Assembly (NCBI GenBank): GCA_034620365.1
Contig: JAQGEQ010000243.1
Coordinates: forward strand, 1 to 64,000
Origin: Pegea sp. RAD2-039
Lineage: Eukaryota; Chordata; Thaliacea; Salpida; Salpidae
Length of the DNA: 64,000 nt
Direction: 5' to 3'
Below the pieces are notes generated by a model, which did not search any database, was not told the DNA's origin, and was given only the letters and a program-made list of their open reading frames with translations. Of the stretch, positions 1 to 64,000 are shown piece by piece. A program made the translations under genes and the position numbers. Positions within the stretch are counted from its first letter, which is position 1, and each line of letters begins with the position of its first letter.

Positions 1-300
1 CTATAATTTTTTATTTATTTAGGTATTTTTTAGATTTTTAAAGATTTCTTTCATATAAAAGTATTTTTTGCTTCTATTATTTGCTTTCGACATAAGTTTT
101 CAATTTATAATTTTTTGTATTTTTATTCATTTTAATAAGCAGTTATCTAAAATGATTATAGTTCAGATAATTTACTCAAGTGTTTAAATAAATTAGGAAT
201 AAATATTTAAAGGTTTTCTATTATTCAAGCAAAAAAATCTTTCATTTTAACATTTCTCTTCTTTTGTTCGAAATTTAAAATGAAAAAAACTTTTATTCAG

Positions 301-1563
301 ATTCAAAATTATGTTGGTTCAGCTATTATGAGGGTTTCACTTGTTACAAAAGATAACCCACCGAGACCTCATCCACATAGTTTAGTTGGCAAAAATTGTA
401 AAAACGGAGTTTGTATCATCAACTTAGATGAATCTAATGGAATGCTTGGAGTGTAAGATGCCATAATTATCCTGTTTCAATATTAAAAAATGAGTTTTGA
501 TGTCTTCAGATTTACAAATCTTGGAATTCAATGCGTAAGAAGACGAGAAGTAAGATCTGCGATTGAAGATCGATTAAAAAGACACGTAAATCCGTTTGAG
601 ATCTTGAAAGAAGAAGAACTGTTGGATGTTGATTTAAATGTAGTCAGATTATGTTTTGAAGCTTTTCTTCCAGATGAGAAACAGGATTATTCTTTAAAAT
701 TGGAACCTGTAGTTTCAAATGCAATCTATGATAAAAGTCAGTCCAAAGTTTATTTAAAGTTACTTCAATTTTTTTTATACTTTTCTAGAAGCGACCTGCT
801 CTTCAATTTTAAAGATTTGTAGAGTTGATAAACTTTATAGTAAGAGTTCTGGAAACGAAGAGATTTTTTTATTATGTGACAAAGTACAAAAAGGTGACTT
901 TGTTTTAGTTTTTATAAAAATTGCTGGAAAACAGTGGATTTCATTTTATTATAAACAAGTTGTTGATAATATTCTTGACTTTCTGTAATTATCGATTTTA
1001 AAGAACTTAATTTATCATTTTAGAGGATATAGAAGTCGTGTTCTTTGATGATGGATGGGAAGCTTGTGGAGAATTTTGTTTATTTGATGTCCACAGACAA
1101 GTTAGTTCCTGTATTCTGTTTTTTATTGAAAAATATCATTAAAAGTTTGAAAAATTTCTACAATTATTTGGGTATCAACAAATTTATATATTAATTTACC
1201 AAATAAAAATCTCAGCTTTTTCAGTTTAAAATTTAATCACTTTTACTCAATTTAACTGAATGTTTTCGAAAAGACTGTTTTCAATTGTTTTAAAATGATT
1301 TTTCAGGTAGCAATTGTATTTAGGACACCACCGTACAAAAGTATTTCAATTCAAAGACCTGTAAGAGTTCATTTCCATCTTAGAAGACCTTCGGATAAAG
1401 AAATAAGTCAACCTGTTGAGTTTTTTTATCTGCCAGAAAAGCATGGTGTGAATTTGAAATAATTCCATGTTCACACTTTTGTCTTAATTTTATTCTCTTT
1501 TTTACAGCTTGTCTTTTAGGACAAAAAAAAATTAGAATGATAAAAAGAAAATTATCAGATTAA
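301..1563 (+). CDS. REL: Rel/NF-kB family transcription factor, 3' part (5' end lies before the window)
   Basis: Dorsal/Rel/NF-kB-type DNA-binding transcription factor of immune and developmental signalling. Exons read as 301-452, 510-736, 789-893, 1024-1100, 1307-1445 and 1508-1563, all in phase, giving 251 visible residues. Family landmarks in order: [20 protein letters not shown] and [14 protein letters not shown] (Rel-homology N-domain), then [45 protein letters not shown] and [19 protein letters not shown] (IPT/dimerisation domain). The DNA-contact loop of the N-domain (RFRYECEGR in relatives) must be on an earlier exon outside the window. No ankyrin repeats or transactivation tail follow. 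The last exon is my choice: a 62-bp intron adds a basic stretch, [10 protein letters not shown], where Rel proteins carry their nuclear signal. Without that intron the frame stops at 1462. AATAAA lies at 1861-1866. Identity is secure; the dorsal versus p105 subtype and the last exon are not. Confidence 0.85.
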
Positions 1564-4324
1564 ACTGCAACAACAATCATAAAAGATAATCTTGTTAATT
1601 TCTTGTTGGCTATGTGGAGTTTGATTGACGTATGTTTAAAATTAGTGACTCTAAATTTGTTATTTTCTATTTTACTCTGCACAAATTGAAGGCCATTCAA
1701 ATTCAAATCATTTTCATTTTATTCTTCTTTTTGTTTAATACTAGTTTCATGCTCTTATTTCAATTGAAAATAGTTTATGCGCTTAACTTACATGGTATTA
1801 TCAAAATATTTGCCAAATTAATTTCTATCATATTTCAATCGATTTGTTTAGACTGTATATAATAAAGTTTTAGAAATAATTCTGTTTATCTTTTGTTTTA
1901 CGTAGTTGTGTTTTTCTAAGGTAATATTTGGTAGCCGAAAAGTTTTTATAAGTCAAGGTAACTCTTCAAGCTGAATTGTTAATTTAACCTTTGTAATCTA
2001 TGAGTTTCAATCACAATTACCAGTAGTACAAATAAAAGGTTTAATTATGCTGTCAAATAAGAACACAATTCTGTTTCATCGAAGAATTAGAAATTGTTAT
2101 TGTATAACAGTCTTCTATTTATCATAAATTGCCAAATAAAATAACTCTCAAATTACAATTTTTTAAATAAATAGATAAAGCTAAAAAAGTCTTAAAGTTA
2201 AAATACGATTTAAAAATTTCAGAAGATAATTTCACTAAAATCATCTAAACAGCCCGATCATCTTTAATTTAAACCAGTCACACTAATCTAATTTGTTCTA
2301 GAAATTCTTATTGTTACATAAAACGAAGGCTGGCATAAAAATACAAGTTTTTAATGTTTGAATACAAATACGATATGAGAAAGAGAAATATAATAAAGAG
2401 AATAATTTGAATTTATATTTACCAAATGATTCGTAAAAATTTATTTCAAAGTGAAGTGTACAAGTTGGTAGAAAATTCAAACTTTGTACAAATTTTAAAG
2501 CATTTTTAGTTTAACTTTAAAATGCTTCGACTTGCTGCGAGTTTGTATATAATAATTTATTAATATACAGCTTTATTAAAAGAAGTATATAGCTTTACTA
2601 AAAACAATATATAGCTTTATGTCAACTTTAAACTTGTTTGACATTAACTATAATATTACAAAGGGTATTTGATTATAGATAATTTGACCTTATATTGTTT
2701 GGCTTATACTGAAATAGTTTGCATATTTACTTTTGAATATTTGCAGCTGATAAACGAGCAGCAATAAATTTGTATCATTACTAAAAAAATTTAAAAAAAT
2801 TGTTTGAACAAGAGTTTGTAAAAGAATGCAATGTAACTGCCTTAATTAGAATCAGAGTTTAATATAGTTTAAAAAATTCATTTTTTTATTAATGTTTTAT
2901 ACTTCTACAACTTTAATAATAATGTTTTAACTGACCAAAGTTTGAAATTTATTTCCTAATAATTTCATTCCAGTAAGTTATTAAAAATATTGCAAAAAAA
3001 AATTGCATCAAAATTTTGTTAGGAATTTTATGATTTTAAGTTTTAACAGTATAATTAAAATAAGAAACTTCTAGGTAATCACCAGATATAGATTGTTCGA
3101 CTTTCCTCTGAGCTACAAACCGCTTAAAATCTTTATGAAACGCGTCATCATAATAACACATGAGTACCAATTATCAGCGAAAAATTAGCTCCAGCAGCCT
3201 AAGGTACAAACTAACACCATATAACAATCAACTAAGGTAAAAGCAAAAATAAAAATGTTTCATAAATTAATTAAAAATGGAAAGCTTTATGGCAGCAAGA
3301 TAAATCCAAAAAAACATAGAAACTTACTAAGGTATACACAACAACATTGATGCAGGTTGTCTACAAATTATCAATATCTGGTCTTTGAAAAATATTTATT
3401 ACTTTTGTAACTTATTTGTAACTATTTCTAAAAGGGGTTTTCCCTTTTAGCCTGTAGCAACTACTTTGTAATTTCCTTTAAATTCTTCTAGGTTATATTC
3501 TGATTAATTATAATCACATATTATTTGTACACACTTGATAGCCAAATAATATTGTATTTGTATGATAATAATCTACTAATAACTCTAAAATACAGTTACA
3601 CAAAATGTTCACATGAAATTATCAATCTCTATTAATTTATAAGTATTTTTATTCTATTTGTATTTTGTAGTCGAATTGATTGAGATAAATAAAAACAATT
3701 TTAAAGAAATCAACTTTATATTTAGTAAAAGATCTGCTAAAATCTTTCAAGTTTATTTAGACATTGTCTGATAATAAAGTTTATTTTTATAAATATTCTG
3801 TCTTAGTATCTTTAATTTTTCTGTTCGTGAGTATTATTTGAAAATATAATCTTTATTAAGTTGTAATTTATAAATTTAGATAGTTGTATTTTATAAATCT
3901 TTATTTTCATTTTGTTTAAAGAATTTAGTTTTACATTTTGCTATTATTTTTAGTTTTATTTACTTAGTATAATGAAATAACTAAGTTATCAGAAAATAAA
4001 TAGTTTTACTTTGATATTTTAAATATGTTTTCTTTTTGTATACTTTTTCTATTTTCTATTTCATGAAACAACAAATAAAAACATATCATGAAAATAAATA
4101 CCAATTGCATTAAAAGCTTTGATTATTAGTTTTGTAATTTTTTATAACTAATTTACTTTCACGAAAAAATAATTAAAATGATAAAAATTGATCAGAATTA
4201 TAATATTTACATTTTTGTGTTTATAAAAAATTGAAGTTTAAGTTTAAACGAAGTCTAAATTATTTTTCTTAATTATGTATTTTATTTTTTAGATTTTTTT
4301 TGTTTATATTATTGTAATTATAAA
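1564..4324. other. Intergenic, AT-rich, no gene seen
   Basis: Holds the 3' UTR and AATAAA (1861-1866) of the Rel gene, a short tandem repeat near 2570, and presumably the VCPKMT promoter. Open frames here (for example 1632-1862 and 2298-2480 on minus) are hydrophobic, low-complexity translations of AT-rich DNA with no family resemblance. Confidence 0.6.
2564..2621. repeat. Short tandem repeat, about 3 imperfect copies of a 22-bp unit
   Basis: The core TATAnAGCTTTAnT recurs three times (near 2564, 2586 and 2608), with A-rich spacers after the first two copies. It lies between genes and no function is evident. Confidence 0.6.
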
Positions 4325-5074
4325 ATGGAAGTAACTATAGATGGACAAAAAACTTTTATAAGAGAAATTACTTTGTCACATCCTGATGAAGAAAAAGAAA
4401 TTGATTTAGTAATACATCAACTTGGAGTTGGTGAAGAAGGCTGTGTGGTTTGGGATGCTGCTTTAGTTCTACTTAATTATCTATTCACTGCCATGGGACA
4501 AAAGTCAGTAAAAAATAAAAATGTTATTGAGTTAGGCTCTGGTACTGGTGTGGTTGGATTAGCTGCTGTCTTAGCTGGAGCTTCTTCTGTATGTATAACT
4601 GATTTGCCAAAACTATTACCACTAATTAATTTAAATATTAAAGCTAATTATAAGATTCTATCAAATATTCTGAAACCAAAGGATGAAAAAAGTTTCAAAA
4701 GACTCTTTGTGCAGCCATTAACCTGGGGTGAAAATGAAGATATACAATCATATTTCAAATATGTTCAAAGCAATTTTAATGTAGATGGCTCAGAAAAGAT
4801 TGCCGCTTGTATTTTAATTGCTGATTGTATCTATTATGAAGAAGGGATGAGAAGTTTATGTAAAACTGTAGTAGATCTTTTGAGTTTGTTATCAGAGTCT
4901 TCATCAGTTTTGTGTTCATATGAGTATAGAACAACTGGCAACAAAGAATTGATTTTGAAAGAGTTTTATAGTATTTTGAAAAGCCATAATATTCAAATTA
5001 ATTTTATTAGTCCTAATGAAATGCATCCTACTTATAGATGTGATGAGATTTTTATTGTTGAGTTTAAAAAGTAA
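4325..5074 (+). CDS. VCPKMT: VCP-lysine methyltransferase (METTL21D type), single exon
   Basis: Seven-beta-strand SAM-dependent protein-lysine methyltransferase of the METTL21 family, 249 residues (human VCPKMT about 229). In vertebrates this enzyme trimethylates a lysine of the AAA ATPase VCP/p97 in the cytosol. Visible landmarks: GCVVWDAA (39-46), SAM-binding motif I IELGSGTGVVGLAA (68-81), the post-I acidic residue in ITDL (91-94), WGE (134-136), ADCIYYEE (166-173, the family's D-x-x-Y region), and SYEYRTTGNKEL (198-209), which resembles the vertebrate VCPKMT segment CCYEQRTMGK more than METTL21A-C. The ATG follows a long AT-rich stretch and no upstream in-frame exon is needed. No AATAAA occurs between its stop and the PDHX start 117 bp downstream, so the two may share a transcript. 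Substrate is inferred from family only. Confidence 0.9.
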   Translation: MEVTIDGQKTFIREITLSHPDEEKEIDLVIHQLGVGEEGCVVWDAALVLLNYLFTAMGQKSVKNKNVIELGSGTGVVGLAAVLAGASSVCITDLPKLLPLINLNIKANYKILSNILKPKDEKSFKRLFVQPLTWGENEDIQSYFKYVQSNFNVDGSEKIAACILIADCIYYEEGMRSLCKTVVDLLSLLSESSSVLCSYEYRTTGNKELILKEFYSILKSHNIQINFISPNEMHPTYRCDEIFIVEFKK

Positions 5075-5191
5075 AAACTAATTGTTTTTTTTAATATATT
5101 TATAAAAACTTAAGGAGATGTTTTTATTTTAAAGTTGTTATATTTGTTTTAATACCAGATATAATTTTTAGGATGTACTTAAAGCATTGAT
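5075..5191 (+). promoter_or_regulatory. 117-bp intercistronic spacer between VCPKMT and PDHX with 3' splice-acceptor-like sites
   Basis: The spacer has no AATAAA. It has two pyrimidine-rich AG sites, one ending at 5158 (TACCAG) and one at 5171 (TTTTTAG), the latter 20 nt before the PDHX ATG. This is the arrangement expected of a downstream cistron resolved by spliced-leader trans-splicing, but it could equally be a compact promoter. No spliced leader is seen in the window. Confidence 0.35.
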
Positions 5192-8100
5192 ATGTCATTA
5201 AAGTTGTTGCAGGCAAGTTTGAAGCACATTTCTCAGCAGAGAAAATTGTTTCTTCAATCTTCTTATTATGGTAAGTATTTACAGAAAGAATATTATCATA
5301 ATTTCCAATAAAATATTTGAAAGTTTTAAATAATCAAATGAATTTTTTACAGTTCCAACAACCTTACCGATGCCTGCCTTGTCACCAACCATGCTTCAAG
5401 GTTCTATAGTACAATGGCTTGTTAAAGAAGGTAAGATAATATCAACCATTTGATGATGGTATAAACCATTTGATGATGGTATCGATCATTTGATGATGGT
5501 ATCAACCATTTGATGATGGTATCAACCATTTGATGATGGTATCAACCATTTGATGATGGTTTCAACCATTTGATGATGGTATCAACCATTTGATGATGGT
5601 ATCAAATATTTGATGATGGTATCAACCATTTGATGATGGTATCAAATATTTGATGATGGTATGAACCATTTGATGATGGTATCGATCATTTGATGATGGT
5701 ATCAACCATTTGATGATGGTATCAACCATTTGATGATGGTTTCAACCATTTGATGATGGTATCAACCATTTGGTGATGGTATCAACCATTTGATGATGGT
5801 ATCAAATATTTGATGATGGTATGAACCATTTGATGATGGTATGAACCATTTGATGATGGTATCGATCATTTGATGATGGTATCAACCATTTGATGATGGT
5901 ATCAACCATTTGATGATGGTTTCAACCATTTGATGATGGTATCAACCATTTGGTGATGGTATCAACCATTTGATGATGGTATCAAATATTTGATGATGGT
6001 ATGAACCATTTGATGATGGTATCAACCATTTGATGATGGTATCAACCATTTGATGATGGTATCAACCATTTGATGATGGCATCAACCATTTGATGATGGT
6101 TTCACGCAGTTTGTTTTAAGGTGATCAAATTGAAGTTGGTGATGCACTTTGTGAAGTCGAAACAGACAAAGCTGTTGTGACTCTGGAGTCAAATGATGAT
6201 GGTTTCATCGCTAAAATTCTGGTATTTTTCAAAATAAATCCTCTTAATTTTATCTTTGCATAACTTTCCTTTGATTAGCTTCATTTTGTAGATTTTGAAG
6301 CTAAAAAACATTTTTGTGAATTTTTGATTTCAAATTTTTATATTCTTTTATCTTATCTTTTGTATTTTGAAATTATCAATTTGTTTGCTTTGTAGAAATC
6401 AGACGGATCAAAAGATATAAAAATATCCTCACCAATTGCAATTATTGCTGAACCAGGTGAAGATATTGCTAAAGCTGCACAGTTTGTACCTCCAGATGAA
6501 GCATCATCAAAGTCAGAAGCTCCATCTAAGTCAGAAGCTTCATCTAAGTCAGAAGCTTCATCTAAGACTGAATCTGATCTAGTTTCAAATGCAGTTTCAG
6601 CTTCAGTAAAATTTAATAGGTATTCAATGAAAGTTTTATTTTATTATTTAAAGTTTTTTCAGTTAAGAATATTTTTTATGATTGAATATATTTATAAATT
6701 TATTTCTTTCAAAAGTGATAGTTAGCTAAAATAAATCGAAATACATCATTTTTCTGAATAAGATCAAATATTAAAAATTAAAAAAAACGTTTCAAGCTAG
6801 ATACATGCTTAAATACATCCATCAACAAGTTACAAAAAAGTTTCAAGATTTCAACAGTATATGTCCTCATCTGATTGTACGATAGCAACTTTAATTTCTA
6901 AACCAGCTATTAACTCAAAGCTCACATAGAGCTGAAAAATTTATCTAATAGTCAATCCGACATCTTATCTTTTAAAAGATCTCAGACAAAAAACGTTTCT
7001 TTAAATAAATGAAAGATTGAGCATCCTTTAAACAAACACTCTAAATCTACATTTAATTTAGTTTTTTAGTAAAAAAAAACAAATAATAAAATTGTTAAAT
7101 GTTAGATTTGTAGTGATAATAAAACCAAAATACAAATATTCAAGTTACGTTTTCTTAAAAATTTTTCTATTGTTAGCATAAATCAAAGTGGTGTAGCAAA
7201 AAAAATCAAAATTTTAAAACAGTAATTATATAAAAAAGTTGGCTACAATGTAAAGCAAACCATTTCTTCAAAGAAATTCAATTTAACAGAAGTATGATCG
7301 AAATTTGACGCCTTGAGAGTTACTACTGTTCTATCTGGTAGTTTCTACTGAAATATTTTCAATTATCTTTGATGTAAACTGATAAAATAGCTTGAGTTAA
7401 AATCATCTTTTAACAAATTGTCTTTTTGCTACTAACAATTTTCACCTTGATAGTTTTTACAAATCTAACATTCAAAAAAAATTATGGATTTTAGATAGAG
7501 CAAAAAACTCCTCAATACTTAAAAGATAAGTTTTTCTTCTAACTTCTATTTTGTAGTCTGAGGTGTTTAGTTATTTTTTACAAAACTTTAAACAACTATT
7601 ATAGAAATATTAGCAACTGAAAAAAAACAGTTAGAATTTGTCATCAAAATATAGAATTTAAAATTATGATACTAAAATAAGAATTAATACTTAAATAAAT
7701 TGGATGGAATTGGAATAATTGAATTAAATAAAGCAAGATTACGAGAACGATAAATAATGATTAAAAATAATTATGATTTCAAATTAATTGAATTATTCTA
7801 ATTTGACGATCTTTCAATTGAAATTGATTCTTACAGTCAGTAATTTTACATAAAGTTACGAAACATTTTCAGCTCTTATGTGTCCCTTTCACCTGCTGTC
7901 CGCCACACATTGAACTGGTACAACGTCCAGGCTGATCAAGTCACTGGTACTGGTCCAAAAGGAAGAATACTTAAAGGGTAACGACTTATTTATCTCAATT
8001 GTTTGATGGAATCTTATTTCTAATTTTACTAGAGATGTCTTGAAATATATTTTGGATAATAATCTAAAGACTCAATCGTTTATTGAAAGAGTTAAAGCTC

Positions 8101-9701
8101 CTGTAGCTGAAGTACAGACTACAAAATTAGAAGAATCTCCTAAAAGAGCTGCTTCTGTTACCTCTGCATCTATCTCAGAGGTAATAAACTGACTTCAAAT
8201 TTTCAAATAAATTTTGAAATATTTCTTAATATTTTCAATTTCTTTTTTTAGTATGAAGATATCCCCCTAACAAATGTTCGAAAAATTATTGCTCAAAGGT
8301 TAACTGAGTCGAAACAAACAACTCCTCATAGCTACATAAGTGCAGAGTGTAACGTAGACTCGATTTTAAAGATACGAAATCAATTGAAAAATGGTTTGTA
8401 GATCTTCATCATTTGATCTTTGTATGATTTGTGAGTGATTTTAGATGGAGTTAAACTTTCAGTGAATGATTTCATCGTCAAAGCCGTCGGACAAACTTTA
8501 CAAGAAGTAAAATCATTGAACAAAGTTTGGAAAGGTGAAATATGTGAAGAGAACCCGACATCAGATATCTCTATTGCTGTAGCCACACCAGGCGGCTTGA
8601 TTACTCCAATATTAAAAGTATTTTCAGTTATTTTACTTCTTTAAACTTTAAAATTATATTTTGTTGCTTCTGAAGTTGATACAACTTGCTTACCTGTTTT
8701 ATCTGCTAATTTATGTTTTTTACTTAAATTTTTATCTGCACAAAATACTTTTGACAACTTTTACAAGAAGCAAGTCCTTGAAATCTTGTTTGACCAAACA
8801 GAAAGGATTTTGAGATCATTTTAAGCACTTGACATGAATCTAACTTAGGATTTTTTAGATGATAATTGTTTGTGTTAAACGATTAAATACTTTATATAAT
8901 TACAATTTAAAATAATTAACAATTTATCGTTTGATAAAAAACTTTCCAAAAAAGATTAAATTTAAAAATTAAAGTGAAAAAAGAAACAGAATATTTTTTT
9001 TGAACCAAAAATCTTGGATGTTTGTTGCTGTTGGCAAATGAAGCTAAAGTAAAAGTCTAATTACAAAATGCACTTTCAAAAGAATGAAAATGATCTGTCA
9101 AAAAATCGATGTTTTTATCGCAAGGATGATTGATATTTATCTGCGATCTTCGAGAATCTATTTGTTAATTATCTCTCTCTCAATCATCATCGAAAAAAAT
9201 TTCTGCTGGTTGTTTCCAAGCTTATAAAAATAGAAAATTTCTCGCAAATTGAAATGATCAATTTTCTTAGTGTGTGGAATCAAAAGGTCTTAAACAAATC
9301 TCAGAAGAGACTCGGGATTTAGCCGAAAGAGCTCGGATGGGGAAGTTGAAACCAGATGAATTCCAAGGAGGGTCTTTTACGTCAGTGGAGCAAATCCCTG
9401 ATCTCAATTTGCTTGATTTAAACTTAATTATATTTGTAGAATCTCTAACTTGGGAATGTTTGGAATTAGCAACTTCACAGCTGTTATTAATCCTCCTCAA
9501 GCCTGTATCATGGCTGTCGGAGCCACTAGAAAGGTCCTTTCAGCTTCCTCCATTGAAGATGTTGATGAAAGTCATTCAGTAGAAAACTTAATCACAGTAA
9601 CTCTAAGTTTTGATGCAAGAGTAATAGATGAAAATCAATCAGGTGGTTTTCTGTCAATCTTCAAACGCAAACTTCAAAATCCATTTGAACTCATCATATG
9701 A
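5192..9701 (+). CDS. PDHX: Pyruvate dehydrogenase complex component X (E3-binding protein), mitochondrial
   Basis: Structural subunit of the mitochondrial pyruvate dehydrogenase core that tethers dihydrolipoamide dehydrogenase (E3). Exons: 5192-5270, 5353-5430, 6121-6221, 6396-6619, 7873-7977, 8033-8180, 8252-8393, 8445-8617, 9271-9380, 9440-9701; 473 residues. Order: basic, serine-rich mitochondrial presequence (1-26); one lipoyl domain (27 to about 105) with lipoyl lysine K69 in EVETDKAVV; Ser-Lys-Glu-Ala linker repeats; E3-binding domain ([16 protein letters not shown] ... [13 protein letters not shown]); catalytic-fold domain ([19 protein letters not shown] ... [12 protein letters not shown]). 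The acetyltransferase histidine of the E2 motif DHRxxDG is absent: the sequence reads FDARVIDE, like vertebrate PDHX (SDSRVVDD) and unlike DLAT. Intron 2 is almost entirely minisatellite. AATAAA at 9792-9797. Convergent with ARID3. Confidence 0.93.
5431..6120 (+). other. PDHX intron 2, made almost wholly of minisatellite
   Basis: Donor GTAAGATAAT (5431-5440), 33 repeat units of 20 bp (5441-6100), then a 20-nt acceptor segment ending TTGTTTTAAG at 6120. Phase 1 on both sides restores the G-D-Q-I-E-V of the lipoyl domain, so the boundaries are firm. A second AG lies 11 nt upstream (6109), but using it would shift the frame. Confidence 0.9.
5441..6100. repeat. Minisatellite, 33 copies of a 20-bp unit, with 180-bp higher-order blocks
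   Basis: The consensus is ATCAACCATTTGATGATGGT. Variant starts ATCGATC, ATGAACC, TTCAACC, ATAAACC and ATCAAATATT, and the variant TTGGTGATGGT, recur in a fixed order. Three successive blocks of nine units (5521-5700, 5701-5880, 5881-6060) share that order; 5701-5840 and 5881-6020 are identical. Each unit contains the inverted pair ACCAT / ATGGT separated by 6 nt, and neighbouring units make ATGGT / ACCAT across 4 nt, so the array can fold as repeated small hairpins. No unit contains AG on the coding strand. Confidence 0.97.
6620..7872 (+). other. PDHX intron 4, no internal feature seen
   Basis: AT-rich, 1253 bp, flanked by clean GT and AG sites (TAATAG|GTATTC and TTTTCAG|CTCT). No open frame or repeat of note. 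Confidence 0.7.
8618..9270 (+). other. PDHX intron 8, no internal feature seen
   Basis: 653 bp between the codon pairs that join PILK to CVESKGL. No coding or repeat signal seen. Confidence 0.7.
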
Positions 9702-12700
9702 TGATCTTATGTCCTCAAATTTCCTCTTTTTTGTTCCTTGCATGAAATTATTTATTGTTTAGAACTTTTCAAATCAAATTATTGCTGATTAAATAAAGTT
9801 ATTATTGAATATAAATCTTTTGATGTAAGGATTTAAAGTAAAGATGTAAAAAATGTTTTGATTATTTAATATTTGTAATATGAGTTTAAAGTATGATACC
9901 ATGAACACATTTAATCCTTGAAAAATGTTTTAGATGTTAACACCATAGAATGTTAGTACATAAAACCACAAAAGTCAAATTTGATTAAATCATTCAATTT
10001 AAAAGCTAATAAAATAGAATTTGAAGAAACCAATAAGTTTAAAATATGATTTTAACTTGAACAAAATAAAGTATAAATTTTGTAAATTAATCAAAATCAG
10101 ATTCTTAATTTTCTCAGTTTTTTGGCATCTTAAATTATTAACTTCTAAAAAGATTTTTTTAAATTTCTAATTAAGCATCACTAAAACAATATTTGTAAAA
10201 TCAATTTAAGGTTTTCTTGAGATTAGTCGTTTAACTAACAGCTTAAATAAGTTAGCTTATGCAAAATAGCACATTGTCTTTATGATTGAAAAATTTTTCC
10301 TAAATTTTCGAGATATTTACACAATTTGATTAGAAAAGGTTTTGTTCCCTTTAAAACATTCTTTGAAAATATTGAACCAATTAATTATAGAGCAAACGTA
10401 TTAAGAAATTATGAAACAAACAAATGCAAAAATCAAATAAATCTAAATTATAATTTAAAAACAAGTGTTGTAGAAATGAAAATATCTTATATAACTTCAA
10501 ATTTATGATTTAAAAGTTAAAGTTGTTCTAAAAGCAACATATAATCAATTTATGATGATTTGTATATTCAATTTTTGCTCCAATCAATTTTTACTTAAGC
10601 CTAATTTGAAACTGTCTTTTATTCATTCTTTTTCTGATGAAACTTTTACTCTTAACATTTTGTGTAAGTATTTAATACAAAGATTTAAATGCTGATAATG
10701 ATGATTCTTTTGATTTTTTAAAGATCAACTATTCAAAATTATACATGATTAAAATACAACTTATAAAATGCAAAATAGTTTTTACATTTTTAAACATTTA
10801 AATGAAATTTAATCTACTAAAAATTATCCAACAGTAAAAATAAATTTTTTAAAGTTTTTTCGGTTGGATAATTTTTTCAATGTTTAATTAATTGATATAA
10901 GAACAAACACATCATTTACAATAACTGCAGATCTTATATATGCAAAAAATGCTTTTACACTGAGGTTATTGACTATTTGTTTAATCTTCACCATTTTCAG
11001 GTTTATTGAATATTTTAAAATAAAAATATGAAAAATTTGAAAGAGTTGAATAACCACAGAAATCTAAACCTGTATTAAGCCCAGCTTTGAAAATAACTAC
11101 TAATGTGGTGTTAATCTTGGTAACAAAATAAGTTTTGAAAAAGCTTAAAAATTCTTGAATTACAATACTAAAGCTTAAATTTATATTCTATAAATAGTTA
11201 AAACGAGCTGAATTAAAAACTGTAAATGACCACAAAAATTTCCTTTTTTGATAATTGTTTTTATAAAATCAAGAAGTGATTATGTGGCTAAGTTTTTTTA
11301 TCTGTTTTTTTACTAATTGATAAAAAGTTTTCTTACAGAGATTTAATCGTAGCCAACAATTATTTTTTGAAAATATTTTTGAAGTTGTTTGTTAAATGAA
11401 GTTCTTCAAGTTATGCAGCTAGAATTAAAAAAACGCAGCTTCAAAGTAATCTAGTGATGGTATTTTAACAGCGTTTTAAAACTACCGTTTAGGATAAATT
11501 GACTTTATTTGCTTAAAGTTTTCCAAGCTTAATAATTATATGTTCTGTCTAAAAGAAGGAAAATAACAAGTTTTTTGCTAATGACATTTTAATAAAAAAT
11601 ATATTGCATCATATCTTTTACAAGAACCTAATCCCTTATTTTGACATTTGTTTTTATTTTGAAAGTAATATATACAACACTGTGGTTATAAGCATTAATT
11701 TTTCATTTTCGCTTTACTTTATAGTTTTAATTTTAGCTACATCAAATATGTTTTAAAAATGGCCATTTAGTTGTTATAAATTTTTATGCTGTTAATATTT
11801 TATGCTTTATTTTTATAAAGTGTTCAATTATACATTTAATCTTAAAATCCAGCGTTAAAAACTCAAGCTTTGCGTTCTATCACATAGGCCAGAGATAAAA
11901 GTGTCAGATCGAATTTGTGGTCAAAATAGCAGATGTTATTCTAACTGAATAAATACAAGAAAATTATTCTGCGATTATAATGATGATATTATCATAGTTT
12001 TGTTGTTATCATCAAATAATCTGTCAGTATTACATTACTTGCAAATACAAAGAAAGCTTTAGATGTAAGTACTATCTTTTTTAATAATTAAACAGAAATG
12101 AAATTACTCTCTAATAATACCACAAAAAAACGTTTTTTTAAATAGCTTAAAAAATGAAATATTTATTTAGTTAAGTTCTAAGATATTTTGTTTATCAATT
12201 TAAATCGAAAGCTTTTGAAATTGAAAGGAATTACAAATGCTTGATTTTAAATATTTTATCAGTTTTTGTTTGTATTTATAGTATAAAGATCTGGAGAAGC
12301 AAGATTATGTATAAACGTTTTTAGCTTACATAATAAATCTGCTCCTGTTAAATAATTTTTATGAGACAGAATTAAGTATGTTCCTAATTTTACGAAACAT
12401 AAAAATTTAATAAAGTTTATTAAAGTAATTTAATTAATTCAATTTAAACATACGGTACTACCATAAAAAAACTAAACATTTCAATAATTCAGTACAAAAA
12501 ATTATGTTTATAATTCGGTCACGAGCAATGTTTCAATTTCAATCAAATTTATATTTATGTATATTTATTTTTGATTATACATTTGATAGATAATTTTGTA
12601 ACATGACTAAAGTAACATTTCTAATTAATATGAAAACTAGTTCGACCAATATTTTAACTCAAAAACCAAATTCAAAACTATTAAAATAGTTTAACATTGT

Positions 12701-15700
12701 TAAACTAAATTAGTAACTATAATTTTTACATTTTCATAAATTTTTGTTTGATACAATAAAAATATTAGAGTTTCAAATGATTGAAAAGGAAGATAATCAA
12801 ATATTAAAAAGGTATTCATTTTTATTATAAGAGTACAACTTTAATAATCCAAGTATCCATAAGTCATAAATAATTAATTTTTAGTGACCATGGTTAGAGT
12901 TTTAATATACAACAAAACACAAACATCTTAACTACAATCAAAATAAAAAGAATATCAAAGTATCTCTAATTTTAATGATTAATTAATTTCAATTTTTGTG
13001 ATTAATTTTATCTTGAAGAGATAACAATTAAAAAGAATTAAAATAATCGTTTAAAAATGATTAGTTTAATTTAATATACAATATTAATGAATGAAAAATA
13101 AACTATTGGTGTTTAATTAAACAAAAACTTGAAACAAACAGAAAATGATTTGCTAGCGAGTCAATCAAAGTTTATGAATCAAGTAAAGAAAATTATATTT
13201 GAAAAAAAAAATTTGAAGGTTTCTATTTTTCATACAGATGTTAGATGATATTTTAGTGACCGATGAAAGACCAATAAGTCTCCTGTAGCGAAAATGAGAT
13301 TATTTTTACCATATGGCCAGCACATTTTTTGCAGTTTATTTGATCTCTTAAAAAAACTTTTTAAAAAACAAAAATCAGGAATTTGTTTAACTTGAATTTG
13401 ATTTTTTTTTTGATTTTATTTTTAGTTGAATATTTTTGGCTCAATATCATATTGGTTTTGAGAAACTTGAATACCTTAACAGTTGTTAGTAGCAAAAAAT
13501 TTCTGTTTCAAATGTTATAAAAACAGTTAAAAAAGTTTACCTACAAAAATATATTCAAAAAATAAAAAAACAATCTTGAAAATTAAATCAATTTCACGAT
13601 ATATAAAACTATTTAAACAACTTTTACAAGATGTCAAAAATAGAAAATCTAAAATTACTATGAAAAGCTCGTCTCCAACAATATTTTATTTTTTAAACTT
13701 TTGAATAAATCATGTTGTCGAAAAAATCCGTTACTATACTCACATGTGTTTCAAATAACTATTTATAGATCTCTCAATTAAGAAACGAATTCTTTCAACT
13801 ATTTCGTCCTTTACCAACCATAAGGCAATTCTTTAGTACTATTCTATATTATAATCATCAGAATAAAAGGAATTTCATTGATGAATAGCATTGATAAATT
13901 AGCTTTTTCATAAAAGTTTTTCGAGTAATTTTTGCCCTAGTGAACAGCATAAAAGTTTAATGACATATGAAAGGTTGTAAAATGTAGAAATAAATATTAG
14001 CCATATGGTAAACGTGTGAGAACGAAGAATAAGCAACATGTGAACATACGTTCGTATAATATAGGCACAAGCCTGTGACTCTAATCTGTTCATATTTATT
14101 AGAATTTAAGTTTCATAATACTTCAGTATCAAAAAAAATTGTGTCAACTTGTATTGAGCTGTCTTATAGTGATCAAAAGCCAATACGATGGAATATTACA
14201 TGAAGATAGCCAGATGGTGAACGGATTTTGCTCTAGAGGGTGCCGATTAATCGATTCGCCGATTTGTATTTATATTTAATTTTGGGACAAACTCTCAGCA
14301 AAACTTCAATTAAAATTAGATTTTCCAGAATAATGAATAATAGAAACAACTTAAAGTTGATTCTTTTGTAGAATTATCTTCAATCTTAAGATTCTAATGT
14401 CATTTAAACTATCGCTCAAATGTTATCTGTAAAACTATAGCTAAATTAAACGCTGTGATAACATTACCCATGACTCCCACTGTAATTTGAGTCTTCAGCT
14501 TAACCAGCAGTTATCTCAACTAGGGTCCAAGCTCTTAGCTTAACGCTTGGTTGGAATTGTTCAATCAAAGTATCAACACTATCTTTGCATAATTTCGCTT
14601 CTGTAAGTCAGATCTTTACACCCATCACTACAAACTTCCTTCTTGCTGATGAACAATATTGCAAGTCAACACAAGTGTTCGGTACACCACCAATTTTTAT
14701 TGTATTTAGTACACTAACAATTTGAAGAACTTCTGTATTGAGAAAAATACATAATGATACTTTGAAAGCTAATATCAAAGAAAATTGGTGAACTGTAAAT
14801 TATACATAAAATTTATCGAGATACATAATCTTAAAATCATACTACAAAAATGTAAGTTTAACTTTGATGAAGGGTAATGTTTGTTTTAGATGCTACCAAT
14901 AAATTAAATAGCTGACGTCATTAGGTTTGCAATGTTTTCAGTTTTGTTGTATACCAGCGGTTTTTCCGCATCATCAAACAAGTTTTTTTGCAAAATAGTA
15001 AAAGAGGCAGAAAAAGAATACAACAAAAACAAGCAAAAACAAACAAACAACACAAATACAAAATAGTGAGTTCACAGACTGATGGTAGTAAAAGTATACA
15101 ACTTATACTACAATCAAATTGTAAACATAATTGTACGTTAAACATTACAATCATTAAAAGTTTTTTCAGTTAAAATATATTTAGTTCAATTTTTGACTAA
15201 ATCTTAACCTGTTCCACCTGTTCTAGCATCTACAACGATGCAAGATTTTGTTAAAAAAAAATAAAAACTACAAATCAAAACAAAAATCAACCTATAGCTT
15301 TTTGCAATAAGGCAAAAACATTGTAAACAATTTACACAAACTAATATAGACAAATCGCTTTAAAAACTAAAATTACACCCAAGAGTTTTAGAGAGTTTAT
15401 GAGTTGTAAGAAGTTAATACTGAAAGTATACTACTCCAGTTTAAACATTGCTTTTCAATTTGAAACAATTATCTTACAGGTTAAATCAAGCAGCATTAAA
15501 CGAAAGAAATTATCACTAAATATATTTTGAGAGGCAGGTAAGAAAAGTTAAAACTTCAAAAGCCATACACATTACTATAGCAACAGAGTTACACTAAATA
15601 AAATTCTCATTCGTCTTTTGTTGAAGGATTATAAAACGATAAAGTTGTAATTGTAAACATCCCAGATTTACATCAGATCTTGGGACGGTTTTTACCTTTA

Positions 15701-15740
15701 GCGTAAAAGCAAAAGTTGTTAAACTCAAAAATATTCCTTT
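9702..15740. other. Convergent intergenic region between PDHX and ARID3, no gene seen
   Basis: Contains the PDHX polyadenylation signal (9792-9797) and, on the other side, the ARID3 3' UTR. Short open frames (10326-10508, 13908-14093, 14921-15154) are low-complexity and lack homology or splice context. A slightly less AT-rich patch lies at about 14460-14700 but I recognise nothing in it. Confidence 0.6.
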
Positions 15741-18700
15741 TCAAGCAGCTGAACCGTTTATAATAGGACTTCTTTTATCGGAAATTCTGGAGTTTCCAGA
15801 GCTCTTTAGATATAATGTTCCCTAAAATTGAAATAGTAATTGAATCGATAATAATGACAATAAAGTATTCAACTAACTTCATATTCGCGACCGTTCATAT
15901 TAACCGAAATAGTTACAGGTTCATCTTTGTTATCATCAGAACATCCTCTTTGTAATGCTGCAAAATATTGAAACTATAAATTGAAAAATCAATTAATCAA
16001 ATAGTCACAAAATGGTCAGAGTAAAAACTAAGTTTAAAAACGAGCTTGTGTGCTATGGCAGGCCGGCAAAATGCCAAGGCTAAGACCACCCGATGGGTGG
16101 TTATTATAATTTGAGTGTTTCAAATGTTTGTTTAGATAAATAGGTTCGACCCTACAAGCTTGCTGATGCGTTAAGAGATGAAACACTACTTACAGAGGAT
16201 AGCTTGCTTTACTTTCATTTATGAAATGAATGAAGTATTATTAAAGGATAAGTTGAACCACGTTAAAAGTTTTAGATTTAATTAATGAATTCATTTTGTT
16301 TTATTTTGTAATTATCAATTAAAATGGTTGAATGTAATTTTTTCGCTAATAAGGATTTAATTAGATGTGGTGTTTAAAAACGTTTAAAATTTTGATAATT
16401 ATTTGCTTTTAGTATTAATTGAAAGTATTGAACGTGGCAGCAAGCAAAAGTTACTTTGTTGCTATCAATACGAACCTCCTTCAAAAATAGAAATTTTCAA
16501 TTGAGGAGGATTTTGGGAAGCGTCTGGAGATGATGATGCTGCTGGAGCTTCTGGAGAAAGACTTCTGCTGATAAAAAAATATTTAAGCAAAAAATAATTG
16601 ATTGTGGTTTGCAATGAAGTGATCAAAACATTGAAATATAATCAATAAAGCACCTAGTATTGTCCTCGACGTGTTGACGCTTAGAAGAGGGAAGATCATT
16701 TTCAGAGAAATCCGAGTCAAATTCTCTTTTAACAGAGGAGTTTGTTAATTGTTGATGTTGTTGTTGAGCTGCTACTACTGCTGCTGCTTGTTGAGCTGCA
16801 TGCTGAGCAACCTGATGAGCTGCATGTTGGGCTGCCTAAAAAGTCGGTTCTAGTTGATTATGTTGAAAAAGTAGTTGATCAAACGACAAATCAATTATTT
16901 GCTACAAATAAAAAACATCCACTTAAAATTGGTTTTATTTTAATTACAGTTATATTTTGAAGCTTTTTAAAGTTTCATCTCCTTACTATAAAAGTCAAAG
17001 ATACTTTTAAATGTAACTTATAGCTTAAAACAATTTCTGAATCATCTAATTATCTTCCTAGCCAGTTAGTTAGTTAAAAGCTTCACATGCAAATCTTCCA
17101 CACCGCAATGCTCAACAGTCAATCTGTAGTAACACCATGCATGTCTTAATGAAAACAAAATATTCCAAAATTCATTTGAATTTCATATTTTCAACTACCT
17201 CGGGAATAGTCAACACCTTACATACCACTAAAGCGCTGATATTACTTACTTTAGGCTGTTGATTTTGTATGGATTCCAACGCTGCCATTGCAATATGATT
17301 GACGTTAGCTGGAGGTAAGAATTGATGTGTTATTAATTGATTTGCTCCCGGAGGAAGGCACCTATCATGGCCTAAAAAAATTTGATTTATTAGACGACGA
17401 AAAGTCCTAAAAAGCGTTTTAAGCTAAACGAGGTCTTAAATTTTAGTGATTTTGAAGGAGTTCAGTGCAATATATACATTAGAAAACTTACTAAGGCTTT
17501 TATTGAAGTTTAATAAACTGTTTTAAGATTGACTTGGAGTTAGCTATTAAGTGGTTTGAACTCATTAAAAATGAATTTTTTTGTTTTGTAATAATTGCAA
17601 TAACACATTTAATGTTACAGAATTTTAAGTCAAATGATCAAGAAAAGGAAATTTGGTTATGCATCATTAACTTTTCCGTGGTGGTACCGTTTTTTTAACT
17701 GTGATAGTATGAGTAAAATATCTCATCAATGTTTCCAAGTAAAACAGACAAAAGTTAAGAGTAAAAATAAATTGCTTGCTTAGTAATTTACCGTAGCTAG
17801 CTGGTAGAACTATAGATTGAGGCAAACCATTATGAGAATGATAGCTAAGACGAGAAGGATTTAGCATACTGCCGCCATTAGCATGAGAATATGAAAACAT
17901 ATGGGGCCTGTAAATATCAAATTGAATTGTAAAAGATTATTTGAATATTCATTTTATCATCTACAACCTTTCAGCCACATTTGATGACTGTAACATGCTT
18001 GGACTTCCTACCCAACCATAACTTGGTCTTCTTCCTTCTCTTCTATTACCTTCAATAGCAGCTTCTAGTTCTGTATGTGTGGAAAGATTTTCTTTCGCAC
18101 ATTCAAAATCATAAAGATATTTCATGTATCTAAAGAAACAAAAATAAACAAATTAGTTGAAAATTTTTATATGAATTTAATTGCCAAACTTTCTAGAAAT
18201 ATAATTTTTGTTTAGTTAACTTGAATTGAACAAATTTGATGATAAGAATTTTAAAGTACGGCACAATATCAAATAATAATCTTATGGCAACATCAGTTAG
18301 CTAAGCCAATCATGCAAATATATAATCCGATTCGAAGTTAACTCAAAGCGAAGTATTCATATTATTAACTGGAGAATTACTCACCTCACTACGATTTATT
18401 TAAGTCTATAGAGTCACATATGTGTCTTCACTGAGGCAAGATCTATTTCTTACTAAACAGGTATTGACGCAATAATACTTTTGGTAACCTTTTTACTTAG
18501 ATCATCGGCGTTAAACTAAAGGCTATAAGACCAGCTAGTGTCATGTCAAAGTTACTATGTTTTTAAATGATTTATTTTTCCTTATCTTACCTAAACGACT
18601 CAACCCTTGCCAATACAAATCCTAATCTGCTAGACGCAAACAGAGAAGTTGATGTAGATCAAAACAACGTAAAAAATTTTCGTTTACATCCATGGGTAAT

Positions 18701-21700
18701 TACAACGCATTTAAACCCTAGCATAGTCATCAAACTAAAGTCTTTTACGCTTGGTCCACTTTAACCTGGACAAAACCCTGCCTTCGAAATGTAAATTTCA
18801 TTCTTTTTTCTCTCTCTTTCTTTCTCTTTCACCTCTATTATTGATCGATCTTTTGCCTTGCCAAAACTCACGGTTAAGAGTTAATACGATTAAAATACCA
18901 CTGATCGAGACTCTGGCAATTGACATGTTAACACCCAATCGTTACTAGTATGCAGAAGTTCTTTACTTACTGTGTTCGTAAGGTAAACGCAGCACTTGTG
19001 ATTGATGAAGGCAGATTAAGACCTTTCGTTATTTCACGCCATATCTTTCGATTGATTACTTCGACAAGTCCACCTTTTTCTACAACCAGTTTGTACAGTC
19101 GATATAGATCAAGTACTTGTTTAGCCATTATTGGGATACGATTAACGGCTTTACCTGTACAAAACAAAATCAAGATCAAAACAAATGAAATCAAAATCTA
19201 TAATAGAACTGCTACTGTTTAAGCCAAGTGAACAAAACCACCATGTACTTTCGGGTTAGGTCTTAAGTTGCCGCTTCTCTTTAATAAAGAAAAATGTTTA
19301 AGATGCGATTTTTTTTGTGGTTGATAACTTAACAGATTCTTGTTAAGACAAATTGTTCGAGCTGTATGCATGACTTGATGTTCTTTGAGCGAACAACCGC
19401 GTCAGATAAAATTCTGACAGTTTCACCTTTTAGTCATATCTTCTACTAATCATGTGGAATAAAGTACTATAATGTTTCGAGTGTTTGATGACTTGTGCTT
19501 GGTGATCAGTTTATAGAATTAAAGCATGAAAAATATCAAAGGTGTAATGAATAAAGCCCAGTACAATTAATGTTGTTTGTTCTTAGCTAATCCATTTTAA
19601 TTATATTATAAAATTAAAATCTTTTCGCCATTTTGTTTAAGTTAAATTACAAAAGTTGATGATAAGATGAGACATCTTATGAAAGAACAAAAGGATTAGA
19701 GAATACAAGGTAGAAAATTTCTTTGCAGGTCAAACGACTACACAAGATACCAAAAAACATTTTTGTTTGATCTTTCGTTGAACTTACTCAAAGTCCAATT
19801 GATTGATTTCTTTGAAAAAACTTTAAAATCCTGATTATTTTGTTATTCATTTTTGTATCAACTTTTCATTAAAGATTAAAGGTTTGCAAATTAAAAGTGA
19901 AATTAATATTTAATGTTACTTGCTGCAATTACAGTAATGTGTAAGTATAATTGTAAAATGTTACATTTATCTTTATCTTAATATTAATATTTCTTGACCT
20001 TTAATCAAATATAATAAATCAATTTAAAATGTTCAAAATGTCTTTTCAAAGCTAAAATAGCCACTAATCTTAGTTTAAGGTGTTTAACTCAGTAAGTGCT
20101 TTGTTTCGGGATGCTAAAAATGAAACTATTCAACACCAGAATAAATTTGGACGTGTTTTGGACAAATCATAAAACAGTTTTGATTTAACATACGTTTGCT
20201 GTGAAATAATCACAATAAATAATTAATCTTATCGGTTACGGCATCAAATATTTATATCGAATAATATATACATCTCTTTAAATAGATATTCGCTAATATC
20301 TTTTCAAATATATACCGTTTAGGTCTGTATCAGTCTTTGGAAGTTTTGTGGTCAGACAAAATATTTAAGACTTTATGGGTGAATGATTTAATCTATCATG
20401 AATACAATTTCGCACGTTTTATACTTTTTTTCTATCCTACCCACGAAGTATTTTTGATGTTATTTCTTTTAATGGTCACTCAACTTGTAAAGTCTTTTCT
20501 CTTTTTAAAATGCATTCTGTTTCGCATCTGTTTTATAGAAACAGTTGCTACACGATACTAAACTTTATCACGAAACCATATACTTTTAAAGAAAAAAACT
20601 AAGTAGCTAACAAGTATCGATTGAGTGATGGTTTATCACAAATATATGTAAATAACACCTTATATAGCAGTGAAACGCCCGTAGACTACTAAAGATAAAG
20701 TTGACCTTACATTACACATATGTGAGTTCAGAAATAAGCAATAACGTTCTCCAGTCGCCTTTAATCTCTCAGTTTTTAATTCACCTCCCTTTTCTCTAAA
20801 AAAGCTCTTTGCTCATCACTTTAACTTCATCACAGTCTTTGCGACAATTCTCAGCTTTTTGAAGCGATCAATGTTAAGTGGAGCGTAAAATAAACCCTGT
20901 GATGATAAGATGGGGTGTAGAAGATCTCATGACACCAGATCATCTTAAGTCGCTACGCTTCATGTATCCTCCATTGAGTTTTCATTCATCTTAGCCATCC
21001 ACAAATTTATCGTTCACAAATTTGTTCCTTCTAATCTCACGCCGGTACCTCTATAGGATCGACTCTACTGATCATCCTAATAATGACGTCATAATGGTCG
21101 TTAGGTAGCAAACATTTTACTCCCAACAAAACCAATACACCGGAAAAATTCAGGATTCCAAATACAATAGTAGAAGATTCGTTAACATAATGAGGAAAAT
21201 AATTCTTATCTAACTTTTTTCAGGTTTCCTTTTATCTTTTTTGGAATTTTCCTAGTTTTCAGAAATTTGTTCGCATAAAATTTTTGTCTAGAACGCCAGT
21301 GTGAGTATCATGTTGCCTTTTTTATTTTTTATCAACAAACCACGATTTCTGATTGGTAGATAAAGTTACTTGGTCACTACTTATTTGATTGATGTTCAGT
21401 TAGTTGTGGTATCTTATTTCTCGAATATAATTGAGTTGTAATCGTTATCTTGGATACTGGGAAAGTTTGATTGAACACATCACTTTATACTGCTATAAAG
21501 ATACATTTAGCTCATTATTCTATTATTAGAATAATTTGGAAATATAATTTTCTAACTGAAGCTCAAACTTTGATTGATTGTAGATGTTTGGTGTTTACAT
21601 ACCGACTTTCTTATTGCTGTGTTTTCAGGTTAATTTTGCCAAGCTAGAACAAAAGTCAGTTAGCAAAGTAATAAATGAGTAGAAGAATTTAAATCTTGAT

Positions 21701-24700
21701 AAAAATAGGTTACTTATTATACTTTATTATAATTTATTATACTCATTATATAATCTATCATTTTTATTTACTCTGAAATCTAAGTTGACTTTGAAATTTT
21801 TTAGATGTAAAGTTTTTATTTAGCGCTTGCAGTTATGCTAATCTTTCTAATTCTAACTAGCTTGTTTAATGCTGAAAGATTTATGTAAAATATTTTATAA
21901 GAATTTACGTAAAAGTCTTTTTATTTTTTCAGAAATTAATCAATAAAATTTTCTAAAAATTGAGATAAAAGTAAAATAATTTTTAACATTCTAAAGGATT
22001 AGGTAAATGAAGCAGCTATTCTATTGTTACTTCTATAAAATTTATGTTTTTTGGCATTGGAATAACATTCTTTGCCTCCAAATCCAATGAAGACTGATTA
22101 TATACTTAATTAAAATTGTAGAAAATGCTAAGACTTTATTTTTAAGTACACTGCTGGCTTTGAAATGTAGGGGAAAATAGTAAAATTTTTAATTAAAAAT
22201 ATTTTAAACTCAAATTGAAACTTACCTTGCTTTTGCATAAAGCCAAACAAGTCATCCAAAAACGTTTTACGTTCAGTAGAATCATCAATTTCGTAAAGCT
22301 AAAAAATAAAGTGCAAAGTTAAACATTTTTTAGCTAAAAGATTGTTGAAAAGCATTTTAATAATGATCTAAATATTTTGTGCTTATCGAAGTGATAACAA
22401 AATATTCTCTTCTCAACAGCTATAAAATAATTAAAAAGTTTCTTTAAAGGCATTAGAATCAATGATCATGAAAAGCTGGAGAAATTTAGCTACGCCATAA
22501 TCAAGAGGCCCTTGATACATTCAGATAGCTTTTGTCTCTTCGCAGCAAAGCACTTTTTATGTTTAACAGAGCACCACATCTGTTAGGAAAGATTTTGTGC
22601 TTTCAAGGATGTTTTGGAAAGAGGGGGAAGAAATAAACGAAGAAGGCCAATCACATCTTCATCTTTTTACTCTTAATTGCCCGCACAATTTCTGAACAGA
22701 AACCACAAAGTTTTAAGTGTCAGAAAAACAAAAAGATTTCGTGCCATCACTAACGGTGAAAAGTGAAAAAAAAATCTCATTTCAAAGTGGTTACAATTGA
22801 ATATCATCATTATCAGGAACAACAGAGCATCATTCGATCCATTTCAAAAAGCAATCGCTTCTATTTTAGTCTTTATAACCCTTAAATCAGCTTACATTCG
22901 TCTTTTGTTAACACTATTGTTGATTATTGTTACAAAAATAAACTTTTTGTAAGTTGAAAGTCAAACCTTAAACTTTTTACAACTGATAATGACATGACTT
23001 AATGTGTTTTGTAATAATTGTTCTTTTAACTACTCTAAGTTTAGAGCTTTATAAAAGTAGTTTGATCTTTTCAATTTCTATTATCAATCTACAACTAGTT
23101 GTTTTTTATTGACCAACAACCTCTTGATAAAGACAAGTGCTTAGTATAAGTAAGAGTTGAGACTGTTTGAGAAGATGTATTTTCAATAGATAGGTATTTG
23201 ACATGTGACCAATTCGTACAATTATCTTACAAACAATTCATTGTGTAGTGAAACACAAATGAATCATATTTTGAACTTGGAACTTTTTTCTCTTCAATTT
23301 AATTTTAACTTTACGTCATTTCAAAATGTTCCCGGCAATTTATTTTATGTTTTGAAAGCGCTGTGATATAAAATTAAACATTGTTTTGCTAAAAAACTTG
23401 TATAATTCAGTAAGTTGTTGTTTAAACATCAAGCTGCAATAAAAACAAAAGATTTAACAAATAACTTTTATTTAATTTTTACGGATCGCTGACTTACAGT
23501 TACTTGAGACTTAAGCATCAAATAATTTAGATAAAAGCGAACATTTAATAAATTTCTTATGTAAATGCAAATCAAGAGGCTGTAATTCTGACAAACTTAA
23601 ATTCTACTTTAGTAATACTTTAAAACTCAACTTGTAGCTTAAAAGAAAATTGAACCCAAGGAGAAATGATAATATACCTAAGGTGAAAAAAATAAATAGT
23701 ATTTATCAATGAATTTTTTGGGATTAATTTAAATAGTATATTTAGAATGTGACAAATATATTTCTTGCCAATTAATCATATTTTTACGAAGCTTATTTTT
23801 TGTAAACATTCAAGTAAGATAGAAAAAGTACTAATTACTTAAAGTTTGGTCAAAATAAAATAAAAAATAAACAACATGAATTAATAATGAATATAGAGTA
23901 CACAAAATATGAAAACTGTTCAATTAAATACAAGAATTATTTAAAGACTAAATTTTTTCTTGTTTTTCGTTTTATCGGTTATCAACTTACGTAATTAGTG
24001 ATAATTACTTCAAAACTTTGAAGTTTTTATATTGTTTAACTGATTGTTTTGCCTAGAATTTAAACACGATGACAGTTTTAAAGGCAAACAAAACAATTGT
24101 TCAGAAATTACAATGAAATGACTAAAACAAACAGTTTAAAAATATTTAAATGAAAAATAATTGGAAAGTATGTACATGTAACTTAATAATAATATTTATA
24201 AAAAATCTAAACTTGAAAAGGTTCATCTAATCGACACAAGATGTGTACTACGGCATAAACACTTGAAAAAACTTGATAAATAATACAAATGTTTCTGATA
24301 ACGCAGAGTATTTCATCATTTAATCGCTTGAAATTATTCAACAATTTTTCACATATTTAAGTTGCTACAGAGTCTTAAGATAAACAAAAGTTAAAGATGA
24401 AGTCATTTTAAGATCACAAACGGAAGTCTTGAATAAATATTAGATAATTATCAATGATTGATCTGCACTAGATGAAGATGACGTCATTAAAGACTTAAAT
24501 CTCATCAAAATTATTTGCGATTGACTTAAACGGTTTTATGTCAACCATAACAGTGATGTCACATTGGGCCCAAGTAGATTTCGATCTATTTAGTTGACTT
24601 CGTTTCTTTCCCAGGCTTTTATTAGTTAAACTGACCACTTAGGAGCCCCCAAAAATGACCAAAAGATCTTCTAACAAATTAAGTCTTTTTAATTTGCAAC

Positions 24701-27700
24701 GAAATAAGATACTAAAAAGTAAACTCTTTTTGAGGAGCTTACAAGAAAATGTCGTTGGGGAACGTTCGCAGATAGGTAATGCATGAAATAGAATGTAGAA
24801 CAAACAAAATTGTCTCGTTAAGCATCATTTAAAGCGGGTGTTATACCTGAAGTTATTGTCTGTTTTTATCAGATATATCAATTTATCTGTATTTGTTATT
24901 ATTGACTTTGTGACTGAACTAATTAACTTTGTTTTTATATCTGATTACTATCTGTCATCATATTTTGGAAATTTTGTTGTTCATCAATCTATTATTTTGG
25001 AATTGTTTGTCGCGCGTTAATGATTTGTCGTAACGTGAAAAGGCCTTAAAGAAAGACATAAATGTTCTTTACAATTGAGAAAGAAGAATACTCTTGACTT
25101 CAATTAATTAGCTTTAAATTGAGAGCGTTGAAAAGACTTTAAACAATTGACTTCATGTCTTGGTGGAAAAGTTTAGATCGAGTTTTATTTTGAATTATTT
25201 AAAAGCACTAAGTGATCTTTTAAAAGTTGAAAGTCATTAAAGTTTATCAGGAAGAAAATTTGATTCAACACAAATGTGTTTATTGTAATAAAATATTTAA
25301 AACAAAGCTTTATTTTGAGGAATTCAAAAGCACAACAAACAAAAATTTCTAATAACAGATCAGTTTTTTTAATGGCCATTATAAAATTGAAAATAAAATT
25401 ATAAATCAATTGACTTAAAATCATTTTAAATTACTTTATTTACTCAAAATTAAGGTTTTGATTTCTTTGAAAATGCAATTAATTATTAAGTTAAAAAGTC
25501 TTCAACTTCATTAAGTTTATGGCCAATTAAAAATATTTTCTTTCATAATTACTGCAATGAAAAGTAAGATTTTGTACAAGTATAAATTACATTTTGGCTT
25601 TTACAAAAACTAAAAATTAACATAATTAAATAATGATAATATAATTTAATTCTCTGCACTATATATTGCTTTGTTAAATTATTTATTTTAGAAAATTTGC
25701 GATAATAGTTTATAGTCAGATATTAAATTATTTCGATGGTTGAAGCAAGTTTAAAATCTTATAATTATTTAAAATATGTTTGAATAGATTTTTTTTTTAA
25801 TTGAAGTTAATGAAACTTTTTTAGATTTGAAACAATATTTGTGAAAAATTTGAAAAAATTCTAAAAATACTCTATGTATAGAAGTTACGTGGATGGTAAG
25901 ATTGAATATAGAGATGATAACAAGAGTCTTTGTATCTTGTTTTTCTCGATAAAATATCTATAAAGACTTAAGTTATAAAGCAGCATAGATCAAAGGGCTA
26001 AATAAGGCACTTACATTATTACTTGAGTACAATTTCTTATTTACAAGTAAAGATAAAATACTTTAATAAAATAAGAACAATATTAAAAGAATATAAAAAC
26101 AAATTGGGAAGATTTTTCTTTGTAACTTATCTACAAAGAGATCACTTTTCAATCTTCTTTAACGTTTAACTCAGTTCTAATTTACTTCAATAAGAACAGC
26201 TTTTCAAAAACTATAAATCAAACCTTCACTAGTTTGTCATCAATACAAGAGCCTAGTTCTTTATTAGAATCTCACAAATAAATTATTTGATTAAAGTAAT
26301 GAACAAGATTACATAATACCTTTGTGTACTTTAGCGAGAGCATCGGTGTTTATAAAGAAATTTTCTTTTATTAACACTTACAAATCTTACAAGAGACAGC
26401 ATTAACAAGCATGAGACAAACAATCATGTTTTTTTTCGTGAAATAATCTGATTAAGTTTAAAGACTTGTTAAATTCAATTATCAGTTTGAAAACCTTAGA
26501 CTAGTAATGTCTGCTAAATCTAAACATACCAGCAGTAACCCATAAAACTAAGTCTGAAATAAGATCAAAGAACTAATTGAAGAAAGGATTAGTAGTATGA
26601 GAACTAGAATGAGGGTGTTGTAGATACTTGCACATTAACAGCAACCCCAAAAATAATAGCTTTCAAGAAAATTGTTGCATTTACAAAAGAGCTTTATCGA
26701 GATGTACTAAAACAAAGTAGTTTACGAGCATTTTAATAATTAGTATCAACTAGAAGCATCTCGAAATATCGAAATTTTCCAAATAGCTAAGCTCTTGATA
26801 AAATTGTATTATAAGAAATAATTACAGAAATTTAAACCCCATCATTATTAAAACATTGCTTTTAAAATAGTCTTTTAGTTCTGAGAATTTTAAAAGCATT
26901 AATCTTTTTCTGATAATTTATTTTCTAGTTTAATTAAAACAAAAATTTTTCTATAAGTAGCGGCAAGTTTTCCAATATAAATTAAAGCGATTAAAAAAGA
27001 CAATCATCAAAATCCTAGTGTTGTAATGTTAGAATACTTGAGTTGCTAGTTATAGAGTTTATTTTGTTTAAAATCGTTTGAAATTTAGCCAAGTTAAATC
27101 AGTTTTTGCTTGCTGTTTTATTGATGAAATATTTAAGTAACAACTAAAAAATTCAAAATAATTTGTTGACACTAACTTCTCATATTGGCTTGTAATATTA
27201 GTAAATACAAGAAGGGCCTTTAACAAAGTTTTAAACGTTGTAATGACATCAGAGAAGATGAAAAGAAACTTTTCAAGCGTTCCATTTGTTTTATAATTCG
27301 TTTAGTTTCAGAAGGCTAACTTTTGTGTCATAAGAAATAAATAAGGAAGTAGACTGCTACTGGTTCAGTTAGCCACAAAATTGTGTAGTTGTATTCACTA
27401 ATAACAGTTGCTAATAGTAATTAGGGAATCTCCATACGATACTATCAATGATTAATTTTAAAAAGGAAAAAGACAAGCGATGAACTGATAGTGAAGTGAA
27501 ATCAACTTTGATAAATAAACAGATCTCCACAGAAGCAGAACTAACTGACCAGGCAATCAAGGCAAAGGATCAACTAAGACACAATTAGATAATCACATCA
27601 AAACCTTTGATGGTTTTATCACAAACGCCCGAACTATTGATCTGAATTCAGGTTAGTTTGGGGGTGAAATTATAAAACAAAGACCCTAAATCCAGTTTGC

Positions 27701-30700
27701 AATGAATTGGTCCGATTCACCTGGCTTCGGATACTTAGGAACCAATGTGACGTGTTATTCGACTGGAACGAAACATAGCTCTTTCGTTAGTGACGTGGCT
27801 GGTAGAATCTGGCCATTAATTTTCCCCCAGATCTTCCAAACTCACTCTCGGGCAAAGATATGTGCTTTTATGGGTCTATGAAGATGTTTTCTTAAGCACT
27901 GCCTCGCTATTTGATCATGTAAAGTGTTATCATCACCAGAAAACGTTTATAGTGATGCCAACTAGGTGATTGAAGAGATAACAGCGTAGAGATGGGTACG
28001 GTGCTGATGGGGAGGGTTTGGGTAAAGTTCTTCTTCATCGGATTACAGTTAAACTCTACCAAACCATAGCTGGCCGAAGCAACGAATTCTGTGGAGGATT
28101 TTTTTCTTTCCACCTTTTCAGTTCCGCCTGAATGGTTTAATACTTCGAAATGATGATGCTAGCAACAATTGCTCCCTCCCTAGTGATGATCTCTTTTATT
28201 AGCTTAAGGAATTGAGAAGCGGGAATAGATGGAAAGGGGGCGAGAAAAGATTGAGGAGAATTAGTCACAAGATAAACACCGAAATTGAAAAATAAGTAAC
28301 AATTGCGAAAAAGATGCTGGTTCACGGTTCAGTGATAATTTTCATTAACAGTCAAATATAATGAAGCGTTCTGAATATTTCTAAAAGTCTTAAACCAAAG
28401 AAAGACTTTCAAAGATAAAAAAATCGGAAGAAGAAAGAAATATTTCGGATAAATCATTTTCTAAACAGGCCAGAAAAAGATAAGATGTATTTCCTAAACC
28501 ATCTAACTCTATAAATGAAAAGTTGTCGAGATTTGGTTTGCGACCTATATCCTAGTCAATCTCTAGTAATAATACCACCAGCGAGGTACAAACATACCGA
28601 CTAACTCATCTAATACTCAAGTATTTGTTTCGCTACCTCCCCAGGTAGAAAGCACTTTGTTTAGTGAGGTTGTAGGTGGTGATAGCAAATAGCGATTAGC
28701 AAAAAACTTCGACCTAATGCTTAACCGTCGCCTCTTATATTGTCGTAAAATTACCGGTGCAGAAATTATTTCTTCTCCCTAAGATTGGATTTATTAACTG
28801 AGTGAATCTTACCTCTTTGTATTAGCCGCTGTTTCGGATTTTTAAGGTCTTAACTACATTCTAGGCTATTAATAAAACAATAGGTACCTGCTTGAACTGC
28901 TCTTCATATGTCCATTCCTGCTGGCTGCCGGATACTGAGCTTCCATTGTTTTGTTGGATCCCAATATGATTGTTGGATGTAGGTGATGTGCTTGGAAGAG
29001 ATGAAGGTGCTCTTATGTTGATATTGTTGTGGATACTTCCACGATTTTCGCTTGTTGGTTGCTGTGGTTGTTGATGTTGTGATTGTTGATTTTGTATTGA
29101 ATGTGATTGGTGTTGCTGCTGTAAATATCAAATATTTTATTAACTTTTACTCGAGTACTGCTGATGGTTAAATTAAATCTTGTTTATTTTCAAACAACAT
29201 GAAGGCCTGTGAAGGCGCCGTTGTGTCTTCGTTCAATTCTCGCAAAAATTTTATGCAATAACTTGAAATAAACATTTGAAAAACTTTTATAAGAAAATAA
29301 AAACTTTCATTAACTTAGTAAAGATAGCGTGAAATGGTAGCGACGTTATAATATCCGGCAAATATTAATCTGAAAAAAAAAGCTAAGAGACAGCAAAAAA
29401 AGAACCCATCATAAATTTGGACGAATCAATTTTTTCATGATATCTATGACAGTTGCTATCTACGGTGAGTTTGTCAAATTCGTTCGATAAATAATCTGTA
29501 GAAGTTTCACAAGATATTTTACCGTTTGAAAAGAATAAATAGATGTTTGCAATAATTAAAGTTGAATTTATGAATTTTGAAATTACATAAATTTGAAATT
29601 TATGTGAAAAATAAATTAAATTTCACTGATATTAATTTGTAAATGTTGAAAATATTAATAAAATTTACGATTTTAAATGTTGAAACTCAATTTTGGTCAA
29701 GCCCTGACACAGTCAAATCAAAGTATCATAAAGATTGACGTCCGATAATAAGCATATGAAATATTAATTCGAAAACTACTTATATATGTTTAATAAAAAG
29801 CTTGTATCGATGTATACGAGAAAGCTTAACGTTTCTTACTGAACTGTGTTTAATCTCTCAAGTATATTTAAAGATTAATTAATTTTATAATCAATTGAAT
29901 ATGTTTATATACTAGAAGAAAAATCAATTTATAAGAACAAATTAATTTCATTAGAGCGAATTCTTATTTACTGATTAAGCTTCGAAAATATTCTGTCACA
30001 AAAGTGTTACCAATAAAATCACAGTAACTTACATTTTCTTGTAAACTCTGTTCCTGTTGTTGCTGTTCTTGTCTTCTTCTATCATTAAAACGCTGGTGAT
30101 ATGATATAAAGTCTCGTACTCCCTGAGAAAACTGTAAGTAACTCCGAAATAATTTTCTTACACTATAGAATTATAATTCGATTACTTAATTCTTATAAAT
30201 TTATCAAATTTGTTCTATGTGAATAATTCAAACCTTCAGAAATAAAATTTAAAGAAATATTTACTTCAAAGGAACAAAAAATTGTTAAAATTTGAGTCAA
30301 CAAAAAGTTGAAATAAAATTGAAAGCTTTGATAAACTTTTTGTAAGATCTAAAAGTAAATTAACGTTTACCGATTTGACAATAATATTTTTTATTATTTA
30401 ATATTTTAAAAACATTTTCCAATGATTAGTTCTAATAGAGATATTTTTGATTTCAAATAATTATCAAAAAAAGTGTCGAAACTTTAAATCATTTGCAATA
30501 ATAACTCACTGCAGAAAGATTCCCTGGATTAAACAGCTGTTGAACCAATAAGGGATTCATCAGATTTCCAAGAGCCGACCCTCCTTCTGATCCATTTGGA
30601 GAGTTACGTTGTGCCAGGGCTGCTGCCAGGGCCATATTTTGTTGGAATACTGTTGGGAAGGTTGAGCTGGGTAGACTTTGTTCTGGGGACGACTGTACAC

Positions 30701-33700
30701 TTTGTGGGGCCGGTCTTAAAGGTAACATTGTAATATCTTCAACATCAGGAGCTTCTTCATCTGTATTTGGGGCAGGGGCAGAGCATGATAGGTGTTCAAC
30801 TGGTACAGACGAGTCAGTAGGTCGATCATCATCTCCTGAGTCTACAAAGTTGATATTTTCAGTTTTTTGGGGTGACCTTGAAAAGGGTCCATGCTGGAGA
30901 TTTCCATTTTCTCCATTATCAATATTATTCTCAAATCGTGTTTCACCGCCTCCGTTATTTCGTGAAGACTGTTTATTACTACTGCTTCCATTACTACTAC
31001 AGCTGCTACGACGTTCAATTATTTGTTGCGTTCCTTGTTGAGGGCGTTGATGGTTATTTGTGATGATTCGAAGATCGGAACGCGATGAGTAGTTCCCAAA
31101 AACATTATTTATATCTGGAGTAACTGCATCATTAGTAGTTGTACCATTTGGTGATTCTGATGCCTGTAAGCTAGCTCCAATTCCGGCTAACATTTCCGTT
31201 GAAGTCTTTAAATACAAACAAACGTTTTTGTTAATTCTTTTTAGTAGACTTCTTAAGATAACAAAATCTCGACTCTAGTATTTATAACTCCTTTGATGTA
31301 GTTTTGAAATATTTTATTAATTATTCACTACTCTCAGAAATGCTGTGAATTTATTACGAGGTTTTTTAAAATCAAATTAAGATTTGTCTTAAACTAACTT
31401 TGCTAATAAATTTTTCATAATTTAGGCTATTAAGTATTCACAGTCGTTTACAATATTTTCAAAATTTAATTTTTTTTAGAGCAAAATATATGTAACTATT
31501 TTAACTAAATTTCTTTTAAATGAATAAAAATGTTTTGGAAATAATTATTTCTTATACTAAAAAAGTAAGACATTTATAAGATCAAGTAAATCTACAGAAC
31601 AAATGAATTCATGAGAGATAATAAAGTTATAAATCACCATTTAAAAGCTTAATAAGAGAATAAAAATATCATTTATCTTTCATATTTGACTCAGCAGTTG
31701 AATTAAAGCAATAAAAAATAATTTGGTTAGACGTAAAACACCTTTTCATAAGAATTTTTTTGCGAAATGACTTAACCGTCTGAAGCCATCTTCTTTAAAA
31801 GTATTAAATTATAACCTTTTAGAGATAGGACGACATCTCAAAAACAGTGTCGCCATTAACACGAGTATTGTCTTGTTGGATTAAAGTATTTCTTTTGAAA
31901 AAAGTCATGCAAATTACAAAATTCGTAATAGATCTCTAAAGCGATGACCAAAGCTTTGATCCTTATTGCAAATATAGCTAACAGATACAATATAAGTTGA
32001 TATAAGAATGAATATTATATAAAAAAATTATTTAAAAGATGAATCTATTATAAAAAATTCTTTGATATTTAAATATTTTCTTATGTATAATGCCTTTTAT
32101 GTTAATTCTAAATTTCTATTGGTCTTTGATCGATTTTAAGCCTGTCTGGCCGTCAACTACATATGTTAAATTCAATACCATATGGCTATAAACTGCAACT
32201 CATAAATTTGAGTGTGATAATATAAAATTAGTATTGAAACGGTTTTTGATTGTGCAGTTAAAGAAGCTACAATAACAGTAACATATGTATCTGATATTAT
32301 ATAAATAAAGTCTTTGCCCACTAGAAATTCAGTCAAATTGAACGTTTGTCTGCGATGAATATTTTTGTTTTATTTATTTACATTTTTTACTTCTGTCAAA
32401 GATAATAATACAAAAGTGACAAGTATGGATTAACATATTGAAGGCTGTTTAGTTGGTTAATTACTGACATAAATCATACTTTCAAATATTGACAATCTAT
32501 ATTTCGAACATACAGAATGCCCACAAACCACATCAGCATAAAATTTGAGATGAATGAATTCACTGAAGTAAAAACTAATCATCTATAAGTAGCTGGAGTT
32601 AAAAACGAAAACTCAAGTTGAAAAACTAAAGAAAACTTTTTAACACTTTTTACTCATCAAATAAATTCATTTTTAGTTTCTAAACTTGATAAAAAAATAA
32701 GAATCTTTAATTTTATGCAGTGCGGTTTTACACAAGAGCTTAGATATTAGTTTATGTTAAACATTTTCATTTAATTTAATTAACTTAAGATTGGTTCAGT
32801 TGTATTAAAGTTATTCAATTATACTTTGACAGGAGTCAATTACATAGAATAAAAAATTAATTAATTTAATTAGTATTCAAAGAAAAACCTTTGAATTTTT
32901 AATTATACTAAATTTATTTTTCAATTAAATATTTAGATAAAAGTTACCTGATATTTATTACAAAATAATAAAATGAGAAGACACGCTGTAACTCACTCAA
33001 AATCTAAAACTTATTTTGTTCATAAAAACATTAATATAAAAAGCAATTATGAGGACCACTTTAATGAAAAGAGCCGTTATCAACTGCTGCACTATACGAA
33101 TAATAATTTTCTATGAATTTAGTGAAATGAAATTGTAACTATAAAGTAAGAGAAAATAGAGACACTCGCCGCTTGGAGGTGGAAAATTTAATTAAATTGG
33201 TCGCCTAGTGCGAACGTAGCTCGTTGTCCAGATTGTAGGTCGGTTTTATAAAGCAGAACAAATTTTAACATATCAAAACGATTATTAATCGAGACAAAAT
33301 AAAGTAATCAGTGGAAGATAAGGAACTGTATGAAATAAAGTATTTAAGCTTTAAAGCTATTTTTGTGGTGGCTTTAGACGTATAATTTTATCTCTCTTGT
33401 CACAAAAAAAGGATAAATTACTCAATAAATGTGATCAATAAGCACATATGCGAAGATTATTCAAACAAATAAGAAAATCGATAATTTTTTTGTTTTGGTT
33501 ATCTTTTACTAGAGTACTTTTTGTAGGAATAGAAATATAAGTATTCTTAACTCTACAAACAAATTTTTATTTGTAATAAAAATAGATTATTCATTCACCG
33601 GTAATTTTAATAAAAAATAAACTAATTTGTTGATTCCAAAATAACGAACTTAACTGTAAGATTTTTCAGTATTCTAAAAATAATACTTTATTAAGTATAT

Positions 33701-36700
33701 TTAATATGAGTAAATGAAAGTTAAAAAGTAAAGTATAACAAATGAATAATTTCAAAAATGTATAACTTTCGATTGAAAAAATTAAATGATCATACAGACA
33801 TTTGAACTCATAAAAGCATGGTTCTTTCTTAGATAAAGTTAGAAAAACTTTTTTACAGATTGAATGCAAAACACTAATTTGAATTTGTCATCAAATTTGT
33901 AAAAAAATAAATGAATTTATATGAGAATAAAATATCTTTCAACTCTAAACTGAAGTTATAATATTAATTACAGAACAATAGATGACTTTGCGAGGGTAGA
34001 GATCTTTCTTATTTTTCAATTAATTGCTATATTTACATATTACCTGATATAATATATCATTAGAAATTATTTTATTCTTAGAATAATTATCCTAATCAAC
34101 CATAACATTTAAAATTCTTTGGAAATTTTGAAAAATATTGAAAATTATTATGTAATCTGCCTAAGAAAACATCTTTATAGTGATTAAAAGTTTTTTTTTC
34201 TAATAAATAATAAAACTCTGATGTCGGTAAGAAATATGGTTAAAATCTTAAGAATTTTACTGTTCTAAAAATCATTAAAATTTCTAAACATAAATTGAAC
34301 TTTTTTAATGATATGAAGTCAAAATCAAGTCTGAAAGATTTTTTACAAAACACCTTAAACTTTGACTACTAAAATGGCGTATTTGAATATCTGAAAGATA
34401 GTTTTACGTTTTTGCAAGTACCTTGATCGTGATTTCGGTCAAACTACAAGAAAGACAAATTTGAAACTAAAGATATTATTTACAATAATTATTTCTAATG
34501 GTTTTCTTGTTTGTTTAAATAAATTTATGTTTGATCGTTCAATTGTATCATGGTTTTGCGATTTGTTTAAATTTTACCATTATACATTTCTAGTGTGAGC
34601 TGAAGCATAACCAAGTTGTTTAGGGTGAAAAAAGATAGCTTTAAAATGAAATCAATCAACAACTTTAATCTTTCAATAGAGGTTTTTATCAACAAAACCA
34701 AAGTGACGTCATGAAATTGTATGAAACAAACTCATAGTATAAAAGTTTGTTGATAAAAGAAATTTGAATTAGTTACTGTTAATTTTCTCTGTCTTTTGAA
34801 TACTAATTTTTTTAAATTTATTAAACAAAAAACAATTGAAAAGGTTTGCTTTTGATACTTAAAAAAACAGATGGATAGATATCATCTTAAAAGAATATTT
34901 ATTCAGCGCAATATCAGCAATTTCGTTACGGCTTATAAATTGTTATTGGATACTTTTGTATAAACAATTTTGTGATTCATAATTAATTTTTTCTCTCCAA
35001 AATAAATCACCAACAAAATTTCTACGTTATTACCAATCGTAAATCAGTTTGAAAATTTGTCGTAATCAGCAACTTATATTTTATTATTTTAATGACGCAA
35101 TATTACATTTAAACATAGATTTATAATTAGCACCTAGAGATAACGTAGGGTCTTCAGTATCATGTCATCATTATTATTACGTTCACAGTATAAGAAAATT
35201 AAAGAAAGACACTTATAATATTGATATAATTGAACTAGTATGTCATTATGGTATTGACTTTTTAATTGCTTTTATCATCTCATGCAACATTTTATCTTTA
35301 GTTGGTATCGTTTTAACTTAGAAGTTCTATAAGTATTAGTTACTGATTTAAACCAGACTTTAAGTTATACAGGTTAAAATACTTTTATTAAAAATGTATT
35401 TTTGATAGTGACTTGTTGTAAAGATTATTATTTACTGATTTATCTTTAGTCAAGAGCAAAGTAAATACTTCACTCATATTACAGTTGTTATTTTTCGATA
35501 CTAACTCAAATGACAAAATCAATGTTTAGTGCTCATCAGACTTTATATAATCGTAAATATATTGCAGTTATCGTTTTTAAAATTAGCAAACTTTCAATTA
35601 GCTTTTTACGTATGCTACCCGTTATGCGTGTAAAAAATAAAAAAATTTTGAGGTTACTTTCAAAATAAACGTAGAAAAAACAAATTTTTGGTTTTGTAAT
35701 TGTGTATCAATTTTAAGTGTATCTTATTGTAATTTTTCTATAAGAACCATCAAAAAATTATTGTTGATTTTTATGTCAAAATATTTGTTCATAGTTAAAT
35801 TGTCGATATTTTACAAGCCACAAAGCAAATTAATTATAAAAAAGACTTTTGTTTAACAAATGAAAGTAAAAAAGTTAAATATTACAAGCTTCAATTATCG
35901 GAAAGTAAATACCATATCAAATACTTGAAAATTATCTTTTAAGAAGTATTACCTAACCATGTAAAAACATCAATCTAATTTGAGTTGAATGTTTACACCC
36001 CTTTAGATTGAAATTAGTCAAAACATGGCATACTGTTGTACATATCTTGTTACTTCATTTTATTTTACAAACTTTCAATCTTTTTAAAGATTGCTAACAA
36101 ATGGCCACTGCTTTAAGACACAGGAACTATTCGTAGAGATAAAAAACTAGATCACGAGTGAGTTGAACAAGTATCTATCTATCTATTGAAACACGATTTG
36201 AATTCATTCTTCTAGCTTAATATAAACATTTTTATTCACATCATATCATATTTCATACTACTTTTATACTTTTATAGACCTCAAATAATTTAAATTTTTA
36301 AGCCAACCTTAAAAGTTGCTAAATTTAATGAAGATTGTCTAATAAATTATTAAAATCGAATATTCAAGCTTTATATAAATATTTTCAAATTTAAACCTAA
36401 TTATGCTGAACGTAAACGTATTTTTTAAACATGCAAGACATACCCATAGAAAAATTGAGTTAAAAACCTTTCTAAACACCTTTTTAAATAACGTACCATT
36501 TCATTTAGAGATGAAATCAAGTATCTTTATCTAATCTTTCCTTGATTAATTATTTACAAGTAAATGCCAACCAAAATATAAGTACAAATCAATTAACTTT
36601 GCTGAAATATATCTGTTCACTATAACGCATTTACTTTTACACTTAACTTTTAAAGTTTCTAAACATTTATAGACACTCTTTAATAATTTAACTTATGGTA

Positions 36701-37026
36701 TACTTTTGTCAGTTATTTAAATGGCGTCGTATAAGATTAAAATAAAGATGATTTTGTTGAATTCAAAAAGTGTTCATCTAAGATTTTATCAAAATTTAAC
36801 TTTTCGCTTCATTTAAACGAAGATAGAATCATCAAAAGCTTACAGTGTCATAATAATTAAATTATTCATTTGATTATAGCTAAGTAAATTATTTTCAAAC
36901 TTTATGTAATTTACTTCCTTTTAAATGGTGTGAGTGCTTAATTTAATAATCAAAATCATTACAAGATATAAAATTTAATTAAAACATTTAAATAAAAGAT
37001 ACCTGAGAACGGTTTCCTAGCATCAT
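15741..37026 (-). CDS. ARID3: ARID3/Retained (dead ringer, Bright) transcription factor with ARID and REKLES domains
   Basis: Sequence-specific nuclear DNA-binding protein that prefers AT-rich sites. Exons in order of translation: 37003-37026, 30510-31205, 30033-30122, 28888-29118, 22226-22298, 18971-19154, 17968-18129, 17792-17907, 17250-17371, 16654-16835, 16476-16567, 15878-15957, 15741-15821; 710 residues. A stop lies in frame four codons before the ATG. The N-terminal third is Ser/Asn/Gln-rich and disordered. The ARID (about 336-444) opens EWTYEEQFKQLYEIDDSTER and continues NRIPIMAKQVLDLYRLY, GGLVEVINRKIWREITKGLN, SAAFTLRTQYMKYLYDFE, then the family segment EAAIEGNRREGRRPSYGW. REKLES parts: HDRCLPPGANQLITHQFLPP, a Gln/Ala-rich stretch, and C-terminal VTISVNMNGREYEGTLYLK. 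Unlike its compact neighbours it has introns of 3.1, 5.8 and 6.6 kb, as is common in developmental regulators. Confidence 0.93.
16085..16101. promoter_or_regulatory. GC-rich 17-bp palindrome with two Gli-like half sites in an ARID3 intron
   Basis: ACCACCC-GAT-GGGTGGT is a perfect 7-bp inverted repeat with a 3-nt centre, between ARID3 exons 11 and 12. With flanks, each arm differs from the Gli/Ci consensus GACCACCCA / TGGGTGGTC at one position. It lies in a GC-rich patch (about 16040-16101) of AT-rich intron. Regulatory use is inference only; a short RNA hairpin is an alternative. Confidence 0.3.
19155..22225 (-). other. ARID3 intron 5, no gene seen
   Basis: 3.07 kb separating the two main ARID exons. 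It has patches of more balanced base composition (about 20640-21110) but no convincing exon, transposon or RNA gene. Confidence 0.6.
22299..28887 (-). other. ARID3 intron 4, large, with GC-richer patches
   Basis: 6.6 kb. Most is AT-rich; the stretches 27400-28330 and 28500-28800 next to the ARID exon are clearly less AT-rich, without a coherent open frame. They are candidates for enhancer sequence or old unrecognised insertions. Confidence 0.5.
31206..37002 (-). other. ARID3 intron 1
   Basis: 5.8 kb between the 8-codon first coding exon and the large second exon. A GC-richer patch at about 33160-33260 includes, on the minus strand, CTTTATAAAACC (TATA-like, 33246-33252). No other feature recognised. 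The short open frames here carry no resemblance to any family. Confidence 0.55.
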
Positions 37027-37195
37027 TTTTGTTGTCAGTTAAAATATTAAACAAATCCAATTCTAAAAATATAAAATGAAAATTTGTTAAATAGGAAATG
37101 TCATTAATTTAATAATAAATCGTTTTTTACGCAAATTGTCGCTTATTCGCTTTTATAGATCACTGAGAAGAAGAAAAAATTAACGAAAAGCTTAC

Positions 37196-37239
37196 CTGTG
37201 TTCTTTAGTCAAATAATATACATAGAAATTATACAATAT
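37196..37239 (-). other. Probable 5' UTR exon of ARID3
   Basis: Flanked on the minus strand by TTTTTTACAG on its 5' side and CAG|GTAAGC on its 3' side. The next exon (37003-37062) is bounded by ATTTTTAG and carries the start codon. No coding potential, so this is a model from splice signals only. The true transcription start lies further upstream and is not identified. Confidence 0.45.
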
Positions 37240-39936
37240 CTGTAAAAAAAATAAAACTTTATTAGGATTATATCAAGCAATTTAAAGCTTTTTATTTATT
37301 GTTTTCTGGTAAATTACACGAAGAAATGAATTTTTTTAAACAATATCTTCCATATAACTTTTGTATTTTCTTTATTTACACATCTATCAATTATTCAATC
37401 TAGCCGACTAGCTAAATTTTATTTGATCAAAAACTGAGAAAAAAAGTTTCTTTTCAAAGAATCAGTCAAATTTAGAAAACAATTAACTTTTTTTAGGAAA
37501 ACTATCTTTGAGGTACTCAATTACAAATAAACTAAATATATAATTCACAACGAAACAAATAATCAAATTAAAATAATTATTTAGAAATTTCTAAAATTAA
37601 TTTCAGCAAAACTTAAAATACACGCTAAAAATACAATTTTCCGTAAATTCAGTAACTTTAAGTTTAAGCAGAAAAAAATATGAATCATTTATCAAATATA
37701 AAACAAAATATTCTATCACCAAAAATATTAAAGTTATTTATCGAGTCTTGAAAAAAAGTAACAAATAATTGATACAAATAAATTGTTTCAAAGTTTATGG
37801 AAGTATTATTCTAGTTTATTACTAAACAAAAGTTAATCAGTATAATAAAATATAAATTTCTATCAAAATAATTCTGAAGAAGTAATTAACAGATATCTAT
37901 TCACTTTCTTTTTTATAATTTAACCTTTGATGTTCGAGCAAACATCCGATATTGCCTGTAGTACTGTTGTAAAAGATCTAACTTAACATTTAGCCTAACC
38001 AACTACTCTGCTAGACTTTCCTTTTACTCTCACCTCTCTAACTTCTCTCGCTATTTAAGGTTGCTTCTGATTACACAATCTTAAACCAATTTATAATTTT
38101 GAATTTTTATGTTGGATGATTAATTTAATTATGAGTTTCATCAAAATACCTATTATCAAACTCTGTAAGAAGCTGATAAGTTTAGCTTAGAAAGAACAAA
38201 GGGTTAATTAATTATAGTTTATCTATAAACACAGTGTTTTATTAGACTTTTTTTTGATTAAAGGTAAAAGGCACTAAACAAAACTAAACTTTCTGCTAAT
38301 AGAATGCAAAACATTTCGTTTTGTTGCATTAAAGTTTTGGAAATTATCTTAAAGTAATTCAAGAAAATAAGCTGGTTTGAAAAATTCGTCTTTCAAATTA
38401 ACTATGAAAGTAAATTTTTAAAATCAAATCTTTTTTTCTTTTTCTATTGATTTATTCATTTGTCTTATTATTTCTAAAAAATACAAACATTTAAAAACAT
38501 TAAGCAAAGTTTCGAATTGTAGTGTTAAAAACTCAAAACATTTAATCAAAAAAATATTAAAAAGTTTAACCAAATACAAAACTATATAATTTGATTAAAC
38601 TCAATTTTGAATGGAAAAATTTTATAAGATGTTTCAAAGAAAACCAAAATAAAATAAACGTAAACTCAAAATATCAACAAGCTAATGATCATGTGTCATT
38701 AATGTCTAGAAATTTCATTTCATCTTATAGGAGATTAAATAATGTAAAAAAGATAAAAGTAAATAATCGATTTTATATTAAAAAAAATAAATTTTAGTTC
38801 AATTTTTGCCAGTTAAATAAAAATTGAAATGATTTAAAATTAAACAAGTTTTTGCCTTGTCATAAATAAATTTCAAATGTCATAACAGAATGAGCTTTGG
38901 TGGTTTAAATTACTTTTTCAGAACTTTTTGGCATCTATTTGAACTGCAATATGTTAGAATGATCAGTTAAAAAAATGATCAGACAATTTGATTTTTAGAA
39001 TCTTTTGAAATGATTTTTCAAACCAAGATAAATGAGGTTTATGATTTACATTCAAAAATTTGTGATAATATTTCACTTGTAAACGTTCAATTATTGATAG
39101 AAGAAAGTTTATTTTGAAAATATATAAACTAAAGTAAAAATTAATGTGACACTTTAACCAAATTTTTAATAAAACATTTTCATGTATTTACAATTTTATT
39201 TTATTCATATACTTAAGTCTAATTAAAATTAATTACTTGAATAAATAAAAATAGAATTAATCCGTAAATCTTAAATGTATTCCTGATTAATTGCTTTTAT
39301 ACAACATTAATAAAACTAGAAAAAAATTATGAAAATAAAATAGCTACCAAGAAAACTTTTAGATTCAATTAAGTCACCGGAAGTAAACAAAACTTAAAAA
39401 GTTAAGTTAGAAAAGATTAATAAAAGGTTTAAATGCATTCTGAGAAAGGCAGATGACAAATAATGTTACGATTTTAACAAATTGTCGAATAAATGATTTA
39501 TAAAAGAGTTTAGAAAAGGGGAAATGAACATAGTTGCATTAAGCAAGGGCTTGAAAGCTCAACAAACAAATAATAAAATTTCTTAAGTAACAGAAATAAC
39601 GGCGCCCTTAGTGAGATGAGGACTAGGAAAAGCTTACCCAAAAATCTCACACCGAGCAATCTGTTTTAGCAAAAAACCTCATAAGTCGGCTGACACATAT
39701 ACAAACTTCTTGCATTAAACATTTGAAGCAAGCAAAAGTGGTATGAATAAATAATTACAAAGTGTAGCCAGTAACAAATCTATCTTGTTTTTTTTATTAA
39801 AGCTCGCTGAAATGATTGGATGGGTTTAGAAGTTGTAGTTGATAATAATAGAAAGTTGAGTCTATTTTTTGTGGGTATGCTTTCTATGAATATTGATGTC
39901 TAAAGTATAGACAAATCAGTGAATATTGTCGGTACA

Positions 39937-39955
39937 TAGCGCCCTCTTTCGCTAC
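39937..39955 (-). promoter_or_regulatory. CTCF-like motif
   Basis: On the minus strand this reads GTAGCGAAAGAGGGCGCTA. The 11 bases AGAGGGCGCTA match the core of the animal CTCF consensus; the first half is poor. Such a GC-rich run is rare in this background. Confidence 0.35.
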
Positions 39956-41551
39956 ATGAGTATTTTAGTGGCTAGAAAGTGAGATTGTAATTTCAAAATT
40001 TCACCATGAAAGTCGTGCTTATGACTGTTTAAAAATTTAACAAAAAAAAAAATTATTAAATGGCTCTACAGTAAAGATACTAAAACTTTTTTGTCATGTT
40101 TGTGTTGTATTATCTGATAAAAATGTATTTAAGTGTTTAAGTGAGAATTTTAAAACTGCATGAAAAACGCTGCAAAGTATTTAGTTATTAATCATTAAAA
40201 TATAGAGATTCGTTCAGATAAAAATTAACTAACTCTTAAGTTTATCGAAAATCAATTACAATCCAACTTATTTTTATTAAACGTAAATCAAATCATCTTT
40301 TTACAATTCAGGCTTTGCTTGAAACTTTAAAATTTGGCTGACATGTTTGAACAGTAACAACAATCTTCATAATTATCTTATTTTATTTCACTAGAAATTC
40401 ATTGATAAAGATCACTAAGCTAATCTTTCCCAGAATTTAATTGAGCAATTTTTAACTTAAATTTTTAAATGCTTTGACCTTTTCAGTTCGCTCAACTTTG
40501 TTTCTTTGAAGTTTATTAAGTTGTCTTAGATTATTTATTTGCAGTTTAATGTTTACCTTTAGTTTTTGTTCACTTTTACACAGGAGCTTTTTACAGAGAC
40601 TATTTTTTAAAGCTGTTTATATCTCATTTAACAATCAGAATATTTAAATTTTTATTTCTAAATCGGAGTTACTTTCAACAAAAAATCTGAAAAAATTTAT
40701 TCAAAAAATCTTAATCAATTTCAAAAAGTTTTCTGTTAAACGAGTTTAGGTATGCTGGCTTGCTATAATTGTTGTAAAGGATACATAACAGTTCTTCTAC
40801 TTAATTCGTATCTATAAATAAAAAAATGTTATTCCAATCGGTTCATTAAATTTTAATAGAAATCCAAACTAACAAGTAAATATTTGTCTAGGTACTTCAA
40901 TGATAGAAACATTAAAAAACTATTTTGATTAACAACTTATTTTAATAGTTGTTTTAGCATTTAATTATAAGCTGTAGAAGCAAAGTTTTTTGTTGTCTGT
41001 TAGTTTAGTTCGAGTAATAAAACCATCTATCATTTAAATGTCATTAACTTAAAATCATAAAGCTCAGTTCATTGCAATATAATAAAAACAACAATAATGT
41101 GTTAAAATTTCGATTGCTAAATAAATTTGACTAAAAAAGTCAAAAACGTTTTATAAGAACTATAGTAACTTATTACAATAACATTTTATTTTACTAGCCA
41201 AGTTTTGATCATGTTTAAACTGGAATTAAACAAGTTTGAGAGGTAAATGAAGTACTTTAACAAGAGCATGTGTATCCAAATAAAAACAAGTCTATCTTCC
41301 CATCTTTATGAGTCATCAAAAACTTTAGAAGTGCTTATGAAATATTCTTTGATTTTTTTTAATTTAGATGTAGGCTTTTAACCTTATCACAATGTCAAGT
41401 GGTTTGAGACTTTTTCTAATTATCTCATATCACAGTATTTTCATGGCATGCCATATAATCAAATGTGGTTATTTGTCAAAAGCCGCTAGGATAAGCTGCT
41501 TGTCCAAACATATAATGTTAGTTGCTATTAGGGATTATAGAAATACATTTG

Positions 41552-41570
41552 ATAATCTGTAGTGGCGCTA
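41552..41570 (+). promoter_or_regulatory. CTCF-like motif (core only)
   Basis: Ends AGTGGCGCTA, the same 10 bases found on the minus strand at 47998-48007. The left half does not match the consensus. Confidence 0.25.
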
Positions 41571-43288
41571 TCTTACTTGATAGCTAAAACATCCCTAAAA
41601 AGTTTAGTTTCCTATTGCTAATTTACTTAAATTGTTTCTAAGCACTTATCTTAAAGCTATTTTTGTTTTAGTAACAATCTTCAACGTTTTTCTGTTGTTA
41701 TAGAAGTTAAATTGACAATATAGAATAAAAAACAAACAATAAAACACTTAGCTTTATTTAATACAAACAAATAACTTTTGTTTTTACGTTTAAGCTTATT
41801 TCGAATTATTTCATAGATAATTTTTTGCTAATTCATATTTCAAGCAAACATGGAATATGTTTTAGTTTCAAAATAAACTGATTTAAAAAGCCAACTTCAA
41901 TATATCAGAAAATTGAATAAAATTAATATTTTTGACACCTGAAAAGTTGACTGGAAGCATTTCAAGTGAAATGTAAACTTTTCGTATTGCCTGAAGACAT
42001 AAATATAGAAAGTGCAAAAGTATACTTGAAAATGTATAAAATCAAAGAGACGTATAAACATTAACCAAGCTCTTCTTTTAAAAGTTCAAAGTTATCTATT
42101 CATGAAGCATATCTACCGAAGATGAGGTAAGATTAAGTTTACACTGCTTATTCATGTTTACATGATTTATAAAGAGGCACAAAATTAACCATTGATGCAT
42201 ATTGCTTAAGTTTAAATTTTTGAAAGTGAATAACTTATCTTAATCGTCCTTTAGGTTGTCTTAACAATTTTATTATGGTTCAAGATAGTTATAAATTATT
42301 TTTTGAGTGTAATAAAAAAGTTTCCATCTAATAATTACTTAACTTCTTTTAAAAGGCATTTAATTTGCCATTTGTTCTAATTATCATGATTTAAAAAAAA
42401 TCAAAGTAAGCTATCCAATAAAGTTTTGTAATTACCATTCTCATAATTTCAACTGTCTTTCATGAGTAAATAAAATAGATAATTATACAGCAAAAGTTGT
42501 AAAAAATCAATAATTGCATGTCTAAATCTAAATATACTTTTAAGCTTTTAAAAAAGACATAATTACTTAATTTACCTTAAAACTTTTAAATGAGACTATC
42601 AATCAAAAACATTTCTACCATTAATTGTGCTGAGACTAATTCTTCTCATTAAACTTTCTGTTCGACTACTACTTCTTGAATTGATAGTTAATTAAAGTTG
42701 ATTTTTTTCAGCATAAGCTTATATTGAAGAGTTAGAAATATGAAAAGTAGAAATTCACTTGCTCAAATGACCACTGCTAATCTCTTTTTAAAAAGCAATT
42801 GACAATTTTATTCAAACACTGATGCAATGGTCGATCAACTAATCATGTATTCATATCTTTTCTCCTATTAACTAATTAACTCTTGTTCAAATCAAATATT
42901 TAAGTTTCCTTACTTGGTATTTGAATAAAAAATTGAATCATTTTGTAACAAAATCTTGTTTTAAGGGATTTATGTCATGACAGAAAAGGAAGAATGATTC
43001 AGAAAGGCGTACTTAAGTATATAGATAAGACTTTAATTCTAGTTTAGTGATAAAAGTAATATTGAAGTGATTATGAGAACCATCGTCTGATATCAAATTT
43101 ATTCTGCTTCGTTTTCACTATCAGTAGTAAATTCAAGGAATTTTCATTTAACTTTTCTTAAATCATCATTACTAAGAATTCAGAAAACTTTTTTTTATTT
43201 AGATACTCGAATAAACAAGAATTAAAAAACTTCAATGAATCCAGAACTGAAATAACAAGCCTGAAGATAAATCGGCCAACTTCTTCAA

Positions 43289-46200
43289 TTATTTCACTAA
43301 TTTTTTTGATTGTCGCTTTCTTGGTTTTTTAGCAACATATTTCGATGAGAAATCGTTCTAAAAAAATTGTCAAAATTGTAAATTCAATTGATACTAATCA
43401 AAAGATCATTACTCACACTGATAAGTAAACTTTACTATCTACAATATTAATGACAAATGACAGATTCGAATAGGTGAAAGGTTTAAAGTAATTTAATATG
43501 TTAATTATATTATTTTCTTCTTTCCAAAACAACTCACTTCAGTTTCTTCCAAAGGAAAATCATAAATGGAATCAGATCCCATGCCACTGTCATCAAACAA
43601 TCGGCGCTTTTTCGTTACGCTTACAGATCTTTCAATTTCCGATTTATGATTCTTAAATGATAAAAAGATTATTTAGGGATAAATAAGTGCAGATGTAAGA
43701 GATTACCATAAGCGATTCATTATCGCTTTTAAATGATTCGTCATGATCACGAGATGGTTTAACATCTGTAACATGAGAATAATGAAAAATATTTGCCTCA
43801 GTTTGAAGAAATTATCTGAAAAAGTGTTTAATAGTTGTAGAAATTAGACAAACTCATTTGTTGTAGTGCTTGTGAAAGAGTTTCTGAACTTTCAATAGTC
43901 GACATTTGTTCAGCAAATAAAACTCTTGCCAAATGCTGATCCACTGTTTTGCTAATCCTGTAATATATTGATTAGTAAATAATAATTTGAGACAATTTTG
44001 AGGTTATACCTTCCTCCAAGACGTTTTGTATTTACAACTTGATGCTTACTCAGTTTAGAAAAGATTTTTTGAGAAAGAATTTTAGAACATTTCAGCTTTT
44101 CACGAATATTCTAAAGAATGAAATAAAAGTTTTAGAATAAAAATGAACCACTAAGTCGCTTGTCGATGATTAAAAAAAAGTTAGTTACAACAGCAGTGAT
44201 GGTGTTGCTAGTTGTACAGAATTGTAGAGCTCTTCTCCATAAACATAATTCTTTGCGTTCTTCATCGCTCATACCAACCATAGATTGATCAGTAATTAAA
44301 TTCTTATCCTGAAAATATATCGAATTGGTAAAATTGTTGGCTTCAAATAAAAATATTTAAAGCATAAGGTTGGAATGACACTTATGTTTACTATTACATA
44401 TGATATCAGACGTTAAATAAGATAATACGAAAACCGTCTGTTAAATACATGAGTAAACACATCGAAAATTTCAATTTATACATTGAACAGTCGAAGAATG
44501 GTCAGATAAACAAATATTTTTAACTTAATTTAAGAAAAACATAAAAATCAAATTTTATTGAAAAAAGATGAAAAAGATTACTTGAAAAGGGCACCAGCAG
44601 CACAAATGGGCAATTTTGTCGACTCGATTTTGAGGAACACCAAAACACACAGCATGTTGCAAATAGTTGCACAAGGTACAGAGAAGCATCTGTTCATCAC
44701 TTTCTGAGTTTCCACATGGACAACGAACACCACAACCTAATCAGCAGATGAAATAAATATTTAAAGATAAAATAAAGTTTCTATCACAAAAGTTTCTTTT
44801 TCAAAATATTAAGTTAATAAAATCAACAAGAAAATAATTACCAAGTTGATTTTCAAATGATGGCAGCTTTTCCTGTGGAATTAAACTCAATTCATTAATT
44901 ATTCAAACATTTTGATAAAACACAAAATCAAGCTCAATTGCTACCTCACTCTCTTCTTGCATTCGTTGTGAGTTCTCTCTTGATGTCTGCGCTTCCTTTA
45001 AACAACAAACTTGTCAATAAGCTGAATTGGTTATTATGTAAAAACTTACTTTCATAAATTCGGTTTTCGGAACGATCGCTTTTAATATGACATCATAAAA
45101 TGGCGTTTTAACATCACCAACTTTCAGTTTAATGTTATCTTCTATAGCTCCAATAAGATCACTTTTTCGAGCAGCAATAAAACCAGGAGGCTGGTACTCT
45201 TTCGGAGTGCCTTAAAAATATGAAATTTGAATTTAGTTGAACAAATAAACAGGCAAATTGTTTCTTGTCTGTCTAACAATATGACAAAGATTTGATCTTT
45301 TTACTATCACTGAAATCCACGTTAAGCACAAAACCTTTATAATAAACTCAGGTGGTTTAGTCTAGCACCTTAGCTTATTTCTTACAGACAAATTTTCACT
45401 TGGTATTTGAAGTACTTAAAAGACACGTAGCTTCTTAATGACAGTATATTTTACAAGAGGATATTTAGCGGTGGACTAGCATGTAGAAGCAAGTACAAGC
45501 TTCGATGGGACACCAACTACGGTATAAAAGATACTTACGGTCATTATAATATGACAAGAAAGTCGTAATATGAACATCTTCAGGTAAATCGGCCATGCTG
45601 TTAGTTAGTAAAAGTAAATTGCGAATTAATCTGCATAAAACAAAATAGAATTATTTTTAACAGATTTAGTAGAACAAGGAAGCTATTAAAATTTGTATAA
45701 GTTAAGTCCTCGATGGTGATGACAGTTTGTGAACAATTTTCATATATACCAATGATAAAATGAATTTTTAAGATTCTAGTAAATTTATGTAAAAACATCC
45801 CATGAAAATAATGAAGCTAAATAAAACAGAACTATTTGATGTTTATAAGATTGCTTGAAACGTAGTGTTACTTCGGAGTATTTTTGTTCTAAGCTTACCT
45901 TTTTGCAGATGTATGTGCTATCTTAGAAGGAGGTGTAGAACCAGTAGAAGCTTCCATATTAGTTTCTACCTCACCATTAGTATATTTAAAGCTAAAAGAA
46001 TAAGTTTCCAAGACACTCTACAAGAAAAATAACCGCAATAAAGAAGAGTTAAGCTGAAACTGATAATCAGAAAGTTCTAAAAGAAATGAAAGTTATTTCC
46101 AGCTGGTACATAATTTAGACAAGAAATTAAGAAGTAAAACTTACATTGGGGTCATTTGGATCAGCTAAAAACTGAAATAATAAAATGAAGATTAATTGAA

Positions 46201-47389
46201 AACTAGGTTTCCATTAAAAAATGATATTTTATGGTATAAAAAATTCATATTTAAAAACTGAAGATATTTTGTCCAAATACAAAAAAGTAATGACTCACAG
46301 CAAACATCATAGATTTCAGAAATTCGTTATCAAGTGCATCATAAACTCCTGCCATCCTGAAAACGCTTATCAATTATCAAATGAAAAAATCATAAAAACA
46401 GATGTTAAATAATCTGATAAACATTTTGAGATCTGTTTAGAACAAATGATAAATTTAAGTAGTAATGATAAAAAATAAAACGACTGAATAATTTATTACA
46501 ATAAAAAGTAGAAGAAACCGGTTACTTTGTGAATATCTTAAATATTATAAAAAATTTTAATAAAAGTTTTACTGATTGCATTGAAGCATTAAACAGCAAG
46601 AACAAAAAAAATATTTTCAAATCCTTATTATTAATAATCCACTTACCATTCAATAACAACTTTTGATCCATTGCAGGCTGCTCTTGTCAACATTTTAAGA
46701 TCTATATCTAAATGATGAGGTTATAATATCATAAATAAGAAATTAATTAAAGTAAAATAAAAATATAATATCAAAAATATTCAAGTTTCTAAACTTCTAG
46801 TTTTAAAAGTTGATGTTTTATATATTAATCAAAATTAATAAATCTATTTTAGTGGAAATAATTAAATTTAAGATAAACTTTTTGGCAATCTTACCTTGAT
46901 GTCTAATATTGCAAAAAGCATTTTCTGGAAATATGTTTCGCATGTATGTTATTGTTGAAATACTTATAGCTAAAACTCGTTTAATATACAACTTGCTAGC
47001 AGTTTTAGTTGATGAAGTAGATTGAATATTCTGCAAATAAAAAAGTTTGCCTAATTAAGTAAATAATGTCTATACAAATTAAAAATTTAATTTAACCGAG
47101 CATATTAAATTCTAAATAAGAATAAAACTGCTATGCAGTTTATTTGAAAATATATTCGTTTAATTTAGATAACAATTTACATTTTCTTAAATTTTGTATT
47201 AAAAAATTTTCATTAGTATTGAAACAAAACAATTTTGAAGAATCAGAGCGAAATAACTTACCTAAATTAATCTACAAATCCTATCAATAATAAAAAAAAA
47301 TAAATTTTCTTAATTATTTTGATAGAATTAATTAAATAACTAATATAAACAAATTTTACCATTTTGGGTCGATGTTTGGAAAGTGACAT
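43289..47389 (-). CDS. HORMAD: HORMA-domain meiotic chromosome-axis protein (Hop1/HORMAD type) with PHD-like finger
   Basis: Meiotic chromosome-axis protein that promotes double-strand breaks and homologue pairing and is recruited through HORMA closure-motif binding. Exons in order: 47360-47389, 46895-47030, 46647-46707, 46299-46356, 46145-46171, 45899-46017, 45539-45630, 45050-45210, 44945-44995, 44842-44872, 44582-44736, 44189-44308, 44010-44110, 43854-43957, 43707-43765, 43538-43651, 43289-43357; 495 residues. The HORMA domain (about 11-233) shows YIKRVLAISISTITYMRNIF, MAGVYDALDNEFLKSMMFA, TYSFSFKYTNGE, PEDVHITTFLSYYND, EYQPPGFI and LKVGDVKTPFYDV. A Cys4-His-Cys3 PHD-like finger follows (about 256-305: CPCG, LLCTLC, QHAVC, CCWC), then a probable winged-helix segment (about 308-400) and two basic clusters (TKKRRLFDDSG, KKPRKRQSKK). 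This finger plus winged helix is the chromatin-binding region known in yeast Hop1 and absent from mammalian HORMAD1. Confidence 0.93.
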
Positions 47390-47997
47390 GGTAATTTACT
47401 GACGAAAGTAGAAACTTTGCAACCACCAATTTATTTACTAAGTTATTTAGTAAATGTGCTAATAATTTCATAAACTGTTTAGAAATACTTATTTGACGAT
47501 AATCAAAATCTTGTGAAAAGGTCTTTTTAATGTCACAAAACCTACAATTATATAATCTTAAGTAATTAGGCAATAATAAAAAAATTAAATTACTTTAGAG
47601 CTTATTTATAAAGTTAATTAGAGCCGATATAATTAAAATTAATTTAGTAATCTAATTTTTGTTTAAGTAATAAAATCTTTACTGAGAATGAAGCTAAACT
47701 AGTTAAGGATATAAATTAATTTATGCTAAGAAATGTATTTAGCTTTGAATAAGAAATAAATAAGTAATAATAACGATTTTAATTAAAAAATTTAATAATT
47801 TGGTCACTGACAATTAGCATTTAACAAATGAAAAAATGGACGTTAAAAGATAAAAGATAAAAATTAAATAATAACTTAAGTAATGGATATGACATCTAAA
47901 GTAGATGTTTCTAGAACACTTTTGACTAAATGTGAAATCATTATTGAAAGGTAATAAATAATCAAAATACTTGTCATTAGCAGATGACATATATATT

Positions 47998-48016
47998 TAG
48001 CGCCACTTAGTGGTCA
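47998..48016 (-). promoter_or_regulatory. CTCF-like motif, best match in the window
   Basis: On the minus strand it reads TGACCACTAAGTGGCGCTA, aligned without gaps to the 19-bp consensus TGGCCACCAGGGGGCGCTA with four differences, two of them at positions where T is tolerated. It lies about 600 bp upstream of the HORMAD start codon and just before the decayed HORMAD copies. Confidence 0.4.
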
Positions 48017-48092
48017 CTTATTTCAAACTTTTGTAAACTTTGTAAGCTTTAGTGGGAGTGAATATAATGAAACAAAATATAATCATTTTAAT

Positions 48093-48260
48093 TGACAGTT
48101 TTAAAAGAATATCAGCTTGTATGAATTTTTTACATATATCAATGGTAAAATACTAGTTTTTATCTTCCTTTCCGCATATTTAGAGCAGCAAAAATAAGAT
48201 TCCAAAACACTCCACAAGAAAAATAACCGCAATAAAGAAGAGTTCATGTGAACTGGTTCA
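48093..48260 (-). pseudogene. Decayed HORMAD exon copy A
   Basis: Resembles the live gene around its exon 6 (the TYSFSFKYTNGE exon) and the following upstream intron; CAAGAAAAATAACCGCAATA is shared exactly. The 3' splice site reads GTGG where the live gene has GTAG, and the exon interior is partly lost. Same orientation as the gene. Confidence 0.85.
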
Positions 48261-48297
48261 ATTTACAATAAATTTCCCGAGATTTCTAATTCGGTGA

Positions 48298-48790
48298 TGA
48301 CAGTTAAAAATCAAGCTTGTTTAAAATTTACATATATATCGATGGTAAAATACTAGTTTTTATCTTTGTATCAGCATATTCAAAGCTAAAAGAATAAGAT
48401 TCCAAAACACTCCACAATAAAAATAACCGCAATAAAGAAGAGTTAAGCTGAAACTGATAATCTGTTATTTCTTTTTAATCAACAAAATAAAGTGAAAGTT
48501 ATTTCCGGCTGGTAAATAATTTAGACAACAAATTAAGAAGTAACACTACGTGTTGGGTTCATCTGGGTCAGCCAAAAACTGAAAAAATAAAATTAAGATT
48601 AGTTGAAAACTAGGTTTCAATTCAAAATATTATTTTGATGTGTAACAAATTTGTATTTAAAAAACTTTAATCAAAATAGTTTTCAACCGAAATTAGGTAA
48701 ATTTATGTTTGATATAAATATTTGACAATTTAATTCAATTTAGCACAAACAGAAAAAAAAATAATGACTTACAGCAAATATTCTTCAACA
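48298..48790 (-). pseudogene. Decayed HORMAD exon copy B
   Basis: A longer copy covering exon 6, the 27-bp exon 5 and the edge of exon 4 with the introns between them. The mini-exon still reads FLADPDEPN (live gene FLADPNDPN). The exon 6 acceptor carries the same AG-to-GG change as copy A, and the donor of the mini-exon is lost. It cannot be spliced like the live gene. Confidence 0.88.
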
Positions 48791-50049
48791 ATTTTTTAAT
48801 TTTTATTAAACTTTTGTTAACTTTGTAAATTTCTGTTAATTTTTCTAGTAGATGCCGTTGCTTTGCATTTTTTATGTGTAAAACTGAATTTTTCTTTTAA
48901 TGGATTCTTTTAATTGTAAAATTATGTTTTCTAAAAATTGAAAATGCTTTAACTGTGAATTAACTTGTAACTCAGACTTACTTTTGAAGAGTTTTCAATT
49001 TTGTTTTTGGCTTAGTTCTTTATACTTATAAATTAATCCTGCCAAGTGATACAAGATTATGTTTTCTCAAATCTTAGACATTGGTGAGTAGACGTCGGTG
49101 AATATTTTTCACATGAAGCTATCTGAAAGAAGTCTTGCCACCTGATTAAACATTGCTAATCTTCACTCTCATATTAGCTTAGTAATACTTTTTATGGAGG
49201 TTTTATCGAGTAGTTTACGACTTCAAAGAATTTGATTTGTCTTCACCAAAGATTTCTGTTATTTTCTATTCCGACTTACCGATTGTTGTCCTAAAGGTTG
49301 AAGGTTTCAAGTTTCACGGCAACAAATTCATACTAACCTATTAAATACCTTCACTTTGGTTTTCTATCAAGAAATTTTGAAGCAAACTTGATCACTCTAA
49401 ATTGATATTTCTTAGATCTACCTTTATTTCTTAGTCTTCGCAGACAAATAATCTCTTTATTGTTCGTTACAAAAGAAGAAAGGATAAACAATTAATAGTT
49501 ATATTTAGTTTTTAACAGCATGTCTTTTAAAAGAAGTTCACAGTCTGTAAAAATGTTTAGATTCATTTTAGTTGATGATATCTAGAATCTAGCTTCTCTG
49601 ACATACTGCTTAGTGCCGAAAAATACCTTAAAAAGTTGTTAATTTTTACCAAAATAACTAGCAAAGTAGACTCTCAAATATCTTTCTTCATCTTTTAATG
49701 GGCCTCTTAATGGACCTTTTAATGGAAGCTCTAAGTTAACTTTGAATTTTATAAATCAGGTCATACACACATGATATAAAATTAATAAAAAATGCTGACA
49801 CCATCGAAAGTTGAAAGTATAGAAGATTCAAAAGTAAATTAAAAACTTTGCAATTTTCATATTCTTGTGCATTCTATAATGCTACAATGAGAATCTCAAA
49901 TTTTCACAATATTAAAGAGAGCAAAAAATGGAAGTACATTAAGATACAACTTGGTAACTGAAAATTATAGTTCCACGCTAACAGAAAGTTTTAGAAAAAA
50001 TATATTAACAAATACAATAAAGTTTTTTACATGTACGCTTGATTAAGAT
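48791..50049. other. Intergenic, no gene seen
   Basis: AT-rich. A short run of three imperfect copies of TTTTAATGGRCC-like units lies at about 49692-49728. Nothing else is recognised. Confidence 0.5.
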
Positions 50050-51215
50050 TATAAAAAACTCTTTATTATTATATTAAAACAATTCAACTTCTGCTTCAAC
50101 AAAACGTATCTGAATTTAAGAAGATCAGACGATGCTTATAACTATCGTATTCAATATTAAGTTTCCTACATACTAATCTCATAAATGTGGCCTGAACAGA
50201 CTCGATTTTTTTTATATCTTTAACTTGATATGGCATCCATGCACTAACATTGTATTCAAGAATTGGACGTACATACAATTTGAAAAGATTGATAAAGAAG
50301 TATGGATCCTTAGAATTAAAGGTCCTTATAATAAGGTAGACAAAGTTGATTGATTTTGCAAAGATTTTGGAAACATGAATGTGCCATTTGAAGTCAGATG
50401 ATAGGGTGATGCCAAGGCTGGGAATAATAAATCCATTGATGGAATATTGGTTTAAGGAATTTGCAGCTGGTTTATGGGAGGAAGTTATAAGTTCTGACTT
50501 TGTGGGCTAGATTCTGAGCTGCCAGTTCATAGATCCTTAATGTCATCTGCCTTTACAAACTCACTGACATCATCTACTTTTACTAATCTTCTGATGAGGT
50601 CTTATATCAGAGAGATGTTAAATAGTGCAATAAAGAGGAAGTAGTTTTTCTTAAAAAGATAGTAGGAATCTGATCAGGGTTTTTAGGAAACTGATGATTT
50701 TAAAGAAGATATCGCTTTAGTTACCAGATCGACCGTTATGTCAAGATTTATCATTTCAGATACATTTGTAAGAACGTCGGAATAGAAGGAGTATTGCCAT
50801 TATTTGTTATAAAAACGCTATTAAATTGATTGTTTAACAAAGCTTTATTTTCCAGTTCCATCACAGGCTGGTTGTTGTTATCATCAAGTAAGGGAAGTAT
50901 TTTAGATCTCACCTTAAACTTGTAATTTATGAAACCAAAAAGAGGGTGGTAGGTAGGTATATATAAAACAAGAAAACTTCGACTTTGAGAAATGAAAATC
51001 GAAAGCGATAATCTTGGACAATTAGTGACATAAATCTGAATTGTAGAGATCATTGGTGCAAGCGATTTTTTGTAAATTACACAAACACCGCCGCCTTTAT
51101 CATACAGTCTGTCACAATGCAAAACATATAAAAGATTACCGTCAACCAAAAAAAATCCGGGTACAACGGTTTGTGAATTGATATCTTGGGTTGGAAGGAT
51201 AGTATTCACAACTGT
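50050..51215 (-). mobile_element. Non-LTR retrotransposon (LINE) remnant
   Basis: On the minus strand, 51209-50751 begins with an apurinic-type endonuclease segment (DRLYDKGGGVCVIYKKSL) and runs directly into the reverse-transcriptase leader (LENKALLNNQFNSVFI), so the part between was deleted. Further on, with stops and shifts, come LGITLSSDFKWHIHVSKIF, LYVRPILEYNVSAWMPYQ and IKKIESVQATFMRLVCRKL, typical of the RT C-terminal part in CR1/Jockey-like LINEs. A full element would be several kb; only about 1.2 kb remains. No target-site duplication or tail was identified. Confidence 0.85.
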
Positions 51216-52322
51216 GAAAGAATGTGAAAAATATATATTTTTGAACGTAAGGTCTTGCCACTTTTATTTGGATCCACTATAGTTTTTGCTTTCATAAAAG
51301 ATTTTTAGTGTCAACAACTCAAATAATTCGAATCGATTTTTTATCCAGATAGAATAATTTATCACAAGTAATATACAAATTACTTACTAAAAATAATTCC
51401 ATCATATCTTATAAGCTCTATTCAATAAAATATAACTTTATTCAAATAGAATGTTTCGATGATAAAATACAAGTATGATTATACAAACTGCTTTCTTAAT
51501 GGTTAAAAATACGAAACAAATATTTTAGAAAAACTTCAGACTAGGACCAACCACTTTTTTAGATGATATTTTTGAAGTTTCTTTGTGTCTAGTTTAATGA
51601 ATAGTTACTTCTAGTTTACTTTAATTTTTATTCAAGGATTTTTTATAAAAAACTGCAAAGATTATCTGAAAATAGATGATGTCTTTGAATGCAAAAGTCA
51701 AACTATATCTATTTATGCTTATTTAGCTACTCAAATCACCGGAAATTATGAAGACTAAATAAAGTACTTTAATGAATATATTAAACATGAGTACTTCAAT
51801 ACGTCTCACTTGAAAATGTAAATCTAGTCAGTACATAAAATCGTGTTCGAAAAACCTGTTGGTTAATATTTACTTTTTTACAAATATTTTTTTAATCTTA
51901 AACTTTTTAATTTACAACATCTAATTAATAAGTTAGTTTTTTAGAAAGATAAATTGACCAATTATCAGTGTGTCTTGATTCAGGTCTCATTTACTAAGTT
52001 ATATAGAGGTGTGTATATAATTTTCAAAAGTTATACAAAATGCTATGCTTTGAATCTTCACAAATATTTTTACTAAAACTCAAACTGATAAAAATTAAGA
52101 TTTACTTTTTGTAAACTAACCACTGTTTGTTTTGTAACCACAATTAAACAATTACAATGAAAATTGTTATCAGCAGCCAAAAGTTTCAGAAAGTTTACAC
52201 AGCTCATAATAAATAATATTCAAAATAAAAATACAACAAATCAAAGATGAAAATTGAGCAGCTTCATGCTTCACAAGTTTGAGCTTTCAAGCATAAACTA
52301 AAGTAAAGATGTAAGGAATTAT
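51216..52322. other. Intergenic, no gene seen
   Basis: AT-rich spacer between the LINE remnant and the 3' end of Aven. No coding or repeat signal seen. Confidence 0.5.
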
Positions 52323-55300
52323 TCAAATAATTGAATTCAGCCAATCTTCAAGATTATCAACTTCTGCTTGATTATCATCTTTAACTGGTGACAAAAATAT
52401 TTTAATTAATTGCTAAACAAACTCACAAGAAAAATTTATTGCTTGGTTATAATTAATACTACTTTTATTAGTCAATATTTTGTCTCATAATTATTTGTGA
52501 AAATTATAATAATTAGTCTTTCTAAACATCTTGATTTAAAATCATACCGTGATCCAAATCAGTAAGGAACTCATCAACATCAGTTTCATCATTTGTATCT
52601 TTCTTAATATTTATTGATTTGGATTCATCTAGTTTTATTGATGTAATCTCAGTATTCACATCTATTGTTTCGTTTGCTTCTGTATATTCTTTCTTTGATT
52701 CTTTTATTTCCATTGTTATATCTACTTTACTTGTTTCACAATTAGTCTGGATCTTGGATTCATTTGAGGCTTTTACTGCATTAGTTTCAGCTTTGTTTAC
52801 ATCTTTTAGTGGCTTTGGGCAGCTTTTTGTATCTTCAGCAGTTTTTACGGGTTTAATAAAATCGATTTTTGAATAATCGAATAGAATATTTTGGTCAAAT
52901 GAAATGTCTGATATTTGTTCAGTGAATTTGACTTCCTTCTCTTCATCAATAAATTTCAATAAACTTGCCTGAAAAACATTTATTCTAAATTAATTAATGA
53001 TATTTTATTAATAAAAAAGCTGTATTGTAGAAACAGAGCTGAAAAATTTGTGGTTTCTTCATCACTTACATCAATTTCATGTCTTTTCACATCAAATCTT
53101 TCACAAAATCCAATGTTTTGCATCACAGAAGAAATCTCATCACAGTCGATTGCATACAACTGATCAAAATCCTAAACATAAAAGACATTTACAAAACCAT
53201 CAGCAAAGATTTATCACCATCAGCACCTACTTTGTAGTGTTCCCATTCCTTTTCGATTTCAAGAACTAGATTTGAAGATGCATCCGCTACAACACAAAAA
53301 TATTTTCAATAAAAACATAATTTCGACAATATCATTTATTTGTGTGAAATGTAGAAAAAGCTAGATCAGCTCTAAATCTACAAATGAAAACTTACAAAAG
53401 TATAAGTGAAAAGAGAAAACTTTTGTAATAGTTAAAGTTAAGGTAGATTCTTACGGATTTTTGGTGGTTTGTAAACAGTAAATTGAAAGACTACATGCGC
53501 TCATATTAGACATTAAAATAACACTCTCGACTTCGAAAGATTAATATCAGCAGAAAATGTTTAAAAAATTAATTTTAGTAAATGTATTTAAAGTGATTTT
53601 ACTTAACCTTGTGCTTACAAGGACCTGAAATCTTTATTTAACTTTGAGTTTTTTTGAGGAACCCTTGAAACGATTTGGAAAGATCTTATCATAAGCTGAA
53701 AACACTCTTACCATTAAGAGAATATGAAAGAAAATATTCAATAAAAAAATTGTTGATTGAAAGAAATAAATAACTTTTGAATTTTAAAGAAAATGTTGAT
53801 TGAAAAGAAATTGAAGTGATGCGGAAAAAATTACTAAAAACGTAAATTTAATGAATTATGATGAAAGAATTCAAACAAAACTCCACCTCAATACCTCAAT
53901 AACTCTAAGAAACAGTTCTAGCAATTATTTTTCCCTTATCACCACTATTGGAAGCAATTAATCTCGTGAATCTACCTCTGAACCTTTTTATGAAATGTTT
54001 CTTGAGTCATTTTTGCTTATTGTGTCGCAAAGGACTTCTTAGATTTTCTGTACTATCATGAGTTGCAGCGCGCTTTCATCTTTAAGATGAAGATCATACA
54101 ACAGTCCAAGAGGTTCAGGTCCGGCGTTGAAGCAGACCACAACTCTTTTCTTCAAGGAAAGTGATGCTTACACCAAAACTCTGTGTTTTGTTCGTTGGAT
54201 ACGAGGAATGTTGAAAAGTCCTTAAATTGCTTCATCATCTCGACTAGTCGGCAATTTTGCTTCAATTTAAGGATCTTCTCTGATTAGAAGGAAAGAAGAT
54301 CTCCAACTCTCAGCTCAAATCATCACTAAAACATACTTTTGGCGACAGAAAACAGACTTTACTTTTCCGAAATTGTGTTATTCTGGAAATGAAATTTGTC
54401 TTAAAAATGAACATTTTTTCATCCAAAAAAAACAAATCAGCAGCCTTCATTCTGTAAACAAATCTTTGATCTGTTAGAAGCCTCTTCTGTGTCTACAAGT
54501 CCGTGAGCTGGTGTCTATTGGTCATTTTGATGGGACAAGTAATAGTTTTCTTGGACTTTTTTGTATAAACTCTTACTAATCTTTCTCACTTTTTAGCAAC
54601 TATCTAATGTGTTGATTTTGGTGAGAGTTAATGCAGTGTGAGGCATCTACACCAGTGGTGATCACCTGTTATCTCTTCTTGGTGGTATTTAACATCGATC
54701 CAAACAAGTCAATTTTGTTGCCGTTCACTGAATTTGACTTTTTGTAGCTAAATAATTTCCTGACGTTACCCCATTTTTACAAAAAAAAAATAAATTTATG
54801 GAAATTTATATTAAGAACATTAAAGTTTATGATTCTAAGAAAGGAATGAGATATAAATGTATAAATTTAGTAAATAAATAACATCTTTAATTTAAAAAGT
54901 AAAATTTGGTTGAAGAACTTTTTTGTATTTTGTTAATAAAAGATAGTTGGAAGAATTGTTTTATAGCAAGTATCACAACAACAACTGAGAGATATTTCTG
55001 GGGTAGAATAATCCTGAAAACACCACTTGGCTAAATCTCAGTAAAATATTGAAAAGAACTTACTAGCAGATGCGAGAACAACTTCATAAGATTCACCGAT
55101 CACTTCATCATCAAATTCTTTATCATATTTGTCCCAATTACTAACCAATGTTCTCTATAAACACAAAAATAACATCAACTAATCAACAAACGTACAATGG
55201 GTGAATAAGAACTAACAAGAAACAATAATTACTTCCTCTGTATACATTTTAGTAGTGTTTATTTCCTACCAGTTGGCCAACAAGTTTTACAAATTGTTAT

Positions 55301-55648
55301 TTTTATGATTTATGTGAAATTCTACACTATTACCAAACAAATCTACAAATCAAAGGTTTTAAAATATTTAATAATTGTTCTAATAAAATATATCTACTTG
55401 CATATTCAAGTTAAAGTAATTTTTATTATCAAATAATCTTACTACCTTCTTGAAGCTACCAGTGTCAAGGTCATCATCATTATTAGCTTGTGGTTTAGAT
55501 TCAACTTTCTTAGAATCTTTATTTTTAGATTCTAAAGAATTGAAATTCACACAATAATTACAAGTGGAAATATTTGAAGAAGTATTTCACCTTTCTGACT
55601 CTTTTTGTAAGCAAAACTCTTTTTTGCTTTATGCTTATCTGGTTTCAT
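52323..55648 (-). CDS. AVEN: Aven, cell-death regulator homologue
   Basis: Aven is known in vertebrates as an apoptosis inhibitor (binding Bcl-xL and Apaf-1) and an ATM activator. Exons in order: 55591-55648, 55443-55531, 55064-55154, 53231-53286, 53070-53171, 52548-52968, 52323-52384; 292 residues (human 362). Landmarks shared with human Aven, in the same order: a basic N-terminus (MKPDKHKAKKSFAYKK), TLVSNWDKYDKEF (human KIVSNWDRYQDIE), LEIEKEWEHYK (human FAEEKEWDSE), an acidic, Lys/Thr-rich disordered middle (421-bp exon), DVDEFLTDLDH (human EEELDLLLNLD), and the C-terminal EVDNLEDWLNSII (human EEELEDWLDSMIS). The Gly/Arg-rich RGG N-terminus of mammalian Aven is missing. The exon 2 donor could be three bases earlier (dropping one Val). 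Intron 3 hosts a transposon fossil. Identity rests on short conserved islands, hence not full confidence. Confidence 0.87.
53890..54640 (-). mobile_element. Tc1/mariner-superfamily DNA transposon, degraded transposase
   Basis: In Aven intron 3, same strand as the gene. Translated pieces in shifting frames include FFLDEKMFIFKTNF (first catalytic Asp region, family S-D-E-K), STPDLNLLDCCMIFILKMK (family SPDLNPLDY, third catalytic Asp region) and, downstream, DSTENLRSPL and FRGRFTRLIAS, which match the C-terminus of mariner-like transposases. Several stops and shifts are present and no terminal inverted repeats were found, so it is long dead. The less AT-rich composition also marks it off from the intron. 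Confidence 0.75.
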
Positions 55649-56574
55649 TTTCACAAAACACTTAAAAAATGTCTAAACACAAGAAAGTTAAGTAAAGTTA
55701 AAACCATAAAATGTAGAATTAAACCCCTTGATATTAAATTATTAATATTGGTTTATATAACCACTCTCGCCAGTAAAGTTAACACCAAAACAAGACAAAT
55801 CGTTGAAAAACACTTCTATATAACCAAGTTTGTGCAGCTTTAGATTGTTAAAATGGCAATAAATGTTGTGTCCATGAATATTAACAAGGGAATGCAAATT
55901 GTACACCCATAAGTTTTTAAAAAACTGTTTAGATTTGAAAACCAATGATAAGTTGTTTTCAGAGGGGCAAGTAGTGATATAAAGATATACAAACTTTCAA
56001 TTAAATAGAAAAGGTTAACTACAAAACAAATCTAGTTAGTTCAATCATGGCTTAATAATATAAAATATTTAGATGAAAACTGTCATCGAAATATTAATTT
56101 TAAAATGTAAAAAACTAAAAATAACATAAGATCTACTTTTTAGTTGATTATGTGAATTATTAGCTTGCTTTGAAGAAATAGGATTATAACAGTGCTAGTC
56201 ATAACTAGAATGTATCGTTAGTTATATACTTTACATATATTTACAAAAATTATCTTTACTTTTGTTAAAGTTTCAATTAAATAACTTAAAGATGTTAAAA
56301 GTTCATGAAAACGTTGATATAAATAAAAGCAATCTCAACTTTATGAGCTTTAAATGGAATGTTGTGAACAATTATAAAAATCTAAAAGATTTGTTAGCAG
56401 TTTCCTATTTCATCGACAGATTATTTGTGAAAATTTCAAAAGAATTGATATAAATAACTGGAAAAGTAATTCAATAAATACAGTTGAGATGTTAGAAGTT
56501 TGTAAAAAGTAAATCTGTAAAAAATTGTTAAAAATAAGTTTCTTATAAGCATTTGTCACTTTGATTGAAATCAT
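55649..56574. other. Intergenic spacer between Aven (5' side) and SLC38A10 (3' side)
   Basis: 926 bp holding the presumed Aven promoter and the SLC38A10 3' UTR. Small open frames here have no resemblance to any family. Confidence 0.5.
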
Positions 56575-59132
56575 TTAATGTTTTTCTTCTTTAACAATTG
56601 TCTTCGTTTTATTACTTTTCACATCAACTTCTTTGACCAGGGGCACAAGTCCATCTTTTTCTGGTTTGATTTTAATCTTTGTTTCATTTAGTGGTTTAAT
56701 TTGACGTTTTATTATCGGTTTCTGGTCGGTAAGAGGAATTTTGTTTTCAATCTAAATATAAAAAATATATTAATAATTTTTAAATGAAATTTTAATATGG
56801 CTTCAGGCATACAATTTTTTTTAATTTGCAGAAGTTTGTAAATTAATTGTTAGAATATAAAAGAAAAGATAAAAAATGAAAACGTACCTTTTTCTCATTT
56901 GATTGTTTTTGGGGTTCAGTTATCAGGGGTTTTTCAACTAATTTTTTTGCTTCAACCTTAAAAATAAAAATTGGTTTAAAATTTGAAAATATAATTTGTT
57001 GGAGCTTTGTGTTGCAAATAAGAAAATTAAAACCTACTTAAAAACCTAATTAAAATTTACTTCTTACTGTTTCCTAAACTCACAAAACAATAAAATAAAA
57101 TACTAAATAAAGTAAAAGAATTAAGTAAATAAATCAAATTAATAAAATCAATAGTTAGTTTACATAAGGCCATTTATTTCAGTACAGAAATGTTAAAAAA
57201 ATAAAATATGAAACTAACCTTTTTATCCTGACTTACAATAGTATCATTTTTATGTATAACATAAGGTTTCTTTACATCAGATACAACAGAATTATTTTTG
57301 AGAAGAGGTGGGAGTCGTGTGACTTCTTCAGGTTGTGATTTTGATTCTAAAACTTTTAATAACTTTCTCTGTTGTTCCAATAAATCAGATTGAACTTTGT
57401 TTGATTCTTTAAGTTTTTTTAGTAATTTAGCCTGATTAGCAGCAGCTTGTTCTTCATCAGCCTTTTTTGCAGGATCAACTTTGACACCAACAACTTCTTC
57501 AACTTCTTGAAATGGTTTCTTTTGAACAATTTCATCTGAAACAATTTTGCCTTGGTTTTTTTCATGTGTTATAATTACTTCTTCTTTTTTTATATCTGAT
57601 TCTTTATCTTTTAGTTTATCTTCAACTTTTTTTAAATCGTTTTCTTTATTGTTTATAATTAACTCTCCTTTTTTAGCAACCAGTTTTTCAACAGATTCTA
57701 TTTGATTAGGTATAATATTTTTGTTTGGCACAGCTGGTTTTTTCTTGGCATCATCAACACTTTCACTATCATCATGCTCAAAGCTAATTGCTGGAGGTTC
57801 AGGGTTAGCGGGTTCATGCCTATGAACATTTTCAACTTTTATAAATTTCTCATCATTTACAGCTTCAGGAAAAACTTTTTCAACAATATTCGGTATAATA
57901 ACAGGGTTAGGGTTATCAGGAAAAACTGATTCTACTTTTGCAACTTCTTCAACAGCAGGGTATACATTGGAATATGTACAAACTACAAATAAAAGACAAC
58001 CAATACCCAAAACAAATTTAGGTACTTTATGATTAGTTGTATAATCAGATTTCATGAAAATAATTGCAGGCATAATAAAACAGATTAATGAACCCATTGT
58101 AGCTCCAGTTAATCCAAGTATAGTTTCAACATTTGGAATTAAAATCGCTACAATCATTGTAAGAGACACAATTCCAAAAGTTAGAAATTTGAATGTAAAA
58201 GGTTCAATGTAAGTTTTGGGTGCAAGTCCATCAGAATAACTTTGTCTAAAAAACAATGTATGAATACTTTGACGACAGGGGAAAATCATCAAAGGAAACC
58301 CAACAACAACTGAGGTTGCAAAACCCATTTTTATAAATACTAAAAGAGTTGTAGATGGGAAATTTTTGAGGACATTACCTTCGACTTGGCTTGAAAAAGT
58401 TGTATAACCAAAAATAGCAACCAAAGAATAAACAAAAGTAACAATTTTTAATGAGCTTTTGACAATATAATCCATTTTAGGGATAGAAGGGTCATCTAAA
58501 GAATCATAAACTACAAAAAGTTGACAATGACAAGCATAAGCAAGACTGAAGATAGGGAGACATTGAAAAACACCAGATGGTTGAAAAAATGCTATATTTT
58601 CAATCCATTTTAATGAAAGTAAGCCATTATTTACTGAAGTAAAAAACATAACACATACAAAAATAAAATAGAATATCAAAGAAAAATATCCAATAAACCC
58701 TAAAGCTGCAAGACTTTTCATAAGACCCAGTGGTAGAGCTACACAAATTCCACAAAATATAATCACATAAGTTCGTAGTAAGTCATGGTCAACATCCACA
58801 AATGTTGATACAATTTCAGTTGCTAGATCTCCAATAATAACATAAAAGGCTACACAAGTTCCTAACATCAAACCAATCATACTCAATTCAACAGCAAATT
58901 TACCAGATGGTCCGATAGTAGATGCAGCAAGATATTCATAGGTTCTTCGACGTTTGGTAACAGCTGATGTTAGCAACATACTACAAGATATATAAGTTAA
59001 CCAACAAGATGATAAAAGTATGACAAGTCCAAGAAGCAAACCACATTTTTTCATACAATATGGCATTGCTAAAACACTTACACCAATGATACTATTAACT
59101 AAGTTAGCAATGTAAGGAGTGTTACTATTCAT
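56575..59132 (-). CDS. SLC38A10: SLC38A10-like neutral amino acid transporter with long charged tail
   Basis: Amino acid/auxin permease-family transporter (APC superfamily). Vertebrate SLC38A10 moves glutamine, glutamate and aspartate and is mostly intracellular. Exons: 57219-59132, 56888-56956, 56575-56751; 719 residues. About 11 membrane segments lie in residues 7-391 (roughly 7-26, 32-54, 80-100, 120-138, 140-163, 188-208, 227-243, 264-285, 315-334, 341-360, 373-391). The first carries the family's unwound-helix region NLVNSIIGVSVLAMPYCMKK. Other landmarks are RRRTYEYLA and FACHCQ-like FSLAYACHCQLFVVYDSL. Residues 394-719 form a Lys/Glu/Val-rich cytosolic tail with predicted coiled-coil character near QAKLLKKLKESNKVQSDLLE, split over three exons. 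A long hydrophilic tail is what separates SLC38A10 from other SLC38 members. The whole membrane domain sits in one exon, unlike the intron-rich neighbours. Confidence 0.92.
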
Positions 59133-62100
59133 TTTTGATATATAGTTTCAAGAATAAAATTATTCCATAAATATTTATCTGTAAAAATATCAACAATTAT
59201 CTTAAGTGTTTAAAAAAAAAACTTTAATATATTATTAATGACAATAATTTGAAGTTTAATTTTAGTCACATAAAGCTATTCAACAAAATTTGCTTTAAGA
59301 AAACTCAAGTTCATTAAAAATTAAATAAAATTTTTAAATAACTTCTTTTAAAATGTTGAATCATAAATTATAAATAAAAGTACTAGGTTATATATTGAAT
59401 AAGTATGCATTCTAATATTAAACATGAAATAAAAATTTAAATAGTTAATAACATCTTATCACTAACTTAATTTTATTATTACTATATTATTATTACTATA
59501 TATTATTTTGTCTAAATTAAAATCCTTTATTATATACTTGAATAATTTATATTAAGTTTTGAAATGCAGCAATTTCAAAAATTTAATTTATAATTTGATA
59601 TAACAATTAACTATAAATTATCTATAGTTATATTCAATGTATTATATCATAAAGTATTTTTCATAAAAACTTTTTCAACTAATTAATTAATTTATTTGAA
59701 TATTTTTAAATTTAGTAGATATAAAAGTAGTTGAAACTATAAAATAAAAATTAATAAAACAATAACATGATTTACTTAAAACGATTAAAAGCTTTTTATT
59801 TACTAACTAACATTCATCAGTACAGACTATTTAATGATTCTATAATATTAAGTTAAGATATTATAAAAATAATTCATTAACATAAATAAATTTTTTATAA
59901 TTTAAAAACTTAAGTATACTTTTATAAAAACAGTTTTTTATTGGAGCTTTGTAACAATTTTTTAATAAAATTATTCTAAAAACCATTTAAATAAAGGTAT
60001 AACGAACCTTTTAAAATATTAATGATAGGTTATTATATATTTGTTTTATATTTTAACTATATATTTTAATTAAAATTAATGCTAAAAGATTTAAATAAAA
60101 TATTCAGATAAATTTATAACTAACAAATTTTACTTAATATCAATATGCTTAAATTATATATTCAATGTAAAACATCAGACAAATTATTGTTTACAAACTA
60201 AAAAAAACAGCCTATTATCAATTTAAAAAGATTAATGACTAGTAAAAATATAATTTTTTAGCTATCTATTTAACCAACAATATGATGTACCTACATTTCT
60301 TAAAAAATATGAATCTTTTCTCAAAATTAGGAAAAGTTTGTCAACATCAAATGTTTTAATTAAGAAAATTATTTTAGTTTGAAAAAAGAATAAAAAAAGT
60401 TTAAACAATATAATAAAACATTATAATTACAAACAAGCTTCTACATTGAATAATTTTCACCAAAAACCATAAGTAAAAAATTTCCACAACCTTACTACAA
60501 AAAATTTGAACATAATTAAATACATAAACGGAATAACACTAATATGCACATGTTTAATCATTCTATGAAAAAGTTTTAACAATAGCCACGAATAAGGGAA
60601 ATCCCCAAAATAACTAATACTGTAAAAATTGACCGTTTATTTAAAATTAACTGAATGCAAATTTTCCTTCATTGAAATTTTGAAATGAAATAAACTCACT
60701 GTTTATTCTTATGAAAGCCTTATTTTGTTAGTTTTGTAACTCAAAAATGTTTTATAGTAACTCTGCGTCATTGCTAAAATATTCGAAAATCATATATTGC
60801 GTGTCTGTTTTTACTAAGTAATACAAATTATTAAAAATTTCTGGAAAATATCTATAAACTATTTTATTAGTTTACAACTCAATTTCAAACACAAATTAAA
60901 ATTGATTTTCTGCTGGTAACACACAAAAGTTAAAGTTTTTACAAAACCTACCAAGTAAATGAAATTATAACAGGCTTTCAGTAATCCCTTTCAGGTGCCT
61001 ATTCTGGACAAAAGCTGCAAACTAAAAGTAGGAATCCTGAAAAAACTAGAAAAGAGTTTTTAGTGAATCAATTGATTATATTTCAAGCTCCAGACTGCTT
61101 GAGAAAACCTCGATAGTGGCATTCACCAAATTTATCAACAATTAATATTACCAAAAAGATTGCAAACTTTTAAATATGTTAGATGTATTTATAATCTACA
61201 GTCACTGTATGTTACAATTTCCAAGTAAAAAATTGAAACTAATCACAAAATAGAAATTAAATGTACAACTAAAATATTCTATCAATTCATACCTTTACCT
61301 GTACAATCAGTGCACATACAACGATTTTATCAAAATTAATGCTAATTTTTGACAGGCTTATTAAAATTTATAAAGCATAAGAAACATTTTTTCTTCTTTC
61401 GTTTAAAATTTTAAGTTTCCTTTTTGTTTACAATCTGCAAGATTTGTTTACATTGCTGCTAGTTATTGTTGTTTATTGTAAGTTTTGCATTTATATAAAA
61501 TGTGGTTATATTTTGATTTTATCAAAAAATAATATCAAAAAGTAAGTTCGTTTGAGTAGACTAACCACTTAAAAAAAATTTTTCTAAAATTGTTGACTAA
61601 AATTTGTTGCTTTATATGTAAATAGCTTATTCACTAATATGTATTTGGTATGTATACTGTAGATCTACAATAATCGCTACTACAATGATACTAGTACCCA
61701 TTCTGATCACCTTGAAACAACTTGAAATAGCTACATTTTATAATAATTGTTTTATAGGTTATCTCTTTTAAATTATCAAACTAAAAATTTGGAAACTTTT
61801 GATCTAATTTGTTTATTTTCATTCTAAGGAAATAACTTTATCAAAACGAGGCCATGTGTTGAATAGATAAATAAAAACATAATACAAAAAAACACAGACA
61901 CAAATTATCAGTTTAAATAATGAAACTTGTTAAGCTTTCTGATTAGCATATTTTTTATAAGCTAAAAACAACCAGGAAGGTGTTCTAGTCTGATTATAAA
62001 ACGAATTCAATTTACAAATTTGCTTCAATCAACTAACTGAATTAACATGGTCAGAAATAATAAAATATGAGATACAACAACTTTAATAAAATTCCATTCA

Positions 62101-62219
62101 TCTTTGCATAATTTTATTAATATAGAATTTATTTCAAAACATGACAGGCTAAAACTTGTTAAAGGTTAATTATTAAATAAAAAGAACTGGCTAGTAGTAA
62201 TCAAAATGAAGAAAATAAA
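59133..62219. other. Intergenic, extremely AT-rich, no gene seen
   Basis: Presumed SLC38A10 promoter on one side. On the other is the 3' UTR of the GPI-protein gene, with AATAAA on minus at 62113-62118, about 100 bp past its stop. No exon, repeat family or RNA gene recognised. Confidence 0.55.
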
Positions 62220-63587
62220 CTAAAAAGAAAGAAAATAGGCTCCAAGAGTTAATGCCAATAAAAGTTGATTGAATAAGATTGATTCAGATCCAGATTTAGT
62301 TGTTGTTGTAGATTTAGTTGTAGACTTAGATGTTGTGGTGGGTTTAGTTGGTGTTTCCATCTGTTCATCGAGTTGTTTAATGAATATAATAATGACTAAT
62401 TGTATTAACTAATTTATTAAATCAATTATCATAGATACAGTAAGCTAAATGCTGTACTAAAATAAGAAATATAGTTGATGAAAATTGTATTAATTTAGTA
62501 GTTAATTTAGTTTGTTTAGCTTTAACATAAATAAAAGTTTGTGTATATCAATCTTACATGATCTAGGGGAAACTCATCAAAGTTATCATTGCATTTAGGT
62601 CCAGAATCTTCATAAATAGCTTGAAATCTAAAAAAAATGGATTTGATAAAAAGTAGTTTTAAAAGAATAGTTTTTTTTAAGCACTCACCGGTACCATAAC
62701 TCAACTTCTTTAACGTTACAATCTTCATTGTTACAATGAAAAATAAATTGTTTACTTTTTTCTCCATCTTTTACTTTGATACAATGAGTCTCTTTGTCAT
62801 CCAGTGTATTTTCTGTTGAAAATTAGTTTGTGCTAATTATGCTAAAGACTTCTTGAAAAAAAAAACTTACGATATTCGTTTTCAGCAGTTTTTACATAGA
62901 AGGGGTCATTATTCTTTATGTCCAGTTTAAGTTCGATTTCACGATTTTTTCCACTTTTTAGAGGTACAACAACACAAAAGTCTCCTGAAAATATATAAAC
63001 CAGTATTAGAAAAAGTTTATCTTTGTTAGATCAAAGTTTATTCTTCCATCAATTAAACATCGATTTGAGTTTGTGGGAAAAAAATTTATTGTTACTTTTA
63101 TGGTTTTTATTGAATTAGTCAAACGCAAAAATTCAGAAAAAATGTTAGAAAAAATGTTTTGATGTCTGGATAATATCAGTTTTAATCAGATAAGAAACAT
63201 TTTTAAAGGCTAAGTAAGAAATAAATCCTTAAAAACATTCATTGCTAACATAATAATAACAAAAGTTATATAGAACTTGAAAATTTTGTGTAACATTGTT
63301 TAGCACAAACTTAATAGAACTCTTTTGTTTTTACCATGGTATTTTTTATAGATCAGTGCTTTGTATCCGTAAGGACGAATAACATTTGCAAGAGGGTCAT
63401 TTAAAGCAACAAAAGTTTTGTTGAATGTTGTCCTATCCACAGATGTCCAAACCTGACATAAAAAACGTTTTTAGTATGTTTTGATTCGAAAAAAAGCAGT
63501 TATATGAACCTGACAGTCATCTTTTGTTGGAGTAGCCAAACTTGAAACTACACAGAAGAAAGCTAACACAATTTGAATTGACTGCAT
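62220..63587 (-). CDS. Orphan secreted six-cysteine protein, probably GPI-anchored
   Basis: I do not recognise the family. Exons in order: 63510-63587, 63335-63452, 62871-62984, 62689-62812, 62558-62627, 62220-62360; 214 residues. Residues 1-19 are a signal peptide (MQSIQIVLAFFCVVSSLA). The mature part has six cysteines (in DDCQ, DFCVV, THCIK, FHCNN, EDCNV, PKCND), enough for three disulphides, with alternating hydrophobic residues suggesting a beta-rich domain (DFCVVVPLKSGK, IELKLDIKNN, KQFIFHCN, ELWYRFQAIYED). A Thr/Ser/Lys-rich stalk (TKPTTTSKSTTKSTTTTK) follows, then SGSES and a hydrophobic C-terminus (ILFNQLLLALTLGAYFLSF) with no charged tail, the layout of a GPI-attachment signal. It may be a cell-surface or cuticle protein; a single-pass membrane protein is the alternative. 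Donors of exons 1 and 2 (GTTCAT, GTAAAA) are weak but in phase. Confidence 0.82.
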
Positions 63588-64000
63588 CTTAGGAATTTTT
63601 AATAATTTAAAAACTCTATTTTCTGAAAAAAGTTTGTATTTTTAAGCTAATAAAATAGTATTAGTATTTAGTTACTATTTCAGAAAACTAAGTTATTAGT
63701 AACTTATAACTTTATTAAAGTATTATTTTAGGTGACTTAATTTGATTAATCAAAAGTAATTAGAGCAAGGTGAAAACAAAAAATAATTCTTCTTTTTTAA
63801 TCAAGTTGAAACTTTTTTTATTTCAAATAAAAACTTTACTTTAAAATAGTTAAAAATTGAAGCTTGACTTATAAATCAAAAAACTAAAAGAAGTTTGAAA
63901 TCAAAAAGAAGAAAAATGAAAATAATAAATAATAACTATAAGAAAGTTAAACTAGTTAACTAATCAAAAGCAGAAAAAGATTAAATAAAAGCTTAAAAGA
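63588..64000. other. Upstream flank of the orphan gene
   Basis: 413 bp of AT-rich sequence to the window edge, presumably promoter. No TATA element in a convincing position was identified. Confidence 0.45.

Follow-up and report, generated by a model that had tools for sequence, protein, structure and literature searches.

Introduction

Intron growth is usually credited to transposons. Minisatellites, tandem arrays in which units of about 7-100 bp are repeated in many copies, are also found in introns, and the vertebrate intronic VNTRs resemble the present case in being minisatellites within an intron. Those vertebrate arrays sit in much longer introns, whereas here the intron is the array.

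The nearest known kind is the mirage minisatellite of amphioxus. In the Adh3 and globin genes of amphioxus the unit of these arrays spans an exon-intron boundary, regular splicing was reported from RT-PCR, BflGb6 haplotypes were found to differ in carrying six and three units, and a bearing on intron gain was proposed (PMC3087553). The arrays described below share with them the presence of minisatellite-like arrays at introns of single genes and a differing copy number, seen here in DLAT. They differ in that the units in PDHX and DLAT are wholly intronic and the array is nearly the whole intron; the distance between array end and exon is 5-16 nt in PDHX and DLAT, and 3 and 10 nt in pyruvate carboxylase (PC).

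The Drosophila Y genes kl-3 and kl-5 have megabase introns made of simple satellites, which are transcribed as tandem repeats (PMC6508621). On that account they resemble the introns studied here in being lengthened mainly by tandem repeats, but ours measure 0.2-0.7 kb, lie in metabolic genes and have a different unit at each locus; the PDHX intron, at 690 nt, is far from megabase size. In C. elegans, CeRep25B is described as a near-palindromic and mostly intronic minisatellite with clusters on chromosomes III and, less, II (PMC4039745). Near-palindromic units and a mostly intronic position are common ground with that description; each array here, in contrast, was seen at one locus only, among the matches listed in our searches.

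A literature search, mainly outside subscription journals, did not find introns consisting wholly of minisatellites described. Here, in a small, AT-rich animal genome, we describe three introns that are nearly all array yet keep their splice signals intact. One of the three occurs in two lengths within the same assembly, and together they point to a route of intron growth other than transposons. The same introns are sites for measuring array length per generation, the limits set by splicing, and whether array or intron came first.

Results

The PDHX gene and its second intron

The window, by which we mean the whole stretch of DNA analysed (64,000 nt), contains a gene that was modelled by hand:

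5192..9701, + strand: PDHX, the gene for the E3-binding protein of the pyruvate dehydrogenase complex; 10 exons, 473 aa
5353..5430, + strand: PDHX exon 2, ending in phase 1 (VKE/G)
5431..6120, + strand: PDHX intron 2, 690 nt, GT-AG
6121..6221, + strand: PDHX exon 3, remainder of the lipoyl domain (ETDKA motif)
8394..8444, + strand: PDHX intron 7, 51 nt, of the ordinary short type, with the position and phase of DLAT intron 6

Pfam finds lipoyl (PF00364, E 5e-19), E3-binding and 2-oxoacid dehydrogenase acyltransferase domains in the predicted protein. Its top match among solved structures is PDHX 6h60_A with 359 bits, and DLAT chains are close at 357 bits. PDHX and DLAT can be told apart by the active-site histidine of the catalytic domain. 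The motif reads FDARVIDE, without the histidine, in this gene and CDHRVVDG in a separate DLAT gene; we therefore identify the gene as PDHX because its catalytic-His site reads F-D-A-R and a separate DLAT with D-H-R exists in the genome. Splicing out intron 2 in silico joins V-K-E-G-D-Q-I in phase 1 inside the lipoyl domain, and the Pfam lipoyl match bears out the placing, in an earlier note on this DNA, of the array intron within the region that encodes this domain.

In the hand model the PDHX introns measure, in order, 82, 690, 174, 1253, 55, 71, 51, 653 and 59 nt. A transposon in the 1,253-nt intron 4 was considered as a contrast case and rejected, since the genome search with this intron matched only itself, the contig overlap described below and one 73-nt stretch at 79%.

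Shorter repeats are also present in coding sequence. An 18-bp repeat of 3.8 copies lies at 6498-6566, in the PDHX linker that follows the lipoyl domain, and further coding repeats are found in the DLAT linkers (15-bp) and in the presumed DBT gene (21-bp), the periods all being multiples of three. An intronless lysine methyltransferase-like gene (PF10294) occupies 4325-5074 on the PDHX strand and ends 117 nt before the PDHX start codon.

Anatomy of the array

Intron 2 of PDHX divides as follows:

5431..5439, + strand: 9 nt of donor-side flank (GTAAG...) preceding the array
5440..6104, + strand: tandem array (TRF: period 20, 33.2 copies, consensus TATCAACCATTTGATGATGG)
5661..5840, + strand: block of nine units (12-20) with its string of unit types
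5841..6020, + strand: block of nine units (21-29) with the same string as units 12-20, a 180-nt block duplication
6105..6120, + strand: acceptor-side flank, 16 nt, with CAG at 6107-6109 as a possible earlier acceptor and the predicted acceptor AAG ending at 6120

With a period of 20 and 33.2 copies the array is a minisatellite, and TRF gives it 92% matches, 0% indels and a score of 1148. It makes up 96.4% of the 690-nt intron, whose ends read GTAAG...TTTTAAG. The intron bounds 5431-6120 and the position of the array had been given in the earlier note, and TRF and the hand gene model agree on both. The note's division of the intron into 10 nt of donor, 33 x 20 nt of repeat and 20 nt of acceptor needs qualification: 5441-6100 does comprise exactly 33 x 20 nt in that register, with eight unit types of which the commonest accounts for 15 of the 33, but the repeat overruns both edges and leaves flanks of 9 and 16 nt. 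Its comparison with the other short introns of the gene, at 51, 55 and 59 nt, has the lengths right, yet these are only the three shortest of eight (the others measure 82, 174, 1253, 71 and 653 nt). Likewise, removing all units but one does leave 50 nt, but this is weak evidence for a short founder because a period of 20 always allows some removal of units that lands any length within 44-63 nt.

The array retains a trace of how it was enlarged. Identity between units is highest at a lag of nine, where it reaches 0.58; the remaining lags between 1 and 14 give 0.05-0.30. The string of units 12-20 is that of units 21-29, and the last visible step was therefore the duplication of a 180-nt block.

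A coding array was rejected. Although the length of 690 nt is a multiple of three, the retained intron would carry 23 stops in frame with the exons, and the array is therefore non-coding; the longest stop-free run in the six frames of the intron is at most 39 codons. Splicing could also use the CAG at 6107-6109, whose end lies 11 nt upstream of 6120. This would shift the frame, and on the strength of the protein the acceptor ending at 6120 is preferred.

Specificity of the repeat unit in the genome

We searched the genome of origin (105.7 Mb, 387 contigs) with the 18-nt core of the PDHX unit, allowing up to 2 mismatches, and obtained 122 matches, compared with 10 for the reversed control. Among the 100 matches listed, 66 belong to this array (33 here and 33 in a contig overlap), 11 lie on contig C11 and 23 are scattered; the C11 matches, among those listed, fall in a 27-bp array of another unit. 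At 0-1 mismatch, 52 of 53 matches lie in the array and its copy, with a single site elsewhere. This set is taken as complete because the list is ordered by mismatches, the 22 unlisted matches each carrying 2. No second array of the PDHX unit was present in the 105.7 Mb among the matches listed. The whole of intron 2, used as a query in a search that skips common words, matched only itself and the overlap on contig C236. Dispersed related copies, such as introners or other transposon-derived introns would have, were thus not seen with the whole intron in that search, nor, beyond the single site elsewhere, with the unit core at 0-1 mismatch. The window has no Rfam match at gathering score.

The overlap extends well beyond the intron. 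Positions 1-8023 of the window equal C236 713913-721935, that is, 8,023 bp at the very end of that contig with zero mismatches, and C236 and C237 seem to carry the same assembly path twice. Being an exact contig overlap, the C236 copy is not an allele, and the assembly therefore holds no second allele of PDHX; the 8,023-base identity of these neighbouring contigs also means that the stretch is counted twice in the assembly.

The C11 array itself (L066, 631-949) has 11.8 copies of its 27-bp unit, all 100% identical, and the unit holds the words TACTAAC and GGTAAAAGT.

Array introns in DLAT and pyruvate carboxylase

DLAT is present on contigs C192 and C193. The C193 introns measure 52, 49, 51, 44, 52, 50, 553, 54 and 49 nt, and those of C192 have the same lengths except for the seventh, which is 452 nt; eight of the nine are thus 44-54 nt long and the remaining one 553 or 452 nt. 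This intron 7 opens with GTAAG, continues in 20-bp units like TGTCCACTGACCTGTCCTCT and closes with 27 nt that combine a partial unit with the acceptor. The array makes up 97-98% of it. There are 26 full units in C193, one of them a 21-mer, and 21 in C192, while the intron ends are identical. Coding sequences agree at 1781 of 1782 sites between the two contigs, and over the eight remaining introns taken together the agreement is 398 of 401. We take the two copies to be alleles, in which case the array would be a VNTR with 26 and 21 units; they may also represent a recent duplication. A search with the DLAT unit placed all of its 34 matches on C192 and C193.

The two paralogues share little of their intron layout. 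PDHX intron 7 and DLAT intron 6 are the only pair with common position and phase (one of the nine PDHX introns), and DLAT has no intron at the position of PDHX intron 2 in either of its lipoyl domains; DLAT was therefore rejected as an outgroup for the founder of the PDHX array. Comparison of intron positions gave no counterpart of either array intron in the other paralogue, and these introns may therefore have been born together with their arrays. The shared pair, PDHX intron 7 (8394-8444, 51 nt) and DLAT intron 6 (L056, 3787-3836, 50 nt), both contain TCATCATTTGAT. A gene for a Bcl-2 domain protein lies beside DLAT and points to an animal. At L056 7150-7501 on C193 there is an 11-bp array of at least 32 copies that continues past the stretch examined.

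The third case came from a tandem-repeat scan of gene loci retrieved in a lipoyl/biotin family search. It is an intron of the pyruvate carboxylase gene, on the minus strand of L037 at locus positions 2708-2940 (233 nt), between QYTNLHFQ and AHSMGLG. It consists of 10 nt, 9.8 copies of a 22-bp unit and a 3-nt acceptor (CAG), 94% of it being array, and the last unit itself becomes the acceptor. The joined protein aligns with mitochondrial pyruvate carboxylase (3bg3_A) without gaps across the junction. Nine of 11 matches to the PC unit fall in its own array and the other two are single sites.

PDHX, DLAT and PC thus present three introns with three different units and one architecture; likeness among the units is not significant, the lowest of six comparisons having 111 of 1000 shuffles as good.

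Frequency of array introns

Eight gene loci, each examined over roughly 3 kb surrounding its matches, came from the lipoyl search: PDHX, DLAT, PC, two that we presume to be DLST and DBT, and three unnamed. Array introns were present in three of the eight, or in two of seven found independently, PDHX being given. Four arbitrary 10-kb stretches, scanned for arrays of 90 nt or more with at least 3.5 copies, gave none. TRF over about 159 kb, a sample of partly overlapping stretches with one locus chosen for its array, gave seven such arrays, namely the three array introns, one coding linker and three of unsettled place. Splice words beside arrays were tried as a genome-wide test and rejected, since the crude version did not discriminate: when donor and acceptor words were sought on the + strand, four of the seven arrays passed, two of which are not known introns, and the minus-strand PC array failed.

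These results suggest that short introns in this genome can lengthen by copying their own middles. A broader reading is that in-place amplification of a 20-22-nt core is a general mode of intron lengthening here, in which many introns of the ~50-nt mode, each on its own, turn into arrays that vary by whole units and have only the splice signals as their bounds, and intron length becomes a fast, near-neutral VNTR trait genome-wide; we regard this as conceivable, though somewhat short of an even chance.

Likeness between repeat units and short introns

Subtraction of all but one unit, done for DLAT as for PDHX, leaves 52 nt. Better evidence for a short-intron founder than the 50-nt subtraction in PDHX comes from the shortness of the flanks and from the remaining DLAT introns, which measure 44-54 nt. 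The units themselves were also compared with short introns. The PC unit resembles the next PC intron (52 nt), a likeness equalled by 0 of 200 shuffles, and PDHX intron 7 (51 nt; p 0.005), the PC p value being flattering because the likeness was seen by eye before it was tested. Against 15 introns of 44-82 nt, a set in which two other PC introns were placed by eye, the PDHX unit gave a summed p of 0.005, and the DLAT unit showed no likeness to them (p 0.315).

Discussion

The PDHX array is probably a locus-specific minisatellite that grew in place within a short GT-AG intron, and the same process is likely to have acted independently in DLAT and PC. The growth would have begun with an early duplication of a stretch of about 20 nt between the donor and acceptor signals, giving the first tandem. 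Slippage or unequal exchange of multi-unit blocks may then have lengthened it, the last visible block being one of nine units and 180 nt. Growth would have halted at both ends where splice signals and exons are selected, the middle being under no such selection, and since the whole array would be spliced out, its length is presumably near neutral and its growth tolerated. The same process would have acted independently in at least two other genes, DLAT and pyruvate carboxylase. The earlier note had already favoured tandem duplication in a short intron over transposon insertion, and this is the best-supported reading in view of the intact splice ends, the block duplication, the recurrence in DLAT and PC and the lack of another array among the matches listed.

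A different source for the first unit is suggested by a resemblance to the neighbouring exon:

6194..6211, + strand: stretch of exon 3 resembling the 3' end of the array (6091-6107), 17/18 with one gap

A piece of exon 3 covering the DDGF codons might have been copied by local template switching beside the acceptor and then amplified, somewhat as in a mirage minisatellite. This stretch agrees with TGATGATGGTTTCA-CGC, which forms the 3' end of the array region, at 17 of 18 positions with one gap; the only 14-mer common to the array and the rest of the window falls within it and, apart from the array and exon 3, occurs at just four places genome-wide, and 2 of 5000 exon 3 codon shuffles score as high. 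Under looser scoring against the whole array, however, equally good scores come from 56 of 2000 codon shuffles and from 26 of 1973 pieces of the window. At three other places in the DNA examined the score is higher (31-33, compared with 30), and GATGATGG is a low-complexity sequence. The exon 3 stretch is also fixed by the protein, DDGF being conserved in the lipoyl domain and present in DLAT as well. Moreover, the source would lie about 90 nt away and not contiguous with the array, as a mirage would need, and no 10-mer is common to the DLAT array and the remainder of its 7.5-kb locus. An exon seed is thus an unlikely origin, though one with some points in its favour. It is very improbable, in turn, that the array is maintained by selection because hairpin-forming repeats fold the intron and help or regulate splicing. 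The PDHX intron RNA does fold better than 20 of 20 shuffles (-245.5 against a mean of -201.7, z -7.4), near-palindromic stretches can be seen by eye in each PDHX unit, and the PDHX array is free of AG. The DLAT array intron, on the other hand, folds worse than 100 of 100 shuffles (z +7.2), for which reason a shared RNA structure was rejected, and its array holds one or two AG; since folding and AG absence differ in DLAT, neither is a shared requirement. An AG-free 20-mer is estimated to be common by chance, copy number differs between the two DLAT contigs, and neither folding nor AG content in PDHX and DLAT gave signs of selection on the arrays.

The remaining alternatives concern the array as foreign or as false. 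That a preformed satellite, or an array borne by a transposon, was inserted here is extremely unlikely, and nothing was found in its favour: no other array of the PDHX unit exists among the matches listed, which disfavours an origin from a dispersed satellite, the repeat reaches to 9 and 16 nt from the exons without other inserted sequence, and three genes carry three different units. We consider it scarcely more credible that the array length is misassembled or that the boundaries are wrong, with CAG 6109 or retention as the true state. There is a single assembly, in which the C236 and C237 copies look like one path, and the CAG at 6107-6109 could serve as an acceptor; yet the variant units stand in ordered blocks, which argues against an invented array, the 6109 acceptor would shift the frame and retention would bring the 23 stops, and the joined protein matches PDHX. 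Growth in place within a short intron is accordingly the reading we prefer for what is seen at this locus.

Other sequence features of the genome

The 105.7 Mb contain 1,972 copies of a 14-nt palindrome, TGATGACGTCATCA (reversed control 0), among them those at positions 14913, 21084, 24479 and 34704 of the window and in L056, L057, L061 and L063; our literature search gave no explanation for it. Exons, introns and flanks all contain its core, TGACGTCA, as do six of the eight short introns of DLAT. Protein kinase matches are clustered on contigs C265, C260, C75 and C21, where they lie in single open frames that are mostly some 300-350 or 410-460 codons long; the clusters look like a lineage expansion.
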